A stretch of DNA of 47,021 nt from a virus: positions 1 through 47,021 of IMG/VR virus record IMGVR_UViG_3300023117_000029; one strand, given 5' to 3'. This document shows, one piece after another, positions 1-47,021 of this stretch. Below the pieces are notes generated by a model. That model was not told where the DNA came from, did not search any database, and saw only the letters and a list, made by a program, of their open reading frames with translations. The position numbers and the translations under genes are program-made. Numbering within the stretch: the stretch's first letter is position 1; every line of letters begins with the position of its first letter.

Positions 1-492
1 GCAGCTGACAGCTCCATCGACGTAGTCATGGCAGCTATCCAAGCAGACGTTGACGCTAACGAAGCAGCATCTGACGCAGCTGAAGCTTCCCTTGAGACAC
101 GTCTCGCAGCAGAAGAAGGCGCTCGTGCAGCAGCTGACAGCTCTCTTGAGACACGTCTCGCAGCAGAAGAATCCGCACGCGCAGCAGGTGACATGGCTGA
201 AGCACACGCAGCACAGATGTTCCACTACGGAACTGACTACAATCAAGTAGGTGCAGGTCCAGTTGCTATCTCAATGGTTGCTGTATTCACAGGTGGTAAA
301 GACATCGTTGCTGGTTCCGAAATGGTTATCATCAACGGTCTTGTTGGTGAGAGAGATGTTGACTACACAGTTGCAATCGATGCCATCACCGGTCTCATCA
401 CAGGTGTCACACTTGAGAACGCTTCTAACCCAGGTGTTGCAACAGTTGGTGAAGGTATTCACCGCGTTGTGGTTAGAGGTCTTGGTAACTAA
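1..492 (+). CDS. Fibre-like structural protein, C-terminal part (5' end outside window)
   Basis: The frame is open from base 1, so the gene starts upstream; the ATG at 28 is internal. The visible 163 residues begin with an Ala/Glu-rich helical region containing two near-identical 18-residue repeats (nt 88-141 and 142-195, core SLETRLAAEE-ARAA-D), typical of a trimeric coiled-coil stalk. The last about 90 residues are a Gly/Val/Thr-rich, beta-type domain beginning near MFHYGTDYNQ, which looks like a fibre tip or head domain. Codons are strongly biased to forms such as CGT, CGC and CTC, like the major capsid gene and unlike the next genes, which suggests an abundant virion protein. A tail-fibre or head-fibre role is inferred from architecture only. 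Three hairpins follow the stop codon. Confidence 0.6.
   Translation, partial: AADSSIDVVMAAIQADVDANEAASDAAEASLETRLAAEEGARAAADSSLETRLAAEESARAAGDMAEAHAAQMFHYGTDYNQVGAGPVAISMVAVFTGGKDIVAGSEMVIINGLVGERDVDYTVAIDAITGLITGVTLENASNPGVATVGEGIHRVVVRGLGN
88..195 (+). repeat. Two tandem 54-bp in-frame repeats
   Basis: Two adjacent 54-nt units (88-141, 142-195) encode 18-residue repeats with the shared core SLETRLAAEE, followed by G/S-ARAA-A/G-D. The first residues of the window (AADSS) match the end of a unit, so more copies may lie upstream. The repeats lengthen a coiled-coil stalk. Confidence 0.75.
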
Positions 493-535
493 TATTAGCT
501 TCGGCTAGTATTGATTACTGGTTTCTTTTGAAACC
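491..535 (+). other. Two tandem RNA hairpins after the fibre gene
   Basis: Hairpin 1 overlaps the stop codon: AATATTAGC (491-499), loop TTCG, GCTAGTATT (504-512), with one G-U pair. Hairpin 2 is GGTTTC (520-525), loop TTTT, GAAACC (530-535). Neither has a U tract, so they are more likely 3'-end protection or pausing structures in front of the terminator at 539. Confidence 0.6.
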
Positions 536-538
536 TGA

Positions 539-571
539 GAGGGTCGATCTTCGGATCGGCCCTCTTTTTTT
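539..571 (+). terminator. Intrinsic terminator after the fibre gene
   Basis: An 11-bp stem GAGGGTCGATC / GATCGGCCCTC (one G-U pair) is capped by a UUCG tetraloop and followed by seven T residues. This is a textbook rho-independent terminator. Confidence 0.93.
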
Positions 572-580
572 ATGCGGGTA

Positions 581-588
581 ATATTTAT
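581..588 (+). promoter_or_regulatory. ATATTTAT octamer, candidate late promoter element
   Basis: ATATTTAT ends 24 nt before the ATG of the gene at 613 and follows a terminator, so a promoter is needed about here. The same octamer recurs at comparable distances before other genes in the window. It is the reverse complement of a T4-late-like ATAAATAT; the promoter role is inferred. Confidence 0.4.
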
Positions 589-612
589 GATTGCGCTTTC
601 GGGAGTAAATAA

Positions 613-1707
613 ATGAAAAAGATTGGAATAACTCTTCCCGCTAAAAAGCTTCTCAACTTTTGGTCAAATGGATTAGGACAAAACGCGATAACTCTTTATA
701 GGCTTCTTGAAAAACAAGGATATGATGTTTGGTTTTTAACTGACCGAAATGAAAAACTAAAGACTTCAAAGAACTTAAAGGGAATCAAATGGAAAGTTGT
801 GTGGGATAGTGCTCGAGCAGGCGAGCGTTTTGACCTAGTTCTCGAAATAGGTTTCAGTTTCCAGGGAGGCAATGAGAAATACAGACATCAGCTTACAGAT
901 AATGCAGTTTCTGTCAAATATGGCAATGAGCTTATGTGGGATCTAGAGTCAGTGACTAATCAAGGGTGCACAAGAGAAATAGTACCCGCCTCTAATGATT
1001 CCATAAAAGAAATATGGATCTCACCCCACTTTCAGTTTGGCGACCAGTATCTAAAAACAAAATATAAAACAGACGTAGTTAAGGTTTGCCCTTATATTTG
1101 GTCAACTAAATTTATTGAGAACGAGATTAAAAAATCAAAAAAAGATCCTAGGTATTCTCCTGGTGACAAGAAATCAATCGGTGTTTTCGAGCCTAATTTG
1201 CAGATCGTAAAATCTTGCTTAATTCCTGTCATGATCTGCGAAGAAGCTTATAATAAAAATCTAGATTTCGATTCCGCATGGATATTTGGAACAGACACAA
1301 TCAGAAAAAGTAAGCAAGTTGTAGACTTGTTTTCAGGACTAAACATCTCTCAAGGCGGAAAAATATCTTTTGAAGATAGACGTAGCTTATGTCACTGTCT
1401 ATCTAATTACGTGGATATTATCGTGTCTCACCATCACTTCAATTCTTTAAATTACTTGACTCTAGAAGCTCTTTATTTAGGTTATCCTATAATTCACAAT
1501 AGCAAGGATTTTAAAGACGCTGGGTATTATTATGAAGATTTTGACATTCAAGGCGCAGTAAATGCCTTAAGTAACGCTATTGAAAATCATGATAATAACT
1601 TGGATGAATACAAGAAAAAAGGTGAAAAATACATCTGGAAGTACTCACCTGAGAATCCTGAAAATATAAAAGGGTATATTGACTTAATTGAAGGAACTTT
1701 CAAGTGA
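613..1707 (+). CDS. DUF2827-like glycosyltransferase, first copy
   Basis: This 364-residue protein has the layout I associate with the DUF2827 family of putative GT-B glycosyltransferases: an N-terminal WSNGLGQN motif near residue 17, DLVLEIGF, IWISPHF, CPYIW, and a C-terminal YLTLEALYLGYPIIHN segment after VSHHHF (about residue 271) that resembles the GT-B sugar-nucleotide site. It would transfer a sugar to an unknown acceptor, possibly a virion protein, phage DNA or host surface glycan. It is paralogous to the next gene and overlaps it by 4 nt (ATGA), implying coupled translation. It is AT-rich compared with the following structural genes, which suggests acquisition as a cassette. Family assignment is from remembered motifs; the substrate is unknown. 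Confidence 0.65.
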   Translation: MKKIGITLPAKKLLNFWSNGLGQNAITLYRLLEKQGYDVWFLTDRNEKLKTSKNLKGIKWKVVWDSARAGERFDLVLEIGFSFQGGNEKYRHQLTDNAVSVKYGNELMWDLESVTNQGCTREIVPASNDSIKEIWISPHFQFGDQYLKTKYKTDVVKVCPYIWSTKFIENEIKKSKKDPRYSPGDKKSIGVFEPNLQIVKSCLIPVMICEEAYNKNLDFDSAWIFGTDTIRKSKQVVDLFSGLNISQGGKISFEDRRSLCHCLSNYVDIIVSHHHFNSLNYLTLEALYLGYPIIHNSKDFKDAGYYYEDFDIQGAVNALSNAIENHDNNLDEYKKKGEKYIWKYSPENPENIKGYIDLIEGTFK

Positions 1708-2798
1708 AAGTAGGAATCACGTGTGAGATTAGCACGTTGACTAAAATATGGTCTAACGGGCTTTTTCAAAACTTGCTAACCTTGCACGGAATATTGGAAA
1801 AAATACCAGGCATTGAATCCGTTTTAGTTTGCAAGACAATTAATGAAGATTCTGAATTTGAAAGCAAAATTCTTAATTCGATTGGAACAAACGTAGTTTT
1901 TCTAAATAATGAGACATTTAAATCTGCACCATCTTTTGATGTGATTCTAGAAGTAGGATTTGCGCTTTCTAAAAAAGATTTTAACAATGCTAGAAAGTTC
2001 TCTCCCGAGACTAAGATTGTTCATATTTGTTATGGAAGTCTTTATTTTACTGCAACAGAAAGAATGGTATTTAGTGATATGTTTTTCGACATAGAGGGGA
2101 AGAGAGACGAAGTGTGGATCTCACCTCATTTTATGTATAGCAAAGATTTTATATCTTCTTTTTTTGAGACAGATAGGGTAAAAATTTGCCCATATGTCTG
2201 GGATCCTACATTATTAGAAAGCGATATTAAAAACACAGGAAAGATAAATTCAGACATTAAAAATGTGGCTATTCTTGAACCAAGCGTCAATATCTTAAAA
2301 ACACCTACGATACCTGCGATGATTTGTAATGAAGTTTTTAAGAAGCAGTCTGATTTAATCGATCATTGCTTTGTTTTCGGAGGAGAAAAACTAGTACAAA
2401 AAACAATCGCTAATAATATTTTTGGGCGCTTAGAAATTGTTAAAGATGGTAAGTTAACTTTTGAGAAGAGAAAAAAGTTTTCTGACATCTTTGTTAATCA
2501 CTGCGGTTTAATAGTTTCCCACCAGCATTTTTGTGAATTAAATTACGTTTACTTAGAGGCGTTACATTTAGGGATACCTCTTGTTCATAATTCTCCTATG
2601 ATTAAAGATGCTGGGTATTATTATCCAGACTTTGAAATCAAAAAGGGCGCTAAAGCTCTTCAAAAAGCAATTGAAACTCATGAATCGCGTTCAAAAGAAT
2701 ACGACGAGATTTCAAAGAAAACAGTCTGGAATTACTCTTCGAAAAATCCTAAGAATATCAAGGGGTATGCCCACCTAATTGAAAGTCTAATTAAATGA
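1704..2798 (+). CDS. DUF2827-like glycosyltransferase, second copy
   Basis: Also 364 residues and clearly a paralogue of the previous protein. Aligned motifs include [66 protein letters not shown] and DAGYYYPDF. Divergence between copies is large, so the duplication is old or the two were acquired together. Probably a GT-B glycosyltransferase acting on the same glycan as its neighbour, perhaps adding a second sugar. It overlaps both neighbours by 4 nt, so the three genes form one translationally coupled unit. Acceptor and donor cannot be read from the sequence. Confidence 0.63.
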
Positions 2799-3385
2799 TT
2801 ATTTACGAGCTTAGAGACTGGAAAAAACTTAACCAAGATCTCGGTCGAAAAAAAGTAAGCGTCGGTGATTTTACTAAAATAACGGGAACATTTTCAGTCT
2901 CAAACTCTATGATCTTTTTTTGGGAGTCATTAGACAATACAAGCGAGAGATCTAATCTCACTATCGGAAAGTATTGTTCGATCTCAGCAGGGTGTAAAAT
3001 ATTTTTAGGGGGAAATCATCGTCACGATCGAGTATCAACTTGGCTGCATAGTGATATTAAAAAAGATAGTATTACATCTAACGGAAATGTAACTATAGGA
3101 AATGATGTCTGGATAGGTTTCGGTGCAACAATTATGTCTGGTATAACAATTGGTGATGGGGCTATAATTGCAGCAGACGCTGTTGTGGCAAAAGATGTTC
3201 CTGCCTATTCAATTGTAGGTGGTAATCCAGCAAAGCTCATAAAAAATCGTTTTCCTGATGATGATATTGACTTTCTTTTAAATTTAAAATGGTGGGAATG
3301 GACGCCAGAAAAAATTGAAAAAAATAAGAACTTGCTTTTTGGTCAAAAATTTACACCTAGCATCAAAGATAAACTTGCCCAATAA
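2795..3385 (+). CDS. Hexapeptide-repeat O-acetyltransferase (CatB/VatD-like)
   Basis: The 196-residue protein has the left-handed beta-helix hexapeptide repeats of xenobiotic/sugar O-acetyltransferases: [40 protein letters not shown]. The end, [19 protein letters not shown] followed by WWEW, is diagnostic of the CatB/VatD/NodL-like group. The likely catalytic histidine is in NHRHD (H75). It would move an acetyl group from acetyl-CoA to a hydroxyl. Because it is coupled by a 4-nt overlap to two glycosyltransferase-like genes, acetylation of the sugar they add is more likely than antibiotic resistance. It is the last gene of the cassette. Confidence 0.85.
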
Positions 3386-3398
3386 ACGACATTTCTAA

Positions 3399-3406
3399 AT
3401 ATTTAT
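3399..3406 (+). promoter_or_regulatory. ATATTTAT octamer, candidate late promoter element
   Basis: ATATTTAT within CTAAATATTTATTCC lies 34 nt before the ATG at 3441, at the start of the long structural operon. It matches the octamer before six other genes here. The function is inferred from recurrence and position. Confidence 0.38.
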
Positions 3407-3440
3407 TCCTGAGTACCTGCGTGGTAAAATGTGATACAGT

Positions 3441-4394
3441 ATGTCCGGAATTCTAAATAAAAAACAGCGATTTGTCGACACAGTTATAACCGATGAAGGT
3501 CGGAGACAGTTAGCTAGTGGCGAATTCAAGATTGATTTTGCCACCTTCTCAGATGGTGAGGCATTCTATCGCTCCGACCTAGCATCAGGTACATTTGACA
3601 TGCAGCAACTACTAATGCTGGAAGCTCCGGCAGCACATCCAACCGATGTGATCACGATGGAAGCAGATCCCTTTGGAAACGTGAGTGCGTACGATCTACC
3701 TTCTATCACAACCGGTAGTTTACTAAACGGTAGATATACACGGTATTCTGGAAACAACCTCGAGAACCGTACGATACTTTCTGGGTCTAATTTCGATAGT
3801 CTGATATCTAACATCATCACTGAAGGATTCCAGAACTTCAATAGGTTGCAGACGATCGGTACAATCGACCAGGTCCTCGAAGATCTTGAGTTCACCATCG
3901 ATAGAGATCGAATTGATTTCGAGATAAATGACGGAAATGTTGATCGTATTGTCTCTACTCAAAATCCGATAAGAGTTGAGCAAGCTGAGAGTCACTACCA
4001 AGATCGGCGACTTTCTCACTTGGCAAACTTTCAATACTTGCCTCCTAGAAATAGTCCTACCCCTGGCGACCCTCAAGGTTCTTTGATGTTCCAATACCCG
4101 AATAATCAACAAGCTCCAATCACAACTTTTGATGAGTTGACCAGAGAGCTGAGATATTTACCGGTTGAAGATATCAACTTCATCAACACATCAAGAGCGA
4201 ACAATATTGTTATGCAAGTCCTCGATGTGAATCAGAACTTTCTCTCCCGACTTTCAGTAGTTGATTTCGGTGAGTTTGTGACTGATGATCCCGACCGTCC
4301 TGTTAAGAGAGTCTACTTCATCGGAAAGAATTATCCGACGGATCAGAACGGATCACAAACTTTTGTTAACTTATTTACGATGGTGGTTGAGTAA
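3441..4394 (+). CDS. Putative virion structural protein with EGRRQLA-type N-terminal domain
   Basis: I do not recognise this 317-residue protein as a named T4 protein. Its first about 45 residues (VDTVITDEGRRQLASGEFKI, then FATFSDGEAFY) match the start of the protein at 13239 (LDAVLTNEGRKRLAANNGTF, then VQFSFGDDEVDY), so both carry a common small N-terminal domain. It has no signal peptide or membrane segment. It opens a run of eight genes with minimal gaps; the next gene starts in its stop codon (TAATG). The context suggests a baseplate or tail-adhesion component, as for the whole run. Confidence 0.6.
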   Translation: MSGILNKKQRFVDTVITDEGRRQLASGEFKIDFATFSDGEAFYRSDLASGTFDMQQLLMLEAPAAHPTDVITMEADPFGNVSAYDLPSITTGSLLNGRYTRYSGNNLENRTILSGSNFDSLISNIITEGFQNFNRLQTIGTIDQVLEDLEFTIDRDRIDFEINDGNVDRIVSTQNPIRVEQAESHYQDRRLSHLANFQYLPPRNSPTPGDPQGSLMFQYPNNQQAPITTFDELTRELRYLPVEDINFINTSRANNIVMQVLDVNQNFLSRLSVVDFGEFVTDDPDRPVKRVYFIGKNYPTDQNGSQTFVNLFTMVVE

Positions 4395-6724
4395 TGTCAT
4401 TTATCGTTGGAAAAAGCGTAATATACGATATTGACCAGGCTATTCCTGCCAAGTCTGAGCTATACACTTTTGACAACATATCTGTGTCAAATATCATTAA
4501 TGTGAGACATGATTCGATTGACGGAGATGTTGTAGACTACCAGATTAAATTCGGTCTTAATACGACCCAGTTTAGAATCACGCAGACCAATACGGACTAC
4601 GCTAAGATCAATAGTTTTGATATTAAGATCTACGTTAACAATGTACGCGTAGCAAGAGAATCAATAAATGCTAGTCAAGTGATCGACCAAAACGGTCTCT
4701 TGCAAGAGATGATGGTTTACTTCACAGTTAGAAAGAAAGAGCTTGATGCAGGATCTGGCAACGTGATGCTAATTGTCTCAGCAGTCTCAAGCAAAGGCGC
4801 TAATATTCCTGGGCTAAGCATTCAAAAGAAGCTCGATTATATCGGGGACAAGAATAGGTACTTCATTCCTAACGATGTTGTTAAGATAAGTGCTGCACCA
4901 TCTTCTTTTAACTCTTTTCTGATTACAGTTATTAAACCACCTCGAACAAATATTCAAGGGGTGAAGATAACACGAAAGCTTGCAGGGTCAAACGATCCCA
5001 GAAAAATTGTTAGAGAAATAAACTTTAACGACCAGTTAGGATCGAAGATCGGCGAAGATATTGTATACCAGTTTATTGACACAGGTGACACTTTTGAAGA
5101 CCTTAAGAATCAAGAGCCCGGATCTCTGGACGCATTTCTAGCTTACGAGTATAGAGCTGTACCGTTCGGTTTTGAAGGAGCGCCAGGTAATCGATTCTTT
5201 GACACAACAACAGACCCGATCCAACACACGTCAGTTTTAACTGGCCAAGATTTAGAAGTTTTGGCATTTCCAAAGAATTCAAAAAAGTTTGGATTTTCAG
5301 ATCAGAATTTGATTGGTGTCGGTCTCCCGCAAGAAACAAAAGATAAAGTTGACATCGTTTCCCATGTTTCCGAAGGCGGAATTTTAGTACAAGTTCACGA
5401 CATTCCAAAAGATCACTATGTGAACATTGTTCGAAGAAACGTAACCGATGGAGAATTATCATTTTCAAGACTTGATAGTCCTAGAGCAAATGGAATATTT
5501 GGCGGTGAAGCTGAAGCAATAGCATCATTTTTGGATAATACAGTCGTCAGTGAGATGACGTATGAATATGCGTGTGAGATTGTGTCAATGGCAGGTTCTT
5601 CTATTACTTCGTTTGACACTACGATCACAACCTACTTGGATCTGAGAACCGTAAAGGTATCAGGATTGCAAACGTCAGCTTCAGTTGTAAAGCAAGGTGG
5701 AAGCATTATCTCCATTGATATACGCACACAAATTCCGGAAGGTACAATCGATTCAGTTATCAGAGACTTGCAGGATCGTGGTCTCAAGACAAATTTTGAC
5801 AAAGATGTTGATGCTAATAGAAGCAGTCTTCAAAATTCAATTGCGTATAAAGTCGTAAGGCTAAACTTGTCAACAGGTGAAGAGAATATCTTTTTATCGT
5901 CAGATAATAATTTTGCAGGTTTTGTCAATAATGATACGGGTGATAAAGTTACAACTTTAAAGTCTGTTAGGTTTAATGATGATTCTGCCCAGGGTGAAAA
6001 CTTATACAGATACATTGTTATTACTTTGCTGAGAGACATTGAGCAAATTCTTGAGACTACAATTCCGGTGGTTGACAACAATAACTCTTACATTTCTTTT
6101 CCTGCCAAAAATTTACACCCACTGGCTTTGAGAAGAGGTACACTTCCCCCAACAAAATCTGGTAAGTTTTTTGAATTAGGTTTGGTTAAAAATGAAAACA
6201 CTAACCCAAAAAGGCTTCTTGACTTCTTTACATCGCTTTCTGAGTTTGAGTTAGGAGAAGTCTCCGAAAGAGTTTTCATACCCTCAGAAACTGAGACAAT
6301 CCAACTGGCAAATTCTTCTCGACAGCTTTCTATAATTCCTGAGATTCTAAAAACGCCTGCTCCTTCAACAATATTCAATTGGTCTTTACGAGGAACAACA
6401 AACATCAGTGAGTTTAACCTAGAGATCGTAGATGAATTTTATGACTCAAAAAATAAAAAGATCGCTGAAAGAGTGAGTACTCAACCACGAATTCCCAATG
6501 ATGCTAGGAAGAATTTTCAATCTGAAGATATTATCGAATCATTTACGTCCAAAGATATTGATGATAATAGAATAGTTACTTTTGGTTCTACAGTTCTTGA
6601 TGCTGTTAATGACACAGTGAAAGTATTAAGATTTTACAGAATTATCCCAGTGTTTTTTGATGGAAATATGAGCCAGGGACAGACTTCTCAATCGATAAAC
6701 ATTTCTCGTGAGGTTCTTGTATGA
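4394..6724 (+). CDS. Putative large virion structural protein (776 aa)
   Basis: This 776-residue protein is not recognised. It begins at TAATG with the previous gene and its end overlaps the next by ATGA. It has no membrane segments or catalytic motif that I can see; composition is rich in Ser, Asp, Asn, Ile and Val with alternating hydrophobic strands, consistent with a multi-domain beta-structured virion protein. A segment near residues 150-260 (ITVIKPPRTNIQGVKITRKL, then YEYRAVPFGFEGAPGN) looks fibronectin-like. It sits in the probable baseplate/adhesion operon, so a baseplate wedge or peripheral tail protein is likely, with low certainty about which. Confidence 0.55.
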   Translation: MSFIVGKSVIYDIDQAIPAKSELYTFDNISVSNIINVRHDSIDGDVVDYQIKFGLNTTQFRITQTNTDYAKINSFDIKIYVNNVRVARESINASQVIDQNGLLQEMMVYFTVRKKELDAGSGNVMLIVSAVSSKGANIPGLSIQKKLDYIGDKNRYFIPNDVVKISAAPSSFNSFLITVIKPPRTNIQGVKITRKLAGSNDPRKIVREINFNDQLGSKIGEDIVYQFIDTGDTFEDLKNQEPGSLDAFLAYEYRAVPFGFEGAPGNRFFDTTTDPIQHTSVLTGQDLEVLAFPKNSKKFGFSDQNLIGVGLPQETKDKVDIVSHVSEGGILVQVHDIPKDHYVNIVRRNVTDGELSFSRLDSPRANGIFGGEAEAIASFLDNTVVSEMTYEYACEIVSMAGSSITSFDTTITTYLDLRTVKVSGLQTSASVVKQGGSIISIDIRTQIPEGTIDSVIRDLQDRGLKTNFDKDVDANRSSLQNSIAYKVVRLNLSTGEENIFLSSDNNFAGFVNNDTGDKVTTLKSVRFNDDSAQGENLYRYIVITLLRDIEQILETTIPVVDNNNSYISFPAKNLHPLALRRGTLPPTKSGKFFELGLVKNENTNPKRLLDFFTSLSEFELGEVSERVFIPSETETIQLANSSRQLSIIPEILKTPAPSTIFNWSLRGTTNISEFNLEIVDEFYDSKNKKIAERVSTQPRIPNDARKNFQSEDIIESFTSKDIDDNRIVTFGSTVLDAVNDTVKVLRFYRIIPVFFDGNMSQGQTSQSINISREVLV

Positions 6725-7362
6725 AGCAGTTTAAGTTTGGAAACCCACCCGTATATGTGAATAGGGTCCCAATTAGAAAGGCTCAACAGTCCCAGTCTCC
6801 CGCTGAAAAAGTAGCTCCAACGCCTAAGAATCAGATTCAGGCCAACGTTGCTCCCGCCCTCAGAGGTGAGCAGTTACAAGTTCAATCAAATCAACAAAGC
6901 AATGTTCTTGTGCAAAATCAAAAATCATCTAATCCTAAATTCTCACCGCAGCAGGGGATTCTCAATACTAATTTAAATGTTGTAAATCCTTCATCTCCGA
7001 TTCCTACGCCTGATCAGCCCCAGATTTCAAAATCTCCCTTCGAGAACATAAGGGCAAATTTAGGTGTGATCGATCCACCTGTACCACCTATATCTTCAAA
7101 GATTATCAAGGCAAATATTTCGAGTAAAGTTGTGACAAAAAACGGTACAAAAGAGCCGCAAGGATTTAAGACAAAAGTTCAAAAGAAATTTGATGATGAA
7201 AATTTAAAACAGCAAAAAAACAATAAGGCAATTTCTGCAGAAAGATCTTTGCAAAATCAAAAAAGTTTTGATGCTGTTGTTGAAGAAAGACCAAGAAGAA
7301 TAACAACACAAGTTAACGATGCTCTATCATCTATTAATGGTCTTGGAGGCTGGAGACTGTAA
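6721..7362 (+). CDS. Pro/Gln/Asn-rich disordered protein (213 aa)
   Basis: The protein is dominated by Pro, Gln, Asn, Ser and Lys, with stretches such as QLQVQSNQQSN and SSPIPTPDQPQIS, and is predicted to be mostly disordered. No catalytic motif or membrane helix is visible. It starts within the stop of the previous gene (ATGA) and its stop codon is followed at once by the ATG of the 1323-residue gene, so it is clearly part of the structural operon. It could be a flexible linker or assembly adaptor between two large structural proteins. I do not recognise a family. Confidence 0.55.
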   Translation: MKQFKFGNPPVYVNRVPIRKAQQSQSPAEKVAPTPKNQIQANVAPALRGEQLQVQSNQQSNVLVQNQKSSNPKFSPQQGILNTNLNVVNPSSPIPTPDQPQISKSPFENIRANLGVIDPPVPPISSKIIKANISSKVVTKNGTKEPQGFKTKVQKKFDDENLKQQKNNKAISAERSLQNQKSFDAVVEERPRRITTQVNDALSSINGLGGWRL

Positions 7363-10300
7363 ATGGCAAGGCGACCACCTCCCGAAGAGGGAAGAGACGC
7401 ACAGATAGACCCCAGGGTTTTAGAAGAAAGACGTCGCGCTGAAGAAGAAGCTGGAGACCAGATTGTCGATGCTCCTCCTGAGCCTGCCAGCGGCACTCCT
7501 CTTGATATTGACGGTGTAGATCACCCAGCACATGAAAGAGGTGTTTCAGTCAGAACACCTGAGATAGTCACTGTTTTTGACTATCTGCCCATGTTTAATA
7601 ACTCAAATCCACCAGTTACGTCTAGGGGTGGAAAGCTATTTGATGTTCAAGTTAACGCTCGACGAATTAGAATCCAACAGCTCTATGCTCTTCTTGAAGA
7701 TCTATCAAAAGATCCAAACAGCGCAACTGCCAAGATCGTTGAGCAGCTAAAAGCTGAAATGGTCGATGAGATGAAAGCCGCTCAAAATGACTTCATCTTA
7801 TATCGTGCAATTCATGATACTTTTTATGGGTTTTTAAACTCTTTTGATTTGCGTGCAAGAGAAGATGAAATCCAAGCTGTTATGCAAAACATTAGAGACC
7901 AGCGGAACACAAGAAATAATCCAAGCTTAGTCAACAGCACAATCACTGAAGCACCAAGCTTTACAGAAATCATGTCTCAAAATCATGGTTTTACATCTGA
8001 TTTGATTGATAGAAGCAGCAATACAAAACTCTTGTACTATATTATGAGAGATATTCAGGGTCTTCTAATTGAAGGTGGGCCTAGCTATATCTCAAGAGTT
8101 GTATCGACAAGACCCGGGATTGATGCATCACCTTTTTCGTTTAGGTTTAGTCCGACACGTCTAGGTAGAAACCAGGGATTTGGAAAAGTTTTCTTTCCTG
8201 AGCTTGTGCTGGATGATCCAGATTTTGTAAGAGCATATCACTCAGGTCGTTTAGGACTTTCTAATTGGCAATTAAATAGAACAGGTGATGTTTCTGTAAT
8301 CGGTAACAGCCTAGGGTTTTATTCAACAGATGAAGAGCTAGGAACCATTCTTGGAGATGACCCAAAAGCGATCTCAATGTTATTGTCAACTGCTTTAAGA
8401 GATGTGTCAATATCTTCTGGAATGAACAGTCCTGAGTATGAAGGGCTAGGATTCGCAGGGAATCCATCACAGTCTATACTATCAGGTTTTCCAACAGGAA
8501 GAAGCGAAACAAATATATTGGAATATCCTAGAAACCTATCTTTTGATAATATCAATATAGCTAAGGCAACAAAAGCAGATCCTCCTGAGACCAACCAAGG
8601 AACTCGTCCAACACCTCTGTTCGATCCTAACTTATCTGAAACACCGAGAGATGTGCAGATACTAAATCTAAAAGAAACTCTTGTTGATTCGATTCTAAAT
8701 ACTGGTGAAGGGGAGCAGTTTGATTTCAACGCGCTTGAAGATACAGTAGGAAATGTTGGAGGCCTGAACGATATATCTCAAGCTATCGATACACTATTAT
8801 CACTAAATAATCCAGACTTAGATCCTGAATCCATCTTTAAAAGAATCCTCGAGTCGTTTTCTTCTTGTTTGACCCGTCTAAATCCTGTTCTTTCTCCTGA
8901 AGGCTATAACGACGGTGACTTTTTAGATCTTGCATTGCTAAGTGAGTGTACGAAAAATCTTGATACTGAAGGCAAGTTTCCTGAGACGAATGCGGACAAT
9001 GGTGACTCTGCCCGGACAAGAACTATTATTCCAATGATCGATTTAGTAAATCTCTTACTTTGCAAGATCGGTGGAAATAATGGGTACTATGCGAATACAG
9101 TCCTTAGACCCGGTCCCAATATTGTTCCTTTGCTAGCCGAAGTCGACCCCATCGAAAGTCCAAACGTAAAACTTAAAGACGATATCGAACGCCAAATAGC
9201 TAACTATTTAACGACAAGATTTGAACACTATGATGGATTTTTTCAACCTCGCGGAGAACGGTATATTGATCCTAGTAGATACACCAATATAGATGGAAGA
9301 TTCAGCGGTGTCTATTATGGAAGATTTAATAATATGCTTTCTGCACTTGCTGCAACTGAGGAAGACGACCAGGAACTCGTAAGATATCATGCAGGAGACG
9401 ATGGTTACTGGAACGTTCGAGACTCAAATACTCTACATGTCCCAGAAGGAAGCAATAATCAGGCAAAAATAAAAGGCAACACCATTATGACAAGTCTTTT
9501 ACGTGCTGTAACAGCCGGTCGTCGAGATTCAATATTTAAAGACATTGTCAATATACTAGACGATATTGATGCCGCTGCTAGACAGAGAAGCGAATATTTC
9601 GAATTTGACAATGCCACCCAAAGAAACCACATGAAGTATTCAAAAGTAGACACTAGTGTGATCGGATCATTTGTATTGCAGTGCTTTTCAATCATTTCTC
9701 GTGTTTTAACTACTGTTACTTTTAACGAGGCTACTCATCCTTCTCGTAGAGACCGACTAAACCAGGAAGATTATTATGGCAGATATGTTTGGATCAAAAC
9801 AAAAGATCGCCAACAGCTAGAAAAATTCAACGAAGACCTAATTTCCCTTAGAAATGAAGGTGATGCTGCAATTGATAATTTTTCCGAAACAAACAAGGCA
9901 TTTATTTCTCAAGTTCTAAGTGATTTAAGAGCTGATCGAAAGCTGTTGATCGATGGTGTTGATCTTATGAGAAGCATTGTGAGATTTACCTCAGACAACA
10001 CATCAGATTTTATTGGTGCACTTCGATCGGATTCACCTTCAGGTAGATTAATACAGCAGCAAAAAGGAAAATTGGTTTCAATTGTTGATCCATCTCAACA
10101 GGCTTTAGCAAGAAACAAGTATGAAGAAGTGACTTCGCGCTTGCAAAACAATCAACTATTTGATCCGTTTTTACAGTCTAAAGATGCGGAAAATGCGATT
10201 TTATCTTTTGGACGCACAGATGAGATGTTCAGAGAGGGCTTTGGAGATAACCTAAAGATTTTGGCTGTAGGAATTCCAGATGGTTTTAGTAGATCTGTCC

Positions 10301-11334
10301 TAGATTATAATCTTCTTTCAAATAACCCATCTCATCGAAGAACAAAAGTTAGAGTAAAAGTCCACCGGCATGATATTTTATTAAATAATACAATGCTTAG
10401 ATTTGGTGAGTCACCTCCTGGTCGTGAAAGAGACGGAAACGAACAGTTTAGAATTACATTCAAGCCAAAAGAATTTGATTTTGATCTTAGGCTTTTCTTC
10501 AAAGGGTTAAGCCCTGCTGTTAATGTAGGTCAAGACATAAGAGTGACACAGCTTGATAATGACGGCAACACTACAGAAAGCCCAAGAATCATAGATGACA
10601 GAAGATTTGTTGATTTCTCTTCTCTCATACAAGGGAGCTTCATTTTAAGAAGATTTGATGACAAGGTTGCTGCTTTTAATGATGTTACATTTCCTTTTAT
10701 CGGCACATCTCAAGATAAATCAATCTTTACAAATCACGCTTTTGATCACATAGCTAAGTCATACCTTAGGGCAATGACTGGTTTAAAAATATACGAAGAG
10801 ACATTTCTAATTGATCGAGAAAAAGAGCAGATACTTCTCGCACCTGAAGAGATATCTAGATTTTTAGAGCTAGTAAATGAATATGTAGGAGCAATTAGTG
10901 GTGGTGCAAATGTTGATGATTATCTTGCAGGAAGCAGGGCTACACGTGAGCTTCTAAATAGACTCCAAGGAAATCAGCCTACGATTCCAATCGTCGAATC
11001 AGTTTTAATTACAAATAATGGTCTCTCAGATGACGTAAATGTAAAACTAACTGAAGACATAATTAGATTTACAAAAATGATTAGTCCAGACAGTCTATTG
11101 TTTGGGCCGACAACCACGCGCCAGAGAATGATCGAGCCAAAACTATTTGAGAGAGTTTTCTGCATGTTTATTGATCCAGATAGCTTTGAAATAGATGATA
11201 TAGATCCAGCTTTTAAAAATAGGTTGATTGAAGCAGGGCTTATTCAGCCAAATATTGAACCTGTCGTACTGTCTCAAATTACTAATCTTATGGAAGTACC
11301 GCAGTTCAATCAGTTTTATGTGGAAGTAATCTAA
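7363..11334 (+). CDS. Very large putative virion structural protein (1323 aa)
   Basis: This is the longest protein in the window and is not recognised. The first about 70 residues are charged and Pro-rich (disordered); the rest is a mixture of helices and strands with many Asp/Arg/Asn residues. No enzymatic motif is apparent. It starts directly after the preceding stop (TAAATG) and ends in a TAATG overlap. The size and position among structural genes are reminiscent of the T4 baseplate wedge protein gp7 (about 1030 residues), but I see no sequence match, so this is only a positional idea. Confidence 0.55.
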   Translation: MARRPPPEEGRDAQIDPRVLEERRRAEEEAGDQIVDAPPEPASGTPLDIDGVDHPAHERGVSVRTPEIVTVFDYLPMFNNSNPPVTSRGGKLFDVQVNARRIRIQQLYALLEDLSKDPNSATAKIVEQLKAEMVDEMKAAQNDFILYRAIHDTFYGFLNSFDLRAREDEIQAVMQNIRDQRNTRNNPSLVNSTITEAPSFTEIMSQNHGFTSDLIDRSSNTKLLYYIMRDIQGLLIEGGPSYISRVVSTRPGIDASPFSFRFSPTRLGRNQGFGKVFFPELVLDDPDFVRAYHSGRLGLSNWQLNRTGDVSVIGNSLGFYSTDEELGTILGDDPKAISMLLSTALRDVSISSGMNSPEYEGLGFAGNPSQSILSGFPTGRSETNILEYPRNLSFDNINIAKATKADPPETNQGTRPTPLFDPNLSETPRDVQILNLKETLVDSILNTGEGEQFDFNALEDTVGNVGGLNDISQAIDTLLSLNNPDLDPESIFKRILESFSSCLTRLNPVLSPEGYNDGDFLDLALLSECTKNLDTEGKFPETNADNGDSARTRTIIPMIDLVNLLLCKIGGNNGYYANTVLRPGPNIVPLLAEVDPIESPNVKLKDDIERQIANYLTTRFEHYDGFFQPRGERYIDPSRYTNIDGRFSGVYYGRFNNMLSALAATEEDDQELVRYHAGDDGYWNVRDSNTLHVPEGSNNQAKIKGNTIMTSLLRAVTAGRRDSIFKDIVNILDDIDAAARQRSEYFEFDNATQRNHMKYSKVDTSVIGSFVLQCFSIISRVLTTVTFNEATHPSRRDRLNQEDYYGRYVWIKTKDRQQLEKFNEDLISLRNEGDAAIDNFSETNKAFISQVLSDLRADRKLLIDGVDLMRSIVRFTSDNTSDFIGALRSDSPSGRLIQQQKGKLVSIVDPSQQALARNKYEEVTSRLQNNQLFDPFLQSKDAENAILSFGRTDEMFREGFGDNLKILAVGIPDGFSRSVLDYNLLSNNPSHRRTKVRVKVHRHDILLNNTMLRFGESPPGRERDGNEQFRITFKPKEFDFDLRLFFKGLSPAVNVGQDIRVTQLDNDGNTTESPRIIDDRRFVDFSSLIQGSFILRRFDDKVAAFNDVTFPFIGTSQDKSIFTNHAFDHIAKSYLRAMTGLKIYEETFLIDREKEQILLAPEEISRFLELVNEYVGAISGGANVDDYLAGSRATRELLNRLQGNQPTIPIVESVLITNNGLSDDVNVKLTEDIIRFTKMISPDSLLFGPTTTRQRMIEPKLFERVFCMFIDPDSFEIDDIDPAFKNRLIEAGLIQPNIEPVVLSQITNLMEVPQFNQFYVEVI

Positions 11335-13223
11335 TGACAACATCAAGAAAATCAAATAGCGCTTATATTTTTGATCTTCCAAAACCGAGTAGGCTTCGTG
11401 CATCTTTTGGATATAACTTTTTTACAAAAGATGAGTCTATTGATGATGTTGATGAAGTCGCAAATACAAATGAGTTTTTAGCAAATCCTGATCCGTCCAG
11501 TCGACCAAGATTTGTGGCCTTAACTTTTGATGACCCTGTCAATAGTCAAGTTCGTCAACAGTTATTTGGAAATCTTCCGAGGCAAGTCTCAGATGCTTTT
11601 AGAGCTTTGTTTCTTGAGAGGACCGAAGTTTTTCAGCAGGCACTTGAGAAAGCCTCCAATGATCTTCAATTAATACCAACGTCTCGGTTTACCGATGTTG
11701 TATTCCAAGACACAAATATAGACTCAAAGCTTTTTACGCTTGTTCAAAAAACCTTTGATCGAAGAATTATACAGGCGAATGAAGAAGTACAAGAAGATCT
11801 AAATCAGGAAAGACTAGACTTTGACCTTAGAAGAATTAGAAGTCAAAACGATTTTGGACGTGTTTTAAGAAGAGATCTTGACAACGTAAATGATGACTTT
11901 CTTTTGGGATCTTTAAACCAGAGTGAACAGTTAAATGAAGCATTTATTGACGAGAACGAAAGACAAGAAATTGTAACAAACGTTTTTGATGATATCAAGA
12001 GCCTAGGATTAAACTCACGTGTCAATAGTAAGTTCGTAGGAAGTCTTGTCCGCTCTATTTCAAATGAAGGTGTAAGCATCTACTCTGAAGAAATGACTGC
12101 ACTTAAGCAGGAAGCATCTGATGAGGAAGATGACGCTTTAGCCAATGAGACATTTGGCAATGATGCAATGTACTTTACGCTTATCGATGCCCTTGGTGAA
12201 CAAGAGGTTGCATTACCTGGAATAAACGATATTACACTTGATATTCTAGGTTATATGGTAGATAAATTTCAAGATCTTGGTGACGGTAATGTCATTAAAA
12301 AGAAAAGCGTCTTGGTAAACATTCCTCGAGATGGTTTATTTAACGCTGTAAAATTTGACTATGACATAGCTTATGGAACCGGGTATACATACTCAGCTCG
12401 TGCAATCTACTTAATGTCTGTTCCTACAAGGAATGGCGACCAGAATTCTAATGCTATTTTCCTTGTCTCTTCAAAGCCTTCTGAGACAGCTTTTGTTTCT
12501 ACACATGAAGTTGTTCCTCCTGAGCCACCTGCGGACTTTGTTGTAAACTATGACTTTCAAAAGAGAGCTCCTCTGCTCATGTGGTCATTTCCACGAAATA
12601 AGCAGAACGACATAAAAAGATTTCAAGTACTCAGAAGAAGATCCATTTACGAGCCTTTTGAGCTTCAAGTTGAGATTGATTTTGATGACTCAATTATCAA
12701 GTACGATACACCTGAGTTCGTGAGTGCGCATAATCGAAGAGTGTATAAAAACCCCGTCACCTTCTATTATGACGAGAAGTTCGATCGAGATCAGTCATAC
12801 ATTTATACACTTAGATCTGTTGATGCCCACGGAAACGCATCAGGCTATTGCGAGCAGATTCATGCAAGGTTTGACAGATTCACAAATAGCCTTATAACAG
12901 ATCTAGTTTCCATTCGTGGAACAAAGCGCGGTTGCCCTGTGCAATACCCAAATTACTATATTGACAACAGCGTGTTGCAGCAAACAGCTAAGGATTCCTT
13001 TCATTCAAGAGTTAAACTTTATTTGGATCCGGAATATTTAAAGGTGTTAGCTAGAGATCCAGATGATCCGCAAAGAACTCAAGATCTTCATTTCTTGCCT
13101 TTTTCTGGAGATGGAGAAGATGCCCCGTCATCGAGGTTCAAATTGCAGATTTTAAATACGGATTTACAGCAATCAAAGATTGTGGATATAGTAGTAAAAG
13201 ACGGTAGAACACAGCAAAATTAA
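11334..13223 (+). CDS. Putative tail/baseplate protein with FN3-like domain
   Basis: The 629-residue protein has a recognisable fibronectin-type-III-like segment at about residues 393-512: a Pro-rich entry (PPEPPADFVV), a central LLMWSFPRN strand, IKRFQVLRR, and the terminal SYIYTLRSVDAHGNAS strand pair, the usual FN3 order. The N-terminal half is helical and charged. FN3 domains in phage virions usually sit on exposed tail or head parts and contact glycans. TAATG overlap joins it to the previous gene, and the next follows after 15 nt with a TAGGAG ribosome site. The exact virion part is unknown. Confidence 0.6.
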   Translation: MTTSRKSNSAYIFDLPKPSRLRASFGYNFFTKDESIDDVDEVANTNEFLANPDPSSRPRFVALTFDDPVNSQVRQQLFGNLPRQVSDAFRALFLERTEVFQQALEKASNDLQLIPTSRFTDVVFQDTNIDSKLFTLVQKTFDRRIIQANEEVQEDLNQERLDFDLRRIRSQNDFGRVLRRDLDNVNDDFLLGSLNQSEQLNEAFIDENERQEIVTNVFDDIKSLGLNSRVNSKFVGSLVRSISNEGVSIYSEEMTALKQEASDEEDDALANETFGNDAMYFTLIDALGEQEVALPGINDITLDILGYMVDKFQDLGDGNVIKKKSVLVNIPRDGLFNAVKFDYDIAYGTGYTYSARAIYLMSVPTRNGDQNSNAIFLVSSKPSETAFVSTHEVVPPEPPADFVVNYDFQKRAPLLMWSFPRNKQNDIKRFQVLRRRSIYEPFELQVEIDFDDSIIKYDTPEFVSAHNRRVYKNPVTFYYDEKFDRDQSYIYTLRSVDAHGNASGYCEQIHARFDRFTNSLITDLVSIRGTKRGCPVQYPNYYIDNSVLQQTAKDSFHSRVKLYLDPEYLKVLARDPDDPQRTQDLHFLPFSGDGEDAPSSRFKLQILNTDLQQSKIVDIVVKDGRTQQN

Positions 13224-13238
13224 ATTTAGGAGTGAAGA

Positions 13239-13928
13239 ATGGGATTTCTCGCTAATGATACAAACAACATTATTTTAGACGCGGTTCTTACCAACGAAGG
13301 TAGAAAGAGACTTGCTGCCAACAACGGTACATTTCGAATTGTACAGTTTTCTTTTGGTGATGATGAAGTTGATTATAACGTCATACAAAAATATGGAAGA
13401 ACTGTCGGTAGAGAAAAGATTGAGAAGAACACACCAGTGCTTGAGGCGCTGACAAATTCTCCAATCGAGAGAAGAAACTTACTTGTTTCACTTTCTAACG
13501 ATGGTCTCACAGCGCTTTCAACGTACTCTTTAAGTTCACAGACAGTTTCGCTTACAAATACCGTTTCTCGAGCAGATGCAAGCGGATTCTTTACTGTAAA
13601 ACAACAAGGCGCTGCTGGACAAACAATTCCGGTTGAAATTAGAGATACTGTGCTCGTTGTTTCTTTGAATAGTAAATTCCTTACAATCGCTAATGCAACA
13701 CCTTTTGCACGAGATGGAAACGTTGAATACTATAACGTTGCAGTCAACAATCCAAATAGTGACACTCCTGCATTTCAGGTGAATATCCAAAATAAAGTTT
13801 TGACAACAGCAGACTTTACAACTTTTGGAGCAACGTCAGATAAGACAACTATTAACACAGTCGTAAGAGTCCAGGGCAGACAATCAGGATTGCTCAAAGA
13901 CGTCCAGGTGACTCTAAACAAGAATTAA
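13239..13928 (+). CDS. Putative virion protein with EGRKRLA-type N-terminal domain
   Basis: A 229-residue protein starting after a clear TAGGAG ribosome site. Its N-terminus (ILDAVLTNEGRKRLAANNGT) is paralogous to that of the 317-residue protein at 3441. The remainder is Thr/Val/Asn-rich and beta-like, with NTVSRADASGFFTVK and VPVEIRD-type strands, and no membrane or catalytic features. Probably a structural component exposed on the tail or baseplate. The next gene starts 11 nt later. Function unknown. Confidence 0.55.
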   Translation: MGFLANDTNNIILDAVLTNEGRKRLAANNGTFRIVQFSFGDDEVDYNVIQKYGRTVGREKIEKNTPVLEALTNSPIERRNLLVSLSNDGLTALSTYSLSSQTVSLTNTVSRADASGFFTVKQQGAAGQTIPVEIRDTVLVVSLNSKFLTIANATPFARDGNVEYYNVAVNNPNSDTPAFQVNIQNKVLTTADFTTFGATSDKTTINTVVRVQGRQSGLLKDVQVTLNKN

Positions 13929-13939
13929 GAGGCAAGTAG

Positions 13940-15202
13940 ATGGCAACCTTAAAGGCATTCAGTAACAGTGATATTCAAACAGCACAGTCTTTTTTGACAC
14001 AGCTAATTGATGTCGTTCAAGAGGACATATCTGGTTCTTTGACTAGAAGAAAATATCAAGTATTTGTGACAGGCGGTGTTGGACCCGGTGTTACTTCTTC
14101 ACTTTTTCAGACAGTTTATGACCAAGACTTTTCTTTGCAAACCTCCAACCCAATGTTTGATATGACAGTTGGTATCTTCTCTGGAAGTTCAACTGTTGCT
14201 GGATCTTCAACGGGTATAGAATCTACAGGAAAGCTTTTATTCCCATCGACAAGCTTGATGATGAGAGAGAAGGTTGATATCTACCACGAGTTTGCTCAAA
14301 CTCTTCTCGGCGATAGAGACAGAGCTTTCTTCGCTCCTTTTGCAAATAACGATCCAGACACAAGCCTCTCAACATCTACTAACAGAATGAATAACGTGAT
14401 GTTCCTCACGTTTAAGCGCCTTTTCCACAGAGACGGAATTAAGAAAGAAACTTTCGCCATGAAGTTCTTCCAGTCCGCTTCTCGAGCACCTCTTGCAGGG
14501 CATGTCGGTGATGAAGGTCCAAACTTAAATCAGACATCAACATCAGGCTCAGCGATTTATACTGATGCAGGATCTGCTTCTACACTCAAGGTTTCAAACG
14601 CCGGTGGAACTGTTGGAAACATTGTAGATTCTTCAAATACCGATGAAACAGTCGGTCTGATGTTTTATGATCGAGGTGTCGCAGTCTTCGATCTTGAAAA
14701 AGTCCTTTCAGGTGCGCAGCATGTTTCTGGAGTGATTGATGCTATGTCAAGTAACGCACACCGTGATGCTGCAGCTGGAAAAACCATTATTGGTGACGCT
14801 ACTACTGGAAACGCTGATGCAAAATTCATTCCCGACTTTATGGTTTCTGCGTCAGTCGACAATATTGTTGATCACCTAGCATCAGCAAGATTCCAGTCAG
14901 GAACTTTGACAGCAATGACTTTCCAGAACTTGACAAACATAAATTCGACTCTTTACTTCTGTCGTGCAAATGCTGATGAATTCAACTACTCGTCAAATCC
15001 AACTTACTTGGATGCTGATGGTAATATTAACGTTATTGATGCTGCTGCAAGGCAAGACGGTTCTCAGAAGTCGTTCTCATTTATCACTAAGGTTGGATTG
15101 CACGATGCACAAGGAAATCTCCTTGCTGTTGCTAAACTAAGTCGCCCTGTTGAGAAAAATCCTGAGAAGGATATTACATTCCGAGTTCGATTGGACTTCT
15201 AA
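13940..15202 (+). CDS. Putative virion protein sharing a C-terminal domain with its neighbour
   Basis: This 420-residue protein resembles hypothetical structural proteins I associate with uncultured marine T4-like phages, but no named T4 counterpart is recognised. Its C-terminus (YSSNPTYLDADG, then FITKVGLHDAQGNLL, AVAKLSRPVEK and FRVRLDF at the very end) is homologous to that of the 806-residue protein encoded next. A middle region also aligns: LMFYDRGVAVFD here and VFYDEGIVVVKS there. The shared C-terminal domain suggests the two occupy equivalent attachment sites in the virion. A 60-bp gap follows, containing a 12-bp palindrome. Confidence 0.6.
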   Translation: MATLKAFSNSDIQTAQSFLTQLIDVVQEDISGSLTRRKYQVFVTGGVGPGVTSSLFQTVYDQDFSLQTSNPMFDMTVGIFSGSSTVAGSSTGIESTGKLLFPSTSLMMREKVDIYHEFAQTLLGDRDRAFFAPFANNDPDTSLSTSTNRMNNVMFLTFKRLFHRDGIKKETFAMKFFQSASRAPLAGHVGDEGPNLNQTSTSGSAIYTDAGSASTLKVSNAGGTVGNIVDSSNTDETVGLMFYDRGVAVFDLEKVLSGAQHVSGVIDAMSSNAHRDAAAGKTIIGDATTGNADAKFIPDFMVSASVDNIVDHLASARFQSGTLTAMTFQNLTNINSTLYFCRANADEFNYSSNPTYLDADGNINVIDAAARQDGSQKSFSFITKVGLHDAQGNLLAVAKLSRPVEKNPEKDITFRVRLDF

Positions 15203-15225
15203 TCTGTCCTGAACAAGGAGCTAAT

Positions 15226-15237
15226 AATTACGTAATT
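15226..15237. other. 12-bp perfect palindrome in intergenic gap
   Basis: AATTACGTAATT lies in the 60-bp gap between two structural genes, 26 nt before the ATG at 15263. It could be a protein-binding site or part of the leader of the next gene; no T-tract follows, so it is not a terminator. Confidence 0.3.
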
Positions 15238-15262
15238 TCGAGTGTCTTTTGAGATATAAGCC

Positions 15263-17683
15263 ATGACAATTTTTAAAATCGATAGAGATAATTTCGAAAA
15301 TACGTCGATCCAAGCCGCACCATCGAAAACATTTTCGTCAAGCTCGTCAGGAGTGACAGGATCTGTATTTGTCTATCCTAGAAGATCAGACACACTAAAA
15401 GAAGTAATTGAATTCCCCAATCAGCGTGAAAGGCCGCAGGCTTTTAACGATGCTGCTCTCGAGAGAATGTTTAGGGATACGAGAATTCAAATTCAGAATG
15501 ATATTGCGGATCCCCTGCTTAATCGAGACTATTACGGTGTGATGGAGAAGCTATTAAGCTTTATAAATCAACTACCCCCATCACCAATCATAAATCAGAC
15601 AACATCATCTATTCTTCTTCTTACAAGATCTGTCGATTCAGATCAGACCTTTGAAAAGAAAAGATATATTGTCGATAATTTGTATCCTGAAAATAGAGTA
15701 AAATTTCCTTCTTCACATTACTCTTACACAAATTATCACTCTCTCAATTTTTTTACTGCCTCTCAAGTTCCAACGCAGGCTTGTTTGCTATACCCTAATT
15801 CTGCTTCAATAGCTAGAGACGATAGAATATCCGGGTCTTATGTTGTCGCTGATGCATTTACTTTTGATTTTCATATCAAACCAAAAAATCTTTTCGTGGA
15901 CAATGATTCTGGCTACAATGCCGGAACTCTTTTGCATCTAAGTTCATCATATGCACTTTCGATAATATCGGGGTCGTCAAAAGACGAAAGAGGAAATGCA
16001 AATAAGTTTCGAATTCAACTCCAGTTAAGTCACAGCGCAGATGTATCTCCTTCTGAAGCAGTCCAATCTGGCTATCCAAACGATTTAATTTTTCTCTCTG
16101 ATGACAATGTTCTTGATGAGAATAATTGGCACCACGTTGCAGTGAGATGGCAAGCAGATAGAGATGCTTTTTCTGGATCGTTTGTAATTGACAACAAAGA
16201 AGCAGGATCTTTTGTTCTACCTTCATCCTCTATCGCCCCTAGCCCATATGTGGGACCAAGCCATAATCCTGCTGTTCTTGTTGTAGGCAATTATTATGAG
16301 GGCACAAACCAGGGTTCTAATGCTCAATCAAGATTTTTCTCTGAAACGGCAGCTAATAATTTCGGGATTGTGAATATGGATCCTGGGGTTACAGATCTTG
16401 TACCTGACTTTTTTGACTTCACATCTCCTCTTTGCGCAGAAGTTCACGACTTAAAGATATACAACTCTTATAGAGAGACTGAGCAGATCTATACAAGCTC
16501 GATACAAGGGTCAGGTGAAAGACAAGAGGTAGGGCTTTTGCTTCATGTTCCACCTTTCTTTACAAAGCAGTCTCCGACAAGAAGCGTTTTAAAAACACTT
16601 ACAGAAGCAGAATTTAACGCAACTGAAAACCCGTTTAACACACAACTATCTTTTCGTGTTGGCGGTCATGATCTTAACATTGAGAACTTTACTAGAGACT
16701 TAACAACGCTTAATTTTCCGCGTCACATGTCCCTTACAGGGTCGAAGCCTATCGGGTTGCCGGCAGGAGGTGACGCAAATGATGCTTTGTTTGCTGTTCC
16801 TGAAATTAGGTATCGAAACTTATTCATAATGCCTTGCGATGACGGGAATTACGCTCCAAACTTTTCAATTGTTGAAACAGGAAGCATTCCTAGAATACCT
16901 GTCAAATCAGGTTCTTTATTTTATCACTATACTAATGATTTAGACTATGTTGATCTTAGTATGATTAAGCTGCGTGAACTAATACCTTCCCAGTCGTTTC
17001 CAACATTTCCTGAAGAAGTTGCATATAGCACAATTACAACAATTACAAACCTTAAGCAGGAAGATCCCGGTTTCGCAACACCAGAAATTCCTAAGGGTGA
17101 GTCTTATGTAATACCGTTTTTATATGGAAGAACTCTTGATAACTCTTCAAACGAGGTCTCAATATTTGATATTGGCAAGCTTTTCTATGGAGAGAAGATT
17201 TATCCAGGAACTTTAAAGCTAAGCGATTCAATGCTTACTGGATCTGGTGGGCAAATTGGAGTTACGCTTAAAGATGATGGATACGGAAATCTATATCGTG
17301 CAGACTCTAATTCACCTCATGCAACATGGAACTCTGTAGGAAATGTTTTTTATGATGAAGGAATTGTTGTTGTTAAATCTCCTAACATTCCTTTGTTCGG
17401 TAAAAAAGAATTTGAGATCTCTTTTAAAGGACAAAGAGAAGTTCATGTAATGAAGGTCCATGTTATTGCACCAGCAGCAACGCTTAATTCATCTTCGAAT
17501 CCTTCGTATGTTCCTGCGTCAGCTTCGCTTAACGCAAATGAAAGCAATCCTGAATTTGTCGCAATTACAGGAATTAATTTTCACGATGACAATTTAAACG
17601 TTATAATGAAAACGAAATTTGCACAACCTATCATCAAGCGTACAGACGATCGCGTGATGTTCAGGAGTAAACTGGATTTTTAA
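15263..17683 (+). CDS. LamG/concanavalin-like virion protein (806 aa)
   Basis: Residues about 197-345 form a laminin-G-like/concanavalin jelly-roll domain: FTFDFHIKP, LLHLSSSYALSI, then the signature NNWHHVAVRWQ (W289) and SGSFVIDN. Such domains bind glycans and are common in exposed phage adhesion proteins. The C-terminal about 200 residues (KLFYGEKIYPGT, VFYDEGIVVV, SSSNPSYVPA, FRSKLDF at the end) match the C-terminal domain of the preceding protein. An in-frame stop at 15257 fixes the start at 15263 despite a weak ribosome site. The stop overlaps the next gene (TAATG). Most likely a peripheral tail or fibre component that touches the host surface. Confidence 0.68.
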   Translation: MTIFKIDRDNFENTSIQAAPSKTFSSSSSGVTGSVFVYPRRSDTLKEVIEFPNQRERPQAFNDAALERMFRDTRIQIQNDIADPLLNRDYYGVMEKLLSFINQLPPSPIINQTTSSILLLTRSVDSDQTFEKKRYIVDNLYPENRVKFPSSHYSYTNYHSLNFFTASQVPTQACLLYPNSASIARDDRISGSYVVADAFTFDFHIKPKNLFVDNDSGYNAGTLLHLSSSYALSIISGSSKDERGNANKFRIQLQLSHSADVSPSEAVQSGYPNDLIFLSDDNVLDENNWHHVAVRWQADRDAFSGSFVIDNKEAGSFVLPSSSIAPSPYVGPSHNPAVLVVGNYYEGTNQGSNAQSRFFSETAANNFGIVNMDPGVTDLVPDFFDFTSPLCAEVHDLKIYNSYRETEQIYTSSIQGSGERQEVGLLLHVPPFFTKQSPTRSVLKTLTEAEFNATENPFNTQLSFRVGGHDLNIENFTRDLTTLNFPRHMSLTGSKPIGLPAGGDANDALFAVPEIRYRNLFIMPCDDGNYAPNFSIVETGSIPRIPVKSGSLFYHYTNDLDYVDLSMIKLRELIPSQSFPTFPEEVAYSTITTITNLKQEDPGFATPEIPKGESYVIPFLYGRTLDNSSNEVSIFDIGKLFYGEKIYPGTLKLSDSMLTGSGGQIGVTLKDDGYGNLYRADSNSPHATWNSVGNVFYDEGIVVVKSPNIPLFGKKEFEISFKGQREVHVMKVHVIAPAATLNSSSNPSYVPASASLNANESNPEFVAITGINFHDDNLNVIMKTKFAQPIIKRTDDRVMFRSKLDF

Positions 17684-18231
17684 TGTACGTTCTAGGGCTT
17701 GATATTTCCACATCTTGTACTGGAATTGCAATTCTGCATCATTCTGGTAAACTTCAGCAGCTAAATTATGTTGATTTATCAAAGTGTAATTCATATTGGG
17801 ATAAAGTTGACTTATTTCGCGAGGAAATGAAAAAAATTATAATGGGCTTAAATGGTCCCATACAAAGAATCTTTATTGAAGAAAGTCTGCAGCGCTTTAG
17901 AAGCGGAATGTCTTCTGCGAAAACTTTATCGACACTAACTAAATTCAATGGTGTTGCTTCCTTTATTGCTAGGGAGCAAACAGGGGCTGAGCCTGAATAC
18001 TTTAATGTAAACACAGCGCGAAAAGCTGTCGGGCTTTCAGTTAAGCGCGGAGAGAATGCTAAAGAGAAAGTTCAAGAGTGGGCTGAAACTCAAGTAGATT
18101 TTAATTGGCCTACAAAAATTCTTAAATCTGGCCCTAGAAAAGGAACAGAGGTAAGACTTAAAGCGTGTGAAGACATGGCAGATGCTTATTTGATTGCCAC
18201 CGCTGGGATAAAAATTGTAAACTCAAACTAG
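17683..18231 (+). CDS. RuvC-like Holliday junction resolvase / RNase H-fold nuclease
   Basis: A 182-residue RNase H-fold protein of the RuvC type. The first strand carries the acidic D7 in VLGLDISTSCTGIA; the second acid is E66/E67 in IFIEES; and the C-terminal acids are D164 and D167 in CEDMADAYLIA. This DDE-type layout cleaves branched DNA using metal ions. In a T4-like phage it would replace endonuclease VII (gp49) in resolving recombination and packaging intermediates. It starts in the stop codon of the LamG protein, which is odd for a DNA-processing gene and ties it to late transcription, when debranching before packaging is needed. Confidence 0.85.
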   Translation: MYVLGLDISTSCTGIAILHHSGKLQQLNYVDLSKCNSYWDKVDLFREEMKKIIMGLNGPIQRIFIEESLQRFRSGMSSAKTLSTLTKFNGVASFIAREQTGAEPEYFNVNTARKAVGLSVKRGENAKEKVQEWAETQVDFNWPTKILKSGPRKGTEVRLKACEDMADAYLIATAGIKIVNSN

Positions 18232-18249
18232 ATTGTTTATAATATTTTT

Positions 18250-19218
18250 GTGAGTAATTTGACTACCACCCACGAGAAGGTCACCTTCTTAAAGGGAGTT
18301 TTTGGAAGCGGCCGTCTTATGAATGACGGTATTAACTTTCATGTAAAGTGTCCAAGCTGCGGTAAAGGAAATAAGAAAAAGTTTGTAATCAGACTTGACA
18401 ATGATCTATGTCACTGTTTTGTATGCGGATTAAAATCTAAAAACTTAGTTCCTATTCTCAAGAAGTATGCCGACCCCAGCGATCTACAAAAATACGTTTC
18501 AAATTTTTATAACGGAGAGATGGCCGCTGAAGAGCTTGAGGTAGAAAGTGAAAAGCTAAGACTTCCTGAGAAATTTAGGCTTTTGGCTACTTCTTTAACA
18601 GATGATGACCCAGACATAAAGAGCGTTTTGAAGTATGTTTTATCCAGAGGGCTTACTGTTCGAGATCTATGGTATTATAAAATCGGAGCAACAACAGTCG
18701 GTGGAGATAGAAGAAGAGCTATAATTCCTTCTTTTGATGCCGAGGGAAATCTTAATTTTTACACTGGAAGAGATATTGACGGAGATAGATTTCCGAGATA
18801 TCTAAATTCTGCCGTTGACAAAAAGCTTATTGTGTTTAATGAAATAAACATTGACTGGAACGAAGAGCTCACTTTGGTCGAAGGTCCATTTGATCTAATG
18901 AAGTGTAATGATAACGCAACTTGCTTGCTCGGGTCAGGGCTTGCAAGAGATGCTTTGCTATTTAATAAAATTGTTGAGAATAAGACACCCGTTGTCTTGG
19001 CTCTCGATGCGGATATGAAAAACAAAACAATGTCACTTGCAAAAAGATTGCATGAGTTTGATATCCAAGTTAGAATTTTAAAAACAGATGGATTTGAAGA
19101 CGTTGGAGAAATGTCTAAAAAGCAATTCTTAGAAAGGAAAGCTGCTGCATCTGCTTGGATGCCTTTTGATAATTTAAAATTCAAAATATCCAATTTAGCC
19201 ACAGGCAGTATAATTTAG
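18250..19218 (+). CDS. 61: DNA primase (gp61-like), zinc-binding and Toprim domains
   Basis: The 322-residue protein begins with GTG. An N-terminal zinc-binding domain is visible: C34-x2-C37 and, after a beta hairpin, C56-x2-C59 (with C54 and H55 adjacent), as in DnaG/T7 gp4/T4 gp61 primases. A Toprim domain follows: LVEGPFD with E211, and VLALDAD with D253 and D255, the metal-binding DxD. There is no helicase domain, so it would act with a separate helicase, as T4 gp61 does with gp41. It makes RNA primers for the lagging strand. The gp61 symbol is given by function and length (T4 342 residues). Confidence 0.85.
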   Translation: MSNLTTTHEKVTFLKGVFGSGRLMNDGINFHVKCPSCGKGNKKKFVIRLDNDLCHCFVCGLKSKNLVPILKKYADPSDLQKYVSNFYNGEMAAEELEVESEKLRLPEKFRLLATSLTDDDPDIKSVLKYVLSRGLTVRDLWYYKIGATTVGGDRRRAIIPSFDAEGNLNFYTGRDIDGDRFPRYLNSAVDKKLIVFNEINIDWNEELTLVEGPFDLMKCNDNATCLLGSGLARDALLFNKIVENKTPVVLALDADMKNKTMSLAKRLHEFDIQVRILKTDGFEDVGEMSKKQFLERKAAASAWMPFDNLKFKISNLATGSII

Positions 19219-19229
19219 CAGGAAATTTT

Positions 19230-22200
19230 ATGAGTATTAGAATCGCACATATTGGTGACGTTCACTATCGTAGTTTGTCACGCCATGATGAATACCGAAA
19301 AGTATTCGAAGAGTTTTGCCAGAAGGTAAAAGAACTTAATGTTGATTTAATATATGTCGCAGGTGACATTTATCATACTAAGACCCAGGGAATCTCTCCT
19401 GAAGTTATTGATGAAATGAGCTGGTGGTTTACTTCCCTAGCAGAAGTCGCCCCAACACATGTGATCCTAGGCAATCATGATGGCAATATGGTTAATTCTC
19501 AAAGACAAGATGCAATTACTCCTGTTGTAAATGCTCTTAACAATCCTAGGGTTCATCTCTATAAGAAGTCTGGAACTTATCCAACTGGAATAAAAGGTTT
19601 TAACTGGAGCGTTTTTTCTTGCTTTGATGAAAAGGGTTGGAAAAATGTAAAGCCTGTGGAAGATGAAATTAACATCGCTTGCTACCACGGCTGCGTTGTA
19701 GGCTCGACCACAGATCAGAATTGGGAACTTGACGGTGAGATAAAACTTAGCTTCTTTGATGACTACGAGTTTGTTATGCTCGGGGATATTCACAAATTCC
19801 AGTTCTTAAATGAGAAAAAGACAGCTGCTTACCCCGGATCCACAATCCAGCAAAATTATGGCGAAGATCCCAATAAAGGCTTTTTGATTTGGGATATCAG
19901 AGACAAGGATGACTTTGACGTCACTTTTCACAGGCTTTCTAATCCGCACCCGTTTGTCACAATCGATTGGCAAGGTAGCGTTCCATCAACTATTAAAGAA
20001 GCTAAGAAGCACAAGTCAGGATGTCGATTTAGAATTAGAACAACTGAAACAATCCCGCAGATTGAAATCAAGCAATTTCACAATGAATTAAAGGCGCAGA
20101 GGCAGCCTAAAGAATTAGTATGGAAGTTTGATCAAGATCCTGATGAGACAAACGTAATTGATGCAAACAACAACCTTGTAAAAGAAGATCTCAGAGATCC
20201 AAAAGTTCAAGTTAAAATTTTGAAAGACTATGTTTTCGATGGCAAGTTTAACGATGATGAGTGGGAAGACATCGAAAAGCTAGTAAATCGATATATTACG
20301 CTTGCAACGCAGAACGAAGATGTAGCCAGGCATACAAAGTGGTCAATTAAATCTCTTGAGTTTGATAACACATTTTCGTATGGAAAAAATAACAAGATTG
20401 ACTTTACTAAGCTAAATGGAATTACAGGTATTCTAGGTAGAAACAGAGCAGGTAAGTCTTCTATTGTTGGGACTATAGTTTATAATCTATTCAATGGCAC
20501 AGATCGCGGCTCAATCAAGAACCTGCACGTGATTAACTCCAGAAAAGGTCATTGCAACACCAAGATGATCGCTAAAATCGGCGGTCACGATCATTTGATT
20601 GAGAGGCAGTCTGTTAGATATGAAGATAAAAAAGGAAAACAGTCTGCTGTAACAACCTTGAATTTTCAAAAGGTCGATGAAGCAGGCAATATAATTCAAG
20701 ATCTAAATGGTGAGCAAAGAACTCAGACTGAGAAAGTAATAAGAAAAATGTTCGGAACTTCCGACGACTTTTTATTGACATCTCTTGCCACCCAAGGCAA
20801 TATGAATGCGTTCATCAGCCAAGGATCTTCTCATAGAAAATATGTTCTATCTAAATTCTTGGATCTTGATATCTTTGATAAGATGTCTAGCCTCGTAAAA
20901 AATGATTCTACTGAGATCAAAGGCAAACTTTCTACTTATCCAGAGAGAGACTGGAATGCAGCCATCTTCATGCTGAGAAAAAAGAAAAAAGAGCATGACG
21001 AAGAAATGGTCTTACTAGAAAATGAATTAGTAGGTCTAAGAGAAGAAGCACAAAAAGTACAGCTTGAGCTATCTAATTTCTCTGAAACTGATCTTGTGTC
21101 TGAATCAGAAATTAATGAAAAACAAGAAGAAGTAGATAAACTATCTGAGAAGACAGACGAAGTCCAGATTCGACTTGAGTCATGTAGCAATAAGATTGCT
21201 GACATTCAAAAGAAAATTGATAAGATCGAAGAGGTAAAAACGAGATTCCCAATCGAAGAGATCAGAGAACGACAAGAAATCTATAATGATCTCGAAAAGC
21301 AACTTACTTCCTTAGAGCATCAACATGATTCTGCAAAGCAAGTCCTAAAAACTCAAAAGAAATCAGTTAAGCTTCTTGATGACGTTCCTTGCGGAGATTC
21401 TTTTCCAACATGTAAGTTTATCAAAGAATCACACAAAAATAAGAAGCTCATTGTTGAACAGCAAGATATAGTTACTAATTTTTCAAAAGACTTGCTCGCA
21501 ATGAAGAGATCTTTTAAAAAGCTTGATGAAGAAGGCTTGAGTGAAAAGATTCAAAAGTATGAGCAGTTGATGTCAAGGCTCTCAGCTTTTAACGTAAATC
21601 TAACAAGAAAGCAGAGTGAGAAAGAAGTTCTAGAAAGAGATTTTAGAGACTTATCTGAAAATCTTGAAAAATCGATCAAGGCTTTAGAGAACATGCGGAT
21701 GAGGTCTTCGTCTGCAGATGTTTCAGAGGTTGCAAAAAACCTCAACGAGAATCTAAAGGAAATGTTATCTGAGATTCAACAGAAAGATGCCAGAAGAATT
21801 TCTCTTGCAGAGTTAAAAGGTAACATAGACAGCCAGATTAAAAAGCTTCAAAGCGAAAGAGATGAGTATTCTAAACTCAAGCGGGTTTGGAAAATTTATG
21901 ACTTCTTAATGAAGGCTTGGTCTAAAAAAGGATTGCCCACACAAATAATTAAATCACAGCTTCCTGCAATTAACTCTGAGATTGAAAAGATATTGAATGG
22001 AGTTGTTGATTTTACTGTTAATCTTGAAACAGATCCCGATTCAAATTCTGCAGAAATCTATCTTGATTACGGAGATAGTAGAAGAATAATCGAATTGGCA
22101 TCAGGCATGGAGAAGATGATTTCTTCTCTTGCTATTCGAGTTGCATTGCTAAATGTTTCTTCTCTTCCCAAGACTGATATGCTGATTATCGACGAAGGTT

Positions 22201-22373
22201 TTGGCTCTCTGGATGAAGCCCAGGTTGCAGCCTGTAATAGCTTGTTGGTCTCTCTTAAAAAGTGGTTTAGAAATATCTTGGTCATTACTCATGTGGACTC
22301 GGTAAAGGATATTGTTGACAATACTTTGGAGATATCAAGCAAAGGAAAGGACTCGCACGTAGAATATGTCTAA
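19230..22373 (+). CDS. 47-46: Fused gp47-gp46 recombination endonuclease/ATPase (SbcD-SbcC, Mre11-Rad50 type)
   Basis: One 1047-residue chain contains both halves of the T4 gp46/gp47 complex. Residues 1 to about 340 are a calcineurin-like phosphoesterase of the Mre11/SbcD type: D10-x-H12, GDIYH (45-49), GNHD (81-84), C151YHG and GDIH (D186, H188). Residues about 370-1047 are an SbcC/Rad50 ATPase: Walker A GRNRAGKSS (403-411), long coiled coil with a zinc-hook-like C721 and C728, signature ASGME (958-959) and Walker B LIIDEGFGSLDE (D988, E989). It resects DNA ends for recombination-dependent replication. The hook spacing C-x6-C is wider than the usual C-x2-C. No stop interrupts the junction. 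A ribosome site AGGAA precedes the ATG. Confidence 0.93.
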   Translation: MSIRIAHIGDVHYRSLSRHDEYRKVFEEFCQKVKELNVDLIYVAGDIYHTKTQGISPEVIDEMSWWFTSLAEVAPTHVILGNHDGNMVNSQRQDAITPVVNALNNPRVHLYKKSGTYPTGIKGFNWSVFSCFDEKGWKNVKPVEDEINIACYHGCVVGSTTDQNWELDGEIKLSFFDDYEFVMLGDIHKFQFLNEKKTAAYPGSTIQQNYGEDPNKGFLIWDIRDKDDFDVTFHRLSNPHPFVTIDWQGSVPSTIKEAKKHKSGCRFRIRTTETIPQIEIKQFHNELKAQRQPKELVWKFDQDPDETNVIDANNNLVKEDLRDPKVQVKILKDYVFDGKFNDDEWEDIEKLVNRYITLATQNEDVARHTKWSIKSLEFDNTFSYGKNNKIDFTKLNGITGILGRNRAGKSSIVGTIVYNLFNGTDRGSIKNLHVINSRKGHCNTKMIAKIGGHDHLIERQSVRYEDKKGKQSAVTTLNFQKVDEAGNIIQDLNGEQRTQTEKVIRKMFGTSDDFLLTSLATQGNMNAFISQGSSHRKYVLSKFLDLDIFDKMSSLVKNDSTEIKGKLSTYPERDWNAAIFMLRKKKKEHDEEMVLLENELVGLREEAQKVQLELSNFSETDLVSESEINEKQEEVDKLSEKTDEVQIRLESCSNKIADIQKKIDKIEEVKTRFPIEEIRERQEIYNDLEKQLTSLEHQHDSAKQVLKTQKKSVKLLDDVPCGDSFPTCKFIKESHKNKKLIVEQQDIVTNFSKDLLAMKRSFKKLDEEGLSEKIQKYEQLMSRLSAFNVNLTRKQSEKEVLERDFRDLSENLEKSIKALENMRMRSSSADVSEVAKNLNENLKEMLSEIQQKDARRISLAELKGNIDSQIKKLQSERDEYSKLKRVWKIYDFLMKAWSKKGLPTQIIKSQLPAINSEIEKILNGVVDFTVNLETDPDSNSAEIYLDYGDSRRIIELASGMEKMISSLAIRVALLNVSSLPKTDMLIIDEGFGSLDEAQVAACNSLLVSLKKWFRNILVITHVDSVKDIVDNTLEISSKGKDSHVEYV

Positions 22374-22647
22374 AAAAATTACTGAGTTCGAAGAAGGCTT
22401 TGTTTTAATCCAAGACGAGAACCTAGAGGCGTCGGCTTTGTCGTGCCCTGTATGCGATTACTTTATCGATAATGATCAACACGCGCAGTATTACTCTCAG
22501 TATAATTGCTGTTTTGATTGCGCTGTAAAATGGGCAGAAGGCCTAAACAAAGATAAGTGGAAAAAAGGCTGGCGACCCTCAGCTGAAGAAATCGAAGAAG
22601 AAAAAACATTTAGAAGGAAAATGATAACACCTTTAAGGTTTGACTGA
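22366..22647 (+). CDS. Small zinc-ribbon-like protein (93 aa)
   Basis: The 93-residue protein overlaps the end of the gp47-46 gene by 8 nt. It has C27-x2-C30 and C49-x2-C52 (with an extra C48), the pattern of a zinc ribbon or knuckle, followed by a charged helical end. Its coupling to the recombination nuclease and position next to the packaging genes suggest a DNA- or protein-binding accessory role, for example late transcription or recombination, but no family is recognised. Confidence 0.6.
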   Translation: MSKKITEFEEGFVLIQDENLEASALSCPVCDYFIDNDQHAQYYSQYNCCFDCAVKWAEGLNKDKWKKGWRPSAEEIEEEKTFRRKMITPLRFD

Positions 22648-22653
22648 TTTGAT

Positions 22654-22661
22654 ATATTTAT
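22654..22661 (+). promoter_or_regulatory. ATATTTAT octamer, candidate late promoter element
   Basis: ATATTTAT within GATATATTTATATG is 24 nt before the ATG at 22686, the first gene of the head module, with a CGGAG ribosome site between. It matches the motif before other late genes here; function is inferred. Confidence 0.45.
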
Positions 22662-22685
22662 ATGTGAGCTTATGCGGAGATTACT

Positions 22686-23111
22686 ATGCTTTCTTTTGAA
22701 GATGTAAACGTTCTAGGGCAATTGATTGATACTTCTTTTGGATACTCTTCTACGGGTGAAAAGAAGTACCAGGTTCCTGCCGGAAGATCCATTAAATCAC
22801 ACATTTCCGGAGAGACTGGCGAGGATCGCCTTGTTGTAAAGTTTACAACGGTCGTTAATCTTCACGGTCACGAAAGACAAATGCTTGATGCAAATCATCC
22901 TGGTGCAAAAAGAGTCAAAGAGGAATCTCTTAAGCTGACTAAGGATTATGTTGATGCACTCAAGAAGGAATTTAAGGATGCAACAGGTAAAACTTTGAGC
23001 CTTAAAGAAGATTCTACAAATGACAGTGTTGAGCTTGTTAACTACAATATTTTCAATCCAAACAGAACAGTGTACTATAGAAGGAATTCAATCTTTACTA
23101 TAGAGGCCTAA
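22686..23111 (+). CDS. Unknown 141-aa protein upstream of terminase
   Basis: The protein is not recognised. It has a mixed sequence with an N-terminal MLSFEDVNVLGQLIDTSFGY segment, a likely beta region (DRLVVKFTTVVNLHG) and a charged helix (KRVKEESLKLTKDYVDALKK). It ends 1 nt before the terminase large subunit gene, the place where T4 has the small terminase gp16, but I see no helix-turn-helix or the long coiled coil of gp16, so small terminase is only a positional possibility. It begins the head-gene transcription unit after a candidate promoter element. Confidence 0.55.
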   Translation: MLSFEDVNVLGQLIDTSFGYSSTGEKKYQVPAGRSIKSHISGETGEDRLVVKFTTVVNLHGHERQMLDANHPGAKRVKEESLKLTKDYVDALKKEFKDATGKTLSLKEDSTNDSVELVNYNIFNPNRTVYYRRNSIFTIEA

Positions 23112-23112
23112 A

Positions 23113-24711
23113 ATGGCTGTCACCAACAAGCAAAAACAAGTAAAAGAGATCATCCGTTGCGGCAAGGATCCTGTGTACTTCATGCAGAAGTATGTGAAAA
23201 TCCAGCACCCAACCAGAGGCTTAATACCATTTGAGACGTATCCGTTTCAGGAAACTTGTGTCGCTGACTTTGAAAACAATAGATTTAATATTATCTTAAA
23301 GTCTAGGCAGCTAGGCTTATCAACTTTATCTGCATCTTACGCACTTTGGATGGGTATATTTCAAAGAGATAAGAATATTCTTGTCATTGCAACTAAATTA
23401 AACGTGGCAATGAACTTCATTAGAAAAGTAAAGACGATGCTTCGATCTTTACCTAAGTGGCTAGTTTTGCCCGAAGTCATAGCTGATAATAAACAGACAA
23501 TCGAGTTTAGTCATGGATCTGTGATTAAAGCCATTCCGACGTCAGATGATGCAGGTCGCTCAGAAGCTCTTTCTCTTTTAATAGTTGATGAGGCCGCATT
23601 TGTTAAAAACTTCGATACGTTATGGATGGGCCTGTATCCTACACTATCAACAGGTGGACGAGCCATTGTTCTATCAACTCCAAATGGGGTCGGCGGACAA
23701 TACTATAAGCTATACACAGATGCTGTTCAAGGTGAGAATGAATTCAATCCCATAAACTTACCTTGGGATGTTCACCCTGAGCGAGGTGATGAGTGGTTTA
23801 AAAAAGAAACCCGAAACATGTCCAAGCGACAAATCGCGCAAGAGCTTTTGTGTGACTTTGTTGCATCAGGAGAGACGTTTCTTACAGGTGATAATCTTGA
23901 CTGGATTCGTGAAGCCGTAAGAGATCCTGTAGGTAGAGAGCATGAAGATAGAAATCTATGGATTTGGGAATATCCTAAAACAGGACACAAGTACATTATA
24001 TCTGCAGATGTTGCTCGAGGTGACTCGAAGGATTATTCAACATGTCACGTCATTGACGTTGAAGCAGGAGAGGTCTGCGCTGAGTATAGGGGTAAAATCC
24101 CACCTGATAGATTCGGTGAAATGCTAGACCATCTGGGAAGAAGATACAATAATGCACTTCTCTCTCCTGAAAATAATACTTTTGGCTATACGACAGTCAT
24201 GAAGCTAAAAGAGCTTAAGTATCCAAATGTTTATTATGCGAAAAACAAAGCAGTTTATCTTGGAAATTACTCACCTGAAAGAAATGACCAGGTAGGTGGA
24301 TTTAGCACACAAGGGCAATCAAGACTCCAGATCCTTTCCAAGCTTGAAGAAAGCATCAGAAATAAGTCACTTAAGATCTATTCCTCAAGACTTTACGAGG
24401 AACTAAAGTCTTTCGTATGGAAAGGTCAGAAAGCACAGGCACTAAAAGGACACAATGATGATCTTGTAATGAGTTTGGCAATTGGGGTCTGGCTGTATGA
24501 TGGAATGATGAGCGGAGGGCAAGTGGATGCTGATCTGAGCAAAGCAATGCTTGCAGGAATGTCAGTTTCCAGTAGATCGAAAGATGACATTGTTCACAGC
24601 CCTGCTCATAGAATGCCTCAAAATCCTTTCGCACCTATTAAACAAGAGCAGTGGGAGAGGGGCAACAAAGCCTTTGATAAGAAAAAAGGCTATGGCTGGC
24701 TATTAGACTGA
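23113..24711 (+). CDS. 17: Terminase large subunit (gp17-like)
   Basis: The packaging motor ATPase-nuclease, 532 residues (T4 610). Seen motifs: a Walker-A-like KSRQLGLST (63-71), where T4 has SRQLGKT, so the usual lysine is leucine and K63 or R65 must play that part; Walker B LLIVDEA (D159, E160); coupling motif LSTPNG (187-192); and a C-terminal RNase H-type nuclease with D299 in SADVARGD, E353 in SPENN and D449/D450 in HNDDLVMSLA. It cuts concatemeric DNA and pumps it through the portal. Here it directly precedes the portal gene, whereas T4 has genes 18 and 19 between. Confidence 0.95.
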   Translation: MAVTNKQKQVKEIIRCGKDPVYFMQKYVKIQHPTRGLIPFETYPFQETCVADFENNRFNIILKSRQLGLSTLSASYALWMGIFQRDKNILVIATKLNVAMNFIRKVKTMLRSLPKWLVLPEVIADNKQTIEFSHGSVIKAIPTSDDAGRSEALSLLIVDEAAFVKNFDTLWMGLYPTLSTGGRAIVLSTPNGVGGQYYKLYTDAVQGENEFNPINLPWDVHPERGDEWFKKETRNMSKRQIAQELLCDFVASGETFLTGDNLDWIREAVRDPVGREHEDRNLWIWEYPKTGHKYIISADVARGDSKDYSTCHVIDVEAGEVCAEYRGKIPPDRFGEMLDHLGRRYNNALLSPENNTFGYTTVMKLKELKYPNVYYAKNKAVYLGNYSPERNDQVGGFSTQGQSRLQILSKLEESIRNKSLKIYSSRLYEELKSFVWKGQKAQALKGHNDDLVMSLAIGVWLYDGMMSGGQVDADLSKAMLAGMSVSSRSKDDIVHSPAHRMPQNPFAPIKQEQWERGNKAFDKKKGYGWLLD

Positions 24712-24727
24712 ATTATTTACTGCTGCT

Positions 24728-24735
24728 GATAAATA
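24728..24735 (+). promoter_or_regulatory. T4-late-promoter-like GATAAATA
   Basis: GATAAATACTGT in the terminase-portal gap differs by one base from the T4 late -10 element TATAAATA and continues like it (CT). It lies 70 nt before the portal ATG. It could be a late promoter for the portal-protease-scaffold genes, but a single copy is weak evidence. Confidence 0.35.
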
Positions 24736-24805
24736 CTGTATGTTGTGAATAGTTATTGACAGCGCTAATTCAAAAAGTGCTCTCTACCCAAATGTAGGAG
24801 CTTCG

Positions 24806-26713
24806 ATGGCAGACGAAACAAGTTTCTTTAACAGACTAACCCGACTTTTTAGATCTGGTCCAATTGTCAAGAGAAAGATCAAGGCTTACCGAGAGCCCAC
24901 GACTGGAACTGCAATCCAGCAGTTTCAAAGATCTCAAAGTCATGTATACGCAAACGCAATTAGCGCGTATGGCATGTATGATCGCATGAGTCGATACGCA
25001 GATTTCCAGGAAATGGAAGCGACACCTGAGATCGCTTCTGCTCTTGATATCTACTCTGACGAAACAGTCGCTCAAGATGAGCGAGGCAAGAGTTTGCACA
25101 TCTACTCAGAGAATGAAAAAATTAGAAAGATTCTTGAAGAACTCTTTTATGACAATCTTAATATTGACTTCAACTTAAACCCCTGGGTTAGAAATCTTTG
25201 TAAGTACGGTGATTTCTTCTTGTTCTTGGATATTAGTCCTGAATACGGTGTCTTGAGCGGATTCCCAGTTCCTGTCAATGAAATTGAGAGAGAAGAAGGA
25301 TTTGATCCCGAAGATCCTCTTGCAACCCGATTTAGATGGGTAACTCAAGGTAATAAGATTCTTGAAAACTGGCAAATCGGTCACTTCCGACTGCTTGGTA
25401 ATGATGCTTTCCTCCCATACGGATCTTCTGTTATTGAGCCTGCTCGAAGAATTTGGCGCCAGTTGATTATGATTGAAGATGCAATGTTGGTTTACCGCGT
25501 TATTCGATCTCCTGAGCGTCGAGTTTTCAAGATTGATGTGGGTAACGTTCCTCCTGAAGAGGTTGAAAACTACATGCAGCAGGCTAAATCTGCTCTGAGA
25601 TCAAGCCAGGTGGTTGATAAGACCACTGGGCGTGTTGACATGAGATACAACCCGCTTTCAGTTGATGAAGACTATTTCTTGCCTGTTAGAGGCCAGCAGG
25701 ATGGTACTTCTATTAACACCTTGCCAGGTGGGCAAAATACAACAGCTATCGAAGATGTTGAATACATCCAGAAAAAGCTTTTTTCAGCTCTTAAAGTACC
25801 GAAAGCTTATCTAGGGTACGATGAATCCCTTAGTTCAAAAGCAACTTTGGCTCAAGAAGACATTAGGTTTTCAAGAACTATTACAAAGATTCAAAAAGTA
25901 ATCATCTCAGAACTTAACAAGATTGCAGCCATTCACTTGTTTGCAAACGGATTTTCTGATGAAGATCTTATCGATTTTGAGCTTAGACTCTCAAATCCAT
26001 CAACGATAGCTCAACAGCAAAAACTTGAACTTTTTAGATCTAAGTTTGAGATCGCGTCTCAAGCTCCTGAAGGAGTACTTTCTCGTGACTATGTTCGAAA
26101 GCATATTCTTGGTCTAACTTCAGAACAGATTGACGTGATTGAAAAAGAAAAAGATGAGGACAAGCTAAGAGATCTTGAAATTGAATCTATTACTTTGCAG
26201 CAACCTGAAGGCGCACCTGCACCAGAAGGTGAAGAAGAAATTGTTGGTGGCGAAGAAGAGGAAGTTGAAGGTGAAGGTGGGCTTGAGGTAAGCGGTGATT
26301 CTCCAGGTGACGAAAGATTGATTTTGGATGTTCCCGCATTTCCTTCCATTGAATCTCAAAAAGGGGAATCTAAACCAAAGTCCAAAATCCCCGTCAAGGC
26401 TAGCTCTAAAGTTAAGAAAGTTACTAAACCAAGAGCTTCAAGAGGTGGCGACGGTAGAGTAGATCCTGTTCGGCCTCCAGACTCTGTAGGATACACAACT
26501 CCTAGGCAAGAGAGATACACAAACAATAGAGTTTTTGATCGAGAAATAGTTAAAGGCTCTGATTTAAGGTTGCAGGAGCAGGAAAGATATCAAAACAATC
26601 TAACTGCAACATTGAAGAAAACCTTAAAAAACCTGGAAAATGACATAGGTAATAATAGAATAAAGTCAACCCTGATTACTGAAGGAGAGGATTTTACAGA
26701 TGGCGAAGCATAA
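24806..26713 (+). CDS. 20: Portal vertex protein (gp20-like)
   Basis: The 635-residue protein matches T4-type portal proteins: SALDIYSDETVAQDE in the clip/wing region, ILENWQIGHFRLLGND, YGSSVIEPARRIWRQLIMIEDAMLVYR, RSPERRVFKIDVGN and the channel-region LGYDESLSSKATLAQEDIRFSRTI. Twelve copies would form the ring through which DNA is packaged and to which the neck binds. It is longer than T4 gp20 (524) mainly through a C-terminal acidic (GEEEIVGGEEEEVEG) and then basic, probably disordered tail beyond about residue 450. A GTAGGAG ribosome site precedes the ATG, and the end overlaps the next gene by 14 nt. Confidence 0.95.
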   Translation: MADETSFFNRLTRLFRSGPIVKRKIKAYREPTTGTAIQQFQRSQSHVYANAISAYGMYDRMSRYADFQEMEATPEIASALDIYSDETVAQDERGKSLHIYSENEKIRKILEELFYDNLNIDFNLNPWVRNLCKYGDFFLFLDISPEYGVLSGFPVPVNEIEREEGFDPEDPLATRFRWVTQGNKILENWQIGHFRLLGNDAFLPYGSSVIEPARRIWRQLIMIEDAMLVYRVIRSPERRVFKIDVGNVPPEEVENYMQQAKSALRSSQVVDKTTGRVDMRYNPLSVDEDYFLPVRGQQDGTSINTLPGGQNTTAIEDVEYIQKKLFSALKVPKAYLGYDESLSSKATLAQEDIRFSRTITKIQKVIISELNKIAAIHLFANGFSDEDLIDFELRLSNPSTIAQQQKLELFRSKFEIASQAPEGVLSRDYVRKHILGLTSEQIDVIEKEKDEDKLRDLEIESITLQQPEGAPAPEGEEEIVGGEEEEVEGEGGLEVSGDSPGDERLILDVPAFPSIESQKGESKPKSKIPVKASSKVKKVTKPRASRGGDGRVDPVRPPDSVGYTTPRQERYTNNRVFDREIVKGSDLRLQEQERYQNNLTATLKKTLKNLENDIGNNRIKSTLITEGEDFTDGEA

Positions 26714-27533
26714 TAAGAAGAGAAATTCTGGACTGCTCTACGAGTTTCTTGTTAGAAGCATTTCAAGAGCTATGATTGAAAATAATAATGATCGTGAGAC
26801 AATTGCTCGTCATCTCGTTCAAAAGTATTTTAAGCAGGGAACTGAAATTCATAAAGAATTTCGATTGATCAATGCGCTTGTGAACGTTCCAGTGGGCAAT
26901 GAGAATCTTGCACATACTGTCATACACGAAGCAAGAGCTGCTGCAAATAAATTTGACGCAGAAAATCTTAATAAAGAAAAGTCTACACTGATTAGAGAAA
27001 TCAATCATAAACTGGGATCAAACTCTGTTTATGCTGAATCAGTGCCAAACTACAGAGATTACGCTACTGCAGGAACAATATTAAGTTACTGGAGAAATGA
27101 GCTTGATCTTGATATCTCTACGGTTATCAACTATGAAGCACAGATTATTGAGAATCTATCAAGGACTCCTGAGACAAATGATATTGAAAACGAGTATGAT
27201 GAACAGATCGATCCGCTAGTTGTGAAGGTGATGGCTGAAAAACTTAACAGAAAGTATGGATCCAAAATGACACCTGATCAAATTACACTTATTAAAACAT
27301 ACATCTTCGCAGAGAATAAAGAAGCAGCTCGTCTGTTTGCTGAGTCAATCAAAGAAAAAGCCCTTGATAAACTAAATGAGTATCTTGAAGGCAAAGAAGA
27401 GAGTGAAGCTCAAAAGATTCAAGAAGTGATGGAGCTTATCTCAAGTCAAAAATCTGATAACTTAGATGATGAAACTCTGACAAGATTTTTACAAATGACA
27501 CAAATAGTACAAGAGATCGAGGAAAATAAATGA
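26700..27533 (+). CDS. Putative prohead core protein (277 aa)
   Basis: A helical, charged 277-residue protein between portal and protease, the position of the T4 core proteins gp67 and gp68. Visible features are a basic start (MAKHNKKRNSGLLYEFLVRS), several amphipathic helices and an acidic C-terminus (VQEIEENK). No enzymatic motif. It overlaps the portal gene by 14 nt and the protease by 4 nt, so it is translated with them. A role in the prohead core or portal-core initiation is inferred from position and composition only. Confidence 0.6.
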   Translation: MAKHNKKRNSGLLYEFLVRSISRAMIENNNDRETIARHLVQKYFKQGTEIHKEFRLINALVNVPVGNENLAHTVIHEARAAANKFDAENLNKEKSTLIREINHKLGSNSVYAESVPNYRDYATAGTILSYWRNELDLDISTVINYEAQIIENLSRTPETNDIENEYDEQIDPLVVKVMAEKLNRKYGSKMTPDQITLIKTYIFAENKEAARLFAESIKEKALDKLNEYLEGKEESEAQKIQEVMELISSQKSDNLDDETLTRFLQMTQIVQEIEENK

Positions 27534-28144
27534 AGCTTTTAACTGAATACGTAAATTTCGAATATTCCAGAGAGCAGCTTGCTGAATCTCGTGAGAAAAA
27601 TAATGGCAGACTCATCATGTCAGGAATTCTTCAGAAAGCCGGAACACTTAATCAAAATGGTCGAGTATATCCCGAAGATGTTCTTGAAAGAGAAGTTCGA
27701 AATTATCAAAAGTTTATCACTGAGGGTAGAGCGCTTGGAGAACTAGATCATCCTGATTCATCTGTTGTTGAATTGAAGAATGTTTCGCACGTTGTCAGAT
27801 CAGCACATATGGATGATGGAGTTGTTTACGGTACAATTGAAGTTCTTGAGACTCCTAACGGAAAGATTTTGCAAAGCTTAGTCGAAAGCGGAATTAAGAT
27901 TGGAATTTCTTCCCGCGGAGTAGGGTCAACACAGAAAACAGGTGATCACGTAACTGTGCAACCCGATTTTCAATTGATTTGCTGGGATATCGTTTCTGAG
28001 CCTTCCACCCCTGGCGCTTTCGTAATGAAAGAAGCTAGAGATCTAACACAGCAAGAGATCGAACAACTAAATCAATACTTAGGAAAAGATGTTAGAGTTG
28101 ATCGTGTGCTTAACGATATCCTTCAATGGAAGAACGAGGAGTAG
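27530..28144 (+). CDS. 21: Prohead maturation protease (gp21-like)
   Basis: A 204-residue serine protease of the T4 prohead protease (herpesvirus assemblin-fold) group. The catalytic histidine is H74 in GELDHPDSS and the nucleophile is S127 or S128 in GISSRGVGS; the SEPSTPGAFVM segment after the core is also typical. It digests the scaffold and trims the capsid protein before DNA packaging. T4 gp21 is 212 residues, so the length fits. Its start lies in the ATGA overlap with the core-like gene. No frameshift or missing residue is seen. Confidence 0.93.
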   Translation: MKLLTEYVNFEYSREQLAESREKNNGRLIMSGILQKAGTLNQNGRVYPEDVLEREVRNYQKFITEGRALGELDHPDSSVVELKNVSHVVRSAHMDDGVVYGTIEVLETPNGKILQSLVESGIKIGISSRGVGSTQKTGDHVTVQPDFQLICWDIVSEPSTPGAFVMKEARDLTQQEIEQLNQYLGKDVRVDRVLNDILQWKNEE

Positions 28145-28147
28145 AAA

Positions 28148-28591
28148 ATGTCTTTAGGAAATCCTTTTATGGGCCCCGGCGACGTTCCATCTTATCAAAT
28201 GTCTGCGATTCCGTACGTGACGTCGTCAGGTCCCCAAGAGGTTGCCGGTGAAGCAATAAAGATTGAGTTCCCAAACGTAACAAGATTTATTATTGTATCA
28301 AACACGGGTCTCAGTCCTATGAAAATGGGATTTACACTAAACGGTGTAACAGGATCAGGAGCATCCGTGTCAGGGTCAGCTCATGAACAAGTTGCTGATC
28401 ATAATAATTCTTTTCTCGTTGGACCCGGCACTACAACTGGTCGCTTAGAACTTCGTGTCAAAGAGATCTACTTTGTTGAGGCAGTGCCAGCTAACCCTAC
28501 CGACTTCTCACTTATTGCAGGAATCACCCCGATTAAAAATACAATGTTCCCAACTCTAACAGGATCATCTGGGTATATAGGAGTAGGATAA
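28148..28591 (+). CDS. Small putative capsid-associated protein (147 aa)
   Basis: The protein is Gly/Pro/Ser/Thr-rich and beta-type (FPNVTRFIIVSNTG, then MGFTLNGVTGSG and LELRVKEIYFVEA), with no helices or motifs of an enzyme. It starts 3 nt after the protease stop and ends 1 nt before the next gene. The fold type and location among head genes fit a small capsid decoration, vertex or head-completion protein. I do not recognise a family. Confidence 0.55.
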   Translation: MSLGNPFMGPGDVPSYQMSAIPYVTSSGPQEVAGEAIKIEFPNVTRFIIVSNTGLSPMKMGFTLNGVTGSGASVSGSAHEQVADHNNSFLVGPGTTTGRLELRVKEIYFVEAVPANPTDFSLIAGITPIKNTMFPTLTGSSGYIGVG

Positions 28592-28592
28592 A

Positions 28593-29012
28593 ATGGCAAA
28601 GCTAACCAAAAAAGCGCTTAAGCATTTGGTTAAAGAGTGCTTGATTGAAATCTTGGCAGAAGGCATTAGCTCTGAAACGCTTACTGAGTCGAAAAAGCGC
28701 ACCAAGAAAAGTGTTGCACCTGAGAGAGAATTTCTCTCAAGAAAGCGGGCAGCTGACAACATTACATTTGAACAAACAGCAAAGGCTGCATCGCAAGGAT
28801 TGACTGAAGACCCTATTATGCAATCAATATTTGCTGATACTGCTAGAACGACACTTCAAGAGCAAGTTGCTGCATCTAAAATGCCCGCCGCGCCAGCAGG
28901 TGCTGATCGTGCAGCTCAAATAGTCAGTCAAGCAAATCCCGAAGATTTGTTTAAGGGAAATTCAAATTGGGCAACTTTAGCTTTCTCAGACGCCTCTCCC
29001 GCTGCAAAATAG
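28593..29012 (+). CDS. Putative prohead core protein with WATLA motif (139 aa)
   Basis: A basic, helical N-terminus (LTKKALKHLVKECLIEILAEG) is followed by an Ala-rich region and a C-terminal NWATLAFSD segment (W126). The scaffold gp22 ends in RWATLAGINK, so the two head-module proteins share a short motif near their C-termini. This suggests both are inner-core proteins docking at the same site, or substrates of the gp21 protease. No catalytic motif is seen. It starts 1 nt after the previous stop. Function is inferred from context. Confidence 0.55.
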   Translation: MAKLTKKALKHLVKECLIEILAEGISSETLTESKKRTKKSVAPEREFLSRKRAADNITFEQTAKAASQGLTEDPIMQSIFADTARTTLQEQVAASKMPAAPAGADRAAQIVSQANPEDLFKGNSNWATLAFSDASPAAK

Positions 29013-29069
29013 ATTAATTGTTTCAATTCTTGATATGTATTTGTAGACAACTGCACAAGGAGAGCAGAC

Positions 29070-29561
29070 ATGGCTGAAGTACCTATGGGTAATATTGTTC
29101 AAGTTGAACCACCTGAAAATCCAGGATTGCCAGGTAATAGAAATGTTGAATCACTTCAAAAAGCTTTTAAGAATTCACCTACAATTGAGGGTCAGCCGTA
29201 CGCAGGATCAGATGATGCTGTTAAGAAGCAATTTGACGATCTAGTTCTTAAAGGTGAAGTAACAAACGGGTATGGATTTTCTTCATACAATAGAGACTTT
29301 GTAGACGCTCCAGACGTTGCCGCAGTAGAAGAAGACAATGATGGAAATGAAGTTGTTTCACCTTATGCACCAAACGTTGCATCGCCAAATGAAGACGGAA
29401 TTCAAGAAGATCTAGTCAAGCCTTTCAAGGGTGCAGGCGGCGCTTTTGCAGGTAACGGCCTCGAAAATCCTGTCAAAACCTCTGAGCAAACATCTCGAAG
29501 AGGACGCTTAACGCTTGGATCTTTTGGTCTTGGGACAAGAATTCCTCGAGGCGGCGAGTAA
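29070..29561 (+). CDS. Unknown head-module protein (163 aa)
   Basis: An acidic, Pro/Gly/Asn-rich protein with low predicted order; only the C-terminus (RRGRLTLGSFGLGTRIPRGG) is basic and Gly-rich. A CAAGGAG ribosome site precedes its ATG after a 57-nt gap. It lies between core-like genes and bS21. It may be a minor head or internal protein; I recognise no family. Confidence 0.5.
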   Translation: MAEVPMGNIVQVEPPENPGLPGNRNVESLQKAFKNSPTIEGQPYAGSDDAVKKQFDDLVLKGEVTNGYGFSSYNRDFVDAPDVAAVEEDNDGNEVVSPYAPNVASPNEDGIQEDLVKPFKGAGGAFAGNGLENPVKTSEQTSRRGRLTLGSFGLGTRIPRGGE

Positions 29562-29565
29562 GTAA

Positions 29566-30123
29566 ATGAAAAATCTTGTTGAGTACATTAACGGTATTCG
29601 ACCAGATTCTCGCGCCGGATCCGGCTATTCAAATTCTGTCAAAGACACGTCAGGCGTCGGCCGCAACTATACTAAAAATTCATTTTTTCCATACAATGAT
29701 CCTGTTGAGGACGTAGAGCCCCAGGATGCAATTGGTGAACCAGAAACTTTAAGAAAATTTAACGCAAAGCTAAACAGGAATTATGTTAGTAATAATCCTG
29801 CTGGACCTTTTTACACAGATAGAGGAGCTTTTGTCAACGGCGCATCGAGAATAGATTTGATCGGTGAGGTTAAATTCTCAATCCAGAATGCCGACTCCTT
29901 GCTAGAGATACATGATTCTTTAGGAGGTATATCCCAATTTTACGCGATGGGAAATGGTGCTGGAATATACAAGACCCGTACAGGTAAAACTATCGGAATG
30001 AATATTGGTTCTCCAAAGAATGCGATGGCAGTTAAAACCAAAAAAAGAATATACAGGCTAAAAGATTTGCTTCTTCAAGACGAAGAAGAGAATGGTGACA
30101 AGGAAAAAAATGATGAGGAATAA
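29566..30123 (+). CDS. Unknown head-module protein (185 aa)
   Basis: A 185-residue protein, Asn/Gly-rich in the first half, with a conserved-looking middle (YTDRGAFVNGASRIDLIGEV) and a basic then acidic end (KTKKRIYRLKDLLLQDEEEN). No membrane or catalytic motif. It starts 4 nt after the previous gene and its last codons overlap the start of the bS21 gene. Function unknown; minor head protein by context. Confidence 0.5.
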   Translation: MKNLVEYINGIRPDSRAGSGYSNSVKDTSGVGRNYTKNSFFPYNDPVEDVEPQDAIGEPETLRKFNAKLNRNYVSNNPAGPFYTDRGAFVNGASRIDLIGEVKFSIQNADSLLEIHDSLGGISQFYAMGNGAGIYKTRTGKTIGMNIGSPKNAMAVKTKKRIYRLKDLLLQDEEENGDKEKNDEE

Positions 30124-30373
30124 TTATCGCAACAAATTTAATCGCAGAGAAAAGCTTGGACCCCAGTCTGGAACTTGTCTCGAAGTATGGGCCAAAGAAG
30201 GTGAGACAGGTGAAGCTTTAGCCATGAGATTTAAGCGTCAAGTGAAAAGATCAGGGCTTCATGATGAGATAAGAAATGCTTACATGGAGCGGTTCAAATC
30301 TAAGTCCGAGAAGAAAAGAGAGAAGCATCTTAAGGCCTTAAAAAGACTTAAGAGAAACCAGAATAGGTATTAA
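30110..30373 (+). CDS. rpsU: Ribosomal protein bS21 homologue
   Basis: The 87-residue protein matches bacterial ribosomal protein bS21. After a basic lead, EALAMRFKRQVKRSGLHDEI aligns with the bS21 core ([22 protein letters not shown] in E. coli), followed by MERFKSKSEKKREKHLKALK, the Lys/Arg-rich C-terminal helix. bS21 sits near the anti-Shine-Dalgarno end of 16S rRNA, and phage copies in other aquatic phages are thought to change ribosome preference. An AAGG site at 30100-30103 is 6 nt before the ATG at 30110; an earlier in-frame ATG at 30092 is possible. The gene is embedded between head genes and overlaps the preceding one, so it is expressed late, just before the scaffold and capsid. Confidence 0.85.
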   Translation: MMRNNYRNKFNRREKLGPQSGTCLEVWAKEGETGEALAMRFKRQVKRSGLHDEIRNAYMERFKSKSEKKREKHLKALKRLKRNQNRY

Positions 30374-30398
30374 TTTTTGATTTTTTTTATTTCCACAA

Positions 30399-30406
30399 AT
30401 ATTTAA
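30399..30406 (+). promoter_or_regulatory. ATATTTAA octamer, candidate late promoter element
   Basis: ATATTTAA within CAAATATTTAACAG is 21 nt before the scaffold ATG at 30428. It differs in the last base from the ATATTTAT motif found before other late genes. Promoter role inferred. Confidence 0.35.
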
Positions 30407-30427
30407 CAGTGTAGATGGGTGATTATT

Positions 30428-32041
30428 ATGTCTAATAGCCTTTTTAAAGATGCGCTTGCAGATGCCAAGAAACTTCGCGAAATCGCGGAGCAAAATGCCA
30501 AGAATTCAATTATAGAGTCGATAGCCCCAAAGATTCGAGAAATGATCGAAAAACAGATCCTCGGGGACTTTTCTGATTTGAATGATGAGGCAGATATTTT
30601 TGAGTCTGACGAGCATGACCAGGAACTTGATCTCACAGTAGAGGCAGCTCAAGAGTTGCAGAAAATGCTGGGCGGGGTCACTGATGAGAAAATCGAACTT
30701 TCAGCTCGTAGACTTGAAGAAACTGTTGCGGAACTTACCGTTCAAGTTTCTGCTGGTGTAAACGAGGAAGTGCTTGAAGCTTTCGAAGCTAAAGTCGCTG
30801 AACTCACTGAGCAAAAGCTTGTGTTAGCAGAAGATGTTGAAAATGAATTTGCTGACAAGTACAATGTTCTTTGGGAAAACCTGAACGAAGCAAATGCTCA
30901 GATTCAAGTCGCTCATAAGGCTACAGTTCGTGTTGAGGCTCTGCAGGAAGTATTCTCAGAGATCACAGAAAAGAATCCAGCTGAATTAAACGAAGCGGAT
31001 CTTAATAACTACATAACACTCGTTGGAATTGCAGACACAGCAATTCGAACACTACTTGAAAATTTAGACGAGCGTGCAAATGATAACAGCATGCTTTCAC
31101 AAACCTTTACTAATCTTTTAGAGACCGTAGAAAATAACAAAAAGGAGCTTGGAACAATGAAGAGATCTCTACGCGACCTTCTTTCTGAGGAAAGAATTAC
31201 CATTGAACTTGACTTGGGGGATGACGTAGAAGTTGATGCCTCTGAAGTTGTTGCAACTGTCGTTGACGCTGAAGAAGACGAAGAAGCTGAAGGCGAAGAA
31301 GTCGAAGGCGAAGAAGCTGAAGAGCTTGCAGTTGACGATGAGCTTGACGCTGTTGAGGACGAAGAAGAGGCAGAAGAAATGGTTGCCGAAGAAGATATCG
31401 TTCTTGAAGTTGACGGTGATGACCTTGAGGCAGCCCTCGCTGAGATGGTTGCTGAGATGACAGAAGCATCTGAAGAAGATGCAGAAGATCTGAATGAGTC
31501 CGAAGAAGTTGAACTTACCGACGACACAGTCATCGAGATATCTGAGTCCATGCTCCGTGATGAACTTGCAAAAATTCGCTCCCTTAACGAAGCTGAAGAA
31601 GCTGAAGAAGTTGAGGAAGAAACAATTAATGAAAATGAAGAAGCCCAAGAAGTGGTCGCCGAAGAGCAAAATGACCAACTTAATGAAAAACTCGAAGCAT
31701 ATGAAGAGGCAATTGATGAGCTTAAGGGCCAGCTCGGAGAGATGAACCTCTTTAACGCAAAACTACTCTACACTAATAAGCTGCTTATGAATAGTGATCT
31801 GACTCAGGCACAACGCGCACGTGCCATCGAATCACTCGATGAGGCGAGAAGCTTGAGAGAAGTGAAGCTGCTTTTCAAGACTCTTACTGAGTCTTTTAAC
31901 AAGCGTTCTAAGGAAACAGTTACTGAATCCAAGCAACGCATCGTTGGTTCTGCAAGTCGTGCAACGCGTACCGCAGGTGCTTCCCTGAATGAATCCACTG
32001 AGGCTTCACGTTGGGCAACGCTGGCAGGAATTAACAAGTAG
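30428..32041 (+). CDS. 22: Prohead scaffold protein (gp22-like)
   Basis: The 537-residue protein has an extended helical N-terminus and the gp22 hallmark near its C-terminus, GEMNLFNAKLLYTNKLLMNS, followed by LKTLTESF-type helices. Between about residues 265 and 425 lies a very acidic region (Glu/Asp/Ala/Val runs) that makes it twice the length of T4 gp22 (269). It forms the prohead core around which gp23 assembles and is then cut by gp21. GGGTGA at 30416-30421 fits the ATG at 30428 better than an in-frame GTG at 30419. The C-terminus ends in RWATLAGINK, a motif shared with the 139-residue protein. Confidence 0.92.
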   Translation: MSNSLFKDALADAKKLREIAEQNAKNSIIESIAPKIREMIEKQILGDFSDLNDEADIFESDEHDQELDLTVEAAQELQKMLGGVTDEKIELSARRLEETVAELTVQVSAGVNEEVLEAFEAKVAELTEQKLVLAEDVENEFADKYNVLWENLNEANAQIQVAHKATVRVEALQEVFSEITEKNPAELNEADLNNYITLVGIADTAIRTLLENLDERANDNSMLSQTFTNLLETVENNKKELGTMKRSLRDLLSEERITIELDLGDDVEVDASEVVATVVDAEEDEEAEGEEVEGEEAEELAVDDELDAVEDEEEAEEMVAEEDIVLEVDGDDLEAALAEMVAEMTEASEEDAEDLNESEEVELTDDTVIEISESMLRDELAKIRSLNEAEEAEEVEEETINENEEAQEVVAEEQNDQLNEKLEAYEEAIDELKGQLGEMNLFNAKLLYTNKLLMNSDLTQAQRARAIESLDEARSLREVKLLFKTLTESFNKRSKETVTESKQRIVGSASRATRTAGASLNESTEASRWATLAGINK

Positions 32042-32101
32042 TACTTTATTTCTTTTAATAAATTTTTTAACACTAACATAAATCTTTTAAGGAGATTTAA
32101 A

Positions 32102-34012
32102 ATGAATAAGTTTTCTCTTGAGTCTTTGACTGAGGGAATCCGCTCTCGTCACTTGGGTGAAGAAAACGCTCGCCTGACAGAGAAGTGGGGTCGCACAGGT
32201 CTTCTGCGTGGTCTTGATGGTGTTGCTCGTGAAAACATGGGTCGCCTTCTTGAGAACCAGGCAGCAGAACTTCTTCGTGAGCAGTCCTCCATCTCTACAG
32301 GTGGCGGCGGTCTCGCATCCTCTGGTGACCTTCGCGGTTTCTCTAACATCGCATTCCCAATCGTCCGCCGTGTCTTCGGTGGTTTGGTTGCAAACGAGCT
32401 GGTTTCCATCCAGCCAATGAGCCTTCCTTCCGGACTGCTCTTCTACCTTGATTACACCTACGGCTCCAACGTTGGTGGTGACGCATCCCTGACCACAGGC
32501 GACGCAGGTACCAACAACCAAGAAACATACAGCCGTGGTGATTCTATCTACAACAACCCAACAGGCAAGGGCGTCCGCTCCGGTTCTTTGGCAACAGGCG
32601 GTCAGTACGATCTCGCAGGCGCAACCTACTCCAAGGTGCACAGCTCCTCTCTGATCAACTCTCTCGTTGCTTCTGGTGCGTTCCAAGGCACAACAAGCCT
32701 CATTGATGGCGCAGTTTGCTTTGCAACTGGTACAGACGGTCGTCTGCTCCAGTTCGACCCACAGGTTACAACCCTGATCGAAGAAGATGCAGCTTCAGGT
32801 CTTGCAATTGATGGAAGCGGTCAGTTCCAGCTTCTTATGATTGACTTGAATGAATTTGCTGACACTGTTGATCTGACAAATGTCAAGGATATTTCCTTGT
32901 TTGCAGCTCAAAATACAGTTGGCATGGCTGTCCCAGGTGAAGATTTCCAAGGTGGACAGAATGTTCTTAACATTCGTCGTTTGAACCAGCTTGGTACATT
33001 TACAGGTGGCGCTTTTACAGCTAATCCTCTAGTCACACGTGACACCGCTAACTCTGTTCTTCTTGCAGTTGTTTCTGGTACACACGTTGGCGTCCAGACT
33101 GGTGGCTCAACAAACCTTACAGCATCTTTCGCAATTGCTGACTCTCTGAACGTCGAAGACGGTGTCGGTTCCACCCTCACCATTCCTTCCTTCGAGTCTG
33201 ACTTCGGTGCAACACCTTCCCCAGTCATTCCTGAGATTGACATCAAGGTTGAGTCCATCGCAGTTACAGCAGCAACTCGTAAGCTGCGCGCTCGCTGGTC
33301 CCCAGAACTCGCACAAGATCTCAACGCATACCACTCGCTGGATGCAGAAGTTGAGCTCACACAGATCCTCTCCGAGCAAGTTGCTCTGGAAATCGATCGC
33401 GAGATTCTTAACGACCTCCTCACCGAAGCACGTGGTGCAAACCTCTTCTGGTCCCGTGCACCAGGTAAGTTCGTCAACAAGGAAACAGGTTCAGAAGTTG
33501 AGCTTTCTTCCGCGCTGGCAGCTGGCCCACGCTTCACAGGTACAGTTCGCGAATGGTACGAAACACTCGTTGAGACAATCATCGACGTTGCAAACACCAT
33601 TCACCGTAAGACTCTGCGTGGATCTGCAAACTTCATCGTGGTTTCCCCTGATATGGCAACCATCCTTGAAGCTTCCGTCCTCTACCGTCCATCCTACAGC
33701 TTGGACGGGGAAGGTCAAGTCTCCAGCCCATTCACACTGGGTGCAGAGAAGGTTGGTACATTGAGCAACCGCTTCACGGTCTACAAAGATCCTTACTTCC
33801 CACGTAACAAGGTTCTCGTTGGTTACAAGGGCGGATCTTACCTTGAGACCGGATACGTATACGCTCCATACGTACCGCTGATCGTCACACCTACCATTTT
33901 CGCACCAGAAGACTTCACACCTCGCAAGGGCGTGATGACTCGCTACGGTAAGAAGATGGTTCGCGCTGACTTCTACGGAACAGTTACCTGCTTGGATCTC
34001 AATGTGATCTAA
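32102..34012 (+). CDS. 23: Major capsid protein (gp23-like)
   Basis: The 636-residue HK97-fold capsid protein of the T4 type. Recognisable segments are ENMGRLLENQ, the FPIVRRVFGGLVANELVSIQPM stretch near residue 80-100, RARWSPELAQDLNAYHSLDAE followed by ELTQILSEQVALEIDREIL, and a C-terminal FTPRKGVMTRYGKKMVR. It is longer than T4 gp23 (521), with a Gly/Thr-rich insertion in the middle. Processing of the first tens of residues by gp21 is expected. A strong AAGGAG site precedes the ATG. Codon use is far more GC-rich and biased than in neighbours (CGC, CGT, CTC, ACC), as expected for the most abundant protein. Three hairpins and a terminator follow. Confidence 0.96.
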   Translation: MNKFSLESLTEGIRSRHLGEENARLTEKWGRTGLLRGLDGVARENMGRLLENQAAELLREQSSISTGGGGLASSGDLRGFSNIAFPIVRRVFGGLVANELVSIQPMSLPSGLLFYLDYTYGSNVGGDASLTTGDAGTNNQETYSRGDSIYNNPTGKGVRSGSLATGGQYDLAGATYSKVHSSSLINSLVASGAFQGTTSLIDGAVCFATGTDGRLLQFDPQVTTLIEEDAASGLAIDGSGQFQLLMIDLNEFADTVDLTNVKDISLFAAQNTVGMAVPGEDFQGGQNVLNIRRLNQLGTFTGGAFTANPLVTRDTANSVLLAVVSGTHVGVQTGGSTNLTASFAIADSLNVEDGVGSTLTIPSFESDFGATPSPVIPEIDIKVESIAVTAATRKLRARWSPELAQDLNAYHSLDAEVELTQILSEQVALEIDREILNDLLTEARGANLFWSRAPGKFVNKETGSEVELSSALAAGPRFTGTVREWYETLVETIIDVANTIHRKTLRGSANFIVVSPDMATILEASVLYRPSYSLDGEGQVSSPFTLGAEKVGTLSNRFTVYKDPYFPRNKVLVGYKGGSYLETGYVYAPYVPLIVTPTIFAPEDFTPRKGVMTRYGKKMVRADFYGTVTCLDLNVI

Positions 34013-34014
34013 TC

Positions 34015-34046
34015 GGAAACTAGTTTCCAATAGGATTTGATTCCTA
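34015..34046 (+). other. Two hairpins after the capsid gene
   Basis: GGAAAC (34015-34020), TA, GTTTCC (34023-34028), then TAGGA (34031-34035), a short loop, TCCTA (34042-34046). They precede the strong terminator at 34050, the same three-hairpin order seen after the fibre gene at 491-571. Likely 3'-end protection of an abundant mRNA. Confidence 0.5.
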
Positions 34047-34049
34047 GAA

Positions 34050-34079
34050 GGGCCGCCCATTCGGGCGGCCCTTTTTTTT
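34050..34079 (+). terminator. Intrinsic terminator after the major capsid gene
   Basis: A perfect 9-bp GC stem GGGCCGCCC / GGGCGGCCC with an ATTC loop is followed by eight T residues. It ends transcription after gene 23, so the neck/tail genes that follow need their own promoter. Confidence 0.95.
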
Positions 34080-34173
34080 GCTCGAATTTAGACTGAAGAT
34101 TTGAAGTTTGATTGATGTATCTTCTTCAAGTCGATACTTAGTTATGTCCAACTGGGTATTTAAGGAGAGATGC

Positions 34174-35346
34174 GTGGCAACTTTTGCAAACACATTAAAC
34201 CCAACACCTTTTGGTGCTTTTGACACTGATGTAGATTTTCAAACAGATGCTGACAGTATGGTCACTTTTGTTAAAAGAAAACTCGGCGATGATATTCTCT
34301 CTGTCGAGCTAACAAAAAAGCAAGTCTGGGCGTGTTTTGAAGAAGCATTCTTTCAGTACGGCCAAATTGTCAATGAGTACCAAGCAAGATCGCAGCTTTC
34401 TACATTTTTAGGAACTCCTACAGGTTCTCTTTCTGGTTCTGAGCAAAAATACCCAAGAGATACACTTGAGTTTTTGGTAAGGCAAGCTGAGCCCTATGCT
34501 TTTGAAGCATCAATTGGAGGAAACTATAATTCAATATCTGGATCTATTACCCTTGAGGCAGGTAGACAAGATTACGATCTCTATGATGAACTCAAGGATG
34601 AAGGTGGTGATTTATTATTCTCCTCTTCTTTAAATAAAAATAATACGAGAATGAAAATTCAAGAAGTGTTTCACTTCAATCCACAGGCTGCGTATCGATT
34701 TTTTGATACAACATCAGCTATCAACTATCTCAACAATGAGTTTAGTTTTGAATCTTTCACTCCTGAAACTATCTTTTATGTGTTGCCTGTTTTTGAAGAT
34801 ATCTTAAGAGCAGGACAGATGAACGTTTCTCACCGAGTACGTAGATCAAATTATTACTACAAAGTAATAGGTACAAAAATTAGAATATTTCCAATGCCAA
34901 CGGGAGATCAAACAAATAGAAATCTTTGGGTCAGAGTAGGATTTGCTCCTGATCCACTTGATCCTCCTTTTGGAGATGATACTATATACGGGGTTTCTAA
35001 CCTTTCAAATGTACCGTTTGGTGATCTTGAATATTCTCGAGTGAATAGCATTGGTCGACAATGGGTAAGACAGTATACACTTGCATTGGCAACAGAGCTT
35101 CTTGGGCACGTTAGATCTAAATTTTCTACGATGCCAATTCCAAATAACACCGTCCAGCTTGATGGATCTACATTGGTTACGCAAGGTCGTGATGATAAGA
35201 GGGAGTTAAACGGAAAACTTCGTGAAATGCTTGAGTCTCTTACATATGACAAGATTATCGAAATGAACGCAACCAAAGCTGAAAACATTCAGAGACAACT
35301 TAAGACAGTGCCGATTCCAAATGGTCGCGCTATTACAATGGGGTAG
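34174..35346 (+). CDS. 13: Neck protein (gp13-like)
   Basis: The start is taken as GTG at 34174, because an ideal AAGGAGAG (34162-34169) sits 6 nt before its SD core; the protein then begins MATFANTLNPTPFGAFDTD. Upstream in-frame ATGs at 34108 and 34144 have no ribosome site. The 390-residue protein fits gp13 of T4-like phages: VTFVKRKLGDDILSVELTKK, FEEAFFQYGQIVNEYQ, and a C-terminal region ending in a helix-rich segment. gp13 with gp14 closes the filled head and joins the tail. It is longer than T4 gp13 (309). The 161-nt gap before it holds the capsid-gene terminator and an AT-rich leader. Confidence 0.8.
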   Translation: MATFANTLNPTPFGAFDTDVDFQTDADSMVTFVKRKLGDDILSVELTKKQVWACFEEAFFQYGQIVNEYQARSQLSTFLGTPTGSLSGSEQKYPRDTLEFLVRQAEPYAFEASIGGNYNSISGSITLEAGRQDYDLYDELKDEGGDLLFSSSLNKNNTRMKIQEVFHFNPQAAYRFFDTTSAINYLNNEFSFESFTPETIFYVLPVFEDILRAGQMNVSHRVRRSNYYYKVIGTKIRIFPMPTGDQTNRNLWVRVGFAPDPLDPPFGDDTIYGVSNLSNVPFGDLEYSRVNSIGRQWVRQYTLALATELLGHVRSKFSTMPIPNNTVQLDGSTLVTQGRDDKRELNGKLREMLESLTYDKIIEMNATKAENIQRQLKTVPIPNGRAITMG

Positions 35347-35354
35347 GGTAAAAA

Positions 35355-36020
35355 TTGGGTAGATTATTTATCACACCTAGAGAGATTGATTTAGTCAATG
35401 ATCTCACAAAAGAATTGATAAAAGATGTAGTGGGCCAAAAGATCTACTACTACTCTATTTCTCTTACCAAGACAAAGATTAATACGCTTTATGATGAAGC
35501 TCCTGAAAAAATCTTTGAAAACCCCGTTGAGATAAACTGTTTTGTAAATTACAAAGAACCCTCTTATAACATCGGTAAGTTTGGTGTTGATGAGACACAA
35601 AATATCGAAGCATATATTCAATATCGAGATCTTGTCGATAAAGGCATTGAGATTGATGTGGGTGACTTCTTTTCCTATGGTGATGTCTTCTTTGAGATTA
35701 CTTCTGCAACAAAAATTAAAGAGCTGTTCGGTCAGATCGAATACGGTGACGGATTTAGGCTTATTGGTAAACAGGCAAGAAAAGAACAGTTTGTTACACA
35801 CGTTATTGGACCTACTGATGAAAAATACTCTGATGAAGATGCAGTACAGGAAACTTTTGTACAGCAAAGAGGATTTGAATCTAACAAAGAAGGTGTCACC
35901 GGAGACATTAGAGATCTTCAAAAGCGTGATGTTCTTGATACACCTCTTTCTGGTCCTCAAGAAGTGTCACCTAAAGGTTCCAATTCAGAAGCTGGATCTT
36001 CTTTTTACGATGATGAGTGA
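35355..36020 (+). CDS. 14: Neck protein (gp14-like)
   Basis: A 221-residue protein with a TTG start, read from GGGTAAAAATTGGGT with a GGGT site upstream. It follows gp13 by 8 nt. The region KIYYYSISLTKTKINTLYDE, then FENPVEINCFVN, KFGVDETQNIEAYIQ and EIDVGDFFSYGDVFFEITS, corresponds to the gp14 head-completion family. The C-terminal 60 residues are acidic and probably disordered. Together with gp13 it forms the neck collar to which the tail attaches. T4 gp14 is 256 residues, so the length fits. Confidence 0.75.
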   Translation: MGRLFITPREIDLVNDLTKELIKDVVGQKIYYYSISLTKTKINTLYDEAPEKIFENPVEINCFVNYKEPSYNIGKFGVDETQNIEAYIQYRDLVDKGIEIDVGDFFSYGDVFFEITSATKIKELFGQIEYGDGFRLIGKQARKEQFVTHVIGPTDEKYSDEDAVQETFVQQRGFESNKEGVTGDIRDLQKRDVLDTPLSGPQEVSPKGSNSEAGSSFYDDE

Positions 36021-36025
36021 TCAAA

Positions 36026-37231
36026 ATGTCTACTAGAGATAGCTTAAAAAAACCACACGGTGCAAATGATTTTATCCCGTCAGGTCTTGAGGGAAATAAC
36101 ATTCCTAGTGATTTTCACTTGCCTTCTTGCGGACTTGAAGATATTGACAAGGCTTTCTTTGATCTTTTTGACCAGCAGTTAAATTTCAATATTGAGAACA
36201 AGAGTAAGACTCTGACTGTACCTGTAGTTTTCGCAACGGGTGAGAGATTTGCCATCGTCAAGAGAAGAAAACCTTTGAGAGATCAAGCTGGTGCACTTAT
36301 TCTTCCAGTGGTTGCTATAAGGCGCTCATCCATCGACCAGTCTCCTGCAACTGAAAGGCTGGCAGACGTTGGTGACCTAGTAATCAAAAGAAAACTTAGT
36401 GACAAGGACCCACAATATCAGAACTTAATAAACAAGCCAAACTTAAAAAATCAAGATAATGTGGCAGACAATTCTCATAATAATAGTGCTGATAATCCTG
36501 AAGGAGCACAGCCAGGGACTGTAAATTCAAGAAGGCCTCGAACCCAAGAGACAGTCAATGTTCAAACAGGAAAACTACTCGCTCCTAACTTAGGAGACAA
36601 CATATTCGAGATACTCACGATACCCTTCCCACATTTTATAACTGTGAATTACGAGGTTACATTCTGGACGCAATACATGTCACATATGAACCAACTTATA
36701 GAAAAGTTCGTTAGTTCATACACAGGGAACAGGAATCAATTTAAGATCGAGACCGACAAAGGCTACTGGTTTGTTGCTTACGCAGCAAATACTGTGACTA
36801 ACGCTGATAACTTTGATAATTTCTCTCAAGATGAGCGTCTAGTCAGGTACACATTTAACATGTCTGTTCCCGCTTACATAGTCGGAACTCAAAATCCTGG
36901 ACAAATGAATCCAATTAGAAGATATGTTTCTGCGCCTGATGTTTCCTTTGAAATATTCACCGCCAATGCCCCTATTGTTGAGCATCCTAACCAGCTTCCT
37001 GACCCAACAGGTGATATCGATAAGTTTATTTTAAATGATATCGAGCAAATAAATACAGCTGGAAATGAGATAGAGGATAGAAGAATTCAATATCTAAAAG
37101 CAGTCAATAAAATACGAAATCCGTTTTCCGGAAAAGATGAAATTGAGTATTTAAAAGTTTTGACAAGAAATCAACGTCAAGGTGAAACAGTTGTCAGTTC
37201 GAGAATAATTAACAAGATTGATGACATATAA
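36026..37231 (+). CDS. 15: Tail completion / sheath stabiliser (gp15-like)
   Basis: The ATG at 36026 is preferred to the overlapping GTG at 36017. The 401-residue protein resembles T4 gp15: FFDLFDQQLNFNIENKSKTL then TVPVVFATGERFAIVKRRK near residue 50, the central ILTIPFPHFITVNYEVTFWT and QYMSHMNQLIEKFVSSYTGN, and QDERLVRYTFNMSVPAYIVG near the end. gp15 caps the sheath-tube top and links it to the neck. It is longer than T4 gp15 (272) because of an Asn/Pro-rich, probably disordered loop around residues 135-190. T4 gp3 (tube terminator) is an alternative. Confidence 0.7.
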   Translation: MSTRDSLKKPHGANDFIPSGLEGNNIPSDFHLPSCGLEDIDKAFFDLFDQQLNFNIENKSKTLTVPVVFATGERFAIVKRRKPLRDQAGALILPVVAIRRSSIDQSPATERLADVGDLVIKRKLSDKDPQYQNLINKPNLKNQDNVADNSHNNSADNPEGAQPGTVNSRRPRTQETVNVQTGKLLAPNLGDNIFEILTIPFPHFITVNYEVTFWTQYMSHMNQLIEKFVSSYTGNRNQFKIETDKGYWFVAYAANTVTNADNFDNFSQDERLVRYTFNMSVPAYIVGTQNPGQMNPIRRYVSAPDVSFEIFTANAPIVEHPNQLPDPTGDIDKFILNDIEQINTAGNEIEDRRIQYLKAVNKIRNPFSGKDEIEYLKVLTRNQRQGETVVSSRIINKIDDI

Positions 37232-37297
37232 AGACTTTTGGCTTTTCTCCTCATAATTATTACGTTACTATAGTGACTACTGTAGGAGATTAATCAC

Positions 37298-40200
37298 ATG
37301 GCAGAAAAGACTTTTAGATCTCCGGGCGTATTTGAGAACGAGGTAGATCTCACTCAAAGAACCCAAGGTCCTCTTGGCACCCCCGCAGGTATTGTTGGAA
37401 CCGCAGAGAGGGGTCCTGCATTTGTCCCTGTTACCGTTGGTAGCATGGCAGATTTTGAAACAAAGTTTGGTAATCTTGACTCTAAAAAATTTGGACCATA
37501 CGCTGTAAAGGCATTCTTAGACCAGGCAAGCTCCGCAACTTATGTAAGAGTTCTCGGTGGAGGTGCTAACGCATCTGACGCAGATATCTCTACGACAGAA
37601 TCTCAAGGCTCTGTAAGAAATGCTGGTTTTGTACTTGCACCTGACACATCTGATCCCCGCCAAGTCAAGGGTGCAGTTCAGATGATCGCAGCTCGACATT
37701 ATGTTTCTGCATCTGAGACATATTCTCCTAGAATATTCACCGACAATGATTCTTATCCTGGCGGTGGGGCAGATGGATTTGTAAATCTTGTTCGAGGCGT
37801 AATTTTTACAACAAACACGTCAGCTGTTGGGGTCTTGAATGGCGCGCAATTTGGTGACGATATTGCCGCTGCAGACAATACCGGTGTGCTGGAAACATCC
37901 GGCCTGATGAAAGATAAGTTTAAGATTTACATTTCTTCATCAAACGATTCTTTTGGAACTACTGATGGCGAAGCAGGTGTTAAAATCTTCACAGCTTCTC
38001 TTGATCCAAGAGATAAGAACTACATTAGAAACATTCTTAACACCAATCCTGATAAGTTCGAAGAAGAGCAGCACTTGCTTTATGCTGCTTATGACGTAGA
38101 AGCATCTATTGCTGCAGTAACAAACAGCGGTATTGGTGTAGCAATGCTTTCAGGGTCTGGTAACTCGTCTGTTAACAATCCTGCCGGAGATGCATTCTTA
38201 GCTTCTTATGGTAGGCTTGATACGAGATTCACAACTCCTAGCACAACCGAGATAATCTCTCAGCCTTACGGTAAAAAAGAGTTTGATCTGTTTCACTTCG
38301 AATCTCTAGATGATGGAGCATTTTCAAACGACAAGTACAAAGTTTCTATTGCAAACATTAAGGGATCAACAGACCCACTTAATCCATACGGAACTTTTAC
38401 GGTTTTCGTACGTGCATATGATGATTCTGATTCTTCTCCTGAGATCATTGAGCAATTTCCAAATTGTAATCTGAATCCAGACTCCGAATCTTTTATCGGA
38501 GCAATGATCGGTGATAGAAGGCTTAAATATAACTTTGATGCAGCTGATGAGTCTGAAAGAAAATTGGTTTCTTTGGGATCTTACTCAAATAAGTCAAACC
38601 TTATTAGAGTCGTTTTAAGCGCTGAGCTTCAAAGCGGAGAAGTTCCTAAGACTGCTTTGCCTTTCGGATTTAAGGGTTTGCCTGTTCTGAAGACAAATGA
38701 TGCGCTAACTGATCTCCCTGGAGCGACACCAAGGCTTCATGCTAAAGGTCTTAAGGGTGCCGCAAGTGGATTAGCAGCAAATATATCAGGATCGATTATC
38801 CCACCTGTTCCTTACGTGTTTAAGGTTACTAAGGGTGCAGTTTCTACTTCTCCCACATTCGCAGGTGAGCCTGGAGCACTTGAGGACGAAGATCCTAGCA
38901 TTTACTGGGGCGTTAAAACAACGCTTCTTGCTCCTGACTCCGAGCTTCATCCAAATGCCACGGGAAGAACAGCAAATGCAGTTTTGAATTCTAACCTAAA
39001 TGGAGGTGTAAATCAAGGCCTTAAAGATATGCTGAAATTCTCTGGTATCTCCTTGATGGACAACTTAATGACAGGTTCAGGTCAAAACGATCTTAATAAC
39101 AATAAGTTTACACTCGCACGAGTTGCTCTTTCCACTCAGGCAGGACTTTCTGCAACAGGCTTCTACAGCGATACAGAAATTACAGGTGCAGTTGGTCCTT
39201 ACATGAGAGAAGCAGCATATCTTAGAGATGCAAAACTTGATAATGTCTCTTATGTTGCAACAGATGGCACAAGAGGAAATAGAATTACGTTTGGTACGCT
39301 CGCAGCGCAAACTTCTTCTGTTACATTCAACAAGTTTGCTGACTACATGAAGTTCACCACGGTATTCCACGGTGGATTTGATGGCTTGAACATTCTTGAT
39401 AGAAATGCTGCAAGAATGAACGACAAGTCAGTTTCAATCGATGCAGGGGGTGGAGCATCTACAACGTTTACTTCACCAGGATTGGCTGTTAACGCTGCAG
39501 GATCTGGTCTTGATAACAATGGTATTAACTCCTACAGAGCTGCTGCATTAACAATCCTTGATCCCTACACAACTAATATTAATATTCTTGCAGTTCCAGG
39601 AATTAGAGAACCATTTGTTACAGACTTTGTTCTTGATAAGAACACCGAGTATGGAATGTCTCTCTACTTGATGGATATACCAAGTTACGACAAGGATCGA
39701 AACAGGCTGTACGATGACTCTTCTGTTCGTCCTGAAGTTCAAGCTACTGTCGCCAAGTTTGAAGCGCGCGGTGTAGATAACAGTTCGGCAGCTTCTTACT
39801 TCCCAGATGTTTCGATCACTGATGACACCAACAATAAAATTGTTGATGTTCCTTCCTCTGTTGCTGCGATTGGTGCACTTGCTGTCACAGATAAGACGCG
39901 CTATCCGTGGTTTGCTCCAGCTGGATTTGATCGTGGATCTCTTTCCAACGTTCAGGCAGTTAAGGCGAAACTAAACTCAGCAGATAAGGATTCCTTGTAT
40001 GATGCAAGAATTAATCCAATTGCAACCTTCCCAAGAATCGGACCGGGCGGAACACCTGGATACGTGATCTTTGGGCAGAAAACACTGCAACAAGCCAGGT
40101 CGGCACTTGATCGAGTTAACGTTAGAAGAATGTTGCTTGAAGTCAAGCGCCAGGTCGTTGCTGTTGCAAACAACTTTGTCTTCGAGCAGAACACACCTGC

Positions 40201-40426
40201 ATTAAGAAAGAAATTCGTTGCTCAAGTAACACCTTTGCTAGCAACAGTACAAGCTCAAAGCGGCATTGAGAAGTTTAAAGTGATCATGGACAACACTAAC
40301 AATTCTCAGGCTGATATTGAGTCAAACAGACTGAATGGTAGAATCGTTCTTGTACCTACTAGAGCTATCGAATTTGTATCGCTTGACTTTATCATCACAA
40401 ATGCTGGTGTGAGTTTCGAAGAATAG
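37298..40426 (+). CDS. 18: Tail sheath protein, first copy (gp18-like)
   Basis: A 1042-residue contractile sheath protein. The N-terminus (SPGVFENEVDLTQRTQGPLG and GIVGTAERGPAFVPVTVG) and the C-terminal sheath domain (VIFGQKTLQQARSALDRVNV, RRMLLEVKRQVV, FKVIMDNTNNSQADIESN, GRIVLVPTRAIEFVSLDFII) are those of T4 gp18. It is about 1.6 times the T4 length (659), with the extra sequence in the middle, probably as exposed surface domains. An AGGAG site precedes the ATG. It is followed after 31 nt by a second sheath paralogue, so the sheath may contain two subunits or one may replace the other. Confidence 0.95.
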   Translation: MAEKTFRSPGVFENEVDLTQRTQGPLGTPAGIVGTAERGPAFVPVTVGSMADFETKFGNLDSKKFGPYAVKAFLDQASSATYVRVLGGGANASDADISTTESQGSVRNAGFVLAPDTSDPRQVKGAVQMIAARHYVSASETYSPRIFTDNDSYPGGGADGFVNLVRGVIFTTNTSAVGVLNGAQFGDDIAAADNTGVLETSGLMKDKFKIYISSSNDSFGTTDGEAGVKIFTASLDPRDKNYIRNILNTNPDKFEEEQHLLYAAYDVEASIAAVTNSGIGVAMLSGSGNSSVNNPAGDAFLASYGRLDTRFTTPSTTEIISQPYGKKEFDLFHFESLDDGAFSNDKYKVSIANIKGSTDPLNPYGTFTVFVRAYDDSDSSPEIIEQFPNCNLNPDSESFIGAMIGDRRLKYNFDAADESERKLVSLGSYSNKSNLIRVVLSAELQSGEVPKTALPFGFKGLPVLKTNDALTDLPGATPRLHAKGLKGAASGLAANISGSIIPPVPYVFKVTKGAVSTSPTFAGEPGALEDEDPSIYWGVKTTLLAPDSELHPNATGRTANAVLNSNLNGGVNQGLKDMLKFSGISLMDNLMTGSGQNDLNNNKFTLARVALSTQAGLSATGFYSDTEITGAVGPYMREAAYLRDAKLDNVSYVATDGTRGNRITFGTLAAQTSSVTFNKFADYMKFTTVFHGGFDGLNILDRNAARMNDKSVSIDAGGGASTTFTSPGLAVNAAGSGLDNNGINSYRAAALTILDPYTTNINILAVPGIREPFVTDFVLDKNTEYGMSLYLMDIPSYDKDRNRLYDDSSVRPEVQATVAKFEARGVDNSSAASYFPDVSITDDTNNKIVDVPSSVAAIGALAVTDKTRYPWFAPAGFDRGSLSNVQAVKAKLNSADKDSLYDARINPIATFPRIGPGGTPGYVIFGQKTLQQARSALDRVNVRRMLLEVKRQVVAVANNFVFEQNTPALRKKFVAQVTPLLATVQAQSGIEKFKVIMDNTNNSQADIESNRLNGRIVLVPTRAIEFVSLDFIITNAGVSFEE

Positions 40427-40434
40427 ATATTTAT
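40427..40434 (+). promoter_or_regulatory. ATATTTAT octamer between the two sheath genes
   Basis: ATATTTAT directly after the stop of the first sheath gene is 23 nt before the ATG of the second. If it is a promoter, the second sheath gene can be expressed on its own. It matches the motif at other late genes. Confidence 0.42.
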
Positions 40435-40457
40435 GAAATGATATTGGAGTTTTGAGA

Positions 40458-43400
40458 ATGGCTGAAAACATCCCAGGCGTCCGCGCAAGAGAAATTGACA
40501 TCTCCCAACCTACACCTCAGGGAATCGATGGTATTCCAGCAGGTGTGATCGGGACTGCTCAACAAGGACCCGCATTCGTTCCAGTTACTATATCTAACTT
40601 CCAGGATTTTGAAGCAATCTTTGGGGTTATTGATAAAGTTAAAGATAAGTCCTTGTTCGGACCTGTTGCAGCCCAACAGTGGCTGAGAAATGCTAATGCA
40701 TTAACATACGTTAGAGTTCTTGGTGCAGGTGATGGTAAACAGAGAAACAGTGATGATACCGTCACAAATGGTGGTTTTGTTGCAGGGAATCAATTGCCTC
40801 AAGCTGATGGCTTTTTAGGTGATAACCCATTTGCAAACGCTGGTGGTTTAGGTGCAGGTCGTGTATACTTCTTGGGTGCGTACATGTCCCAGTCATCTAC
40901 ATCGACAATATTCTCAGATGCAGGACTTCAAACTCTCGGTGAAGAGAGAGGTCATCCAATTCTTAGAGGCGTGTTGTTTGCCGCTTCAGGAACAGCCCTG
41001 ACGCTTTCTTCCTCTAACGGCGTATCCAATACTCTTGCTTCCTCTGATGATTCCTCAGCAAACGTAGGCTTCATCACGGGCACAGTTAACTTTGAAAATG
41101 GCGCACCTCACTTTACAATGTTCGTAAAAGGTCTTAAAGATGCTGATCTTAACGTAATTACAGCATCCCTCGATCCTGAGCAAGAAAAGGAATATTTCGC
41201 AACTGTTTTCAATACAGACCCAGCCAAAATTGAAGAGAGAGGACACTACCTCTACACACACTATGACGTTTACTCTCAATATGCTGTCGTTACCGGATCT
41301 GGCCTTACACAAGTAGGCCCAGATATCGTAAACAAGAAAGCGCAAAGAGATGAGCAATATATTGGTTCTTCTGACTGCGTCTTCTTGACAACAGGTGCTC
41401 TAAATAGAAACACAGTGTCAGGAGATGCTCCAAACTATGAAGGATTTACAACAAGGTTTGATCATTCCAGATCGCCATTTGTAATCTCACAGAAATTTGG
41501 TGGTTCTGCTAAGAATCTATTCAAGGTTCACGCAAAAGGTGATGGAGTTATCAAGTCCAAAGCATCTGATCCTACCGGTGCGAATACCAAGTTTAAGATC
41601 TCAATTGAGAATGTGAGAAAGTCTTCTGATCCTAATAATGATTACGGAACATTCGATCTTGTAGTCAGAGATCTATTCGATCAAGACGAGCCTAGTAAGC
41701 AGATTCCTCTTGAGGCTTTCCGTGGGCTGTCTCTTGATCCAGGTGCTGATAGATACATCGGAAGAATCATTGGCGATAGAAATGTCTTCTACGACTTTGA
41801 ACAGCAAACAGGATTTCAAAAAGTTGTTGTTGAAGGAAAGTACGCAAGCAGATCTAATTTGATTAGAGTTGAGATTGACTCTGACGTTGAAAATGGCGAT
41901 ATTGATGCAACAGCCCTCCCAGTAGGATTTAGAGGTCTCGATCACTTGATCACTTCTGGTTCTGCACCACTTACAGCAGTTCCAGACAATGATCTTCAAA
42001 CACACACATCTGAGCTACTGAAGGCAACGGTTGAGCCTCCAGTACCATTTAGAGAGACACTATTGTTGGCGTCTGGAACTGCAACTGCTAAGTCAAAGGC
42101 TTCCCTTTACTGGGGCGTTCAATTCCAGAGAAAGTCTTCGACTTCTAAGCCAAATGAGGATTCTCAAGCTGAGCCTACAATTTTAAGTCACACCAAGTTC
42201 TTCCCGAACTTTTACGGCTTAAACAGCGCTAATATGAACGTGATCACAGGTTCTAATGCAGGTCAGCCAGATTCTGCAGGGATTGTGTTTGACGCAGATA
42301 GATTCAATAACAACATCTTTACTCTTGAGAACGTCCAGATTCTCACAGGTTCTGGCGATAAAGCAGATGCATCAAGTACAGGCCTCAAGGAGTGGAGATA
42401 TGTTAGACAAGGAAGCATCGTTCCAAATGAAGCAGATAAGACACGAGCATGGTCTGTTGATGATACTGGTGATCAAAAGGTTTCTAACGTTTCTAAGTTC
42501 TCTTTCCCAATTCAGGGTGGATTCGATGGCGTAAACATCTTCGATTCTAGCTCTGCAAATCTCACAGAAGATGCAGCTAAGGGAGAGATGGATGACTCAA
42601 ATCGAGGACAAAGAAATGGTCCAACTGTAGCTGCTTACTTCAAGGCACTTGATGTGATGGCTGACAAGTCTGATGTAGACATTCAGCTTCTTGCAATCCC
42701 AGGTATTAGACAAGAGGTGATTACTGATCAAGCAATCTTGAAGGTTGAAGACAGATTTGATGCTCTCTACCTTATGGATATCGAAGAGAGAGATAACGTC
42801 AATACTGTCGTTACGTCCTCAATCCAGAAAGATAAGATTAGCGTTGCTAATACAGTCACAGCCTTTAACGGTAGAAATCTTGACTCATCCTTTGCAGCAG
42901 CTTACTTCCCAGATGTTACAATGGAAGTTGACCAGAAATCATTGGATACACAAACCAAGGTCCTTAGAACCCAGACAACTTCTGTTGTTGTTCCGCCATC
43001 TGTGGCTGTTCTTGGGGCATTCTCTGCAAATGATAGGGTCGCGTTCCCGTGGTTCGCACCTGCAGGATTTAGCAGAGGCGCACTTGCCGGCGTATCCGAA
43101 GTCAAGACCAAGCTGAATGAAGAAAACGTTCAAGATCTGAACAATGCTAAGATCAACCCAATCCAGACATTCCCGAATTCTGGTCCGGTGGTCTTCGGTC
43201 AAAGAACTCTGCAACAAGCTGCATCCGCACTTGATAGAGTGAACGTAAGAAGACTTCTCATCGACATTAGGCGCTCGGTGCGTCAAGCAGCAAATCAGAT
43301 CTTGTTCGAGCCAAATAGAGAAGCAACACTCGCAAGGCTTAGTGCTCGAGTTCGACCAATCTTGCAGAATGTACAGCAGAACGCAGGTATTGATAGATTC

Positions 43401-43547
43401 AAGGTTATTATCGATGCCTCTACGACATCTCAAGCTGATGTTGAAAACAACATCGTAAGAGGTAAAATCTTTATCCAGCCAACCCGAACCGCCGAATTCA
43501 TCTCTCTCGACTTCGTCGTCACAAATGCGGGTGTAGAAGGAATTTAA
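40458..43547 (+). CDS. 18: Tail sheath protein, second copy (gp18-like)
   Basis: A 1029-residue paralogue of the previous sheath protein. Start at ATG 40458 with GGAG 8 nt upstream; an in-frame TTG at 40452 is too close to that site. Shared blocks are PAGVIGTAQQGPAFVPVT, WGVQF, KINPIQTFP, VVFGQRTLQQAASALDRVNV and GKIFIQPTRTAEFISLDFVV at the end. The central part differs greatly from copy one, so the outer surface has diverged while the contractile core is kept. Tandem sheath genes suggest a heteromeric sheath or alternative use. It is again much longer than T4 gp18. Confidence 0.93.
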   Translation: MAENIPGVRAREIDISQPTPQGIDGIPAGVIGTAQQGPAFVPVTISNFQDFEAIFGVIDKVKDKSLFGPVAAQQWLRNANALTYVRVLGAGDGKQRNSDDTVTNGGFVAGNQLPQADGFLGDNPFANAGGLGAGRVYFLGAYMSQSSTSTIFSDAGLQTLGEERGHPILRGVLFAASGTALTLSSSNGVSNTLASSDDSSANVGFITGTVNFENGAPHFTMFVKGLKDADLNVITASLDPEQEKEYFATVFNTDPAKIEERGHYLYTHYDVYSQYAVVTGSGLTQVGPDIVNKKAQRDEQYIGSSDCVFLTTGALNRNTVSGDAPNYEGFTTRFDHSRSPFVISQKFGGSAKNLFKVHAKGDGVIKSKASDPTGANTKFKISIENVRKSSDPNNDYGTFDLVVRDLFDQDEPSKQIPLEAFRGLSLDPGADRYIGRIIGDRNVFYDFEQQTGFQKVVVEGKYASRSNLIRVEIDSDVENGDIDATALPVGFRGLDHLITSGSAPLTAVPDNDLQTHTSELLKATVEPPVPFRETLLLASGTATAKSKASLYWGVQFQRKSSTSKPNEDSQAEPTILSHTKFFPNFYGLNSANMNVITGSNAGQPDSAGIVFDADRFNNNIFTLENVQILTGSGDKADASSTGLKEWRYVRQGSIVPNEADKTRAWSVDDTGDQKVSNVSKFSFPIQGGFDGVNIFDSSSANLTEDAAKGEMDDSNRGQRNGPTVAAYFKALDVMADKSDVDIQLLAIPGIRQEVITDQAILKVEDRFDALYLMDIEERDNVNTVVTSSIQKDKISVANTVTAFNGRNLDSSFAAAYFPDVTMEVDQKSLDTQTKVLRTQTTSVVVPPSVAVLGAFSANDRVAFPWFAPAGFSRGALAGVSEVKTKLNEENVQDLNNAKINPIQTFPNSGPVVFGQRTLQQAASALDRVNVRRLLIDIRRSVRQAANQILFEPNREATLARLSARVRPILQNVQQNAGIDRFKVIIDASTTSQADVENNIVRGKIFIQPTRTAEFISLDFVVTNAGVEGI

Positions 43548-43577
43548 TTCACATGAGAATATTTTTTGGTGTGATGT

Positions 43578-43585
43578 ATATTTAT
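43578..43585 (+). promoter_or_regulatory. ATATTTAT octamer before the tail tube gene
   Basis: ATATTTAT within GTATATTTATAATG is 26 nt before the ATG at 43612, with a TTAGGAG ribosome site in between. It matches the motif before other late genes; promoter role inferred. Confidence 0.45.
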
Positions 43586-43611
43586 AATGAGAGAGATGTT
43601 AGGAGCTTGTA

Positions 43612-44103
43612 ATGGCAGAAACACTATCAGTCGCAGAGATGCTTCCAAATAAGTTTGAACCGAAACGCAAGTTTCGATGGGTTTTTGCCATAGAAGGCAT
43701 TGATGCATTCTTAATGAAGACCGCAGCCCGCCCACAGATCCAAACAAACGACCAAGCAATCCAGTTCATTAACCACACACGCTACGTCACAGGAAGAACT
43801 ACGTTCCAGACAATGACTGTTTCTCTCTATGATCCTATCGCCCCTTCCGGCGCACAGCAGGTTATGGAGTGGGTGAGAACTCACTTTGAGTCTGTATCAG
43901 GTCGAGCAGGCTACGCTGATTTTTACAAGCGTGATTGCCAGATCAAGATGTTGGATCCAGTAGGTACAGTTGTTGAGCTCTGGGACATCAAGGGCGCATT
44001 TATTACAAATGCTAACTTTGGTACAGACTTGGATTACAACTCTGAAGCTCCTGCAGATATTCAGATGACCCTGAGATTTGACAACTGCGTCCTTCAATAC
44101 TAG
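43612..44103 (+). CDS. 19: Tail tube protein (gp19-like)
   Basis: At 163 residues it has exactly the length I recall for T4 gp19. Features: EMLPNKFEPKRKFRWVFAIE, INHTRYVTGRTTFQTMTVSL, YDPIAPSGAQQVMEWVRTHF, FYKRDCQIKMLDPVGTVVEL and the final MTLRFDNCVLQY, all typical of the T4/T6SS Hcp-like tube family. Hexameric rings stack on the tape measure to form the inner tube inside the sheath. It is preceded by a TTAGGAG ribosome site and followed by a 123-nt gap with two hairpins. Confidence 0.94.
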   Translation: MAETLSVAEMLPNKFEPKRKFRWVFAIEGIDAFLMKTAARPQIQTNDQAIQFINHTRYVTGRTTFQTMTVSLYDPIAPSGAQQVMEWVRTHFESVSGRAGYADFYKRDCQIKMLDPVGTVVELWDIKGAFITNANFGTDLDYNSEAPADIQMTLRFDNCVLQY

Positions 44104-44133
44104 ATTAGAAGACAATACAAGAAACTGCATGGA

Positions 44134-44150
44134 TTGCTCTTTGAGAGCAA
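44134..44150 (+). other. Hairpin after the tail tube gene
   Basis: TTGCTCT (44134-44140), loop TTG, AGAGCAA (44144-44150), a perfect 7-bp stem. It is followed by A residues, not T, so it is not a standard + strand terminator. It may stabilise the mRNA 3' end of gene 19 or be an RNA processing site. Confidence 0.4.
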
Positions 44151-44172
44151 GATAAAAAAGTAGTGTCTTCGT

Positions 44173-44193
44173 TTAACGTCTCTCTCACGTTAA
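44173..44193 (+). other. Second hairpin in the tube-baseplate gap
   Basis: TTAACGT (44173-44179), loop CTCTCTC, ACGTTAA (44187-44193), a perfect 7-bp inverted repeat with a 7-nt pyrimidine loop, 33 nt before the next start codon. It could be an operator or leader structure for the gene at 44227. Confidence 0.35.
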
Positions 44194-44226
44194 CATACAA
44201 TATACATGAATTGAAAGGACACCAGT

Positions 44227-45069
44227 ATGTCTCGTAAAAATGATATCTTTACTGATGGGGGTATGCATGAGCAGATGATGCAGCCCTCCATTGAGAGAAT
44301 GCAGCAGGATTTAGGATTTGACATTCCTGTTGAACAGGTACCTCTGCCTTCTCAAGGCCTGGCGTATCCTGTAGGGCATCCACTTCACGGAAAAGTTGCC
44401 GTTGAAATCAGGGCAATGACGGCAAGAGAGGAAGATATCCTCACGTCAAGAGCTCTTATTAAGCAAGGAACAGTTATCTCACATTTGCTCTCCTCTTGCT
44501 TGATGGACAAGACAATAGATACGAGATCCATGCTTAGCGGGGATCGCACTGCAGTCATGATCGCTCTTAGAATTACGGGATACGGTGCTGATTATAATAT
44601 TGAGCTTGATTGCCCAGCATGCGGAACGCATCAACAATGCGAGCATAATTTGGCTGAGCTCCCAATTAGAACCCTCGATCTCCAGCCTGTTGAGCCAAAC
44701 ACAAACTTGTTCGCATTTAAGTTGCCCATGTCAGGAAAGACAGTTCACTTTAGATTTGCAACAGGTGAAGATGAGGAAGAGCAAGCACTTCTCGCAGAGA
44801 GAAAGAGAAAGCAAGGCTTCGCTGCAGACAGCTTGGTAACAGATAGGCTCCAGAGAGTAATTGTTTCTATCGATGGCGAAACTTCAGGTGGTAAGATCAA
44901 TCAGTTTATTAGAAACATGCCTGCTAGAGACTCTCTCACACTGAGAAGGTACATTGACGCTCATGAGCCTTCGGTGCTAATGTCAGCACCCTTCACATGC
45001 ATTAATTGCGGCTACGATGAGGAGGTGGGCCTTCCGATAGGCCCATCGTTTTTTTGGCCTGAAACCTAG
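44227..45069 (+). CDS. gp26-like baseplate hub / tail assembly chaperone protein
   Basis: The 280-residue protein resembles the T4 gp26-type baseplate family as found in distant T4-like phages: VPLPSQGLAYPVGHPLHGKV, EIRAMTAREEDILTSRALIK, and RITGYGADYNIELDCPACG. Two cysteine pairs, C129-x2-C132 and C258-x2-C261, form a probable zinc site. It ends in frame at a TAG just after TTTTTTTGG. The gene lies between tail tube and tape measure, the slot of the tail assembly chaperone in most tailed phages, and the ORF after it has no start, so a frameshifted longer form (364 residues) is likely. An AAAGGA ribosome site precedes the ATG. The gp26 assignment is moderate. Confidence 0.7.
   Translation: MSRKNDIFTDGGMHEQMMQPSIERMQQDLGFDIPVEQVPLPSQGLAYPVGHPLHGKVAVEIRAMTAREEDILTSRALIKQGTVISHLLSSCLMDKTIDTRSMLSGDRTAVMIALRITGYGADYNIELDCPACGTHQQCEHNLAELPIRTLDLQPVEPNTNLFAFKLPMSGKTVHFRFATGEDEEEQALLAERKRKQGFAADSLVTDRLQRVIVSIDGETSGGKINQFIRNMPARDSLTLRRYIDAHEPSVLMSAPFTCINCGYDEEVGLPIGPSFFWPET
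45020..45055 (+). promoter_or_regulatory. Candidate +1 programmed frameshift signal
   Basis: Inside the end of the gp26-like gene are, in order, AGGAGG (45020-45025, a full anti-SD match), a hairpin TGGGCC / GGCCCA (45026-45031 and 45040-45045, 8-nt loop), TCG, and seven T residues (45049-45055) before GGCC. In the zero frame this reads TCG TTT TTT TGG; a P-site Phe-tRNA can slip +1 onto TTT and read GGC next. When the hairpin folds, AGGAGG comes within about 3 nt of the slippery run, as in the RF2 +1 signal. The same sequence also resembles an intrinsic terminator. Confidence 0.6.
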
Positions 45070-45322
45070 TGATAGAGACATCTACCTAGAACAAACATTT
45101 CTTCTGATGTATTACGGTGGCTTTACTTACACCGAAGCATATAAGTTGCCGATTCAATATCGCAACTGGTTTATTGATAGAATAAACAAAGAATTTAAGA
45201 AGGCAGCTGAAGCAGGTGAATCTGCCCAGACCAGAGCTGCACACCAAAACGATCCAACATCTAGAGCGATGATGGGGAACTCTAGAACAGAAAGTCCTTC
45301 TAGGATTCGAAGATTTACGTAA
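45056..45322 (+). CDS. Frameshift extension of the gp26-like protein (chaperone GT-type tail)
   Basis: This +1-frame segment is open from 45041 to 45322. It reads GLKPSDRDIYLEQTFLLMYY, then GGFTYTEAYKLPIQYRNWFI and DRINKEFKKA, a sequence I associate with short conserved tail proteins of T4-like phages. It has no ATG, GTG or TTG before 45107, and the conserved-looking residues start before that ATG, which has no ribosome site. It is therefore best read as the end of a 364-residue fusion with the gp26-like protein. The alternative is independent initiation at 45107, giving 71 residues. The C-terminus is basic (RTESPSRIRRFT). The tape measure gene follows after 51 nt. Confidence 0.65.
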   Translation, partial: GLKPSDRDIYLEQTFLLMYYGGFTYTEAYKLPIQYRNWFIDRINKEFKKAAEAGESAQTRAAHQNDPTSRAMMGNSRTESPSRIRRFT

Positions 45323-45326
45323 CTGT

Positions 45327-45334
45327 ATATTTAA
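45327..45334 (+). promoter_or_regulatory. ATATTTAA octamer before the tape measure gene
   Basis: ATATTTAA within GTATATTTAATAAATG is 39 nt before the ATG at 45374. It is a one-base variant of the recurring ATATTTAT motif, at a longer spacing than most. Low-confidence promoter element. Confidence 0.3.
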
Positions 45335-45373
45335 TAAATGCTGATAAGCAAATTCCCCAAACTGGTGTAGAGC

Positions 45374-47021
45374 ATGGCAGATCTTAATAATCTTATTGAA
45401 AAGTTAGAAGAACTATCAGGGCAAGGTGCTTCTGATGCCATTGCTGTCACAACAGAAAGATTAAGAAAACTAAGAGATCTCGTTTCTCAGATCGAAGCAG
45501 AAGGAACTGGCGGTCTATCAACTGCCCAACAACAAAGGGTCAACACTGCTAAGGCTATAATTAAGCAAGCAGGTGACGCAGCTAAGAGTTACGGAAAATC
45601 AGCTGCTTCCGCTGCGATGTCTACTAATGACATGACAAGCGCTCTCGAAACTGCAGCAAAAGCTGCTATAGCCGGAGGCTTAGCAGGCGGCTTAGTCAAG
45701 ATAGGCAGCGAATTAGATAAAGTGGCTTTTAAAGGGTCTAATTTTAATGAAGTTTTTAAGTCTCTTGGCATAGGAGCAGCTTCAGGTTTTGCAGATGCCT
45801 TTCAGGCAATGTATGACAAGGGTGTCCTTCCTACGCTGCAGGCTACTCAAGAGGAATTTGGCACGCTCTTTGGTGAAACCAAAAGAATGGTTGATGGAGC
45901 ATCACGATCTCTTATAGGTGATCTCGCAAGATCTGCTGATGAAACTGCTGCAATGGCTGATAAGCTCGGAAGAAGCTTAGATGTCAATACCAACTCCCTT
46001 AGATTTTTTAAGGGCGGCCTAGAGGGAACAAAGGAAGTAAGAAAAGATTTTGCTGAGTCTCTGAAAAGTCTTTTGCCTGTTCTTTTTATTATGGGCGAAG
46101 AAGTAAATAAGCTTTCACTCAGGCAGCTTGCAACATTTAAAAATGCTTTAAATCTCAGTTCTGAAGATCTTGCAGCGCTCGGTAAAAGAGCCACCGGCTT
46201 TGGGACATCTGTCCCAAGAGAGCTGATGAAGGTTGAGAGAACTGCAAAGGCTTTGGCTGATGCAACAGGATTAGATCGAAAACAGCTTGGTGCTAACCTT
46301 GCGGCAATGCGAGCTGACTTCCAAACATTTGGAAACGTAAGCACTGCTGAGCTTGGTAAGATTGCAGCAAGGGCTATGTCTCTGGGTGTTGAACTAGATA
46401 AGTTAACAGGACTTGCTACAAAGTTTGATGATTTTGATACTGCAGCAGATTCTGTCGCTACGCTATCACAAGCGCTAGGTGTCAATATCGACGCGTTCCA
46501 GCTATTTGAAACAGAAGATCCAACTGAGCGCTTAACAATGATCAGGGATGCTTTCTTAGAAGCAGGTCAAGATATCACTCAAATGAATAGGCGAACAAGA
46601 ACTTTGTTAGCCAATGTCGGTATTGATCCCTCTGCCTTGCTTCCGGCTCTCGCCCCCGGTGGCGCAGCACAAGAAAGAGGTGCTGGAATCCGTGAGGCCG
46701 CAGCCGGATTAGACATAGCTGCTCTTGAAAGATCTTTTGAACAAATTAGTCTAAAGATTCCTGAGGCATCTGAAAAATACCTTCAAGAAGTTGCGGTCCT
46801 CACAACAAGGCAGCTCGAAGGAATAGGGCAGCAGTTTACGAACGCAGTGCAAAATGCTGTGCTGAGCAGGCAGAATAGAGATCAGATCGCGCAGTCGTTC
46901 TCAAGATTGAGCAAGATTCCAGATTTAGCAAACGATGCTTTCTCCGGAATAGAGACACAAACAGGTGAAGTAAGCACAGAAGCGATCAAGGCTATTCGAA
47001 ATACTCAAGCACGCCTTAATA
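45374..47021 (+). CDS. Tape measure protein, N-terminal part (3' end outside window)
   Basis: The frame is open from ATG 45374 to the end of the window, 549 codons so far. The sequence is Ala/Leu/Lys/Glu-rich and mainly helical, starting MADLNNLIEKLEELSGQGAS, with a hydrophobic segment (AAKAAIAGGLAGGLVKIG) around residue 95-115 and later conserved tape-measure-like blocks (ATGLDRKQLGANLAAMRADF, LSQALGVNIDAFQLFE, PTERLTMIRDAFLEAG). It sets tail length and leaves the tube at infection. In T4 the equivalent is gp29; the position after tube and chaperone-like genes matches tailed phages generally. Size cannot be judged because the gene is cut by the window edge. Confidence 0.78.
   Translation, partial: MADLNNLIEKLEELSGQGASDAIAVTTERLRKLRDLVSQIEAEGTGGLSTAQQQRVNTAKAIIKQAGDAAKSYGKSAASAAMSTNDMTSALETAAKAAIAGGLAGGLVKIGSELDKVAFKGSNFNEVFKSLGIGAASGFADAFQAMYDKGVLPTLQATQEEFGTLFGETKRMVDGASRSLIGDLARSADETAAMADKLGRSLDVNTNSLRFFKGGLEGTKEVRKDFAESLKSLLPVLFIMGEEVNKLSLRQLATFKNALNLSSEDLAALGKRATGFGTSVPRELMKVERTAKALADATGLDRKQLGANLAAMRADFQTFGNVSTAELGKIAARAMSLGVELDKLTGLATKFDDFDTAADSVATLSQALGVNIDAFQLFETEDPTERLTMIRDAFLEAGQDITQMNRRTRTLLANVGIDPSALLPALAPGGAAQERGAGIREAAAGLDIAALERSFEQISLKIPEASEKYLQEVAVLTTRQLEGIGQQFTNAVQNAVLSRQNRDQIAQSFSRLSKIPDLANDAFSGIETQTGEVSTEAIKAIRNTQARLN

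Follow-up and report, generated by a model that had tools for sequence, protein, structure and literature searches.

A candidate +1 frameshift that would join the two parts of a tail assembly chaperone in T4-type bacterial viruses

A large, mostly uncultured group of T4-type bacterial viruses almost certainly makes the long form of its tail assembly chaperone by a +1 ribosomal slip, as judged by comparison of homologous loci. In the window (the whole 47,021-nt stretch of viral DNA analyzed here), a single locus very probably encodes two forms of the T4-type chaperone, a short protein, G, and a long one, GT, which a +1 slip would produce. The first-pass annotation had proposed such a slip, giving a fusion of 276 plus 88 residues ahead of the tape measure gene, and this proposal finds support in close to 150 homologous junctions, in a +1 frame that is under selection ahead of the usual start codon, and in a chaperone context. 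In the literature searched, which covered few subscription journals, no T4-type chaperone was described as having a +1 site, and the +1 element, its breadth and the difference in phase within one gene family appear to be new.

The locus lies in a T4-type tail module

The end of the window is a T4-type tail module with genes for two sheath proteins, the tube, the gp26-like protein and a presumed tape measure protein. T4-type genes for capsid, portal and terminase lie farther upstream. The chaperone locus sits between tail tube and tape measure genes (Table 1), and the order tube, G, T and presumed tape measure recurs in Flavobacterium phage immuto and Listeria phage LIS04, whose annotations give the gene following G/T as tape measure. 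In the window, the presumed tape measure gene gave no family match above cut-off in the profile search, and the tube ORF also matches PF06841 (E = 1.1e-5), below the cut-off of that family. The gp26-like gene was found with 100% protein identity on a separate IMG/VR contig (L001). The two adjacent sheath proteins (37298–40426 and 40452–43547) are ~1030–1040 residues long, with a sheath C-terminal domain match in each.

Table 1. Features of the chaperone locus, in window coordinates
Feature	Position	Strand	Basis or remark
Tail tube protein (gp19-like)	43612–44103	+	Directly upstream of chaperone; PHROG 4542, E = 9.8e-31
G (TAC-N), gp26-like, 280 residues, zero frame	44227–45069	+	PF12322 (T4_baseplate), E = 5e-15; PHROG 150, E = 6e-16
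Internal Shine-Dalgarno-like AGGAGGT	45020–45026	+	Ends 25 nt before P-site codon
Predicted hairpin between SD and slip site	45024–45047	+	45024–45032 with 45039–45047; 6-nt loop
Candidate shift site UUU_UUU_UGG	45049–45057	+	(U/C)UU UGG at all 147 dereplicated scored sites
T (TAC-C), putative +1-frame extension, 88 residues and stop	45056–45322	+	dN/dS; match to cyanophage T
Presumed tape measure protein, cut by window end	45374–47020	+	Position; annotation of the gene after G/T in immuto and LIS04

G and the predicted GT correspond to T4-type tail assembly chaperones

T4 gp26 and gp51 both belong to PF12322 and match each other (E = 1e-21), with gp51 carrying an additional C-terminal stretch. 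The window G matches PF12322 as gp26 does, and also PHROG 150. Because the direct profile match between window GT and gp51 is weak (E = 9e-4, probability 23%), we used the cyanophage proteins as a bridge. With hhalign, the fused GT of the window clade aligns end to end with the cyanophage fused G+T (E = 9e-9), and cyanophage G+T, translated across a -1 shift, does so with T4 gp51 (E = 1.6e-17); cyanophage T alone matches both the gp51 tail (3.5e-12) and window-clade T (3.7e-6). These alignments support the product as a counterpart of the gpG/gpGT tail assembly chaperone. We modeled G and T separately with AlphaFold2. The G model (mean pLDDT 88) has as its best PDB match the HK97 tail assembly chaperone (2ob9_B), a weak one (E = 1.3, probability 0.33). 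T is predicted to be helical (mean pLDDT 78); it had no meaningful PDB fold match, and the window copy had no PHROG match.

G/GT frameshifting is widely conserved in long-tailed phages, with T4 the stated exception (PMC5009743). The first-pass annotation was right that T4 is not known for a frameshift here and did not give the reason, which is that T4 has G and GT as two distinct genes, gp26 and gp51, according to Vladimirov, Gautam and Davidson (2022). As that work is quoted in the PRFect (PMC10885494) and phage Adele (PMC12846349) papers, T4-like phages can carry short and fused long chaperone genes; in the phage Adele paper, it is apparently also credited with noting poly-T -1 signals in T4-like chaperone genes. 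The assignment of gp26 and gp51 as chaperones was dropped as a new claim, the quoted parts of Vladimirov 2022 being prior art. T4 and the window share a gene family, since GT aligns with gp51 through the cyanophage fusion; T4 uses two genes for the short and long forms, whereas the window would use one locus with a +1 shift.

A conserved YUU U sequence marks the candidate shift site

An IMG/VR scan with the gp26-like protein returned at least 600 related stretches, the best 80 of which make up the window clade; Microcystis phage Mel-JY01 and the metagenomic phage LR756508 served to find a second, more distant set. Identical junctions were removed before counting, and both sets were scored only on sites having TGG. 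In the window, the zero-frame end of the gp26-like ORF reads TCG TTT TTT TGG CCT GAA ACC TAG, which puts UUU in the E site (45049–45051) and the P site (45052–45054) and UGG in the A site (45055–45057). Among the best 80 of at least 600 stretches, 70 dereplicated sites have TTT (58), CTT (12) or TTC (0) in the P site, followed by TGG in 70/70 and CCT in 69/70; the 77 sites of the second set have TTT in 76, CTT in one and TTC in none, with TGG in 77/77 and CCT in 76/77. The P-site codon is thus UUC in 0 of 134 Phe codons in both sets together, against a background elsewhere in these genes of 40% and 23% TTC and 60% and 77% TTT (window clade and second set, respectively).

This conservation is far beyond chance; the nominal probabilities (~1e-13 and ~1e-9) treat related phages as independent and are therefore overstated. 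Constraint on the third U of the P-site codon, where a change would be silent in the zero frame, points to re-pairing, and all 147 scored sites offer the CUU U or UUU U on which RF2-type +1 re-pairing of the P-site codon would depend. Four second-set loci fell outside the TGG scoring, two of them with TTT TAC (L276 and L278), indicating that a U after the P-site codon is the strict requirement and that UGG itself is not. CCT was not counted as evidence of slipping because it is partly forced by a Leu codon of the overlapping frame.

The elements that had been noted (AGGAGG, a hairpin, TCG and seven Ts) are all present, with AGGAGGT at 45020–45026 and T7 at 45049–45055, directly behind TCG. U7, proposed earlier as the shift signal, is present in the window but is not the conserved unit. 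T7 is not special in the window (18 matches versus 42 expected by chance), and the phase is unchanged at sites with a broken U-run, namely UUU CUU UGG, with no T run beyond three, and UUC UUU UGG, of which there are three among the best 80 of at least 600 stretches; UUC also occurs at 11 sites of the second set. Because the run can break while the phase is kept, we read the signal as YUU U and not U7.

In the mechanism we favor, most ribosomes would stay in the zero frame and produce the 280-residue G. A fraction, with peptidyl-tRNA-Phe on UUU 45052–45054 and UGG in the A site, would slip by +1 onto UUU 45053–45055 and read GGC next, yielding a GT of 364 residues; we infer both the slip and the share of ribosomes that take it. 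The internal SD, pairing with 16S rRNA, and the RNA hairpin, both upstream, would stimulate the slip. By analogy with lambda gpG/gpGT, G would coat the tape measure and T would recruit tube subunits.

The +1 frame is under selection upstream of its usual start codon

As the first-pass annotation had it, the +1 ORF is open from 45041 and contains no ATG, GTG or TTG until the ATG at 45107. We found no SD before this ATG, nor before the ATG in the loci of relatives that were inspected. A +1 step at the shift site yields exactly 276 + 88 = 364 residues. At every readable junction of the window clade (the best 80 of at least 600), the +1 frame continues without interruption past the zero-frame stop, and in nearly all of them the -1 frame closes soon after that stop, at +20 in L001, the twin of the window. 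The -1-frame extension expected behind a classical slippery heptamer X XXY YYZ was not found at the window locus and was found in the cyanophage-type set.

Over 55 alignable loci, the NG86 dN/dS was 0.24 for the stretch of ten T codons that runs from the zero-frame stop to the usual ATG and 0.22 after the ATG, by which measure the T frame is under purifying selection upstream of its usual start. No ATG precedes +40 in 63/68 loci, and the usual ATG is absent in L024 and others. Together, these loci have the form of a start-less second ORF that a conserved frameshift near the end of G would join to it. Homologues in which T has a start of its own, which the earlier reading had held would speak against a fusion, do exist, but their sites are changed and they nest inside the +1 clade in the tree. 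In L196 (site TTC TTG TAT CCT) and L200 (TTC CTT TGG CCA), T begins with an ATG of its own shortly after the stop of G (G ORF end about 2196), and L200 retains CTT TGG despite this ATG. A derived loss of the frameshift together with its signal is suggested by these two loci, and is suggestive only.

The upstream SD and hairpin are probably accessory stimulators

The hairpin had been described as having 6 bp; it is present, with a predicted best fold of 9 bp (-17.3 kcal/mol for the 33-nt segment) that overlaps the last SD bases. GAGGT begins at -30 in 62/70 relatives among the best 80 of at least 600 and is absent there in 8/70, and the Glu codon at the SD is GAG in 64/64 versus a background of 54%; the SD position is not conserved in the second set. 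Consensus folding of the junction alignment gave two invariant pairs only, with no covariation and no compensatory pair, and since covariation therefore cannot support the hairpin, we used a synonymous-shuffle test instead. The stretch from SD to slip site in the window clade (~-8.4 versus -5.0 kcal/mol) is more stable than all 200 synonymous shuffles, with the same outcome at each of three dereplication levels and little or no effect in two control stretches. The second set also exceeded all 200 shuffles, with a weaker effect. Among individual window-clade sequences, 42% reached p ≤ 0.05; conserved Pro and Gly codons account for part of the stem, the stems shift register among relatives and the element has no Rfam match.

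We take the SD and hairpin to be real but accessory stimulators that would depend on lineage and not be universal, and it is plausible that the hairpin loops the SD into place. A different view of stimulation is that the upstream hairpin, and not the SD, drives the slip by folding in the mRNA exit channel and pushing the ribosome forward. This is consistent with a stability above all 200 shuffles in both sets, including the one without a conserved SD position. The partial forcing by Pro and Gly codons, the varying register and the many single sequences that fall short of significance count against it, and we hold a purely hairpin-driven slip to be less likely than not.

Counting against the +1 explanation as a whole are the A-site UGG, a sense codon without a demonstrated pause, the SD at 25 nt and not 3 nt upstream, the relatives without GAGGT at -30, the variable stem positions with no compensatory pair and the weak direct match of window GT to gp51.

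Alternative accounts of the second ORF

T could be a separate gene, as public annotations label it, with translation beginning at the ATG at 45107, perhaps through reinitiation once G has terminated. An ATG near +55 in most homologues, and the ATG just behind the G stop in L196 and L200, fit this reading, but no SD precedes the ATG, L024 and others lack it, the ten codons before it are under equal purifying selection and, in the predicted structure, starting there would cut off a conserved first helix. We regard it as highly improbable. The same low weight falls to a -2 shift in place of +1: the T frame is equally the -2 frame, phage Mu uses a -2 shift and so sets a precedent, and U7, or even CUU (moving onto UUC), would permit some -2 re-pairing. 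At UUC UUU UGG, however, a -2 move would leave tRNA-Phe mismatched to UCU at the middle position, and the sole base pattern kept throughout is the one that +1 needs.

The seven Ts of the window would also invite RNA polymerase slippage, or a homopolymer error in sequencing or assembly. An identical phase in almost 150 dereplicated contigs, with runs of only three to four Ts and no change of phase in the UUU CUU UGG and UUC UUU UGG relatives, leaves this very unlikely, the least probable of these alternatives. The reading that we retain is a +1 slip of the ribosome joining T to G.

The probable chaperone frameshift differs in phase within the T4-type family

Homologous G and T, with the same Phe-Phe position, occur in Kyanoviridae and further T4-type phages that have U UUU UUC (S-RIM8, VH7D, Aswh_1); there T lies in the -1 frame at a classical heptamer, whereas the window has it in the +1 frame. 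All 78 of 78 readable cyanophage-type loci place T in the -1 frame, and T TTT TTC occurred at 53/53 dereplicated sites, with TTC making up 31% of Phe codons in these genes. Many of these loci also have an ATG overlapping or adjoining the stop, and for them reinitiation is possible; S-RIM8 and Aswh_1 lack one. The -1 phase is also seen in Rhizobium phages and in relatives of Eneladusvirus.

Five phages of Firmicutes and Streptomyces (LIS04, SP-15, GXN1, LuckySocke, BRock) have a T ORF in +1 phase without YUU UGG; in the corresponding loci (L084, L086, L087, L088, L089), UUU is followed by C in four of five. The uncultured phage LR756511 (L085) forms a long branch among the +1 phages, yet has T in the -1 frame with TTTTTTC upstream, and may represent a reversal of phase.

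In a tree of 60 G proteins, the gp26/gp51 genes form one clade beside the -1 phages, and the +1 label changes at least twice on well-supported branches; the tree has several long branches, and the order of events is not firm. A broader proposal, to which we give somewhat less than even weight, is that SD, hairpin and YUU UGG CCU make up a distinct element in which the hairpin sets the SD distance or pushes the ribosome, and that T4-type phages have moved between -1 and +1 frameshifting in the chaperone gene while using one and the same pair of codons. The +1 clade, its -1 relatives at the same Phe-Phe site and the two-gene Tevenvirinae form a natural series in which to study how the direction of a recoding signal can change when the product stays the same. 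(U/C)UU UGG would be a sense-codon +1 site conserved over many phages and is amenable to E. coli reporters.

For several T4-type chaperones in public records, the annotation truncates or omits the T half. In Synechococcus phage S-RIM8 (L286, 2211–2399), T follows TTTTTTC in the -1 frame, lacks a start codon close to the junction and is labeled a truncated "baseplate hub assembly catalyst"; in Aeromonas phage Aswh_1 (L290, 2205–2369), a -1-frame T behind TTTTTTC, also with no nearby start, is unannotated.

Comparison with known frameshift systems

The locus resembles lambda gpG/gpGT, in which a short G likewise precedes the tape measure and a T domain is added by frameshifting near the end of G (Levin 1993; Xu 2004; PMC5009743); the likeness is one of arrangement, and lambda shifts by -1, whereas the window would shift by +1 at a different site. 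With bacterial RF2 (prfB), the window shares a CUU or UUU codon with U behind it, an SD within the gene ahead of that codon and a presumed +1 slip by the tRNA in the P site. RF2 genes shift at CUU U, with UUU U in a minority of them (PMC5009743). The window differs from RF2 in having UGG in place of a UGA stop in the A site, in an SD 25 nt and not ~3 nt from the shift codon, with a hairpin between, and in implying no autoregulation, whereas RF2 is autoregulatory.

Two +1 shifts come from other phage groups. The chaperone of haloarchaeal myovirus HSTV-2 is called very likely to use +1 (PMC5009743), and SPP1 gp17.1* arises by +1 in a tail gene, at CCC UAA in the tube gene; the SPP1 chaperone is thought to use -1 (PMC6316719).

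Other features of the window

No tRNA gene was found in the 47,021-nt window. An ORF of 1047 residues (19230–22373) has an N-terminal calcineurin-like phosphoesterase domain followed by weaker AAA/SbcC-like matches, and perhaps encodes a fused SbcD-SbcC (T4 gp47-gp46) nuclease.
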